The translations under genes and the position numbers were made by a program. Source: Thiotrichales bacterium (lineage in GTDB: Bacteria > Pseudomonadota > Gammaproteobacteria > GCF-002020875). From it: a stretch of DNA of 38,155 nucleotides. The notes beneath the pieces were generated by a model. That model was not told where the DNA came from. It did not search any database and was given only the letters and a program-made list of their open reading frames with translations. The stretch is from positions 1 to 38,155 of the forward strand of contig JABHVM010000003.1 of the NCBI GenBank assembly GCA_018658305.1, read 5' to 3'. Numbering within the stretch: the stretch's first letter is position 1; the number at the start of each line of letters is the position of its first letter. This document shows, piece after piece, positions 1-38,155 of the stretch.

Positions 1-1
1 A

Positions 2-151
2 GTATACATAACAGACTACAAAATAGATGTGTTATTTAATAATGGCAGAAAAGGAATTGCAGATTTAGCACCTGAATATGTATATTTCCAAGCATTTAAA
101 AATGAAGAAAAATTAAAACCACAATTTAAAGAATGGGGCTATATATTCTAA
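2..151 (+). CDS. C-terminal part of a small protein, possibly DUF2442-like (5'-truncated by the window edge)
   Basis: Frame starting at base 2 reads VYITDYKIDVLFNNGRKGIADLAPEYVYFQAFKNEEKLKPQFKEWGYIF*. It is open from the window edge to TAA at 149-151. The pattern resembles DUF2442 proteins (..V.F.dG..G..DL..). It is absent from the ORF track because its start lies outside the window. Confidence 0.55.
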   Translation, partial: VYITDYKIDVLFNNGRKGIADLAPEYVYFQAFKNEEKLKPQFKEWGYIF

Positions 152-305
152 CGCGTGCGTTGGCAGGGCTGCGCGCCTGTCGCCCAGATTCTCACCCTGC
201 CTCCGGCACGGAGGCAATCCATTCGACGAGGACGATTTGACAGTATAATATGCAACAAGTTACAATTACACGGATCAAATGCGCCTGTCAACGCAGGCGT
301 TATGT
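147..305 (+). other. attC: Probable integron attC recombination site
   Basis: Left arm TAACGCGTGCGTTGGCAGG (149-167) is complementary to right arm CCTGTCAACGCAGGCGTTA (284-302) at 17 of 19 positions. The left end has TCTAAC (R''-like) and the right end GCGTTATGT (R'-like). The preceding ORF stop lies inside the left box and a new ORF begins 25 nt after the right box. Confidence 0.7.
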
Positions 306-326
306 TTTACATAAATAAGGAATAAA

Positions 327-2060
327 ATGTCAAAACTCAATGTAGATCAAAAAACAATATTTGACCTGTTGTCGGATAAAAAAGCCGACTTCCTTATCCC
401 AGATTATCAGCGCCCATATGCTTGGGATGAAGAGCAATGCCAAACACTTTGGGATGACCTTTTTACATTTTCATTCCCTAATAATAATTACGAGGAATTT
501 GATAAAAACGATGAGTATTTTCTTGGAACGATTGTTACGTTCAAAAATGATAAGACACAATCGGAAGTTATAGACGGACAACAGCGACTGACTACGATAA
601 TGCTTATTTTGCGTGCATTCTATGACAAGTTTGCTCATATGCAGGATACCAATTCTAAACAAACGCGTGGTCGTATTGAGAAATGCATATGGAAAACTGA
701 TGAATTTGGTAGCGCAGATAAATTAACATTAAAAATAGACTCGGAAGTTGCTACAGATAAGGATAAGTATGAATTTCTTGATTTATTGAAGACTGGCACA
801 CTGAAACTTGGAAGCAAAAGTCAATATATTAATAACTATAAATTCTTTGAGGAGAAAATTGAAGAGTTTTTACAAGGGTTTGCTAGCTACTTTCCATATT
901 TTCCAGCAAGAATTTTGGGGAATTGTATTCTCCTGCCGATAGAAGCTGAGTCGCAAGACACCGCGCTCAGGATTTTTTCAACTCTCAATGATCGTGGGCT
1001 TCCCCTAGCTGATGCAGACATATTCAAAGCGCAGTTCTATAAATATTATAGTGACAAAGATAAAAAAGATGACTTTATTTCTGAGTGGAAAACACTTGAG
1101 GAAATTACAAGTTCAGTTTTTTATTTAAATGCTGGCTCACCAATGGATGAAATTTTTGCCCGTTACATGTATTTCTTACGCGCCAAAGAAGGAAACAAAA
1201 GTACCACTACAGAGGCATTGCGCAAATTCTATGAGCGTAATAAATATCAATATCTTCATAAACCTGAGACCATTCCCAATATAAAATTACTAGCCTTATT
1301 CTGGAAAAGCATTTCAAATCAAGATAATCAGAGATTTACCAACTCTATTCTTAAGAAACTATTTGTTTTGACTTACGCACCTAATGGCATGTGGCAAAAT
1401 ATAGTTTCAGTATATTTTCTTCACAATAAATTACCTGACGGAGCTTTAGAAGAAACTGAATTCAGTTTCTTCTTAGATAGAATTACTGCCTTCATTTATG
1501 CGTATGCCATAACAAATCCGGGGGTTAATGCTTTGCGGACACCTATATATGACGAAATGATCAATATTGTAAATGGAGTAAAAGTTACATTTGAAAAATA
1601 TAAATTTAATGAAAGCCAAGCCAGATCATTCTTCGATAATTACAAATTCACAAACCAGCGCAATATAACGCGTTCTGTGATCACATGGTACGCCCACACA
1701 TTTTCCGAACAAAACCTTCTTGATTTTAATGAGATATTTCATTTGGAGCACATTTACTCCAAGAAAAGACAGGAAATGGAAGAAGGCTTAGAGAATACGA
1801 CAGCTATTGAATCACTTGGGAATAAGATTTTACTTGAAGGAAGTATTAATATCCGAGCATCTGATTATCGGTTTGAAGATAAAAAAAATATATATAGCGG
1901 AGAACAGCGGCGTGGGGAAAATAAAGAGCCTAGTAAAATCTTGGAAATAGCGGAACTCATTAGCTTTGATGAATTTGAAGAGAAGCAAATAGTTGATCGT
2001 AATAAGAAAATTTTAGATAAATTCTTTGCTTTTCTACAGAGAGAACATTTAATAGCATAA
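327..2060 (+). CDS. DUF262/DUF1524 (GmrSD-like) protein, putative modification-dependent restriction endonuclease
   Basis: 577 aa. DUF262 motifs IPDYQRPYAWDEEQ and DGQQRLTT; C-terminal DUF1524 HNH-like HLEHIYSKK and SLGNKILLEGSINIRASDYRFEDKK. AAGGAAT RBS just upstream. Confidence 0.85.
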   Translation: MSKLNVDQKTIFDLLSDKKADFLIPDYQRPYAWDEEQCQTLWDDLFTFSFPNNNYEEFDKNDEYFLGTIVTFKNDKTQSEVIDGQQRLTTIMLILRAFYDKFAHMQDTNSKQTRGRIEKCIWKTDEFGSADKLTLKIDSEVATDKDKYEFLDLLKTGTLKLGSKSQYINNYKFFEEKIEEFLQGFASYFPYFPARILGNCILLPIEAESQDTALRIFSTLNDRGLPLADADIFKAQFYKYYSDKDKKDDFISEWKTLEEITSSVFYLNAGSPMDEIFARYMYFLRAKEGNKSTTTEALRKFYERNKYQYLHKPETIPNIKLLALFWKSISNQDNQRFTNSILKKLFVLTYAPNGMWQNIVSVYFLHNKLPDGALEETEFSFFLDRITAFIYAYAITNPGVNALRTPIYDEMINIVNGVKVTFEKYKFNESQARSFFDNYKFTNQRNITRSVITWYAHTFSEQNLLDFNEIFHLEHIYSKKRQEMEEGLENTTAIESLGNKILLEGSINIRASDYRFEDKKNIYSGEQRRGENKEPSKILEIAELISFDEFEEKQIVDRNKKILDKFFAFLQREHLIA

Positions 2061-2079
2061 CAAAAACATGGGATAGAAT

Positions 2080-2241
2080 ATGCCTGAAATAGAAACCCAA
2101 AGATTGAATCAAAAGAAGAGATAACAAAACATCAAGAATATGCTGCAGCTACTTTTAAGAAAGATAAGCGGATAAATATACGTATTGCAAGTCGAGATCT
2201 TACAATGATTCAAAAACATGCAGCTGACAAACACCGAACCA
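2080..2241 (+). pseudogene. Remnant of a ribbon-helix-helix/CopG-type antitoxin (frameshifted and 3'-degraded)
   Basis: ATG at 2080 reads MPEIETQ, then a +/-1 shift gives PKIESKEEITKHQEYAAATFKKDKRINIRIASRDLTMIQKHAADKHRTIYSL. This resembles CopG-type antitoxins (xINIRIxxxDLxxIqxxA). The expected conserved C-terminal 'YQTLISSILHKY' is lost. Confidence 0.5.
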
Positions 2242-2262
2242 TTTATAGTTTAAAATATAGTT

Positions 2263-3348
2263 ATGGAACAACATAAAAAATCGGCTGAATTAAAACGACA
2301 GATTAGAGAGTTGGCTACTGAGTTTGGATTTTCTGGTTTTGGAGTTGCTGATTGCGATCTCACTCAACACGAAGATGCTTTCCAGAAGTGGTGTGAACAA
2401 GGATTTTATGGTGAGATGGAGTATATGGTGCGCCATGGAAGTAAACGGAGTCGTCCTGCTGAACTAATTCCAGATACGATATCTATCCTATCTTTTCGGA
2501 TGGAGTATCTTCCAAATGGCGCTGCCGATTCTTGGGAGACCATGCAAAATAGAGAGAAGGCATTCATTTCGCGCTATGCGTTAGGGCGAGACTACCACAA
2601 GATGATGCGCCAGCGGCTGGCTAAGTTAGCAAAAAAAATTGGAGAGTTAATTGGTCCATTCGGAAATAGAGTATTTGTAGATAGCGCCCCTGTACTGGAA
2701 CGAGGCATTGCGGAGCGTAGTGGAGTTGGATGGATCGGTAAACATACTAACCTTATTGAAGAGAGAAGTGGCTCTTGGTTTTTTCTCGGAGAGATATATA
2801 CTGACTTATCCATAGAGCCAGATCAAGCTGCAAGTAATCACTGCGGAAGTTGTAGTAGTTGCATTACTGCCTGCCCTACTGCTGCTATTATCTCCCCCTA
2901 TCAACTGGATGCACGGCGCTGTATCTCTTACTTGACTATAGAGTTAAAGGGATCAATTCCAGTAGAGTTTCGCAAAGCGATTGGAAACCGCATTTACGGC
3001 TGTGATGATTGTCAACTAGTGTGCCCCTGGAATAGATTCGCAGAGCCTAGCAGTGAGAGTGATTTCAAGGTGAGAAATGGGTTAGATAGTCCAGACTTAA
3101 TAGAACTTTTTGAGTGGAGTGAGGAGGAGTTTATGAAAAAACTAGAGGGCTCTCCAATAAGGCGTATAGGCCATGAACGCTGGTTGCGCAATATTTCAGT
3201 TGCATTGGGTAATGGTAGAGAAACCCCTCAAGCAGTAACTGCGCTTAAAGGGAGATCTAACCACGAATCTGCTGTAGTTAGAGAGCATATTCAATGGGCT
3301 CTAAGCCAGTATAAAGTGCGTTCGGTAGTACTCCATCTCAGCAATTGA
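2263..3348 (+). CDS. queG: Epoxyqueuosine reductase QueG
   Basis: 361 aa with two 4Fe-4S motifs ([16 protein letters not shown] and [13 protein letters not shown]) and [27 protein letters not shown]. Confidence 0.95.
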
Positions 3349-3843
3349 CTCTTTAATATCAGCTAATGCCGTATGTGCGCCATGCTTTTTAAAACCATCA
3401 TACAGATCTGGCTTCCACCGTTTCGCAAGCTCTTTGAGGGTACTTACATCTAAATTTCTATAGTGAAAAAAATGTTTTAGCTCTGGCATTTCACGCGCCA
3501 TAAAACGACGATCTTGACAGATGCTATTGCCACACATTGGAGAAGATCGTTCTGGAACATAGCGTTTTACAAATTCTAGGGTCTTCAACTCTGCCTCACG
3601 CATAGAGACTCCCTCGCTACGCATTCTATCTATAAGCCCAGACTCACCATGAGTTTTCGTATTCCACTCATCCATTCCATCGATTATCTCATCTGGTTGA
3701 CTGATCGCAAAGACCGGGCCTTCCTCTAGAACTTTAAGATCAGAGTCGGTCACTATTGTTGCGATCTCAATTATTGTGTCACTCTCTGGGATCAATCCTG
3801 TCATCTCCAGATCCACCCAAATTAAATTATTTTCATTCACCAT
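3301..3843 (-). CDS. orn: Oligoribonuclease
   Basis: 180 aa, DEDDh exonuclease: [76 protein letters not shown]. Confidence 0.97.
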
Positions 3844-3946
3844 TTTATTACTCTCGCATTTGCCTGTATGATTACCATATTAAGATACTCTTAACTTTAA
3901 CACAATTTTAAACGATACATTACCAAGACTACATTATCAATATATT

Positions 3947-5215
3947 ATGAATTCACAATTTATCACCCCTCAACTATTCAGTTATCTCTTTATCTTTATG
4001 GTTCTTCTTAATCTGTTAATTGAGTGGTGGCTCTCTAAACGCCAGGTCAACTCAGTTGTAAGTCAGAGCGGCACGGTTCCAGACCACTTTAGGGAAACTC
4101 TAAGTATAGAGGATCATCAGAAAGCAGCTAGTTACACTACCGCAAAGCAACGCATTGGACAGCTTGAGATGGCGTATGGAGTTATCTTGCTATTTGCTTG
4201 GACTATTAATGGTGGAATGGAGCTACTTAACCAACTCTGGCTTAGTAGCAATATTGATCCTCTATTTGCTGGAGTTGGCTTTATCTTCTCTTTTATATTT
4301 ATCAGCTCTCTGCTCGGTATCCCATTCGCAATCTACAACACCTTTTTCCTTGAGTCTAAATTCGGCTTTAACAAAACTACGATTACAACTTTTATAACAG
4401 ATACTGCTAAGAGCATCTTACTCTCTATACTACTTGGTGCACCGCTAATATGGGTGATTCTCTGGCTGATGGATGGTGCTGGTGAACTATGGTGGTTTAA
4501 GGTCTGGGCTGTATGGATGGGATTTACCCTGTTAATGCTCTGGGCATGGCCAACTTTTCTTGCCCCACTATTCAATAAATTTACTCCATTAGATAATAGT
4601 GAACTCAATACAAAAATAGAGAACCTGCTAAAGAGTGCTGGTTTTGTGAGTAATGGTATTTTTATTATGGATGGATCTAAACGATCAGGACATGGCAATG
4701 CTTACTTTACAGGTCTTGGTGAAAAGAGGCGCATTGTATTTTACGACACTCTGCTAGAGAGTCTTAGTGATGAGGAGATTCTTGCAGTGCTTGCTCATGA
4801 GCTTGGACACTTTAAAAATGGACACATTAAGAAACGCTTAATAGTAAGTGCAACAATGTCTCTGTTAGCACTAGCTCTACTTGGCTGGCTAATTGGTGAG
4901 GAGTGGTTCTATCAAGGGTTAGGAGTAACCACTCCATCCACCCACACTGCGCTGGTACTGTTTCTACTTGCCTCTCCTGCATTCTCTTTTTGGGTGCAGC
5001 CAGTGATGGCAGCATACTCTAGAAAACATGAGTTTGAGGCAGACGAATTCGCTGCTGAGAGTAGCGATCCTAAATACCTAATTAGTGCCCTAGTCGCTAT
5101 GTATAGAGAAAACGCGGCAACAGTTACCCCAGATCAGTTATACTCTGCCTATCATGATTCACACCCACCTGCTCCTGTGCGTATTGCTCACCTTGCAGAA
5201 CTCAAAAATAGTTAA
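3947..5215 (+). CDS. M48-family zinc metallopeptidase (Ste24-like CAAX protease)
   Basis: 422 aa polytopic protein; HEXXH motif in LAHELGHFKNGH; FEADEFAA third zinc-ligand motif; SDSHPP-like region (AYHDSHPPAPVRI). Confidence 0.92.
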   Translation: MNSQFITPQLFSYLFIFMVLLNLLIEWWLSKRQVNSVVSQSGTVPDHFRETLSIEDHQKAASYTTAKQRIGQLEMAYGVILLFAWTINGGMELLNQLWLSSNIDPLFAGVGFIFSFIFISSLLGIPFAIYNTFFLESKFGFNKTTITTFITDTAKSILLSILLGAPLIWVILWLMDGAGELWWFKVWAVWMGFTLLMLWAWPTFLAPLFNKFTPLDNSELNTKIENLLKSAGFVSNGIFIMDGSKRSGHGNAYFTGLGEKRRIVFYDTLLESLSDEEILAVLAHELGHFKNGHIKKRLIVSATMSLLALALLGWLIGEEWFYQGLGVTTPSTHTALVLFLLASPAFSFWVQPVMAAYSRKHEFEADEFAAESSDPKYLISALVAMYRENAATVTPDQLYSAYHDSHPPAPVRIAHLAELKNS

Positions 5216-5253
5216 ATTTTAAACTATTTTTTAAACTATTGGAAAACATATAT

Positions 5254-5544
5254 ATGAAAACTAAAAAACTAATTGCTCCACTACTCTTCACATCTCTACT
5301 CCCAATCACTCTGCAAGCAGCAGATCTTGATAATGGTAAAGAGCTGCATGATGCAGAGTGTCTACGCTGTCACGGTACAGAGCCATACACCAAAGATGGA
5401 AGAGCTGTAGAAAGCTACTCTGCTCTTAGCCGTCGCATAAGTATGTGCATCAGTATGACTGGTGCTGGTGCTGAGTGGTTTCCAGAGGATCAGGAAGATG
5501 TGTTAGAACATTTAAATGCAGCTTACTACCACTTCAAAAAATAG
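5254..5544 (+). CDS. Periplasmic c-type cytochrome, single heme
   Basis: ORF 5239-5544, likely start ATG 5254. Signal peptide MKTKKLIAPLLFTSLLPITLQA; CXXCH motif CLRCH; C-terminal Met region. Confidence 0.85.
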   Translation: MKTKKLIAPLLFTSLLPITLQAADLDNGKELHDAECLRCHGTEPYTKDGRAVESYSALSRRISMCISMTGAGAEWFPEDQEDVLEHLNAAYYHFKK

Positions 5545-5547
5545 ATA

Positions 5548-6456
5548 GTGCGCGGGCAAATTATAACCCGCAGCGGTGATCGTCTCTTAGTTGAGATAAG
5601 AGACAAAATTTTACGCTGCGCTCAACGTAAAAAACTTCCACCCTTAACTGTCGGAGATTGGGTTACAGTAGAGCAAGATTCAGCCTCTACTAACGAGGGT
5701 GTTATAACCGAGTTAGAAGAGCGCTCTACTCTACTTAGCCGCCCAGATCCATTTAACCAACGACGCAAGCCAATAGCAAGCAATATAGATCAGCTGCTAT
5801 TAGTAACAGCTTCAGAACCTGGAATTGATCAGTTGCAGATCGACAGAATTATCGTAGCGGCTGAGGCAAGTTCTATACCTCTGAGTATTGTTATAAATAA
5901 AGTTGACCTTCTAAGCCAAGATCAACGCAACAGTTTAAAAGATAAACTGAAACATTACCAAGAGATTGGATACCCTCTAATTTGGATATCAACTCTGATG
6001 AGTAAAGATGGTGAAGATGATATTGAGCAGCTTAAACAGCAACTAGATGGCAGGTGTAGCGTTTTAGTGGGTCCATCTGGTGGAGGAAAATCATCCATAA
6101 TAAAAACTCTACTTCCAGATGGAGCAGAGTCAAACAAGATAGCTGTTGGTGAACTAGCACGCAGCATCAAACAGGGGAAGCATACTACCAGCGTATCTAC
6201 TCTCTACCACCTTAATGGGTATAGTGAAGAGACATCTATAATAGACTCACCTGGAGTGCGTGAGTTTGGGGTGTGGGATCTAGATGAGAATACTATTCGT
6301 GGTGGTTTTAGAGAGTTTGATCTATATCTAGATCAGTGCCGTTTTAGTAACTGTCGCCATCTAAGCGAGCCGGGGTGTGCTGTAAGTAAGGCTGTCGATA
6401 ACGGTGAGATATCGACAAATAGGTTAGAGAGTTATCGAGGGCTACTAGAGGAGTAA
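5548..6456 (+). CDS. rsgA: Ribosome small-subunit-dependent GTPase A
   Basis: 302 aa, GTG start. Circularly permuted GTPase motifs NKVDLL, GPSGGGKSSIIKTLLP, DSPGVREFG; zinc motif CRFSNCRHLSEPGCAV. Confidence 0.95.
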   Translation: MRGQIITRSGDRLLVEIRDKILRCAQRKKLPPLTVGDWVTVEQDSASTNEGVITELEERSTLLSRPDPFNQRRKPIASNIDQLLLVTASEPGIDQLQIDRIIVAAEASSIPLSIVINKVDLLSQDQRNSLKDKLKHYQEIGYPLIWISTLMSKDGEDDIEQLKQQLDGRCSVLVGPSGGGKSSIIKTLLPDGAESNKIAVGELARSIKQGKHTTSVSTLYHLNGYSEETSIIDSPGVREFGVWDLDENTIRGGFREFDLYLDQCRFSNCRHLSEPGCAVSKAVDNGEISTNRLESYRGLLEE

Positions 6457-6467
6457 GAGCCAATTAA

Positions 6468-7055
6468 TTAATAATCTCTCCGTCCATTTATAGCGTGACT
6501 CAGGGTTCCGCTATCGACATACTCTAACTCACCACCTAACGGAACCCCGTGAGCAATACGACTACTTTTTATATCCTTACTGCGAGCCATCTCACTAATA
6601 AAATGTGCCGTAGCCTCTCCCTCAACAGTTGTGTTAGTAGCTAATATAATCTCCGTTACCGTGCCATTTGCTAGACGCTGCTCCAGCAGATCTAACCCCA
6701 ACTCTGCTGGGCCAACTCCATCAATAGGGGAAAGATGTCCCATTAATACAAAATAGCGTCCTCTATAACTAGCAGACTGTTCCAGTGCAAGCACATCCAT
6801 TGGTCCTTCAACTATGCAGAGTAGTGCCTCATCTCGCCTGGGATCTGCACACTCTCTACAAAGCTCGCTCTCACTCAAAGTACGACAACTTTTACAATTA
6901 CCGATCTTATCTACTGCCTCACTAATAGTGCGAGCAATTTCACGCCCTCCCCCTCTATTGCGCTCTAGCAAGTGATACGCCATTCTCTGTGCTGACTTAG
7001 GACCTACCCCTGGCAGACACTGTAGAGATTCTATTAACTCTTGGATTAGCGCCAT
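6468..7055 (-). CDS. recR: Recombination mediator RecR
   Basis: 195 aa. [24 protein letters not shown], Cys4 zinc motif, Toprim [40 protein letters not shown]. Confidence 0.97.
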
Positions 7056-7059
7056 ACAG

Positions 7060-7380
7060 CTAGAATGGAAGTTTCATTCCACCAGGGAGAGAGAGACCTG
7101 ATGTCATATCTGTCATCATACCTCTATTCTTATCTTCTATTTTGTGCACCACATCATTAATTGCTGCCGCAATCAGATCCTCCAACATATCTTTATCATC
7201 ATCTAATAGAGAGTCATCTATCTCAAGCTTTATCACTTCGTGACGGCCTGTCATTTTTATCTTGACTAAACCACCACCAGATTGTCCATCAAATTTACTT
7301 GCGGCAAGATCCTCTTGTGCTTTTTTCATATCTTCTTGTACTTTCTGTGCTTTCTGCATCAGACCGCCTAAACCTTTCAT
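7060..7380 (-). CDS. ybaB: YbaB/EbfC-family nucleoid-associated protein
   Basis: 106 aa, [25 protein letters not shown]...[12 protein letters not shown]; located between dnaX and recR. Confidence 0.95.
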
Positions 7381-7413
7381 ATATAGCTCCTAACTAACTT
7401 AATGTGACTTAAC

Positions 7414-9021
7414 TTAACTTGACTTCATTGACCCCTCAACCACCGAACCTCCAAAGGTTGAGAGCATAGATTGAAACTCTCCACTCTGCTGAAGCTCACT
7501 CTCTACTCTATTTTGAGCTTGCTCAGCTCGACTTTCAGCTTTTTGAGCTGGAGTATCTACAGCATCATCTCCAACTTTTATAGAGATAGCTATATCTTTT
7601 TCTAGATATTTCCCTAAAGCACCTTTAATACGCTCTCTACATTGATCATTTAAAAATGCTTCACTATTAACAGGAATTTTTAGAGTTACTTTCCCATTTT
7701 CATAACTTTTCAACACACTATTCAGTAGCAGCTGTCCAGCCATTCCACGAACATTCAACTGCTTAACTATCTGCTCCCAATTATCAGCAGTTAAATAGAT
7801 AGCCTCTGAAATATCTTCTGAAGGCTCTACTGCACCCTTTACTACTGATAAAGCAGGAGTGGTAGCATCTAAAGTTTTTGGTTGTACTGGAGTTTTTGGT
7901 TGTACTGGAGCTTGAGATTGAATGGGAGTGGCAGTAGAGGCTGGGCGAAATGCTAACATTCGCAGCAGAACCATCTCTAATCCACTACGAGGATTAGCAG
8001 CTAGAGGAAGATCTTTTCTTCCAATAAGTGCGATTTGATAGAAGAGCTGTAGATCTTCTGCACTTATCTGTTTTGCTAACTCAACCCACTCCTCTTCTAT
8101 ACCTCTATCTGCAGCAACTTCAGGAACCTGTTGCAACAGAGCCAATTGATGAAGCACTCCTATCAACTCTATTAACACCGCACTAAAGTCTGCCGCCTTT
8201 TTACTCAACTCCTCTACGCTATTTAAGAGAGCAGCTCCATCTTGGGCAGTGAGTGCTTGCACAATCTCCAGAAGATGGCGCTGCTCTATCGTTCCCAACA
8301 TTGCCGCAACTTCATCTTCACGCAATACCCCTCCACCAAAAGCTATAGCTTGATCTAGCAGACTTAAAGCATCTCGCATACTCCCCTCTGCAGCTCGTGC
8401 AATAGGGGGAAGTGTATTACCACTACTCTCCACTCCCTCTCGCTGCAACAGCTCAGCAAGGTACTCTTGGATACGCTGTTGAGGAATACTTTTTAGATTA
8501 AACTGTAGACAGCGCGAACGAATAGTAACTGGTAATTTTTGAGGGTCAGTAGTTGCAAGAAGAAATTTAACATGTGGAGGTGGCTCCTCCAGAGTCTTCA
8601 GTAGTGCATTGAAGCTATGGTTAGAGAACATATGCACCTCATCTATAAGATAGACCTTGTAACGCCCTTTAGTTGGCATATACTGTACATTATCTAAAAG
8701 ATCTCGCGTCTCTTCAACTTTAGTACGAGATGCCGCATCAACCTCTATGAGATCTACAAAACGCCCATCATCAATTTCAACGCAGGCAGAGCATTCACCA
8801 CAGGGAGTTGAAGTTACACCATTGGTTTCACAGTTTAAAGATTTAGCAAATATTCGTGCAATTGTGGTTTTACCAACTCCACGGGTTCCAGTAAAAAGAT
8901 ATGCGTGGTGAAGCTGATCACGATCCAGGGCATTGACTAAGGTCTGTAGTACATGCTCTTGCCCCACCATCTCACTAAAAGTGTGAGGACGCCATTTTCG
9001 TGCGAGAACCTGATAAGACAT
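7414..9021 (-). CDS. dnaX: DNA polymerase III tau/gamma subunit
   Basis: 535 aa. YQVLARKWRPHTFSEMVGQEHVLQTL, Walker A GTRGVGKTTIARIFAKSLNC, IDEVHMFSNHSFNALLKTLEEPP. Confidence 0.97.
   Translation of the reverse strand: MSYQVLARKWRPHTFSEMVGQEHVLQTLVNALDRDQLHHAYLFTGTRGVGKTTIARIFAKSLNCETNGVTSTPCGECSACVEIDDGRFVDLIEVDAASRTKVEETRDLLDNVQYMPTKGRYKVYLIDEVHMFSNHSFNALLKTLEEPPPHVKFLLATTDPQKLPVTIRSRCLQFNLKSIPQQRIQEYLAELLQREGVESSGNTLPPIARAAEGSMRDALSLLDQAIAFGGGVLREDEVAAMLGTIEQRHLLEIVQALTAQDGAALLNSVEELSKKAADFSAVLIELIGVLHQLALLQQVPEVAADRGIEEEWVELAKQISAEDLQLFYQIALIGRKDLPLAANPRSGLEMVLLRMLAFRPASTATPIQSQAPVQPKTPVQPKTLDATTPALSVVKGAVEPSEDISEAIYLTADNWEQIVKQLNVRGMAGQLLLNSVLKSYENGKVTLKIPVNSEAFLNDQCRERIKGALGKYLEKDIAISIKVGDDAVDTPAQKAESRAEQAQNRVESELQQSGEFQSMLSTFGGSVVEGSMKSS
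7873..7908 (-). repeat. Perfect 18-bp tandem duplication in the dnaX linker
   Basis: agtttttggttgtactgg x2; encodes PVQPKT-PVQPKT. Confidence 0.92.
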
Positions 9022-9063
9022 TAGTTGGAATCTATTTTCCTAAACTTTGGTAAATAATTAGAG

Positions 9064-9177
9064 TGGTCAACCGTATCAGCCACACCTCGGCACATGAGTC
9101 TGCTGCTGCCGCTGCTCCCTTCCAGGCCTGACGGGGTTCACAACATATCATTGCGAGGGGACCAATACGGTCGACCA
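9064..9177 (-). ncRNA. ffs: 4.5S signal recognition particle RNA (bacterial small SRP RNA)
   Basis: The minus strand contains GTCAGGCCTGGAAGGGAGCAGC, the SRP RNA domain IV core. The ends TGGTCGACCGTAT and ATACGGTTGACCAC pair as a closing stem. Location upstream of dnaX is typical. Confidence 0.93.
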
Positions 9178-9219
9178 TAAACTTGTTACAAAATTTGTTA
9201 CACAAAAATTGAGCGCAAA

Positions 9220-9486
9220 TTATAACCGATTCCTCTCAGCCCAAAGTAATTTTTTTGACTTAGATATTTTTTTCAATGCGAATTCAGCAATAGATGCTTC
9301 ACTTCTATTAGCAAACCTCTCTACCCCTAAAATCTTCAACGGTCTATTGATACGAGTAAACTTGGCTCCTTTACCCTTTTGATGCTGTATAAAACGGCGC
9401 TCTACATCATTAGAGATACCAGCATAGAGATAACCATTTTCACACTCCAACAGATAGAGAGCCCAAACTTGATTTAAGTTTGGCAT
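9220..9486 (-). CDS. GIY-YIG nuclease-family protein (YhbQ/URI type)
   Basis: WALYLLECENGYLYAGISNDVERRFIQHQKGKGAKFTR is a GIY-YIG domain. The ORF runs to 9564, but homology begins near the internal Met at 9486. Confidence 0.85.
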   Translation of the reverse strand: MPNLNQVWALYLLECENGYLYAGISNDVERRFIQHQKGKGAKFTRINRPLKILGVERFANRSEASIAEFALKKISKSKKLLWAERNRL

Positions 9487-9561
9487 AAGAGTGACATAAA
9501 ATTGATAGTTAGTAGCATATTTATAGTATAATTGATAACAGTGAGTAGATTTAAAAAATCT

Positions 9562-9692
9562 CAATTGTAACTATTCAGCTCACCTCTAAAATGCACCATC
9601 TCTGCGTTACAAAATTATCATATACACTTGTATACTCAAATTTTACGCCTTGATCTGATGAATTTTAGAGGCAATCTGAACAGTTACAACTG
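9562..9692. mobile_element. MITE-like/large imperfect palindromic element
   Basis: Left half CAATTGTAACTATTCAGCTCACCTCTAAAATGC... is complementary, with gaps, to right half ...GAATTTTAGAGGCAATCTGAACAGTTACAACTG. Arms are about 60 nt around a short centre (acttgt). A partial copy of the right end follows at 9693-9707 (CAACTGAATAGTTAC). Confidence 0.6.
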
Positions 9693-9755
9693 CAACTGAA
9701 TAGTTACTCTCAACACTTAAATATTTTCTAGCACTTAAAGAGGAGTCGTTTCACC

Positions 9756-10238
9756 ATGGAGACATCAACCATAAGTAGCACGGCAGTTAGCCAAAATATC
9801 AGTACATCTATCCCCTCAGCCAAAGATAACTCCCAACAAGAGTTGAGCCCTATCGAAGAGTTTAAACTAAAAGCCGAGCAAGAGAAGAGAGAAAAACTTA
9901 GTCCTGAGCTAAATCCTAGTAGAGACATTTCAGCTAAAGCAGAAATTGATAAACTAAAAGCTATTAAACCAACTCCTGAAAAGGATGTAGATAAGGATCT
10001 AGATAAAGATCTCAATACAGTCTCACAAGAGAGGGCATCTCATCATGCTACAAAAAGTAGAGTAGAAATTTCGAATTCAACACCTATAATAGAATCGAAT
10101 AAGCCGTCTACTATAGAGATAACATCAACTAAACCCGCTCGAGAATATAACAACATTCAGAGAGAAGCCAATAGCTCTATAGAAAAAACAACTCCAAATT
10201 ATAGAGTTTCTGGCGAGTCATTTAGCCTACATATATGA
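9756..10238 (+). CDS. Hypothetical protein, charged and predicted disordered
   Basis: 160 aa ORF with upstream AAAGAGGAG RBS-like sequence; rich in K/E/S/T; no recognisable domain. Confidence 0.55.
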   Translation: METSTISSTAVSQNISTSIPSAKDNSQQELSPIEEFKLKAEQEKREKLSPELNPSRDISAKAEIDKLKAIKPTPEKDVDKDLDKDLNTVSQERASHHATKSRVEISNSTPIIESNKPSTIEITSTKPAREYNNIQREANSSIEKTTPNYRVSGESFSLHI

Positions 10239-10513
10239 TATAAATATATAGTATAAGGTACAGTAACAACCCTAAAATACCAATGAATTTAACTGACAAA
10301 ATATGTGAGTATAATTTTAGAGATATATAAGCAATAGCTAATAAAACCTCTGATTCTTCAAAAACAGAAGATTAGAAACCACTTTAACGTTATCAATAAG
10401 ATATATAATACAAGATATTAATCAATAGATTAAGCGACTATCATAAAGGGATTTATAGCTCAACATAATAATATATTAATATATCTATTAATAACGGGTT
10501 TCATCACACTAAC

Positions 10514-10522
10514 TGTGGATAA
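10514..10522 (-). promoter_or_regulatory. Consensus DnaA box (TTATCCACA) upstream of purC
   Basis: tgtggataa, an exact reverse complement of TTATCCACA, in an AT-rich intergenic region; second near-match agtggataa at 10631-10639. Confidence 0.4.
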
Positions 10523-10739
10523 CTCTGTTAATAAAAATAGCCATCAACTCTCTCGAATGAATATCATCACACCACAGCACAACGCCTATTTTTTAAGCCT
10601 TAAAAAGATGGAGAGATAATTAGCTCCCACAGTGGATAAAAAAAGTTTACAATATCCGCCTCAGCTCGCAAGAGCAAAAAATATTATTAAACCACAATCT
10701 TTAACACAACTATTAAGCAGAACATTTGGACACAATATA

Positions 10740-11621
10740 ATGAATACAGTTTTTGAGACAGAGATAACTTCCCTTCCTTTAATTCATAAAGGAAAAGTAC
10801 GGGATATTTACGCTATTAACGATGATTATATGTTGATAGTAACCACTGACCGTATCTCAGCTTTTGATGTAATACTACCAACCCCCATATCTGGTAAAGG
10901 GGCAGTCCTAACCTCTGTTGCAAACTTTTGGTTCGAACGCACTAAAAATATAATTCCAAACCATGTAGCAGAGATGAGCTTAGATGAGGCTCTGCCAGAT
11001 GCTGCGGAACGCGACCCTATTAAGGATCATGCAGTTGTGGTGCGTCGCCTAAAAGCACTTCCTGTTGAGGCGATTGTACGGGGCTATATTATTGGATCTG
11101 GCTGGAAAGATTATCAGCACAGTGGTGCAATCTGTGGAATTGAGCTCCCAGAAGGTCTACAACAGGCTGACAAACTACCTCAACCACTCTACACCCCATC
11201 TACCAAAGCAGATGTAGGTGAACATGATGAGAATGTTGACTTCGCCCATACAGTAAAACTTCTCGGGCAGAAACTTGCTGAACAGGTGCGTGATGTCAGC
11301 CTTAAACTCTATAGTGAGGCAGCAGCTTACGCTCTGGAACGAGGAATTATTATTGCCGATACTAAGTTCGAATTTGGACAAGACAGTGATGGCAACCTAG
11401 TTCTGATTGATGAAGTTCTCACTCCAGACTCATCTCGCTTCTGGCCAGCTGATCAATATAAACCAGGAATTAGCCCACCAAGTTTTGATAAACAGTACGT
11501 GCGCGACTATCTTGAAACTTTAGACTGGGATAAGTGTGAGCCTGGTCCAGAGCTACCTACAGATGTAGTTGAAAATACAGTCGCCAAGTATCGTGAGGCT
11601 ATGGATCGACTTACTAATTAA
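10740..11621 (+). CDS. purC: Phosphoribosylaminoimidazole-succinocarboxamide synthase
   Basis: [80 protein letters not shown] opens at 10632, but ATG 10740 is the better start. Confidence 0.95.
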
Positions 11622-11633
11622 TTATTAACCAGT

Positions 11634-12341
11634 ATGACCTATGGTCTATTTATAACTGGTACTGACACAGGAGTTGGTAAAACTGAGGTCGCTGCGGCAA
11701 TCTGCGCACTCTATACTAAGTATGGAGTTACTGTTCATCCACACAAACCAGTTGAGTCTGGTTGCAGTGATCTTAACGCCCCAACTGACGCACTCACTTT
11801 AAAGCTTGCTAGTGAGTGCAGAGATAGCTTAGATATAATTTCACCATATCGCTTTATTCAACCACTCTCCCCAGAACTGGCGGCTAAGCTCTCTGGGAAA
11901 AAATTGAGTTTAGATATGTTAATTAATAGCTGCCAGCTGTCAACCACACATATTACAGATATTAATATAGTTGAGGGAGCTGGTGGCATCTACTCCCCTA
12001 TTGCAGAAGATGCGCTGAATATTGATCTAGCGCTCTCTTTGCAGCTACCTGTAGTTTTAGTGGGAGAGGATAGACTTGGGGGGGTTAATCAGATATTACT
12101 AGCTCGTAGGGCTATACTTGAAAGCGGATTAACTCTAGCAGCCATTGTGCTTAATCGCTCTAATGGTGATAAGTTTGGTAATATCGAATCACTTAAACGG
12201 AGAGTTTTAGAACCACTCATAACTATAAATGAGGTAAGCATAAGCCCTAATGAAGGGAGAAATTCAGAGCCGTGGCACTATATTAGAGAGCAGCTAACAG
12301 AGCTTTCACCCTTGCCATTCCCTCTTTTAGATTCTCATTAA
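11634..12341 (+). CDS. bioD: Dethiobiotin synthase
   Basis: GLFITGTDTGVGKTEVAAAICALY; KPVESGC; VEGAGGIYSPI; VVLVGEDRLGGVNQILLA. Confidence 0.93.
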   Translation: MTYGLFITGTDTGVGKTEVAAAICALYTKYGVTVHPHKPVESGCSDLNAPTDALTLKLASECRDSLDIISPYRFIQPLSPELAAKLSGKKLSLDMLINSCQLSTTHITDINIVEGAGGIYSPIAEDALNIDLALSLQLPVVLVGEDRLGGVNQILLARRAILESGLTLAAIVLNRSNGDKFGNIESLKRRVLEPLITINEVSISPNEGRNSEPWHYIREQLTELSPLPFPLLDSH

Positions 12342-13035
12342 TCTCTTCCATTGTAATCTCACCCTCACTCTTGCCAGCAGCCCAATTTGCCGATACTGCG
12401 CAGCAGGCGTAACAGAGTCCTATTTCACGCGCTAGAGCTGCCTCTGGCATTCCAGTCATACCCACTAGATCACATCCATCTTGCTCTAAACGCCTTATTT
12501 CAGCCACACTCTCTAGACGAGGGCCTTGCGTAGCAGCATACACCCCAACATCAAGCGCATCAACTTTTGCCCTATTTGCAGCTCTTAGTAGCCAACCTCT
12601 TAATTCTGCACAGTATGGCCAACTAAAATCTATATGTTCAACGCCAGCTCCAGCAGCAGATTCAGATCCATCAAAAAATGTATGTTCACGCCCCCAAGTA
12701 TAATCCACTATCTGATCAGGAATAACCACCTGTCCAGGAGCTACCATTGAGCTAATTCCTCCTACCGCTGCAACCCCAATCACCACCTCCACCCCCTGCT
12801 CCTTTAGGGCCCATAGATTAGCTCGATAATTTATTTTATGAGGAGGAATTGAGTGATCTTCACCATGCCGTGAGAGAAATAGAATAGATCTCCCATCTAG
12901 TGAGACCTCTACAATATCTGAAGAGGCTGCACCAAATGGAGTATTCTTCACACGAATTCGCTGCACAATCTCAGCTCCGTCCATCTGCTCTAACCCTGTA
13001 CCACCAATAACCGCTAATATTTTATCTGTAATCAT
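12283..13035 (-). CDS. S-methyl-5'-thioinosine/thioadenosine phosphorylase family
   Basis: AVIGGTGLEQMDG, FLSRHGEDHSIPPHKINYRANLWALKEQGVEVVIGVAAVGGI, TQGPRLESVAEIR, DLVGMTGMPEAALAREIGLCYA. The HKINYRAN context favours the MTIP subfamily. Confidence 0.9.
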   Translation of the reverse strand: MITDKILAVIGGTGLEQMDGAEIVQRIRVKNTPFGAASSDIVEVSLDGRSILFLSRHGEDHSIPPHKINYRANLWALKEQGVEVVIGVAAVGGISSMVAPGQVVIPDQIVDYTWGREHTFFDGSESAAGAGVEHIDFSWPYCAELRGWLLRAANRAKVDALDVGVYAATQGPRLESVAEIRRLEQDGCDLVGMTGMPEAALAREIGLCYACCAVSANWAAGKSEGEITMEEINENLKEGMARVKALLAAL

Positions 13036-13071
13036 AATTAAATTCTCCGAGCTCTCTACTCCATATATTAG

Positions 13072-13860
13072 CTACATATCCTGCGCCAATCTAAACCCCA
13101 AACTATAGTACCCATATCCTGGATGAAATGATTCACGATTTGATACCCTCAACCCTAACTCTGACTGATCCCAGCCACCGCCACGAACCACTCTAAAAAT
13201 TCCTCCCTGCTGCATTGATCCATCTCTAGGTGTTCTATCATAATCTTTAAAGCGGTCAGCAACCCACTCTGCGACATTTCCAGCAGTGTCATACAGCCCA
13301 AATTGATTTGGCTCCATTGAAGCCACGCGCTGGGTTGAGGTAAATGTCCACTTAGAGGGATCGAAACCACCTTTCCACCAGTAGTCTCCTGCTGTTCCTG
13401 CCCTAGCAGAATATTCCCACTCAGCCTCAGTTGGAAGGCGATATTTATGCTGCGGTTTAAGTTTTTGATTAAGCCATGAGATAAATTCAGCCGCCCTATT
13501 CCAAGATATATTAATCACTGGATATTGCCCTCTTCCCCACCCCTCATCTTCTGGTGACTTCTCTCCCGTATCGTCTAAATAGAGTTCGTATATCTCAAAA
13601 GTTAGTTCAGTTCTTCCGATCTTAAACTTTGGAATAGAGACTCTATGCAGAGGAAGCTCATCCTCTACACCGCGGCCGACAGCATCTCCCATCATAAACT
13701 CACCAGCTATGATCTCTACCATCTGGCTATCCACTAGAGTGCGTAGATCTCTCATATTTATATCCTGCTCACTTGAATCTTGAACATATTCAGCAGCACT
13801 TACCCTTACAACAGAGGATGATATTAACAGGATAAGAGAGAGCAATAATATGGTTTTCAT
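13072..13860 (-). CDS. SUMF1/formylglycine-generating-enzyme-domain secreted protein
   Basis: Start MKTILLLSLILLISSSVVRVSA (signal peptide) at 13860. EFMMGDAVGRGVEDELPLHRVSIPKFKIGRTELT, RLPTEAEWEYSARAG, GLYDTAGNVAEWVADRF, RVVRGGGWD. Confidence 0.9.
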   Translation of the reverse strand: MKTILLLSLILLISSSVVRVSAAEYVQDSSEQDINMRDLRTLVDSQMVEIIAGEFMMGDAVGRGVEDELPLHRVSIPKFKIGRTELTFEIYELYLDDTGEKSPEDEGWGRGQYPVINISWNRAAEFISWLNQKLKPQHKYRLPTEAEWEYSARAGTAGDYWWKGGFDPSKWTFTSTQRVASMEPNQFGLYDTAGNVAEWVADRFKDYDRTPRDGSMQQGGIFRVVRGGGWDQSELGLRVSNRESFHPGYGYYSLGFRLAQDM

Positions 13861-15197
13861 AAGGCAAACTCTACCATTTTTTCTCGGTAGAGTCGGTAAC
13901 AATTAAGAATTAACCACCCCATCCATCCGAAATAGAGAAATAGAGTCACACCTAGTAGATAGATTCCCAATGGAGTAACTAACACTGCAATCCAACCGAG
14001 AAGAGTAGTTAGAAATAACCAAAATAGAATTTCAACTTTATGGGTCGGAAGAATCTGAAATAGATTAGGAATCTTAGATAAATTTGCAAAATTAGGGGGA
14101 GAGCCTTCGCCATCATGGTTAAAACAGGATTTAGTGATCTGCTGTTGAAGGTGCAGAAACACTAAAAATGGCGCAATCTTCATTAAGGTCCCAGATAGCA
14201 TTGGAAGAAGTAACAGAAAAATCCAAACAACGGCAACACCATCAAAAACAGATGTAGCAGAGAGGGGAGTATAGAGTGATATAGTTGTAAATATTGCAGT
14301 AGTAAGAGAAGCCACAACCATTACTACTATAGCAAAACGCCAAAAGTAGATAGTCACATCCAACACTTTCCTGCGCCGCTGCGACATGATATTAAAAGCA
14401 GTAATAGAGTAAATTATAAACCCTAAAGCTGCCAAGATAAGAGCAATAGAGCTCATTAAGTTCCACTCCAACATCCACCCCACTCCCCAACCTAAAAGTG
14501 TAACTGCAACTATTGGAACTAAATATTTACGAACTGGATCTGGAAAATCTGGAGTAACATGAAACATAGGGATCATCTGAAAACTTATTACCATTAACAG
14601 CAGTGTAAACCACCCACCCAACCCCCACACTAAATGAACTAAAGTTAGGTGACGATTAACTCCATACTCTGCTCCTCCCCAACCAAATAAAAGAGTAGTT
14701 CCTATAACTGCCATAGCAGTTAGAAACAGGGCTGGATAGCGTAGCAACTTTATCGTATCTGATGGATTAGAGAGGGAGAAGAGACAAAACAGTATCAATG
14801 CAATATATGGAATCAGTGCTGCCGCTAACAGAATCGCTGCCACAACCATTAAGTAATTATTCACTAGAATAAATGCTACAAAATAGAGTAGAGTTCCTAA
14901 ACTCAATATTATATGCATCCAAGTAGCAACTCTATTCTGCTGCGGGATCTGAACTCCCCCTACTACTGGCAAAATTTGAAACAGCACCCCAACTACTGAG
15001 ATAAAGAGAACTCCTATATTAACTAGATGAAGCGTTCCAATGAGCGATGGGTTCCATCTACTACTAAATAGCTCTGGACCAAAAAGAAGAAGTGAGAGTG
15101 AAAACAGAACCCCAAAAATAGGAGCAGTTAAAAAAAATCTGAACGGGGTGAGAATAGGTGGTGCACTCTCGACTGATAGCGAAGCTGTGCTTATCAT
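13857..15197 (-). CDS. Polytopic membrane protein with conserved-looking His residues (NnrS / heme-copper-oxidase-subunit-I-like)
   Basis: 446 aa with about 12 hydrophobic segments. Intramembrane His in GTLHLVNIGVLF, TWMHIILSLG, LTLVHLVWGLGGW, IPMFHV. Specific family not certain. Confidence 0.7.
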   Translation of the reverse strand: MISTASLSVESAPPILTPFRFFLTAPIFGVLFSLSLLLFGPELFSSRWNPSLIGTLHLVNIGVLFISVVGVLFQILPVVGGVQIPQQNRVATWMHIILSLGTLLYFVAFILVNNYLMVVAAILLAAALIPYIALILFCLFSLSNPSDTIKLLRYPALFLTAMAVIGTTLLFGWGGAEYGVNRHLTLVHLVWGLGGWFTLLLMVISFQMIPMFHVTPDFPDPVRKYLVPIVAVTLLGWGVGWMLEWNLMSSIALILAALGFIIYSITAFNIMSQRRRKVLDVTIYFWRFAIVVMVVASLTTAIFTTISLYTPLSATSVFDGVAVVWIFLLLLPMLSGTLMKIAPFLVFLHLQQQITKSCFNHDGEGSPPNFANLSKIPNLFQILPTHKVEILFWLFLTTLLGWIAVLVTPLGIYLLGVTLFLYFGWMGWLILNCYRLYREKMVEFAL

Positions 15198-15475
15198 ATA
15201 AATGAATCAACTCTATCCTGAGCTAATACATCACCTTTTTTATAGATTATAATTTCGTATGGAGCATCACCATCTAGATATAGTTTGTATATAAAGCCCA
15301 TTTCAGCAACGACTGCGTAGAGTGGAACAGGTTCCATACGGTGTAACATTCTCACATACTCACCCGGTTCTATTTTTGGTAACAGTTCTAAAATTCGCTC
15401 CATCGGCTCAGGAGGAGGTAGCTCCTGCACATCACACACTATCTCTCCAAAACTTTCCTCTCCAGAATTAACCAC
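15194..15475 (-). CDS. DUF2249-domain protein
   Basis: 93 aa, DVQELPPPEPMERILELLPKIEPGEYVRMLHRMEPVPLYAVVAEMGF; ATGA start/stop overlap with the downstream gene. Confidence 0.85.
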   Translation of the reverse strand: MVNSGEESFGEIVCDVQELPPPEPMERILELLPKIEPGEYVRMLHRMEPVPLYAVVAEMGFIYKLYLDGDAPYEIIIYKKGDVLAQDRVDSFI

Positions 15476-15478
15476 TAG

Positions 15479-15925
15479 CTACGCCTCCAATTTCATCCTA
15501 GCCATAACTGAATCAGTATCTGGCAAAGATCTATCTATCATTGGATATAACATCTGTTCCTCCTTCATATTGTGCTGCTGCATCATAATCATTAAAGTGT
15601 CCGCAACTCCTAACGCCTGCTCCGCATCACGACTCTCTACAGCTTGTTGCAAATTTTGAAGTAGCGAACGCATCTGCTCATGCTCCATTCGCATCACCAT
15701 AGTAGGACCTTGAGCACTACCTGTCGCCTCTTCAAAAGCTGAAAAGAGAATTTCCTCTTCACTCGCAAAATGGTTTAAAGTATTTCCATTAAAAAGTTCC
15801 CAGGAGTTTTGCGCCACTTCCCAACCTCCTGACGATATTGCACCTTCCATATCAGAAAAGTAACCATCACATTCACGATGATGATTCGTCATAATTGTTG
15901 CGACCGATATTGCTGTTGTTTCCAT
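15479..15925 (-). CDS. Hemerythrin HHE-domain protein
   Basis: 148 aa with metal-ligand-like H/E motifs: NHHRECDGYF, HFASEEEILFSAFEE, MRMEHEQMRSLL, MQQHNMKEEQMLYPMID. Confidence 0.92.
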   Translation of the reverse strand: METTAISVATIMTNHHRECDGYFSDMEGAISSGGWEVAQNSWELFNGNTLNHFASEEEILFSAFEEATGSAQGPTMVMRMEHEQMRSLLQNLQQAVESRDAEQALGVADTLMIMMQQHNMKEEQMLYPMIDRSLPDTDSVMARMKLEA

Positions 15926-15980
15926 ATATATCCTTTATACTATACTAAAATTCACCACATTAAAACCTTAATCAAGTGAT

Positions 15981-16021
15981 TACTATACTCTGATAAATAA
16001 CAACTTAAATGATGTACATCA
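15981..16021 (-). promoter_or_regulatory. Candidate Crp/Fnr-family-dependent promoter for the hemerythrin operon
   Basis: Perfect palindrome TGATGTACATCA (16010-16021; TGAT-N4-ATCA core). On the minus strand it is followed 28 nt from its centre by a -10-like TATAGT. AAGGATATATATG RBS/start at 15925. Confidence 0.6.
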
Positions 16022-16046
16022 CGCACAGATAAAAACAGACCATACT

Positions 16047-16844
16047 ATGCAACCGCTACAATTTATAGATTCACACTGCCATTTAGATCTCCCTATCTTT
16101 GACAGTGATCGGGAGAGTGTTCTCAACCGTTGTAGAGAGCTTGGAGTAAGCCATATAGTAGTTCCAGGAGTTACTGCACTGCAGTGGGATAATCTACTCA
16201 ATATCTGCAGGGAGCACGACTCTCTATATCCAGCTATTGGAATCCATCCTCTATTTATAGAGAGTGATACAGTTACAGAGGATCTTAAAGTGATGAACTT
16301 CCTTCTTAACAACTCTCTCACCCATAACTACAGTATAGTCGCTATTGGAGAAGTTGGATTAGATGGTACTGAGAAGTTGAGCCATAAAATATCTCTACAA
16401 CAAAAGATATTTATAGCTCAACTTAAAATTGCGGAAGAGCATAACCTCCCTCTTATCCTTCATATACGCAAAGCACATCAAACCGCTATTGAGATCTTAA
16501 AACATAACTCCAACCACGGAGGGGTAGTCCACGCCTTTAGTGGATCACTAGAACAGGCGCTAGAATATATTAAACTAGGATTTAAGATTGGAGTTGGCGG
16601 AACCATTAGTAGAGTTAATGCAAAAAAACTGCGGCGTACCATTTGCAATATCCCCCTAGAATCTATTACACTAGAGACAGATTCTCCTGATCTCGCTCCA
16701 CTATGGGCAAAAGATGAACGCAACTCTCCTCACCACATCCCTAAAATTGCAGAGGTGGTTGCAGAGATAAGGGGGGATAACTTAGAGAGAGTTGCAACAC
16801 AGACCACAGAAAATGCGAAGACAATATTTAATATCAAACTATAA
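16047..16844 (+). CDS. TatD-family deoxyribonuclease/metal-dependent hydrolase
   Basis: FIDSHCHLDLPIFDSD, GIHPLF, AIGEVGLDG, LILHIRKAH, VVHAFSGSLEQA, LETDSPDLAP. Confidence 0.93.
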   Translation: MQPLQFIDSHCHLDLPIFDSDRESVLNRCRELGVSHIVVPGVTALQWDNLLNICREHDSLYPAIGIHPLFIESDTVTEDLKVMNFLLNNSLTHNYSIVAIGEVGLDGTEKLSHKISLQQKIFIAQLKIAEEHNLPLILHIRKAHQTAIEILKHNSNHGGVVHAFSGSLEQALEYIKLGFKIGVGGTISRVNAKKLRRTICNIPLESITLETDSPDLAPLWAKDERNSPHHIPKIAEVVAEIRGDNLERVATQTTENAKTIFNIKL

Positions 16845-17766
16845 TATATATATCCAGACCTATAGATTTATACGCAACTACGCTTATAACTATAAATCTA
16901 GAATATATAGAACTCTAGCTACAGCTCTAATCATAGCGCTTACCGCCACTCCTGCGCGAGCGGAAGTTACTGTCCTACTACATGGACTACTTGGATCAAG
17001 CTACTCCTGGGAAAAGAGTGGTGCCATTGATGCTCTTAATGAATCAGGTTGGAGACGAGCTGGAAGAATTCAAGTTATAGATGGAGGGGAGATCATATTA
17101 TCAGCTCCAACTAATAACTCGACAGATAGAAATCTAAACCAAAATAAATTTATCTATCTTGCAGACATTCGCAGCTTAATCTCGCTAGAGAAGCAGGCTG
17201 CAGAGCTTGAATTAATCCTTACTACAGTATCTTCGCAACATCCGGATGAACCAATATATCTTGTCGGGCACTCAGCTGGTGGAGTTGTTGCGCGCATGGT
17301 GGTGGTAGCTAACAACATACCAAACATTAGAGCTCTCATAACGATAGCTAGCCCTCACCTTGGCAGCCCTTATGCAAACCTCGCTTATGACATAGCTACG
17401 CTACCATATCCACTGCGCATAATTCCAAAGATGCTAGCCAACAAAAAGTATAAGACGCTACGCAGGTCTCGCGCAATGATTCGTGGACTTATTGTAGCGC
17501 GTCCAAACAGTATGCTCTATTGGCTTAACAGACAACAGCACCCTGACATCAACTATATATCTATTGTAAGGAACCAACTCTTCTCAGAAATAAAAAAAGC
17601 GTTAGTTCCGCTCTGGAGCCAAGATATGAACAGGGTTGCAGCACTACAGGGGAAATCATCTGTTATTCCAACTTATGCGCCACACGCAATAACTGTAGAT
17701 GATGGTTATCTACTAGGTGACATACTAAATATGCTAACTAAGACGCGCCCTCTGTTTACTCAATAA
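16813..17766 (+). CDS. Exported alpha/beta hydrolase (lipase/PGAP1-like)
   Basis: ORF 16792-17766. Signal-like RTLATALIIALTATPARA; LLHGLLGSSYSW; nucleophile elbow VGHSAGGVVARM; ASPHLGSPYANL; C-terminal PHAITVDDGYL. Start could be 16792 or 16813. Confidence 0.82.
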   Translation: MRRQYLISNYNIYIQTYRFIRNYAYNYKSRIYRTLATALIIALTATPARAEVTVLLHGLLGSSYSWEKSGAIDALNESGWRRAGRIQVIDGGEIILSAPTNNSTDRNLNQNKFIYLADIRSLISLEKQAAELELILTTVSSQHPDEPIYLVGHSAGGVVARMVVVANNIPNIRALITIASPHLGSPYANLAYDIATLPYPLRIIPKMLANKKYKTLRRSRAMIRGLIVARPNSMLYWLNRQQHPDINYISIVRNQLFSEIKKALVPLWSQDMNRVAALQGKSSVIPTYAPHAITVDDGYLLGDILNMLTKTRPLFTQ

Positions 17767-17967
17767 TATACCTAACAACCTAACCACTACCCTCTGCAGA
17801 TTGAGGTATAGACGGGTTAAATAATTTTTTTTATAAATTAATTAAAAAAAAGGTTCACATTTACCTAAAATAGGTAGATAATACCTTCTCTTGTTATATT
17901 ATCTGAATAGAGCATAGCAAGAGCAACAATATTTTTTGATTTATATAAATTTTAGGAGAGGGAATAA

Positions 17968-18294
17968 ATGGCTATAAAAATTACCGCGGTAAAAGAGGCT
18001 TTCACTAAAGCTCAAACAGTAACAGAGATTTCTGAGAACACTGGTCTATCTAAGAAAGCTGTAACAGATGTTATTAATGGACTTGGAATTATTATTGAGC
18101 GTCATATTAAACCACGCTCTGTAGGTCGCTTTGCTCTTCCAGGCATAATGACAATCAAACGCTACAAAAAGAAAGCCACTAAATCGCGCGTAGGTCGTAA
18201 CCCACAGACTGGAGAGGAGATCACCATCTCAGCTAAGCCAGCTCATAATGCTCTAAAAATTACTGCAGCAAAAGCACTTAAAGACATTTTGTAA
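17968..18294 (+). CDS. HU/IHF-family DNA-binding protein
   Basis: 108 aa. EISENTGLSKKAVTDVINGLGIIIERHI, SVGRFALPGIMTIKRYKKKATKSRVGRNPQTGEEITI; AGGAGAGGG RBS. Confidence 0.88.
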   Translation: MAIKITAVKEAFTKAQTVTEISENTGLSKKAVTDVINGLGIIIERHIKPRSVGRFALPGIMTIKRYKKKATKSRVGRNPQTGEEITISAKPAHNALKITAAKALKDIL

Positions 18295-18314
18295 AATTAG
18301 ACATTAATGTAGAT

Positions 18315-18342
18315 AAAAAAACCCGCAGCTGCGGGTTTTTTT
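18315..18342. terminator. Bidirectional Rho-independent terminator
   Basis: AAAAAAA-CCCGCAGCTGCGGG-TTTTTTT, a perfect palindrome immediately downstream of the HU-like gene. Confidence 0.92.
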
Positions 18343-18361
18343 AGGAGTACAATTCGGAGCT

Positions 18362-18925
18362 ATGGAAAGATTTTTATTTATATACAACCTACTTGCTGCC
18401 CTTAGTGATGGACGGCTATTTCGTAGTCTATTCTCTACTCTACTAAGAGTTCTATCTGTTGCACTTATTATATATCTAATAGGGGATACTATAGAGAGAT
18501 GGCAAGAGATATATTACGGTAATGAGATAACCACACTATTCATTGGTGAGATGATTCGCATCCTATCTGGATATGCCGTTATTCACCTAATGCTATTAAG
18601 AGCCGCGGAGATTCACACCCTCTCCAACCCTCTCTATACTCTATCTGAAGTGATAACCGTAATAATCAGACTCAGCGGTGAACTCCTATTTATAATAACC
18701 CTAAGCATCACTATAACGACTACCCTTCAACTATTAGGGTTAAATGTTCAACTTCTCATTCCTGAGTTAGCAAAAATTATCAGCCCTCTCCTAGAGCATA
18801 AAAGTGCACTATGGATTGGAGTAGCTGGAACTGGGCTTAGTTTACTCTTTCTTGTTGCTGGTCACTTTGCTAGTGAATTACTAGAGATGATTTTACGACT
18901 CTCTAGAAATTCCGAACCGAGATAA
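18362..18925 (+). CDS. Hypothetical membrane protein
   Basis: 187 aa ORF with about 4 hydrophobic segments, followed by an end-to-end dnaQ on the other strand; no recognised family. Confidence 0.65.
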   Translation: MERFLFIYNLLAALSDGRLFRSLFSTLLRVLSVALIIYLIGDTIERWQEIYYGNEITTLFIGEMIRILSGYAVIHLMLLRAAEIHTLSNPLYTLSEVITVIIRLSGELLFIITLSITITTTLQLLGLNVQLLIPELAKIISPLLEHKSALWIGVAGTGLSLLFLVAGHFASELLEMILRLSRNSEPR

Positions 18926-18947
18926 GAGATCTTTAGCAGCCCTAATG

Positions 18948-19619
18948 TTATAAACTTATTTTCTCAATATAGGAGTTGTGCGCGGCAAGTTCCGCTACAG
19001 TTGCTTTGATAACTGGCAGAGGGGTTCTTGTTTTAGCAAACATCTTAATAGGCTCCACTCCACCACTATCCGCATTACCATCAAAATCTAATCCAGCTTG
19101 TCCTCCAGTCATACTAAGATATACTTCCGCTAGAATCTCCGAGTCGAGGAGAGCTCCATGCAGAGTGCGTTGTGAGTTATCTATATCTAAGCGCCGACAT
19201 ATAGCATCAAGATTATTTTTCTGCCCTGGATACTGTCTACGCGCCATCTGTAAACTATCTGTTATTTCGCAAATAGATTCCAATGGTGGTAGACCTATAT
19301 TCATAAGTTTAAACTCATGATTAAGAAAACCGACATCAAATGGAGCATTGTGAATAATCAGCTCTGCACCTCGCACATACTCAATAAAGTCTTCCACCAC
19401 CTCTGCAAAGCGAGGTTTATCTGCAAGGAACTTATTAGTTATGCCATGCACCTCCATTGCTCCAGCATCTACTTCTCGTTCAGGGTTGATATATTGGTGG
19501 TAGTGGTTATCACTCAATCTGCGATCGATCATCTCCACACAACCAATCTCAATTACTCTATGCCCCTGCTTGGGTTCAAGACCTGTAGTCTCAGTATCTA
19601 ATACAATCTGTCTACTCAT
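18948..19619 (-). CDS. dnaQ: DNA polymerase III epsilon subunit
   Basis: RQIVLDTETTGLEPKQGHRVIEIGCVEM, VHGITNKFLADKPRF, IIHNAPFDVGFLNHE, LDAICRRLDIDNSQRTLHGALLDSEILAEVYL. Confidence 0.97.
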   Translation of the reverse strand: MSRQIVLDTETTGLEPKQGHRVIEIGCVEMIDRRLSDNHYHQYINPEREVDAGAMEVHGITNKFLADKPRFAEVVEDFIEYVRGAELIIHNAPFDVGFLNHEFKLMNIGLPPLESICEITDSLQMARRQYPGQKNNLDAICRRLDIDNSQRTLHGALLDSEILAEVYLSMTGGQAGLDFDGNADSGGVEPIKMFAKTRTPLPVIKATVAELAAHNSYIEKISL

Positions 19620-19625
19620 ATTGAT

Positions 19626-20075
19626 CTACTCACTCATATTCACCGTATCCATACCGCGATTAGCAAGCTCATCGGCGATCTCATTCTCTCTATGCCCACT
19701 ATGTCCCTTTATCCAAGCCCACTCAATATCATACCTCTGCACCAACAGATCTAACTCTTTCCAGAGATCAGAATTTTTAACTGGTTTTCTTGCTGCAGTA
19801 CGCCATCCATTTTTTTTCCAGTTATGAATCCACTTGGTAATTCCATCTTTCACATATTTAGAGTCAGTAGTTATACGCAGAGGTCTATCTCTAGTTATAG
19901 CCTCTAAGGCACGAATAACTGCAGTTAACTCCATTCTATTATTAGTTGACTCCTCTTCCCCACCAAACAGCTCCCTCTCCACAGACCCATAACGCAAAAG
20001 AGCTCCCCATCCTCCTACACCAGGATTGCCACGACAACCTCCATCTGTAAATATCTCTAAAATTTTACTACTCAT
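19626..20075 (-). CDS. rnhA: Ribonuclease HI
   Basis: [85 protein letters not shown]. Confidence 0.97.
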
Positions 20076-20739
20076 CAGTAACTACCTCTCTATTCATAAC
20101 TCCACCAGTTAAAACTGACGCCTGCCTTCTCCAGAGTGGACGCACTGGGGTTAACGGATGGGTGCGCCTTTTTGCAACTAACTGATAGGATCCTATTTTA
20201 AGTCTAGATAATAGTGGAAGTTGACGCTCGGAAATAATTTCAAAACCTAGTAGAGTTAACCAATCGCTGAGTACAGATAGAGAGAGGTAACGCCAAGGAT
20301 TTAATCTATTGCGTAGAGTCAACATACTCCAAGGAGAGAATCCATAAATTATAAGATCTCCATCTTCATTCAATACTCTAGTAACCTCTCGCAATAGATG
20401 GTGCGGGTCATCAGAAAACTCCAATATATGTGGCAAGATCACCGCTGAAAGTGATTCAGTAGCTATAGGAAGAAGTTCTGCATCCCCATCCAGCACAGCT
20501 AAACTCCGTTTATCAGTTCGTCTAGTCTCCATTATAAAAGGGTGATAGAGCTCTGTTGCATCCTCTGCAAAATTCACCTCTGCCATTCCGATCTGAAGCA
20601 GATGAACGCCATATACTTTTTTTAGAGCATCCCGATTCCACTCTCGCTCCTGTTTAATAAGAGTCTCCCCAGCTACTGAGTTGAACCACTCTTCAAGGCA
20701 CTCTCCTTTATTTATATCTGAAATAACTTTCTTCTTCAT
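20068..20739 (-). CDS. SAM-dependent methyltransferase (YafS-like)
   Basis: Class I methyltransferase-like: [41 protein letters not shown]; adjacent to rnhA/dnaQ and divergent from mltD as in other gammaproteobacteria. Confidence 0.85.
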
Positions 20740-20760
20740 GTTCGGTATAATAACCCAATT

Positions 20761-22149
20761 ATGGCTACCACTCATCCAAAACTAACAATTAGTTCACTTC
20801 TAATCTTTCTTATATCCACAACATTTCATATAAATGTCGTAGCAACAATAGTAGAAACTGTTCCAGAAATTATCCCAGATAGTGTAGATAACTCAATCTG
20901 GAGTGAAATAGTAGAAGGATTTGCTATAGAGGAGCGCAACGATTCGCGTATTCAGGAACATATTCTCTGGTTTAAAAAAAATCCTGAGTATCTAACTCGC
21001 TCCCTAAATAGATCTAAGCCCTACCTCTACCATATTGTAAAAGAAGCTAAAAGACGCAAAATGCCTTTAGAACTTGCGCTCCTTCCTGTTGTTGAGAGCG
21101 CTTTCCAGACTCACGCTTACTCGCCTGGCAATGCAGCTGGGCTCTGGCAATTTATTCCAGCTACAGGTAAAGCGTATGGACTTGAACAGAGCTGGTGGAT
21201 AGATGAGCGCTACTCACCACTCAAAGCGACAAACTCTGCACTATATTTTCTAACTGATATGGCACGAACATTTGATGGAGATTGGATGCTCGCCCTATCT
21301 GCATACAATGCAGGGGCTGGAAATGTACGCAAAGCTATCCGTAAATTTAGGGAAGCAGAAGAGGCAAAAAATAAGATTAAAGACAAAAACTCAAAGACTA
21401 ATAACAGAGATTTAAAAGTTAAATTTTGGGATTTAGATCTTCCAACCGAAACAAAAAAATATGTCCCTCGTCTACTTGCACTAGCTCATTTTATAGAGAG
21501 AGCAGATGAATACAACTTCTCACTTCCAGAGATTCCAAACCGAGAGCTAACCACCACTACCACACTTAGAGAGCAGCTTGATATAGCCTCTATAGCAGAC
21601 TACTCTGGACTACCTCTAAAAGATATCTACCAATTTAATGCTGGACTTAATCAGTGGGCAACCCCACCAAAAGAGAGATTTAAATTACTACTCCCAACTA
21701 CTCACGTTAATAAATTTAGAGATAACTTAAAAAAAAGAGGAGCCGGAAGTAGAACTCTCTGGATAAGACATCTAATTAAGAGTGGCGACACCCTTGGAGC
21801 GATAGCTCTAAAATATAAAAGTAGTGTCCAGTTAATTAAAAATCAAAACAGAATTAAAGATGACAAAATAGTTGCTGGTAAAAAGTTAACCATCCCCATA
21901 CCATTGCGTTCACTAAAACGCTACACCCATCCAACTCCAACAAAAGTTAGACCAACTTTTCTAACCAAAATGGCAAGCCAGACCATTCGCTACAGAGTAC
22001 GCAAAGGTGATACTCTAAGTGAGATAGCTCATCGTTTCAATATCCCGACCAGAGAACTTATGAAACAGAATAGACTTATATTAGGTGATATTTTAAACAT
22101 AGATGACAAACTAAATATACACCTTGATCCAAAGAAACATAAACAGTAA
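20761..22149 (+). CDS. mltD: Membrane-bound lytic murein transglycosylase D with LysM repeats
   Basis: LPLELALLPVVESAFQTHAYSPGNAAGLWQFIPATGKAYGL, MLALSAYNAGAGNVRKAI; LysM-like IKSGDTLGAIALKY and VRKGDTLSEIAHRFNI. Confidence 0.93.
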   Translation: MATTHPKLTISSLLIFLISTTFHINVVATIVETVPEIIPDSVDNSIWSEIVEGFAIEERNDSRIQEHILWFKKNPEYLTRSLNRSKPYLYHIVKEAKRRKMPLELALLPVVESAFQTHAYSPGNAAGLWQFIPATGKAYGLEQSWWIDERYSPLKATNSALYFLTDMARTFDGDWMLALSAYNAGAGNVRKAIRKFREAEEAKNKIKDKNSKTNNRDLKVKFWDLDLPTETKKYVPRLLALAHFIERADEYNFSLPEIPNRELTTTTTLREQLDIASIADYSGLPLKDIYQFNAGLNQWATPPKERFKLLLPTTHVNKFRDNLKKRGAGSRTLWIRHLIKSGDTLGAIALKYKSSVQLIKNQNRIKDDKIVAGKKLTIPIPLRSLKRYTHPTPTKVRPTFLTKMASQTIRYRVRKGDTLSEIAHRFNIPTRELMKQNRLILGDILNIDDKLNIHLDPKKHKQ

Positions 22150-22164
22150 AACGAAAGAGTAATC

Positions 22165-23073
22165 ATGTTTAAAAATTTAATAAAACCTATAAGCGTAGCC
22201 GTAACTAATAAAGTTTTAGACCTACTCTTTATTGCTCCTATAGCACTACTACCACACCATCTCTTATCTAGAGTTATCCACCGCATAACCCGTTCTACCA
22301 ATAGAACCATCTCTCAGTTCCTTATTAGCAAAGTATGCCGCGCTTATAATATAGACCTATCTATAGCCAAAGAGTCAGATCCAAAACAGTACCTCTCCTT
22401 TAACCTCTTTTTTACTCGTCAACTAAAGATAGATGCTCGCCCTATCACAGCAACTATAGATGCAGTAATAAGTCCAGTTGATGGTGCAGTTAGTCAGTGT
22501 GGAAAAATCCACAAGGAGTCTATCTTGCAAGCTAAAGGGCATAACTTTAGTCTAACTACTCTGTTAGGAGGAGTTGCAGAGCGGGCTACCCAATTTAACA
22601 ACGGTCTCTTCTCAACTATATATCTCTCTCCAAAAGATTACCACCGTATTCATATGCCTCTTGATGGAACTCTAAAAGAGATGGTCTATATTCCAGGAAG
22701 ACTCTATCCAGTCAATAATCCATCTGCTAGAACTGTACCAGGACTATTTGCACGCAACGAACGGGTTGCTGTAATCTTTGATACAGAGGCTGGACCAATG
22801 GCAATGGTGCTAGTTGGCGCGCTCTTTGTGGGAAGTATTGAGACCGTATGGGCTGGTGAAATCACCCCGCCACAAAGAGGATTTGTCCACTACTGGAGGT
22901 ATAGTGGAGATAGTGCCTTAACTCTCAAGAAGGGAGAGGAGATGGGACGATTCAATATGGGCTCAACTGTGATCCTCCTCTTTGGAGAGAGTGCAGTAAA
23001 ATTTAAGCAAGAGCTTAAAACTGGAGCAGAGCTTAAAATGGGTAAACAGATTGGAACTATGCAACCTCTATAG
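22165..23073 (+). CDS. psd: Phosphatidylserine decarboxylase proenzyme
   Basis: VISPVDGAVSQCGKI, YLSPKDYHRIHMPLDGTL, FARNERVAVIFDTEAGPMAMVLVGALFVGSIETVW, cleavage-site FNMGSTVILLFG. Confidence 0.95.
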   Translation: MFKNLIKPISVAVTNKVLDLLFIAPIALLPHHLLSRVIHRITRSTNRTISQFLISKVCRAYNIDLSIAKESDPKQYLSFNLFFTRQLKIDARPITATIDAVISPVDGAVSQCGKIHKESILQAKGHNFSLTTLLGGVAERATQFNNGLFSTIYLSPKDYHRIHMPLDGTLKEMVYIPGRLYPVNNPSARTVPGLFARNERVAVIFDTEAGPMAMVLVGALFVGSIETVWAGEITPPQRGFVHYWRYSGDSALTLKKGEEMGRFNMGSTVILLFGESAVKFKQELKTGAELKMGKQIGTMQPL

Positions 23074-23974
23074 AGAACGGCATAACCTCTTGGATAGTAT
23101 CTTTGCCTTGAGATATCATCATCAATCTATCTACTCCTACAGCCACTCCTGAACACTCAGGCATTCCACTAGCTAACGCCTGCAGCAACTCTTCATCTAG
23201 TGGAACCTCATCCATATTAAGCACTCTACGCTTCTCTAGCTCCTTTTCAAAACGGGTTCGTTGCTCCTTAGCATCGGTCAACTCACGAAAGCCATTAGCG
23301 ATCTCTATCCCGTTCAACAAGAGTTCAAAACGCTCAGCAACTCGCGAATCCTCTGGACTCAATCGAGCTAATGCCGCCTGAGATGCTGGATAGTGAGTAA
23401 GAAAAATTGCAGCATGAGCAAAGCGAGGTTGGATCAGCAGAACCATAAAGTAGTCGATCCATCCATCCCAATCTAGCTCCATCTCATCTGCTGAAGGCAA
23501 CCCCATAGCCAGAGCATACTCTTTTAAAGTCTTCGCATCTGTATCAAGAAGATCTTTAACTCCGACACTCTCAAATGCCTCAGCTACCGTCATCTGCTCT
23601 ATAGATGGAATATCAACAAAGTTACTAACAAGCTCCTCAACCTCAGCCATAAGTTGTTCCATAGTAAAACCAGGACGATACCACTCAAGCAGTAAAAACT
23701 CAGCGTTATGAATAGGGCTCATCTCTTCTGCACGAAACGCTGGAGCAAGTTGATAAATAGATCCACTCCCCTCCGCAAGCAGTCTCTTCATAAAGGACTC
23801 TGGAGAGGTCTGAAGATAGTGTGCGTTAGTTGTTATGATCGACTCAATTGCAGGATCTGGAGTAGTACTAGATGAGAGTAGCGGAGTATCTACCTCTAAA
23901 ATATCTCGTTCTGAAAAAAATGCACGCAGCGCACTAATAAAAGTTGCCCGTTCTCTAAGTTGTTCCCGCTTCAT
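23057..23974 (-). CDS. epmA: EF-P--(R)-beta-lysine ligase
   Basis: Class II LysRS-like: FFSERDILEVDTPLLSSSTTPDPAIESI, LQTSPESFMKRLLAEGSGSIYQLAPAFRAEE, GVAVGVDRLMMI; lacks the anticodon-binding domain; next to efp. Confidence 0.95.
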   Translation of the reverse strand: MKREQLRERATFISALRAFFSERDILEVDTPLLSSSTTPDPAIESIITTNAHYLQTSPESFMKRLLAEGSGSIYQLAPAFRAEEMSPIHNAEFLLLEWYRPGFTMEQLMAEVEELVSNFVDIPSIEQMTVAEAFESVGVKDLLDTDAKTLKEYALAMGLPSADEMELDWDGWIDYFMVLLIQPRFAHAAIFLTHYPASQAALARLSPEDSRVAERFELLLNGIEIANGFRELTDAKEQRTRFEKELEKRRVLNMDEVPLDEELLQALASGMPECSGVAVGVDRLMMISQGKDTIQEVMPFSIEVA

Positions 23975-24012
23975 ATCCTTAACTCCTCGTCTCTAATGAC
24001 TATACTATAATT

Positions 24013-24582
24013 TTAATCCTTTACTCTTGATACATACTCACCACTTCTCGTATCAACTTTTATAACCTCACCCTCCGACACAAATAGCGGAACTCGCACC
24101 ACTGCTCCTGTCTCCAGCGTTGCTGGCTTACCTCCACCTCCTGAAGTATCCCCTCGCAGCCCTGGGTCTGTCTCTGTAATCTCTAACTCCACAAAGTTTG
24201 GCGCTGTAATTGAGATAGGATTTCCATCCCATAATGTTACTAGACAGATCTCCTGACCTTTTAGCCACTTCTCCGTATCTCCCATAGCAGCTGCATCGGC
24301 ACCAATTTGCTCAAAACTCTCTTGGTGCATAAAGTAGAATAGATCTCCGTCAGAATATGAGTACTGATACTCCTCTTCGTGAACATCGGCGCGCTCAACA
24401 GATTCTCCAGATTTAAAAGTTCGCTCTAAGACCTTACCAGCAACTAGTGATTTCAATTTAACTCTATTAAAAGCCTGACCCTTACCTGGCTTCACGATCT
24501 CATTCTCAATAATAGAACAGGGGTTCCCATCAATCATCACCTTTAGACCACCTCTAAACTCACTTGTACTTACTGTTGCCAT
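24013..24582 (-). CDS. efp: Elongation factor P
   Basis: [54 protein letters not shown]-terminal [16 protein letters not shown]. Confidence 0.97.
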
Positions 24583-24630
24583 ACGCTTCTACCACCTTTT
24601 ATGCTTAACATTTGATAAAATAAAAACAAT

Positions 24631-25656
24631 ATGATACCTGAAACAGAGTGGCAAGAGGAGATCTCCTCATCAATCCGCAACATCGATGAGCTCGCACAAC
24701 GAGTTCAACTATCTATTGCTGATCTGGATACTAACAAACTATTATCAAACATAAATCCTGAAGATCAACATACAAAGTTCCCACTCCGTGTCACAGAGAG
24801 TTATCTGCGTAGAGTTGAAGTTGGTAACTCCAAAGATCCACTACTACTGCAGATCCTCCCAACTGCAACTGAGAACCTACACCAAACTGGCTACAGCCTC
24901 GACCCAGTTGGAGACTGTAGCGCCCAAAAACAAGATGGGGTGATCCAGAAATATCACGGACGAGCGCTGCTCATTACCACTCCAGCCTGCGCAATTCACT
25001 GTCGCTACTGTTTTAGACGGCACTATCCATATAGTGAAAACAGAATATCTGACACCAATTTAGCCGAAGCAATAGAGTGGATAAAAGAGGAAAAATCTCT
25101 GAATGAGATAATTCTAAGCGGCGGAGATCCTATGATGCTCTCAAACCAACGACTTTTCAGAGTGATTGATTCAATTGCAGAGATTCCACATATAAAAACA
25201 GTGCGCATTCACACCCGCATGCCTGTTGTACTACCTAGTCGAATAGATGATATGCTGATTGACAGACTCAGCCAACTTAATATCAACAAAGTTGTAGTGA
25301 TCCACGCCAACCACCCCAATGAAATTAATAGCGAAGTTGAGAGCGCACTATTAAGAATAAAACAGAGCGGCACCATCCTACTCAATCAGAGCGTACTATT
25401 AAAAGGAGTTAACGATAGTGCGTCAACATTAAAGCAACTTAGTCTGCGCCTATTTGATGCTGGAGTAATCCCCTACTACCTCCATACGCTAGACAGGGTC
25501 GTAGGAAGTCATCACTTTGAAGTTAGAGATGAGATTGCCGTTAAAATCATAAAAACTCTCTCCTCACAACTACCTGGATATTTAGTTCCAAAACTAGTGC
25601 GTGAAATTGAGGGAGAGAGTGAAAAGTGTGCTGTTGAGTTTAGTTTAACTCGCTAG
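24631..25656 (+). CDS. epmB: EF-P lysine 2,3-aminomutase (EF-P beta-lysylation protein)
   Basis: Radical-SAM CAIHCRYCFRRHYPY, EIILSGGDPMML, IRIHTRMPVVLPSRI, NQSVLLKGVNDS, YYLHTLDRV. Confidence 0.95.
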   Translation: MIPETEWQEEISSSIRNIDELAQRVQLSIADLDTNKLLSNINPEDQHTKFPLRVTESYLRRVEVGNSKDPLLLQILPTATENLHQTGYSLDPVGDCSAQKQDGVIQKYHGRALLITTPACAIHCRYCFRRHYPYSENRISDTNLAEAIEWIKEEKSLNEIILSGGDPMMLSNQRLFRVIDSIAEIPHIKTVRIHTRMPVVLPSRIDDMLIDRLSQLNINKVVVIHANHPNEINSEVESALLRIKQSGTILLNQSVLLKGVNDSASTLKQLSLRLFDAGVIPYYLHTLDRVVGSHHFEVRDEIAVKIIKTLSSQLPGYLVPKLVREIEGESEKCAVEFSLTR

Positions 25657-25686
25657 AAATAAGAACTCTTAATTTGTTGTCTGGTT

Positions 25687-25805
25687 TTGTTAGAGTGTTA
25701 TAGATTTTGCGCTCTCAAGAGAGCAAAACTCTACCATACGGGGATGAAGGGAGACATCTCTCGCAACACATTAGCCAACGCAAATAAATTAGAAGAGTCT
25801 AGAGG
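25687..25805 (+). pseudogene. Fragment of an IS4-type transposase
   Basis: RAKLYHTGMKGDISRNTLANANKLEESR matches the N-terminal signature of IS4-family transposases (LYH.G..G.v.R.TLa.AN). Homology stops abruptly; no DDE catalytic region follows. Confidence 0.6.
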
Positions 25806-25882
25806 CTCTATAAGCATGCAGTCGGACAAACAAAAGTCGATGATGTTGGTCGTTAGCGGAGTAAAATATAAGATCCAATAAA

Positions 25883-25914
25883 ATATGGCAAATTAGCCAT
25901 ATATAATGTATACT
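25883..25914 (+). promoter_or_regulatory. Candidate brnT promoter/operator
   Basis: Perfect inverted repeat ATATGGC-AAATTA-GCCATAT (25883-25902), overlapping TATAAT (25902-25907) and TATACT (25909-25914) -10-like hexamers just upstream of brnT. Confidence 0.55.
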
Positions 25915-25920
25915 GCCAGC

Positions 25921-26214
25921 ATGCATGATTCAAATTTTGAGTGGGATGAAGAAAAGAACCTCGAAAATGAAAGAAAGCATGGTGTTACTTTCTACGAAGC
26001 ACAACAGGCTTTTCTAGATGAAAAACGCATTATTGCAGAAGATACTGTACATAGTCAACAAGAAACCAGATATTTCTGTTTTGGTAAGAATCATGAGGGT
26101 TCAGGGATATTGACTGTCAGATTCACATATCGCCTAAACCTTATACGAATTATAGGTGCAGGTTACTGGAGAAAAGGTAAAAAAATCTATGAGCAAAACA
26201 ATTCAATACACTGA
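25921..26214 (+). CDS. brnT: BrnT-family toxin (type II toxin-antitoxin)
   Basis: FEWDEEKNLENERKHGVTFYEAQQAFLD...ETRYFCFGKNHEGSGILTVRFTYRLNLIRIIGAGYWRKGKKIYEQ is characteristic of BrnT. Alternative upstream start at 25906. Confidence 0.9.
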   Translation: MHDSNFEWDEEKNLENERKHGVTFYEAQQAFLDEKRIIAEDTVHSQQETRYFCFGKNHEGSGILTVRFTYRLNLIRIIGAGYWRKGKKIYEQNNSIH

Positions 26215-26422
26215 TGAGCCTTTAGGTGAAGTTAAGTTGGTTTCTGACTTTCTACCTTCTCCCGAGCAATTGGCTCTAAAAAATAGGCATACTAAAATTA
26301 CGATCTCGTTAAGCTCAGAGAGTATTGCATATTTCAAAGAAGTAGCTAAAGAGCATCATATGCAATATCAGAGAATGATTCGGCAGTTACTAGATAATTA
26401 TGTTGCACAACATAAAAAATGA
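26189..26422 (+). CDS. brnA: BrnA/CopG-type antitoxin
   Basis: ATG at 26189 (MSKTIQYTDEPLGEVKLVSDFLPSPEQLAL...TKITISLSSESIAYFKEVAKEHHMQYQRMIRQLLDNYVAQHKK); RHH-type C-terminus; overlaps the 3' end of brnT. Confidence 0.85.
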   Translation: MSKTIQYTDEPLGEVKLVSDFLPSPEQLALKNRHTKITISLSSESIAYFKEVAKEHHMQYQRMIRQLLDNYVAQHKK

Positions 26423-26733
26423 ATATTGATAATATACAAAAACAGCTCTCAGAATTTGCCGATGCACGCAACTGGGATCAGTTTCACAACCCTAAAAATT
26501 TGGCGATGGCGTTATCAGTGGAGGCATCAGAGCTGGTTGAGATTTTTCAATGGCTAACACCTGAGCAGGCTGAAGCGATTATGAGCTCTGCTGAGAATGA
26601 ACATGTCAAAGAGGAGATGGCAGACATTATGATTTATCTAATACGCATGGCTGACAAGCTCAATATTGATCTTGAAAAAGCTGTTGCAGACAAGATTATT
26701 AAGAATGGTAAAAAACATCCTGCAAAGAGTTGA
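26419..26733 (+). CDS. MazG-like nucleotide pyrophosphohydrolase
   Basis: FADARNWDQFHNPKNLAMALSVEASELVEIFQWL...EEMADIMIYLIRMADKLNIDLEKAVADKIIKNGKKHP: MazG EExx...ExxD metal-binding motifs. Confidence 0.93.
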   Translation: MNIDNIQKQLSEFADARNWDQFHNPKNLAMALSVEASELVEIFQWLTPEQAEAIMSSAENEHVKEEMADIMIYLIRMADKLNIDLEKAVADKIIKNGKKHPAKS

Positions 26734-26753
26734 GTATCATATAAGCAATCTAA

Positions 26754-28250
26754 TCAACGCTTTTTCTTTTTCACAAAACTCTTCAGTCTCTCTCTCTTTT
26801 TTATCTGGCGATCGGTTAGCTTATTTTTACGACCTGCAAAGGGGTTGGTTGAGGTTCTGAACTCTAACCTAATGGGTGTGCCGTGTAGTTTAAATATCTT
26901 ACGGAACTGGTTCATCAAATAGCGTCTGTAAGCGTGTGGAACTGAGTCTAGCTGGTTGCCGTGAATAATAATACGCGGTGGATTCTGCCCCCCTTGGTGA
27001 GCGTAGCGCATCTTGATTCGATGACCTTTCACAAGCGGAGGTGGATTTGCGGTGACGCTCTGTTCTAAAGCACGAGTCAAATCTGGGGTCTTCATTAATT
27101 TAGTAGATGAGCGGTAGGCACGATTTGCAGCAGCAAATAGATCACGGATTCCACTTCCATGCAGTGCTGAGATGGTATGAATTTTTGCGTAGTCGAGAAA
27201 GTGAAGACGTCGCTCTAGCTCACTACGATTACGCTCTCGCTCTGAGTGGCTCATTCCATCCCATTTATTGAATGCAATTACCAATGCCCGTCCAGAGTCA
27301 ATCACCATTCCCAACAGCGTTGCATCTTGGTCGGTCATCCCCTCACGCGCATCCATCACCATTATCACCACATTAGAGCGCTCAATTGCATTGAACGCTT
27401 TAATCACACTAAATTTTTCAATTGCCTCGGTAATTTTGCCACGCCGTCTTACCCCTGCGGTATCAATCAGAATGTACTCTTTTCCATTCTCCTCAAAGGG
27501 CACTTCAATACTGTCACGCGTTGTACCAGGCATATCGTATGCGAGTAGACGATCTTCTCCAAGCAGACGGTTGATCAGGGTTGATTTTCCAACATTAGGA
27601 CGCCCTATGACCGCTACCTTTATCGTCTGATTTTCATATCTGTTCTGTTTAGCTGGATCCCGATCATTCTCTCCCTCTCCTTCCCCCTCTCCCCCTTTAC
27701 CAGGCCATCCATCAGTAGGAAACTCATCTTCTTCAAATTCATCTTCTGCCACTTCTTCTACTTCAATGAATGGCTCAAGCACCCGCTCCATCAAGCTGTA
27801 GATACGGTGATTGTGAGCAGCAGAGATTGCATAAGGACGACCCAATCCCATTGCATGAAATTCTGAACTAGCAATATTCTCATCTATCCCTTCTGTTTTA
27901 TTGACGACTAGCTGCACCTGCTTGCCTAGCTGACGCAGCGCATTTGCAATCATCTCGTCTGCTGCAGTTAAGCCTCCTCGACCATCAACCAGAAACAGTA
28001 TCACATCAGACTCTTCAACCGCAATCCAGACCTGATCCTCCATCAGTGTCTCTATATCATTAGGGTCATCACTCAATCCACCTGTATCAATCACGATATA
28101 GGAGGAGTCCTCAAACTTGCCCAACCCATATTGACGATCACGGGTCAGTCCAGGAAAGTCTGCCACCAGCGCATCACGAGTTCTCGTGAGAAGATTAAAA
28201 AGGGTCGATTTGCCGACATTAGGACGACCTACTATAGCTACTACTGGCAT
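26754..28250 (-). CDS. der: Ribosome biogenesis GTPase Der (EngA)
   Basis: Two GTPase domains: VAIVGRPNVGKSTLFNLLTRTRDALVADFPGLTRDR and VAVIGRPNVGKSTLINRLLGEDRLLAYDMPGTTRD; C-terminal KH-like domain. Confidence 0.97.
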   Translation of the reverse strand: MPVVAIVGRPNVGKSTLFNLLTRTRDALVADFPGLTRDRQYGLGKFEDSSYIVIDTGGLSDDPNDIETLMEDQVWIAVEESDVILFLVDGRGGLTAADEMIANALRQLGKQVQLVVNKTEGIDENIASSEFHAMGLGRPYAISAAHNHRIYSLMERVLEPFIEVEEVAEDEFEEDEFPTDGWPGKGGEGEGEGENDRDPAKQNRYENQTIKVAVIGRPNVGKSTLINRLLGEDRLLAYDMPGTTRDSIEVPFEENGKEYILIDTAGVRRRGKITEAIEKFSVIKAFNAIERSNVVIMVMDAREGMTDQDATLLGMVIDSGRALVIAFNKWDGMSHSERERNRSELERRLHFLDYAKIHTISALHGSGIRDLFAAANRAYRSSTKLMKTPDLTRALEQSVTANPPPLVKGHRIKMRYAHQGGQNPPRIIIHGNQLDSVPHAYRRYLMNQFRKIFKLHGTPIRLEFRTSTNPFAGRKNKLTDRQIKKRERLKSFVKKKKR

Positions 28251-28267
28251 AATTATTATCTACTTTA

Positions 28268-29470
28268 CTATCTATATTTAATAGCAGAGAGTTTACCACT
28301 CTGCCCATAGCTAATCACACTACTACCATACAGAAGCGAGGGTGCTGAAACTCCATCTGAGTCTGCTTTAATGCGCCCTATAAAACTTCCATCTTCTGCT
28401 GATATCCAGTGGAGATATCCCTCAGCATCACCAACTACTAAAGATTTTCCAGCTAATAGTGGAGTGGTTAAAGAGCGATGTTTTAGCCCATCCTGCTTCC
28501 AGAGTGCGCTACCATCTTGACGATTAAATGCCCATACCACTCCCTCTGCATCGGCAAGAAATAGATACTCACCAACAACTGCTGGAGCAGTAAGTCCACT
28601 CATTGCTCTCTTCCAGATAAGATCTCCATCCATATTGAGAGATACTAGGTCTCCTTGGTAACTGATTAAATAGAGGGCATCATCTGTAGCTACTGGATCA
28701 GCGTCCACATCTGCCATTCTCTCAATTTCGGTACGCCCACGAGGAGAAGAGACCTCCTTCATCCAGAGTTCAGCTCCATCTTGCAGAGATAGTGAGACTA
28801 GCTCGCCACCATCTAAACCTGCATAAACTCTATCTTCTACAATTAGTGGGGATCCTGTGCCTCGTAAGGTCAACACAGGAACCTCTCTCTCATAGCGCCA
28901 CAACTCTTTTCCATCTTGTTCGGTAAGAGCGATCAGCTTGCCATCTACAGTGCGTACTACAACAACTCCGTCAGCTACTGCTGGTGGAGATAAAATCTCA
29001 CTTAATAGTGAAACGCTCCACTGCTGTTGGCCATTACTGAGAGAGAGCGCAACTAACGCGCCAGATTCCATTCCAAGATAGAGATGCTCTTTTCCAAGTG
29101 CAACTCCAGCCATCACTTTCTGCTCTTCACCATTTTGTTCTAGCTGATGTTCCCATAGAGTTTTGCCACTATCTATATTAAACGCACTTACTGCCCCGTC
29201 AACTGAGACAGCATAGACCACTCCTGCAGATATTTGATGATTCAGTTTTACCCATAGATCATCACTTCCCACACCTACAGAGTTGCTCCACATTACATTA
29301 AGATCAACTTCGCTAACTATATCTGTAAGCTCTGCTGGTGCAAATAAGTCTTCATCTCCACCAACCCAACCACCAACTGTAGAGCCAACTGAGTCTATAG
29401 TTGAACAGCCAGAGATCAGCGCTGGCAAGAGTAGAGCTGCTCCTAAAGTATGGAGCTGTCTTCTCACCAT
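28268..29470 (-). CDS. bamB: Outer-membrane assembly lipoprotein BamB
   Basis: Lipobox-like LISGCSTIDS; PQQ-like beta-propeller repeats (VYAVSVDGAVSAFNIDSGKTLWEHQL and similar); between der and yfgM. Confidence 0.95.
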   Translation of the reverse strand: MVRRQLHTLGAALLLPALISGCSTIDSVGSTVGGWVGGDEDLFAPAELTDIVSEVDLNVMWSNSVGVGSDDLWVKLNHQISAGVVYAVSVDGAVSAFNIDSGKTLWEHQLEQNGEEQKVMAGVALGKEHLYLGMESGALVALSLSNGQQQWSVSLLSEILSPPAVADGVVVVRTVDGKLIALTEQDGKELWRYEREVPVLTLRGTGSPLIVEDRVYAGLDGGELVSLSLQDGAELWMKEVSSPRGRTEIERMADVDADPVATDDALYLISYQGDLVSLNMDGDLIWKRAMSGLTAPAVVGEYLFLADAEGVVWAFNRQDGSALWKQDGLKHRSLTTPLLAGKSLVVGDAEGYLHWISAEDGSFIGRIKADSDGVSAPSLLYGSSVISYGQSGKLSAIKYR

Positions 29471-30108
29471 TACTGAGTAACCTCTGCCAACTTCATCTCT
29501 ATAAGTGAGCGCCGTTCATCGTTGATATCTGCTAATTGAAGAGCTTCAACATAGGCAACCTGCGCTGCTGCTGAGTCTCCTTGCTGACGAAGTGCATCTC
29601 CTTTGACTTCACTATAGTGGGACCCGTAGACTCCATCAGTTCCGCTCTGTGCAGCTAATATTCTATTAAGTGCACCTTCTACATCTCCCTCATCTAGGTA
29701 GAGACGAGCAATTCCCAACTCTGCGAGCTGTCTTGGAGCCTCAAAACCACTATTCTCTATTACCCACTGAAAATTGGCGCGAGCTGCTGCATTGTCACCC
29801 TGTTTAATTTTTAGTGCTGCCAGACCTAAAACGCCATTTGCTGCATAGATAGTGGATGGGTAGTCACTCATCAATACTGCAGCTGCCCCCTCTGCATCCT
29901 CTCTATTTTCATCGATTAAGGCTCCTTGGGTGCGCTCAAAGTAGCGAGATGCTTCCATCCCCTGCTCATTGATGTAGCTATTCCAGCCATTCCACCCTCC
30001 AAGCAGTGCTACTCCAATAACTAAACCTCCAACTATGGATTTGCCATTCTCATTCCACCACTTTTTAAGATGCTCCACCTCTTCTTGATCTGCCGCATTG
30101 AATCCCAT
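29470..30108 (-). CDS. YfgM-family tetratricopeptide ancillary translocon protein
   Basis: VEHLKKWWNENGKSIVGGLVIGVALLGGWNGW N-terminal TM, followed by a TPR region; between hisS and bamB. Confidence 0.92.
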   Translation of the reverse strand: MGFNAADQEEVEHLKKWWNENGKSIVGGLVIGVALLGGWNGWNSYINEQGMEASRYFERTQGALIDENREDAEGAAAVLMSDYPSTIYAANGVLGLAALKIKQGDNAAARANFQWVIENSGFEAPRQLAELGIARLYLDEGDVEGALNRILAAQSGTDGVYGSHYSEVKGDALRQQGDSAAAQVAYVEALQLADINDERRSLIEMKLAEVTQ

Positions 30109-30161
30109 TCTAAAAAATCCTCTATAACTGTTATCGATTAAAAAAATATAGTAACTGCTAA

Positions 30162-31424
30162 TTATAGCACTAAGCTACTCTCTATAAGTGTTAAAGCTAT
30201 ATTTCGTTGCTCTTGCTCTCCGCTGAGATCTTTGACTGTTACAGTTTCAGTTGCTATCTCATCTTCTCCAACTACTAATGCATAGTGTGCGCCTGAGCGA
30301 TCTGCGCGCTTAAATTGTGCTTTAAAGCTCCCTCCACCTAAATTAGCAATAAGCTCTATTCCAGGTATGAGCTCTCTAATCTTCTCTGCAACTCCAAGCC
30401 CAGCGGAGATTGCCGCATCACCCACTAACACTAGATAAGCATCTACTCTATTCTGCTTAAACTCAACTGCGCTCTCTTTCAGCAGCTCCACCAAGCGTTC
30501 AATTCCAATAGCAAATCCCACAGCTGGAGTGCTTTTACCTCCGATCTGTTCAACTAATCCATCATAACGACCGCCTGCACAAATTGTTCCCTGTGCGCCG
30601 AGCTTATCTGTTACCCACTCAAATACTGTGCGTCCATAATAGTCTAGCCCTCGTACTAGACGAGGATTAACTTCATAAGCTATCCCCATTGAGTCCAAAT
30701 ACGCTTTTAACTGCTCAAAATGGTCTCTATCTTCATCACTCAACGCCTCCTCTAGTATAGGGGCATTCTGAATAAGCTCTGCCATATCACGATTTTTACT
30801 ATCAAGAATACGTAGCGGATTACTCTCTAGACGGCGCACACTATCTTCATCTAGCTGCTCATAACTCTCTTTAAAGTATGAGACTAGAGTATCTCTATAT
30901 TTTGCCCGCGTGTCAGTGGAGCCTAGTGAATTTATCTGTAGAGTTACATCTTTAATCCCAAGTTCACGCCAGATACGGGCAGAGATTGAGATCAACTCAG
31001 CATCAACATCTGATGACTCTAGCCCAAAGAGTTCTACTCCGAGCTGATGAAACTGACGATAACGACCTCGTTGTGGACGCTCGTGGCGAAACATAGGCCC
31101 CATATACCAGAGTCGTTGGGCAGCGCCACGCACTAGGTTATTCTCAATCACTGCTCGTACACAACCAGCTGTCCCTTCAGGGCGCAGAGTTAACTCATCA
31201 CCATTTCGATCTGCAAAACTGTACATCTCTTTTTCAACAATATCTGTCACTTCACCAATCGAGCGTTTAAAAAGTTCGCTCTTCTCTACAATCGGCATTC
31301 TGATCTCGCTGTACCCATACGCAGCAAGCGTCTTGCGCATAACTCCCTCGACAAACTGCCAACGAGGTGTATCTTCTGGAAGAAGATCATTCATCCCCCG
31401 AATTGATTGTATTTTATTACTCAT
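30162..31424 (-). CDS. hisS: Histidyl-tRNA synthetase
   Basis: [75 protein letters not shown]. Confidence 0.97.
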
Positions 31425-31465
31425 AATTGATTACTCATAAATTAATAAATATTTCACTCTTGTCT

Positions 31466-32560
31466 TTAACTATTGTCTCTGTTGTCTCTGTTGTCTCTAA
31501 TCTTGTCTCTAATCTCTCTCTCTAAAACATCTACCAACTCTTCATTCCCCACTTTATAGTCTGCGACCCCATTCAGATATATTAGATTTGGTTCACCACC
31601 TGTAACTGCAACTTGTACCTCTTTTGCCTCTCCCGGACCATTTACTACACAACCTATAACTGCAACATTAATTGGCTCAACAACATCCTCTAGACGCTGC
31701 TCTAACTCATTAACAGTGGAGATTACATCAAAATTCTGGCGTGAACAGGATGGGCAAGCGATCAGGTTAACCCCTTTATTGCGTATATGGAGACTCTTTA
31801 ATATATCAAAGCCAACCTTAATCTCCTCTACTGGATCTGCTGCCAGAGAGACTCGGATTGTATCTCCAATCCCATCAGCAAGCAACATTCCTAACCCAAT
31901 AGATGACTTTACAGATCCGCTACGCAGCCCTCCAGCTTCGGTTATCCCGAGGTGAAGTGGTTGTTCAATCTGATCTGCTAGTAAGCGATACGCTTCCACT
32001 GTCATAAATATATCTGATGCTTTTAGACTAATTTTATACTCTTGAAAATCTAATCGATCAAGGTAGTCAATATGGCGCTGCGCTGACTCCACCATTGCAG
32101 CAGCTGTAGGCTCTCTATATTTTTTTTGGAGATCTTTCTCTAGCGATCCTGCATTTACCCCGATGCGTATCGGAATATTTTTATCTTTAGCCGCCGCAAC
32201 TACCTCTCTAACTCTATCCTCTCGCCCAATATTACCAGGATTAATCCGTAAACAGTCCACTCCAAGCTCTGCCACTTTGAGTGCAATTTTATAGTCGAAA
32301 TGGATATCGGCAACTAGAGGAATATCTACCTGCTCTCTAATTTTGCCAAACGCAGCTGCTGCTTCCATATCAGGCACTGAGACTCGTACAATATCTGCCC
32401 CCACTTTTTGGAGAGCTCTAATTTGCGCAACTGTTGCAGTGACATCAGCACTATTCGTATTAGTCATACTCTGCACAGAGATAGGAGCATCACCGCCTAC
32501 CGCTACTGCTCCAACATATATTTTACGCGATACTCTGCGTTTGATCGTGCTCGCTATCAC
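31466..32560 (-). CDS. ispG: 4-hydroxy-3-methylbut-2-enyl diphosphate synthase
   Basis: [69 protein letters not shown]. Confidence 0.97.
31473..31499 (-). repeat. 9-bp tandem repeat in the 3' end of ispG
   Basis: ttgtctctg ttgtctctg ttgtctcta; encodes RDN-type units in C-terminal [16 protein letters not shown]. Confidence 0.9.
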
Positions 32561-33366
32561 TCTACACTACCAATACTAAAGTGTGCAGTATTGTCATCCT
32601 CAATATAGTTTAGATGATCAAACAGCTCACCATTAAGTTTAATCTCAACACCAATAGCGTTCCCCAACTGAATATCAAATGGCTCTTGCCCTTTAAACTC
32701 TTTGACCATACCAGCATTCAACATACTTTTAACCATCACTAACCCATCATCATCTTGAACTTGAGTCCAAGAGGAATCTATATAGTGAATAGTTAGAGTA
32801 GACTCAGCACGCTCTTCAGCTGGCTTCTCTATAGGATTATCTATAGTATTCTCTATAGATTTATCAATTACTTCCTTAACTATCTCTTCAGGCACCTCTT
32901 CAATAGCGTCATCAAAATCTCTCTCTATTAAGTACCAAATTAGGAAACTTACACTAAGAGCTAAAACCAAGATTATCATCCAAGAGCGTATCCTCACATC
33001 TCTACCTGAATCACTATTCAACTCATTATCTAAACTCTCCCCTGCCCCACCCTCTTCACCTGTTTTTCCTCTATCTCTATCTCTATCTTTATTTTTATTT
33101 TTATCTTTATCTTTATCTTTATCAGCTACAATATTAGATAAATCCACCCCAAGATAGCGCGCATAGCTTCGCACAAATCCCTGATAGAATACCTCTTGAA
33201 AATCAGCTGGTGGTCCTTGATCCTGCTCAATGGCATGTAACATTGATATATTGATCTTTAAACGATGAGAAGGACTGTCTAAATTTTCACCCAACTCGAT
33301 CCTTTTATCGCGCAATATCTGCCCAATACTTTTACTACTGCTACCTGTAAAATCTCTCTTATCCAT
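32557..33366 (-). CDS. rodZ: RodZ-like cytoskeletal/HTH membrane protein
   Basis: N-terminal HTH ([36 protein letters not shown]), one TM ([20 protein letters not shown]), C-terminal DUF4115-like domain; pilW-rodZ-ispG order. Confidence 0.9.
33070..33123 (-). repeat. Hexanucleotide microsatellite within rodZ
   Basis: Approximately nine tatctc/tatctt/tatttt hexamers encoding [18 protein letters not shown]. Confidence 0.93.
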
Positions 33367-33378
33367 TACTCTATAACC

Positions 33379-33849
33379 TCACTCTATAATCTTACATATT
33401 TCAATATTTTTTATAGCCAACTCTGGGCTACTATTCGTTGGATCAGCTATCGCTTGTTGAAACATAAGCTGCGCCTCCTCTAATCTCCCCTGCTTACAGA
33501 GCAAAACTCCATAACCATTTCTTGCATCTGGATAACTATCCACTTTTTGGAGAGCAGCTATAAAGTGGGTTTCAGCATTCAGATAATTTTCTCGTCTCAT
33601 CTCTATTAACGCAAGCGCATACTCAGCTTCAGCCATTTCGGGTAGCTCCGTAAGTGCTCGTTGCAGATGAAACTCTGCTTGACTCAACTGCTCTCTATCC
33701 AGATATGCCGCTCCTAGAGCCAACTGCGCCTGAGCGATGTCTCTATTTTCTAAACTACCCTTATACTGCTTATCTACCACGCAGCCATTAATAGTCAACA
33801 GCAGTAAGCTGGCTAACAAAAGAGTAGTCATCTCACTATGTGTTTTCAC
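33379..33849 (-). CDS. pilW: Type IV pilus biogenesis lipoprotein PilW/PilF (TPR)
   Basis: Lipobox-like LLTINGCVVD; TPR repeats AQLALGAAYLDREQLSQAEFHLQRAL; between rlmN and rodZ. Confidence 0.88.
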   Translation of the reverse strand: MKTHSEMTTLLLASLLLLTINGCVVDKQYKGSLENRDIAQAQLALGAAYLDREQLSQAEFHLQRALTELPEMAEAEYALALIEMRRENYLNAETHFIAALQKVDSYPDARNGYGVLLCKQGRLEEAQLMFQQAIADPTNSSPELAIKNIEICKIIE

Positions 33850-34946
33850 TGTAACCCTCTTTTAGTACGAGCTTTAAACTTGCCAGCCAGCTGTCCACAG
33901 GCAGCGTCAATATCCTCACCTCTTGTTTTACGAGTTACTGTAGTAATACCAGATCTTGCTACTATCTCTTGAAATTTATCTATTGCCTCCATAGTTGGAA
34001 CTTTATACTCTCCATCTGTGAAAGGGTTGTATGGGATTAGATTAACCTTTGATGGAACTGTTTTCAATAATTTAACTAGTGCTTGCGCATCCGCACTACT
34101 ATCATTAACTCCCCCAAGTAGAATATATTCGATCGTCACTCTCTTGCGTGGTGAGCCTTCAACATATCGCCTACAGCTATCCAATAGCTCTTTCAGTGGA
34201 TATTTCTTATTAATCGGTACAAGTTGGTCTCGTAACTCATCATTAGTAGCGTGCAGAGAGACAGCCAAACTAACTTGACACTCATCTTTCAACTTATCAA
34301 TCATCGGCACCACCCCAGAGGTACTGAGAGTTATTCGTCTACGCGAAAGTCCATAGGCGAAATCTTCCATCATTAACTCCATAGCAGAGACAACCGCATC
34401 GAAGTTAAGCAGTGGCTCTCCCATCCCCATCAACACCACATTAGTTATAACCCTCTGATGCGATCCAGGACCTTCTCGACCTAAAAGACGATCAGCCATC
34501 CAGAGTTGTGCAATAATTTCTGCGCTAGTTAAATTCCTACTATAACCGTGTTGCGCTGTATTACAGAAGGAGCAGTTTAACGAACATCCTACCTGCGATG
34601 AGATACAGAGTGTCCCCCTCCCTTTGGTTGGAATAAATACTGCCTCAACTGAGTTTCCATCTTCAAATTTAAGCAACCATTTACGGGTTCCATCTACTGA
34701 GGTACGATCAGCAATGACCTCTGGCAACTCTACTTTGGCAATAGTGGAGAGTTTATCACGCAGACTCTTACTAATATTTGTCATCTTCTGAAAGTCAACT
34801 TCACCCTGCTGATGAATCCATTTCAGGAGCTGAGAAGCACGAAAGCTCTTCTCGCCATGTTCGGCGAAGAAGAGCTCCATCTCTCTGAGGTTTAACCCCA
34901 GTATATTCACAGACTGACTATCTTGTCCGTGCACAGACACCGTCAT
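33846..34946 (-). CDS. rlmN: 23S rRNA/tRNA adenine-C2 methyltransferase RlmN
   Basis: Radical-SAM [66 protein letters not shown] extends to 35114, but the RlmN-like N-terminus starts near 34946. Confidence 0.95.
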
Positions 34947-35349
34947 CACCGAAGAAGTATTTAATCTCCTCGGCAGCTGTCTCAGGAGCATCAGAACCGT
35001 GTACTGCATTTTCATCAACTGTCTCTGCAAAGTCAGCACGGATCGTTCCTTCATCCGCTTCAGCAGGATTGGTTGCTCCCATAATTTCGCGATTAAGTGC
35101 AATCGCATTCTCACCCTCTAAGACCTGAACCATCACTGGGCCAGAAGTCATAAATTCTACGAGCTCATTATAAAAAGGACGCTCTTTATGAACCGCATAG
35201 AAACCACCAGCCTTCTCTTTTGAGAGGTGAAGCATCTTAGAAGCAACGATGCGTAGCCCTCTAGATTCAAAACGAGAGTAAATTTTGCCGATTAGATTTT
35301 TTGCTACTGCATCTGGTTTAATAATTGAAAAAGTGCGTTCGATAGCCAT
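34918..35349 (-). CDS. ndk: Nucleoside diphosphate kinase
   Basis: [90 protein letters not shown]. Confidence 0.97.
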
Positions 35350-35500
35350 GAGTTATATTCTCCGTATAGGTAATGTTATTAAAAAATTGGGTAAAATAGA
35401 TGAAAATTTGAGTGCGAATTCTACCACTTCATAGCTGGTAACTCAATCTCTATATTCTATCAATTTAAGTGTGCAGTTTAGTCTACAGACTTCGATTTAA

Positions 35501-35839
35501 CTAGTGGTGTTCAGAGACCATATTTATTGTATATTTAGGAATCTCTACTACGATATCTTCATCTGCCACTATTGCTTGACAACTTAAACGGGAGTCTGGA
35601 TCTAGCCCCCATGCTTTATCTAAAAGATCATCTTCGATCTCATCACTCTCCGCTAAGGAGTCTCCCCCCTCCCTAATGTAACAGTGACAAGTGGTACAAG
35701 CGCAACTTTTCTCACAAGCATGCTCTAACTCAATACTGCTCTTTAGTAACGCATCAAGGAGTGTCTCGCCCTCTTCAGCATCTATTATCGTGCCGTCAGG
35801 GCAGAGAACTTCGTGAGGTAATACAATTATTTGTGTCAT
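35501..35839 (-). CDS. fdx: ISC-system [2Fe-2S] ferredoxin
   Basis: LEHACEKSCACTTCHCYIREGGDSLAESDEIEDDLLDKAWGLDPDSRLSCQAIV; next to hscA. Confidence 0.96.
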   Translation of the reverse strand: MTQIIVLPHEVLCPDGTIIDAEEGETLLDALLKSSIELEHACEKSCACTTCHCYIREGGDSLAESDEIEDDLLDKAWGLDPDSRLSCQAIVADEDIVVEIPKYTINMVSEHH

Positions 35840-35853
35840 ATACTTAATCCTAT

Positions 35854-37749
35854 CTATATATCATCAACACGCTGCCCAGAGAGTGCGCTATTGACTGATT
35901 GATCCATTCTACGAGCAGCATAAAACTCACTATCGTGATTTAATTGCTCTATTTTTTTCTCGATGATACTTGCGTCATCTCCTGCAGCTATATCTATTAA
36001 CTCTTGCATTTTATTACGCAGAGTATCCATCTCATCCTTATTCAAGAGTTTAGAGCCATCTTTAGCAAGCGCTGACTCTAACGCCTCTATCGTGCGAGCT
36101 GCCTCAACTTTCTGCTCACTGAGCTGTCGTGCATCTCTATCCTCTGTTGCATACTGGTATGACTCTTTTAACATCCCTTCAATTTCGCCATCATTAAGTC
36201 CATAAGAGGGGCGCACCTCGATATCCGCCTGCACTCCACTATTCTCTTCTCGGGCAGAAACTGAGAGCAGGCCATCCGCATCAACTTGGAATGTAACTCT
36301 TACCCGAGCCGCTCCTGCCACCATTGGAGGAATTCCGCGCAGTTCAAAACGGGCTAAAGAACGATTATCTACAACCATATCTCGCTCACCTTGAACCACA
36401 TGAATTGAGATAGCACTCTGCCCATCTTTAAAGGTGGTGAACTCTTGTGCTCGAGCGACCGGAATAGTGGTATTGCGTGGAATTACTCCCTCACTCATTC
36501 CACCCATAATCTCAAGCCCTAAAGTTAGAGGAGTCACATCTAACAGAAGAAGCTCCCCATCTTTTTTGTTTCCAACCAGAATATCTGCCTGAATAGCAGC
36601 ACCAATTGCCACCACCTGATCTGGGTCTATCCCTGCAAGTGGAGGATACCCAAAAAACTCTTCTACCATTTCTCGCACAAGTGGCACTCTAGTTGAACCG
36701 CCAACTAACACTACCTCAGATATATCCTCTTGTGCTACTCCTGCATCTCTAAGTGCTCGGCGCATTAAACGCACTGTCCGTTTCACGATGGGCTCTACAA
36801 TAGAATTAAATTTATCCCTAGTTAAGTTTCCACTCCAACTTTTAGCCAACGAGTCACTTTCTTCTAACTCTATTTCAACCGAATCTCTCTCGGTTAACTC
36901 CTCTTTGACTCTTCGAGCCTTCATTAAGAGATATGGATTTAATCTACTCTCTGTCTTGATAGCTAACCACTCTGCTAGCAGATGATCCATATCATCCCCC
37001 CCCAGCATAGCATCACCACCCGTAGCCATCACCTCAAACACGCCTCTGGTAAGACGCAGAATTGATATATCAAAGGTTCCACCACCAAGATCGTAGATAG
37101 CGTGCACTACACTCTCATCTTCTTGAACATCTAAACCATACGCAACGGCGGCTGCCGTGGGTTCGTTTAGAAGTCTTAATAGTTTAATTCCTGCTAACTT
37201 TGCGGCATCTTTCGTAGCTTGGCGCTGCGCATCATCAAAATATGCAGGAACTGTAATCACAGCTCCATCTAACTCTGCTCCATCCAACATACTTCCACCC
37301 ACAAGTGTCTCCAGAGCTCTCTGTTTGAGGCTCTTTAAAATCTCAGCGGAGACCTCGATTGGAGTTATCTCTCCAGCCGCAGTCAATATTTTTGGAACAG
37401 GGCTGGTATCACCACTCTTCTCTGAAAATATGTATGGTGGCTGAGGTGTGATCTCTTGCAGTTCAGCACTGCTTTTACCCAGAATACGCTTAATAGAGGC
37501 GAGAGTATTTAGTGGATCAGTTACAACTTTTTCAAATGCAGCTCTTCCAACTTCAGGGGCTGACTCAGCACTATAGTTAACCACCGAGGGGAGCATAGTA
37601 TCGCCAACTTGATCATCCAATACAGAAGCAGAGCCACTACGCACAGTAGCAACTAGCGAGTTAGTTGTGCCAAGATCTATGCCGACAGCTAATTTATGCT
37701 CATGAGGAGCTGCTGCCTGTCCTGGTTCAGATATCTGAAGAAGTGCCAT
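35854..37749 (-). CDS. hscA: Fe-S protein assembly chaperone HscA
   Basis: [67 protein letters not shown]. Confidence 0.97.
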
Positions 37750-37763
37750 ATTTCAAAAAAACC

Positions 37764-38155
37764 TCAAATAAGATCATCTAAAACTGTTTCAGCTTGATGA
37801 CTAAGTCTACTAAAAAACTGCATTCGTTGTATCTCCTGCTTCATATTCTCAGAGTTAATAGTGGCATTATTATCGACCAAATTCTGCCACTGTTGCTCGA
37901 ATCCTCGCCCGTGCTCGGCTACTCTTTGCTCCATCTGCTCAATAAATATATCGAGCCTCTCTTCATCCTCACCAATCTCATCCAGCTCTTCGCGCAACTC
38001 CATCTGCTCCATCAGAAACTCTGTATCTCGTATAGTCTCTCCACCTGTCCCAAGATCCACACCATTTAGTTCAAGCATATAACGGGCTCGCTCTATTGGA
38101 TTGCGTAGCACTCTACTTCCCTCATTCACTCTCGATGCCATCTGCATTGAGTAGA
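37764..38155 (-). CDS. hscB: Fe-S assembly co-chaperone HscB (N-terminal J domain outside the window)
   Basis: [22 protein letters not shown]...[15 protein letters not shown]... C-terminal HscB domain; directly upstream of hscA; truncated at the window edge. Confidence 0.92.

Follow-up and report, generated by a model that had tools for sequence, protein, structure and literature searches.

An attC site with a lost R'' box and an upstream mirror arm at the left edge of a Thiotrichales contig

Integron integrases use attC sites as a folded bottom strand with R and L helices, extrahelical bases and an unpaired spacer, and integration falls 8.5x10^4-fold in mut20, a mutant of the Vibrio cholerae repeats (VCR) whose spacer is paired and which lacks extrahelical bases (PMC2727003). 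Clusters of attCs that lack an integron integrase are termed CALINs in IntegronFinder, and draft genomes are known to show arrays split at similar attCs (PMC9024848). Here, we analysed a stretch of 38,155 nucleotides (the window), which is the entire contig C40 of the Thiotrichales genome G000 (1.65 Mb, 96 contigs, 95% complete). With a probability of roughly 0.85, we read the site at its left edge as the last attC of a cassette array between tsaE and queG, with a canonical core at 215-305, no remaining R'' box and, upstream at 146-167, a mirror arm. This is known biology with an uncommon composite site.

Inverted repeat and attC core

The initial annotation, made from the sequence alone, had proposed an unusually long attC formed by two arms at 149-167 and 284-302. 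Inspection of the sequence confirmed the elements on which this proposal was built: the arms are 17/19 complementary and enclose 116 nt, the left one bears TCTAAC and the right one GCGTTATGT, the left box contains the stop codon TAA (149-151) of a partial upstream ORF, and the next ORF starts at 327, 24 nt beyond the right arm. In the 38 kb window this is the sole inverted repeat that reaches 17/19 with 20-180 nt in the loop, and 20 dinucleotide shuffles of the whole window produced one in total. The GCGTTATGT motif alone is uninformative because its reversed pattern is commoner in the genome (14 versus 9 occurrences). What the first reading had missed is that the same right arm has a second and better left arm at 222-240.

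For comparison, 229 genomes of the same class, which was assigned by a kinship table and gene content, were surveyed; 94 of them yielded integron integrases, and the regions beside 20 of these were used for attC extraction. A structure of R and L helices with two extrahelical bases fits the 37 aligned reference attCs, which include class 1 cassettes and one cyanobacterial plasmid site, and shows strong covariation (score 0.403; shuffles gave 0.124 and slid partners no more than 0.111). A home-made palindrome scanner picked up many false sites along with the known attCs; therefore, two covariance models were used, R1, which includes the R helix, and R2, which treats the R boxes as sequence only. 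Both recover untrained sites, namely one Shewanella plasmid site and further Kovacikia plasmid sites, at about 17-30 bits.

Neither model chose the 149-302 pairing. With filters off, R1 picks 215-299 (9.8 bits) instead, and the top R2 match of the window is 215-305 (15.6 bits; runner-up 10.1 bits). The E-values of 0.15-0.32 (R2, 0.15 in 38 kb) are modest because R'' is missing, and the score on its own is marginal, the alignment being more convincing. The features of the site, all on the plus strand, are the following:

146-167, plus strand: left arm of the initial annotation, a TTCTAAC box and a mirror copy of an attC right half, 17/19 to the right arm of the window
146-214, plus strand: GC-rich stretch of apparently separate origin, judged by GC content, that holds the mirror arm
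209-215, plus strand: position of the lost R'' box, reading CGGAGGC; the R1 and R2 alignments begin at model position 7, the last R'' base
215-305, plus strand: attC core (spacer, L'', loop, L', spacer, R'), 15.6 bits in R2 and 9.8 bits in R1
222-240, plus strand: L'' arm, TT[C]GAC[G]AGG[A]CGATTTGA, with 224, 228 and 232 extrahelical in the R2 alignment
275-291, plus strand: L' arm, TCAAATGCGCCTGTCAA, pairing with 222-240 and leaving G281 unpaired (sequence and pairing check)
299-305, plus strand: R' box GTTATGT, the expected recombination box; the R2 alignment reaches the model end

Read back, the right arm gives TT-GAC-AGG-CG-C-ATTTGA, and all 16 of 16 positions pair with 222-240. The L''/L' helix therefore carries its extrahelical bases on the L'' side, and on the bottom strand these bulges are G, C and T at four-nt steps. 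Neither strand of the window holds a second match to the L'' pattern of 222-240 (the runner-up has 12/16); as the search pattern was written after the alignment had been seen, its uniqueness is support and no independent test. GTTATGT fits the R' consensus GTTRRRY at 6/7 positions, and an R'' box of the form RYYYAAC that would pair with R' is missing at 209-215. The stretch 215-305 is a damaged attC, with its R'' box lost and R' intact.

The expectation that folding of the bottom strand would reveal extrahelical bases thus held for the 222-240 arm, which has three, and failed for the 149-302 pairing, where the arms align gap-free and the left arm has none. Nor is the attC unusually long: the attC proper spans about 95 nt, with the R'' box lost and the mirror arm lying upstream. 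A single working attC of 160 nt, with 146-167 as its R''-L'' arm and the inner 116 nt as a large variable terminal structure, would have TAAC/GTTA boxes at both ends, a stop codon in the left box and the strongest predicted fold of the stretch (the free-energy minimum of 146-305 is this outer stem, and that of 205-305 is a local hairpin, both of which count against the 215-305 reading). We consider it very unlikely, given that it lacks extrahelical bases, is passed over by the covariance models in the presence of a canonical L'' arm at 222-240, and falls outside the range of 49 reference attCs used for arm comparison: its spacer is complementary at 3/4 positions (references, 0-2) and its ungapped arm identity is 17/19 (references, 8-13/19).

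Compared with these references, the left arm itself behaves as an attC right arm read backwards. The base after its TAAC is G, which was seen in 3/49 reference left arms and 45/49 right arms, and by eye the arm agrees at 18/19 positions with the attC right half that closes contig C36. It also lies in a stretch (146-214, 69 nt) with a GC content of 0.68, compared with 0.27 at 1-145 and 0.43 at 215-305. Because of these right-arm features, the likeness to C36 and the GC-rich surroundings, we take it to be either a mirror copy or a remnant of some other site, and not the regular partner of the right arm.

A cassette array between tsaE and queG

The genes flanking the site are, on the plus strand:

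2-151, plus strand: 3' end of a truncated ORF with a weak likeness to DUF2442, presumed to be a cassette gene (Pfam, sequence)
327-2060, plus strand: GmrSD-type protein (GmrSD_N and GmrSD_C), the last cassette gene ahead of queG (Pfam)
2263-3348, plus strand: queG, a core gene and right boundary of the insertion (Pfam; congener identity)

The DUF2442 score of the cut ORF (15.7 bits) is under the cut-off of 23.9; the GmrSD-type protein scores 139.9 bits with PF03235 and 32.7 bits with PF07510, and queG is 68-72% identical in four congeners. The stop codon of the GmrSD-type gene lies within GCATAAC (2055-2061), and R1 and R2 over the window recognised no attC behind this gene. An open frame without a start, CopG-type antitoxin-like (...KDKRINIRIASRDLTMIQKHAADKHRT...), occupies 2061-2262, between the GmrSD gene and queG; judged by this resemblance, a toxin-antitoxin cassette has probably left this relic.

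In the congeners G001, G003 and G005, tsaE and queG are direct divergent neighbours. In G000, tsaE lies on C20 and queG on the window contig, with cassettes separating them. At its start, C20 carries an attC at 135-237 (19.0 bits with R1, 24.6 bits with R2) and a 218-aa minus-strand gene, followed by an HD-GYP-like gene and tsaE; read away from tsaE, another gene begins beyond the attC. This attC shares 71% identity with an attC-like site from a plasmid of Shewanella baltica, and the array ends on C20 and in the window share their reading direction, from tsaE to queG. Gene order thus places an inserted array between tsaE and queG, with only its two ends retained in the assembly; C20 and the window are linked by synteny and not by a sequenced junction. 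The HD-GYP-like gene (C20 1376-2572), between the array and tsaE, is unmatched in the congener loci and may be part of the insertion.

Sister attCs, which had been named as a check of the first reading, are present elsewhere in the genome. Besides C20, contig C43 terminates with an attC (32623-32696, 24.7 bits), and C36 terminates in an attC right half that is 93% identical to window 236-302 and is followed by a different gene and then purD. Several attCs of the same orientation between non-core genes are thus found on C20, C43, C36 and the window, each on its own contig. The placement of the site in a cassette array at a contig edge therefore stands, and the 149-302 pairing as the attC itself does not. 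These ends point to at least two arrays, or one plus a rearrangement, split at similar attCs. In no relative were purD and prlC, the genes bounding the other array ends, found next to each other within 1.5 kb. A second attC-like stretch on C36 (2334-2398) reached 4 bits only and was discarded. On C43 as well as C36, a 21-nt repeat, GTCAGGTCTTTACTTTTGCAC, adjoins the array end (L132 4367; L015 minus strand, ~2540-2560); an inverted GCACTCTGACCC comes after it, and this may be a REP-like element. Synteny together with attCs at contig edges can in this way reveal arrays with one attC per contig, for which a standard search that requires two attCs would report nothing.

Integron integrases in G000 and its congeners

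As the initial annotation had remarked for the window, an integrase is absent: no IntI scores above the TIGR02249 cut-off in the G000 assembly, which is 95% complete, and a complete integron, with IntI beside attI and an array, was not found in it. A recombinase on C13 was rejected as IntI (TIGR02249 93.7 bits versus a cut-off of 265, with the match broken between 180 and 215); at 162-2161 of this 2.5 kb contig, a tyrosine recombinase gene is directly followed by an IS91-type transposase gene. A profile search of five congeners found complete IntI in G003 and G005 and intI fragments in G001, G002 and G004. Since these relatives carry intI, an assembly gap is a possible reason for the missing G000 integrase.

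All five congener contigs with intI (G003 C13, G005 C1, G002 C20, G004 C380 and G001 C17) end in the gene or within about 0.6 kb of it. Its neighbours differ, being a thioredoxin-like gene, priA (twice), a pyruvate kinase gene and an Mla-type ABC operon, a pattern suggestive of a moving integron; priA stands beside intI in G005 and G001 and is contig-internal in G000. The G005 integrase frame (L046 160-1554) encodes 464 aa, with an N-terminus about 140 aa longer than usual, and integrase frames of similar length occur in several other genomes. The intI contig of G005 and its cassette contig C42 share a 55-base end, and the G005 intI is therefore joined to an array.

Integrases throughout the genus, together with the attC core and the sister attCs at other contig ends, make it highly implausible that the repeat has no relation to integrons and arose by chance or as a miniature transposable element. 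Its nearly perfect 19-nt ends would suit such an origin, as would the Rfam search of the site, which matched no family; against it, no second copy of the full element was found in the genome. A plasmid search with the site gave no match. Exact arm patterns had 4 matches in viral and genome collections, judged to be chance from their surroundings, and a weak match to the site on G003 C97 sits within a long coding frame.

Activity, origin and comparison with known systems

On the bottom strand, L'' and L' of 215-305 would pair with three extrahelical bases and an intact R' box, GTTATGT, and the mirror arm at 146-167 could pair with the same right arm, restoring a TAAC/GTTA box pair. The canonical fold would have no R helix, and the outer fold would have a paired spacer and no extrahelical bases. 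By analogy with mut20, which has both of the latter defects, we infer that both folds are poor integrase substrates and that the site is nearly dead, in parallel to the published attC mutants. As it is expected to recombine poorly, the GmrSD cassette is probably in effect fixed beside queG. A two-state attC, in which one right arm is shared by a canonical arm without R'' and a mirror arm with R'' but no strand-selecting bases, seems to us distinctly improbable; if true, it would lock the end cassette or let both strands recombine at a low rate, and would match in nature the attC mutants made in the laboratory, in which the spacer is paired and extrahelical bases are lacking.

The composite could have arisen when two neighbouring attCs fused and their inner R boxes were lost, or by template switching in a hairpin. 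On contig C42 of G005 (1009-1299, ~56-234) there is a compound attC, two attCs back to back, in which both inner R boxes are mutated (GCGATAAGC, GCCTATC) and the outer boxes are intact; its second half recurs ahead of another cassette. This compound attC makes a fused pair a plausible origin here too, with template switching as the alternative. An assembly error at a repeated attC would instead make 146-214, and with it the mirror arm, unreal, the true site being a plain one with a normal R''. It would account for the missing R'', for the sharp GC change at 146 and 214 and for the fact that G000 contigs break at these attCs, but the upstream stop codon lies in the TTCTAAC box, as ordinary cassettes have it, and G005 has compound sites with lost inner R boxes; we therefore regard such an error as unlikely, and the composite site at the end of the array as the preferred reading.

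The site resembles VCR in the three extrahelical bases of its L'' arm, spaced 4 nt apart, in the GTTA of the R' box and in its position between cassette-like genes. On the bottom strand its bases are G, C and T, versus G16, T20 and T24 in VCR2/1 (PMC2727003), so that the middle base differs; unlike VCR, it has lost the R'' box, and an extra upstream mirror arm gives a competing fold. With CALINs it shares attCs and cassette genes in an assembly lacking an integrase. In contrast to them, the G000 array is spread over contigs with one attC each, so the default two-attC rule would report nothing, and the missing integrase may be an assembly loss, as relatives have one. In fused cassettes with a truncated attC, such as GES-1/aacA4 (PMC4670013), the boundary site has likewise lost part of the attC and is expected to be inactive, but the site described here keeps the outer R boxes and has a mirror arm, and its neighbour is GmrSD-like and no resistance gene. 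Finally, as among the defence genes of chromosomal integrons, a restriction-type gene is in cassette position; the GmrSD-type protein has 577 aa, whereas for type IV systems on integrons a reduced size is reported as the usual case (PMC12409362). By its domains, this cassette gene is a possible anti-phage gene, and the damaged terminal site could explain why it, as the end cassette, has stayed beside a core gene.

Follow-up and report, generated by a model that had tools for sequence, protein, structure and literature searches.

The window considered here, the whole 38,155-nucleotide stretch of DNA that was analysed, carries four ORFs between positions 13072 and 15925, read from the sequence and all on the minus strand. 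These ORFs, together with two candidate promoter elements upstream of the first gene, are as follows:

15479..15925, minus strand: stand-alone hemerythrin-like di-iron protein, 148 aa (Pfam PF01814, 2.4e-21)
15194..15475, minus strand: small DUF2249 (COG4309-type) protein, 93 aa, GTG start (Pfam PF10006, 1e-11)
13857..15197, minus strand: 12-TM membrane protein of heme-copper-oxidase fold, 446 aa (AlphaFold2, Foldseek and conservation)
13072..13860, minus strand: exported, Cys-free FGE/PvdO-like (SUMF1) protein (PF03781, 1.7e-40), coupled to the others in the source window only
16009..16022, minus strand: candidate FNR/DNR-type box GTGATGTACATCAT, core TGAT-N4-ATCA, 8/10 matches to TTGAT-N4-ATCAA
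15982..15987, minus strand: candidate -10 element TATAGT, 21 nt from the box, which is class II FNR spacing

The hemerythrin and DUF2249 genes are separated by a gap of 3 bp (15476-15478). ATGA overlaps join the DUF2249 gene to the membrane protein gene (15197-15194) and the latter to the SUMF1-like gene (13860-13857), so that the four closely packed ORFs described in the original prediction are indeed present. The Pfam check of each product proposed there was run and matched three of them to the Hemerythrin, DUF2249 and FGE-sulfatase families, with the membrane protein left without a family. The flanks, with genes named from sequence, are of housekeeping type, namely a divergent TatD-like gene upstream and an MTAP-like gene downstream. 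No nir gene occurs among the identified ORFs of the window, and neither nir nor nor genes adjoin the first three genes here. Elsewhere in the window, a GmrSD-type (type IV) restriction endonuclease-like gene lies at the edge (327-2060) amid housekeeping genes, and positions 18362-18925 encode a 187-aa membrane protein without a Pfam match that is conserved with its neighbouring genes in congeners.

Related loci were gathered by a search with the membrane protein, after which gene order was read around each match. In 54 of 58 distinct loci, a hemerythrin gene lies upstream of the membrane protein gene, co-directional and at a distance of <=2.5 kb. Of the first 39 loci, 23 have a DUF2249 gene in the intervening space, and most Arcobacter and Sulfurimonas loci (Campylobacterota) lack one. 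The conserved unit is a trio, with the hemerythrin and the membrane protein as its core pair. A conserved quartet had been anticipated; the first three genes do recur together in this way, but the fourth does not, as no SUMF1-like gene was seen beside any other copy of the membrane protein gene in the loci inspected, those of the same genus included. The trio or pair occurs in Gammaproteobacteria, former betaproteobacteria, Campylobacterota and others, with carriers that include Arcobacter, Malaciobacter, Sulfurimonas, Rhodocyclus, Accumulibacter, Colwellia, Parachitinimonas and many MAGs. Within the host's class, the module is carried by about 12% of sampled genomes (28/229). The divergence of the hemerythrin-like protein is correlated with that of the membrane protein (Mantel r 0.675, 0/999 permutations), a correlation to which common species ancestry also contributes. 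No plasmid-borne copies of the module were found, and beyond nir, nor and dnr, the recurrent neighbours are just lineage-specific housekeeping genes around the loci. Candidate hemerythrin-DUF2249 fusions were rejected, the long ORFs being start over-extensions, with no fusion in any locus checked. Besides a full trio, genome G004 has a second membrane protein gene (L050, 12018-13322) that stands alone, with neither a hemerythrin nor a DUF2249 gene, and that lies directly downstream of a cd1-type gene and nirJ.

We take the SUMF1-like gene to be a passenger specific to this lineage, a local addition outside the conserved module. An FGE-like gene is present in 21 of 56 relatives, elsewhere in the genome. 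The window protein (262 aa, with a signal-peptide-like N-terminus) matches PvdO (5hha, 3.1e-22) and has its fold and its export in common with FGE/SUMF1, PvdO and NirV-like proteins. Its translation contains zero Cys, however, and the active-site cysteine pair of catalytic FGE is thus missing. NirV is encoded with nirK or another nir gene; here there is no nir ORF in the window and, at the threshold used, no NirK in the host genome. A four-gene system with the SUMF1-like protein as a functional NirV-like partner could draw on the exported FGE fold and on the ATGA overlap with the membrane protein gene, but the absence of this gene from the side of every other copy, even within the genus, and the lack of cysteine in its product make such a system extremely improbable.

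No Pfam or NCBIfam model matches the membrane protein. Its AlphaFold2 model (pLDDT 94.1) has 12 TM helices, and the first Foldseek match is CcoN of cbb3 oxidase, with a TM score of 0.67-0.70 to the query and about 10% identity. An NnrS model built from the sequences of relatives (pLDDT 95.7) likewise has cbb3 CcoN as its top match. The suspected likeness to subunit I of the heme-copper oxidases (HCO) and to NnrS is therefore real at the level of fold. Profile comparison shows a weak resemblance to NorB, CcoN, aa3 subunit I and NnrS, each scoring above all shuffles (0/40), and the PF00115 (COX1) cut-off is not reached, the best E-value being 0.0011 in 4 of 36 members, with no match for the window protein. 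The label 'His-rich', on the other hand, was overstated. Only two histidines, H57 in helix II and H188 in helix VI, are invariant (58/58 sequences); G62, Q74 and P210-M211-F212 are likewise invariant, and K340 is kept in 56/57, H349 in 51/57 and H95 in 48/58. An internal 4-TM repeat makes H57 and H188 equivalent (self profile comparison, prob 89%, E 2e-6).

With the heme and metal ligands assigned in CcoN as background, the fold, the internal 4-TM repeat and a helix-start His motif are common to CcoN, NorB and the membrane protein, whereas the high-spin heme ligand, the CuB/FeB ligands and the helix-X His are missing from the latter. As to register, hmmsearch pairs H57 with the helix-X His of CcoN and H188 with its helix-II His, a circular permutation, and the NorB profile aligns sequentially; both registers are possible owing to the pseudo-threefold symmetry of the fold. 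Because the canonical His set of oxidases and NO reductases (helices II, VI, VII and X) is absent, we infer, as the simplest arrangement, a predicted bis-His heme between helices II and VI. The protein could thus hold one heme, with no oxidase or NO-reductase active site. Charged loops, such as RRRK at 274-277, suggest that the N-terminus is cytoplasmic, which would bring both histidines near the periplasmic face. It might be supposed that the membrane protein is the enzyme itself, an HCO-fold NO reductase or NO-consuming oxidoreductase that has gone unrecognised, all the more so in a host that has a NirS-type gene and in which the HCO matches are one aa3-like and one cbb3-like protein only. 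Yet about six His are needed by HCO and NO reductases, against two that are invariant here, the helix-X His is missing at its usual place, and norB is often present in carriers too, all of which renders a catalytic role very unlikely.

In the comparison with NnrS, none of 36 family members matches PF05940 at E 0.1. The motifs that are invariant or nearly so in 22 NnrS sequences, W-H-x-H-E-M in helix II, a His in helix X and G-H-T-G-R, are not found in the membrane protein, whose helix II has the single H57. Membership of NnrS by profile was rejected, since hhalign gave E 0.46 at first and E 0.011 with cleaner alignments (above all 40 shuffles), which is too weak. Common to both are the 12-TM HCO fold, the NO/denitrification regulons, a full-length collinear, if weak, profile match, and the motifs FR(P)FFL and VIP(M/F)F; the helix-VI His occurs in the membrane protein but not in NnrS. 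As both models match CcoN first, the two are cousins in fold. NnrS is co-resident with the membrane protein in some genomes, and the latter is therefore not simply its replacement. At most it would work as an accessory of NnrS type, and it is not a member of NnrS.

For the hemerythrin-like family, the top PDB match of the profile is YtfE (3.9e-11), with which its conserved stretches align. The predicted di-iron ligands H16, H52, E56, H82, H118 and E122 are invariant in the aligned family, those of YtfE being His84, His129, Glu133, His160, His204 and Glu208 (PMC9052748); Ralstonia NorA is a related di-iron NO-protection protein (PMC9045102). The six ligands and the NO link are thus held in common with YtfE/RIC/NorA (DnrN). 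Unlike these, the hemerythrin-like protein is only about 148 aa long, lacks the N-terminal ScdA_N domain (PF01814 is the sole Pfam family above cut-off) and has an extra Cys19 (codon 15869-15871), three residues past the first ligand His and invariant in all aligned members. The NCBIfam RIC equivalog cut-offs are missed, at 27-40 bits vs 204-254.

The DUF2249 protein scores 44.9 bits with PF10006, above the gathering cut-off of 29.5, and is a single short domain, unfused to hemerythrin; COG4309 is the same family. Proteins of this kind have a recurrent denitrification or NO-regulon link. For instance, COG4309 shares transcripts with nor genes and is predicted to belong to the NnrR/NsrR regulon (PMC1274295), haloarchaeal denitrification induces DUF2249 proteins (PMC11218638), and the DUF2249 proteins DrpA and DrpB of Thermus affect nar expression (PMC6282519).

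A link of the module as a whole to NO and denitrification, raised in the original prediction, is well supported by co-occurrence with nir and nor genes, by physical linkage, by FNR/DNR boxes and by the nar and NirS-type genes of the host. Co-occurrence was assessed across 229 genomes of the host's class (28 carriers vs 201 non-carriers) with Fisher tests that ignore phylogeny, on an uneven sampling. Genes of cd1 type are present in 17/28 carriers vs 26/201 others (p 1e-7), norB in 14/28 vs 35/201 (p 3e-4), and any nir or nor gene in 23/28 vs 52/201 (p 1e-8), which leaves five carriers without any nir/nor gene searched. NirK shows no association in the 229 genomes (p 0.66). Ten of 29 copies lie <=5 kb from norB or a cd1 gene. 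Copies are divergent from norBEQD-type genes in four genomes (G031, G073, G141 and G176), close to norB in two (G072 and G209), and placed after nirDLJ/cd1, with a dnr-like gene present, in three (G066, G151 and G019).

The regulatory signal is of the same tenor. An FNR/DNR box (TTGAT-N4-ATCAA), counted at >=9/10 matches, precedes 30/52 hemerythrin genes, compared with 50/829 ORFs of the control set (p 1e-20). Its centre is 58-72 bp from the start in 23 of the 30, and a TATAAT-like element often follows about 22 nt past the box, as seen by eye at several loci. The window's own box (8/10) is degenerate, has its centre some 90 bp ahead of the hemerythrin gene and, taken alone, is not significant (p about 0.28); four same-genus orthologues (L042-L045) have a perfect 10/10 box at 71-93 bp.

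FNR boxes answer low O2 too, and the box does not tell low O2 from NO. The trio might then serve microaerobic respiration, an O2-binding hemerythrin and a CcoN-like protein assisting the cbb3 oxidase or sensing O2. The closest solved fold is indeed CcoN, cbb3 is enriched in carriers (26/28 vs 113/201 others), and the Mhr hemerythrin of P. aeruginosa supports microoxic growth (PMC12403760). When the genomes are stratified, however, nir/nor still separates carriers within cbb3-positive genomes (22/26 vs 48/113, p 1e-4), whereas cbb3 gives no association with the module within nir/nor-positive genomes; cbb3 or O2 as the primary link failed this test and was rejected. The copies are physically linked to norB, nir and dnr genes, and no cco cluster was recognised beside those inspected, whose flanks are only partly annotated. 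The di-iron ligands, moreover, are of YtfE type, with four His and two Glu in place of the five His of bacteriohemerythrins. A role centred on O2 is accordingly unlikely, and of the suggested 'NO- or O2-sensing/detoxifying' complex, the NO side stands while the O2 side is the weaker, cbb3 adding nothing beyond nir/nor.

A sensory role has also been weighed, in which the membrane heme protein would detect NO or redox state and pass the signal on to transcription factors by way of DUF2249 and hemerythrin, in the manner suggested for DrpA/DrpB of Thermus. The effect of the latter on nar expression (PMC6282519), the membrane protein without a catalytic site and the dnr genes that adjoin several copies are compatible with such a relay. 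None of the three proteins has an output domain, though, DUF2249 is often missing and the hemerythrin keeps its full di-iron ligand set, so that we regard signalling as quite unlikely.

On balance, the trio is rather likely to be an FNR/DNR-controlled accessory module of denitrifying or nitrite-reducing bacteria, which handles the NO of nitrite reductase through di-iron capture, a membrane heme and a DUF2249 adaptor, and so protects iron cofactors; it probably guards cells against toxic NO. Nitrite reductase would make the NO that the module handles. The hemerythrin-like protein, as a cytoplasmic di-iron protein of YtfE/NorA type, would capture and perhaps slowly reduce it. The 12-TM protein, with one putative low-spin heme b between helix II (H57) and helix VI (H188) near the periplasmic side, may join the di-iron protein at the membrane, either binding NO or delivering electrons, as is thought for NnrS. 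DUF2249 would be a small, dispensable cytoplasmic adaptor. The outcome would be protected iron cofactors, not respiratory NO reduction. What the analysis shows is the association of the genes, the regulatory signal, the fold and the conserved ligands; heme binding, NO chemistry and this division of labour are what we infer for the trio.

More tentatively, the membrane protein may represent an undescribed HCO-fold family that has lost the catalytic centre and retains one rotated, predicted bis-His heme site, in which helices II and VI would equate by pseudo-threefold symmetry with the helix II/X low-spin site of oxidases, and which serves in a dedicated NO-handling complex with the di-iron protein and DUF2249 across Pseudomonadota and Campylobacterota; we hold this wider proposal to be possible, if somewhat short of probable. 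Each part belongs to a known kind, yet both the membrane family and the gene combination seem to be unnamed. The trio appears to be an as yet undescribed NO-accessory module, of the NnrS/RIC kind. A literature search, made largely outside the subscription journals, found no paper on the trio or the membrane family, and this, with the lack of a Pfam or NCBIfam model, agrees with the earlier suspicion of an undescribed system. NO is a toxic denitrification intermediate and controls N2O release, and current annotations cannot reveal a module whose membrane protein lacks a family model. DUF2249, long linked to denitrification without a role, gains two concrete partners, and the HCO fold would gain a further non-catalytic branch besides NnrS.

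In the host itself, one contig (C68 of G000; L172, L173) carries, mostly named from sequence, narGHJI-like genes, narK-like transporters and a small cytochrome c, as well as a NirS-type gene that is truncated where the contig ends, together with genes of nirC-like, NirF-like (cd1) and CRP/FNR type. NnrS and a NorB-type HCO were not found in the host assembly, which is 95%-complete. With nar and a NirS-type gene, and with NorB and NnrS undetected, the host may release NO or use other NO sinks. Two further HCO-related proteins were seen among the relatives. One, a COX1-like protein of about 455 aa (L050, 16330-17694; L105-L108), scores at or just below the Pfam cut-off and, in G019 and several congeners, is encoded close to the nir cluster; it is perhaps another HCO-fold denitrification accessory. 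The other is a COX1-family protein of about 580 aa (E about 1e-64) found at G002:C16:27226, G003:C1:2099, G004:C50:3481 and G019:C10:431132, where its gene sometimes shares a contig with nor or nir genes.
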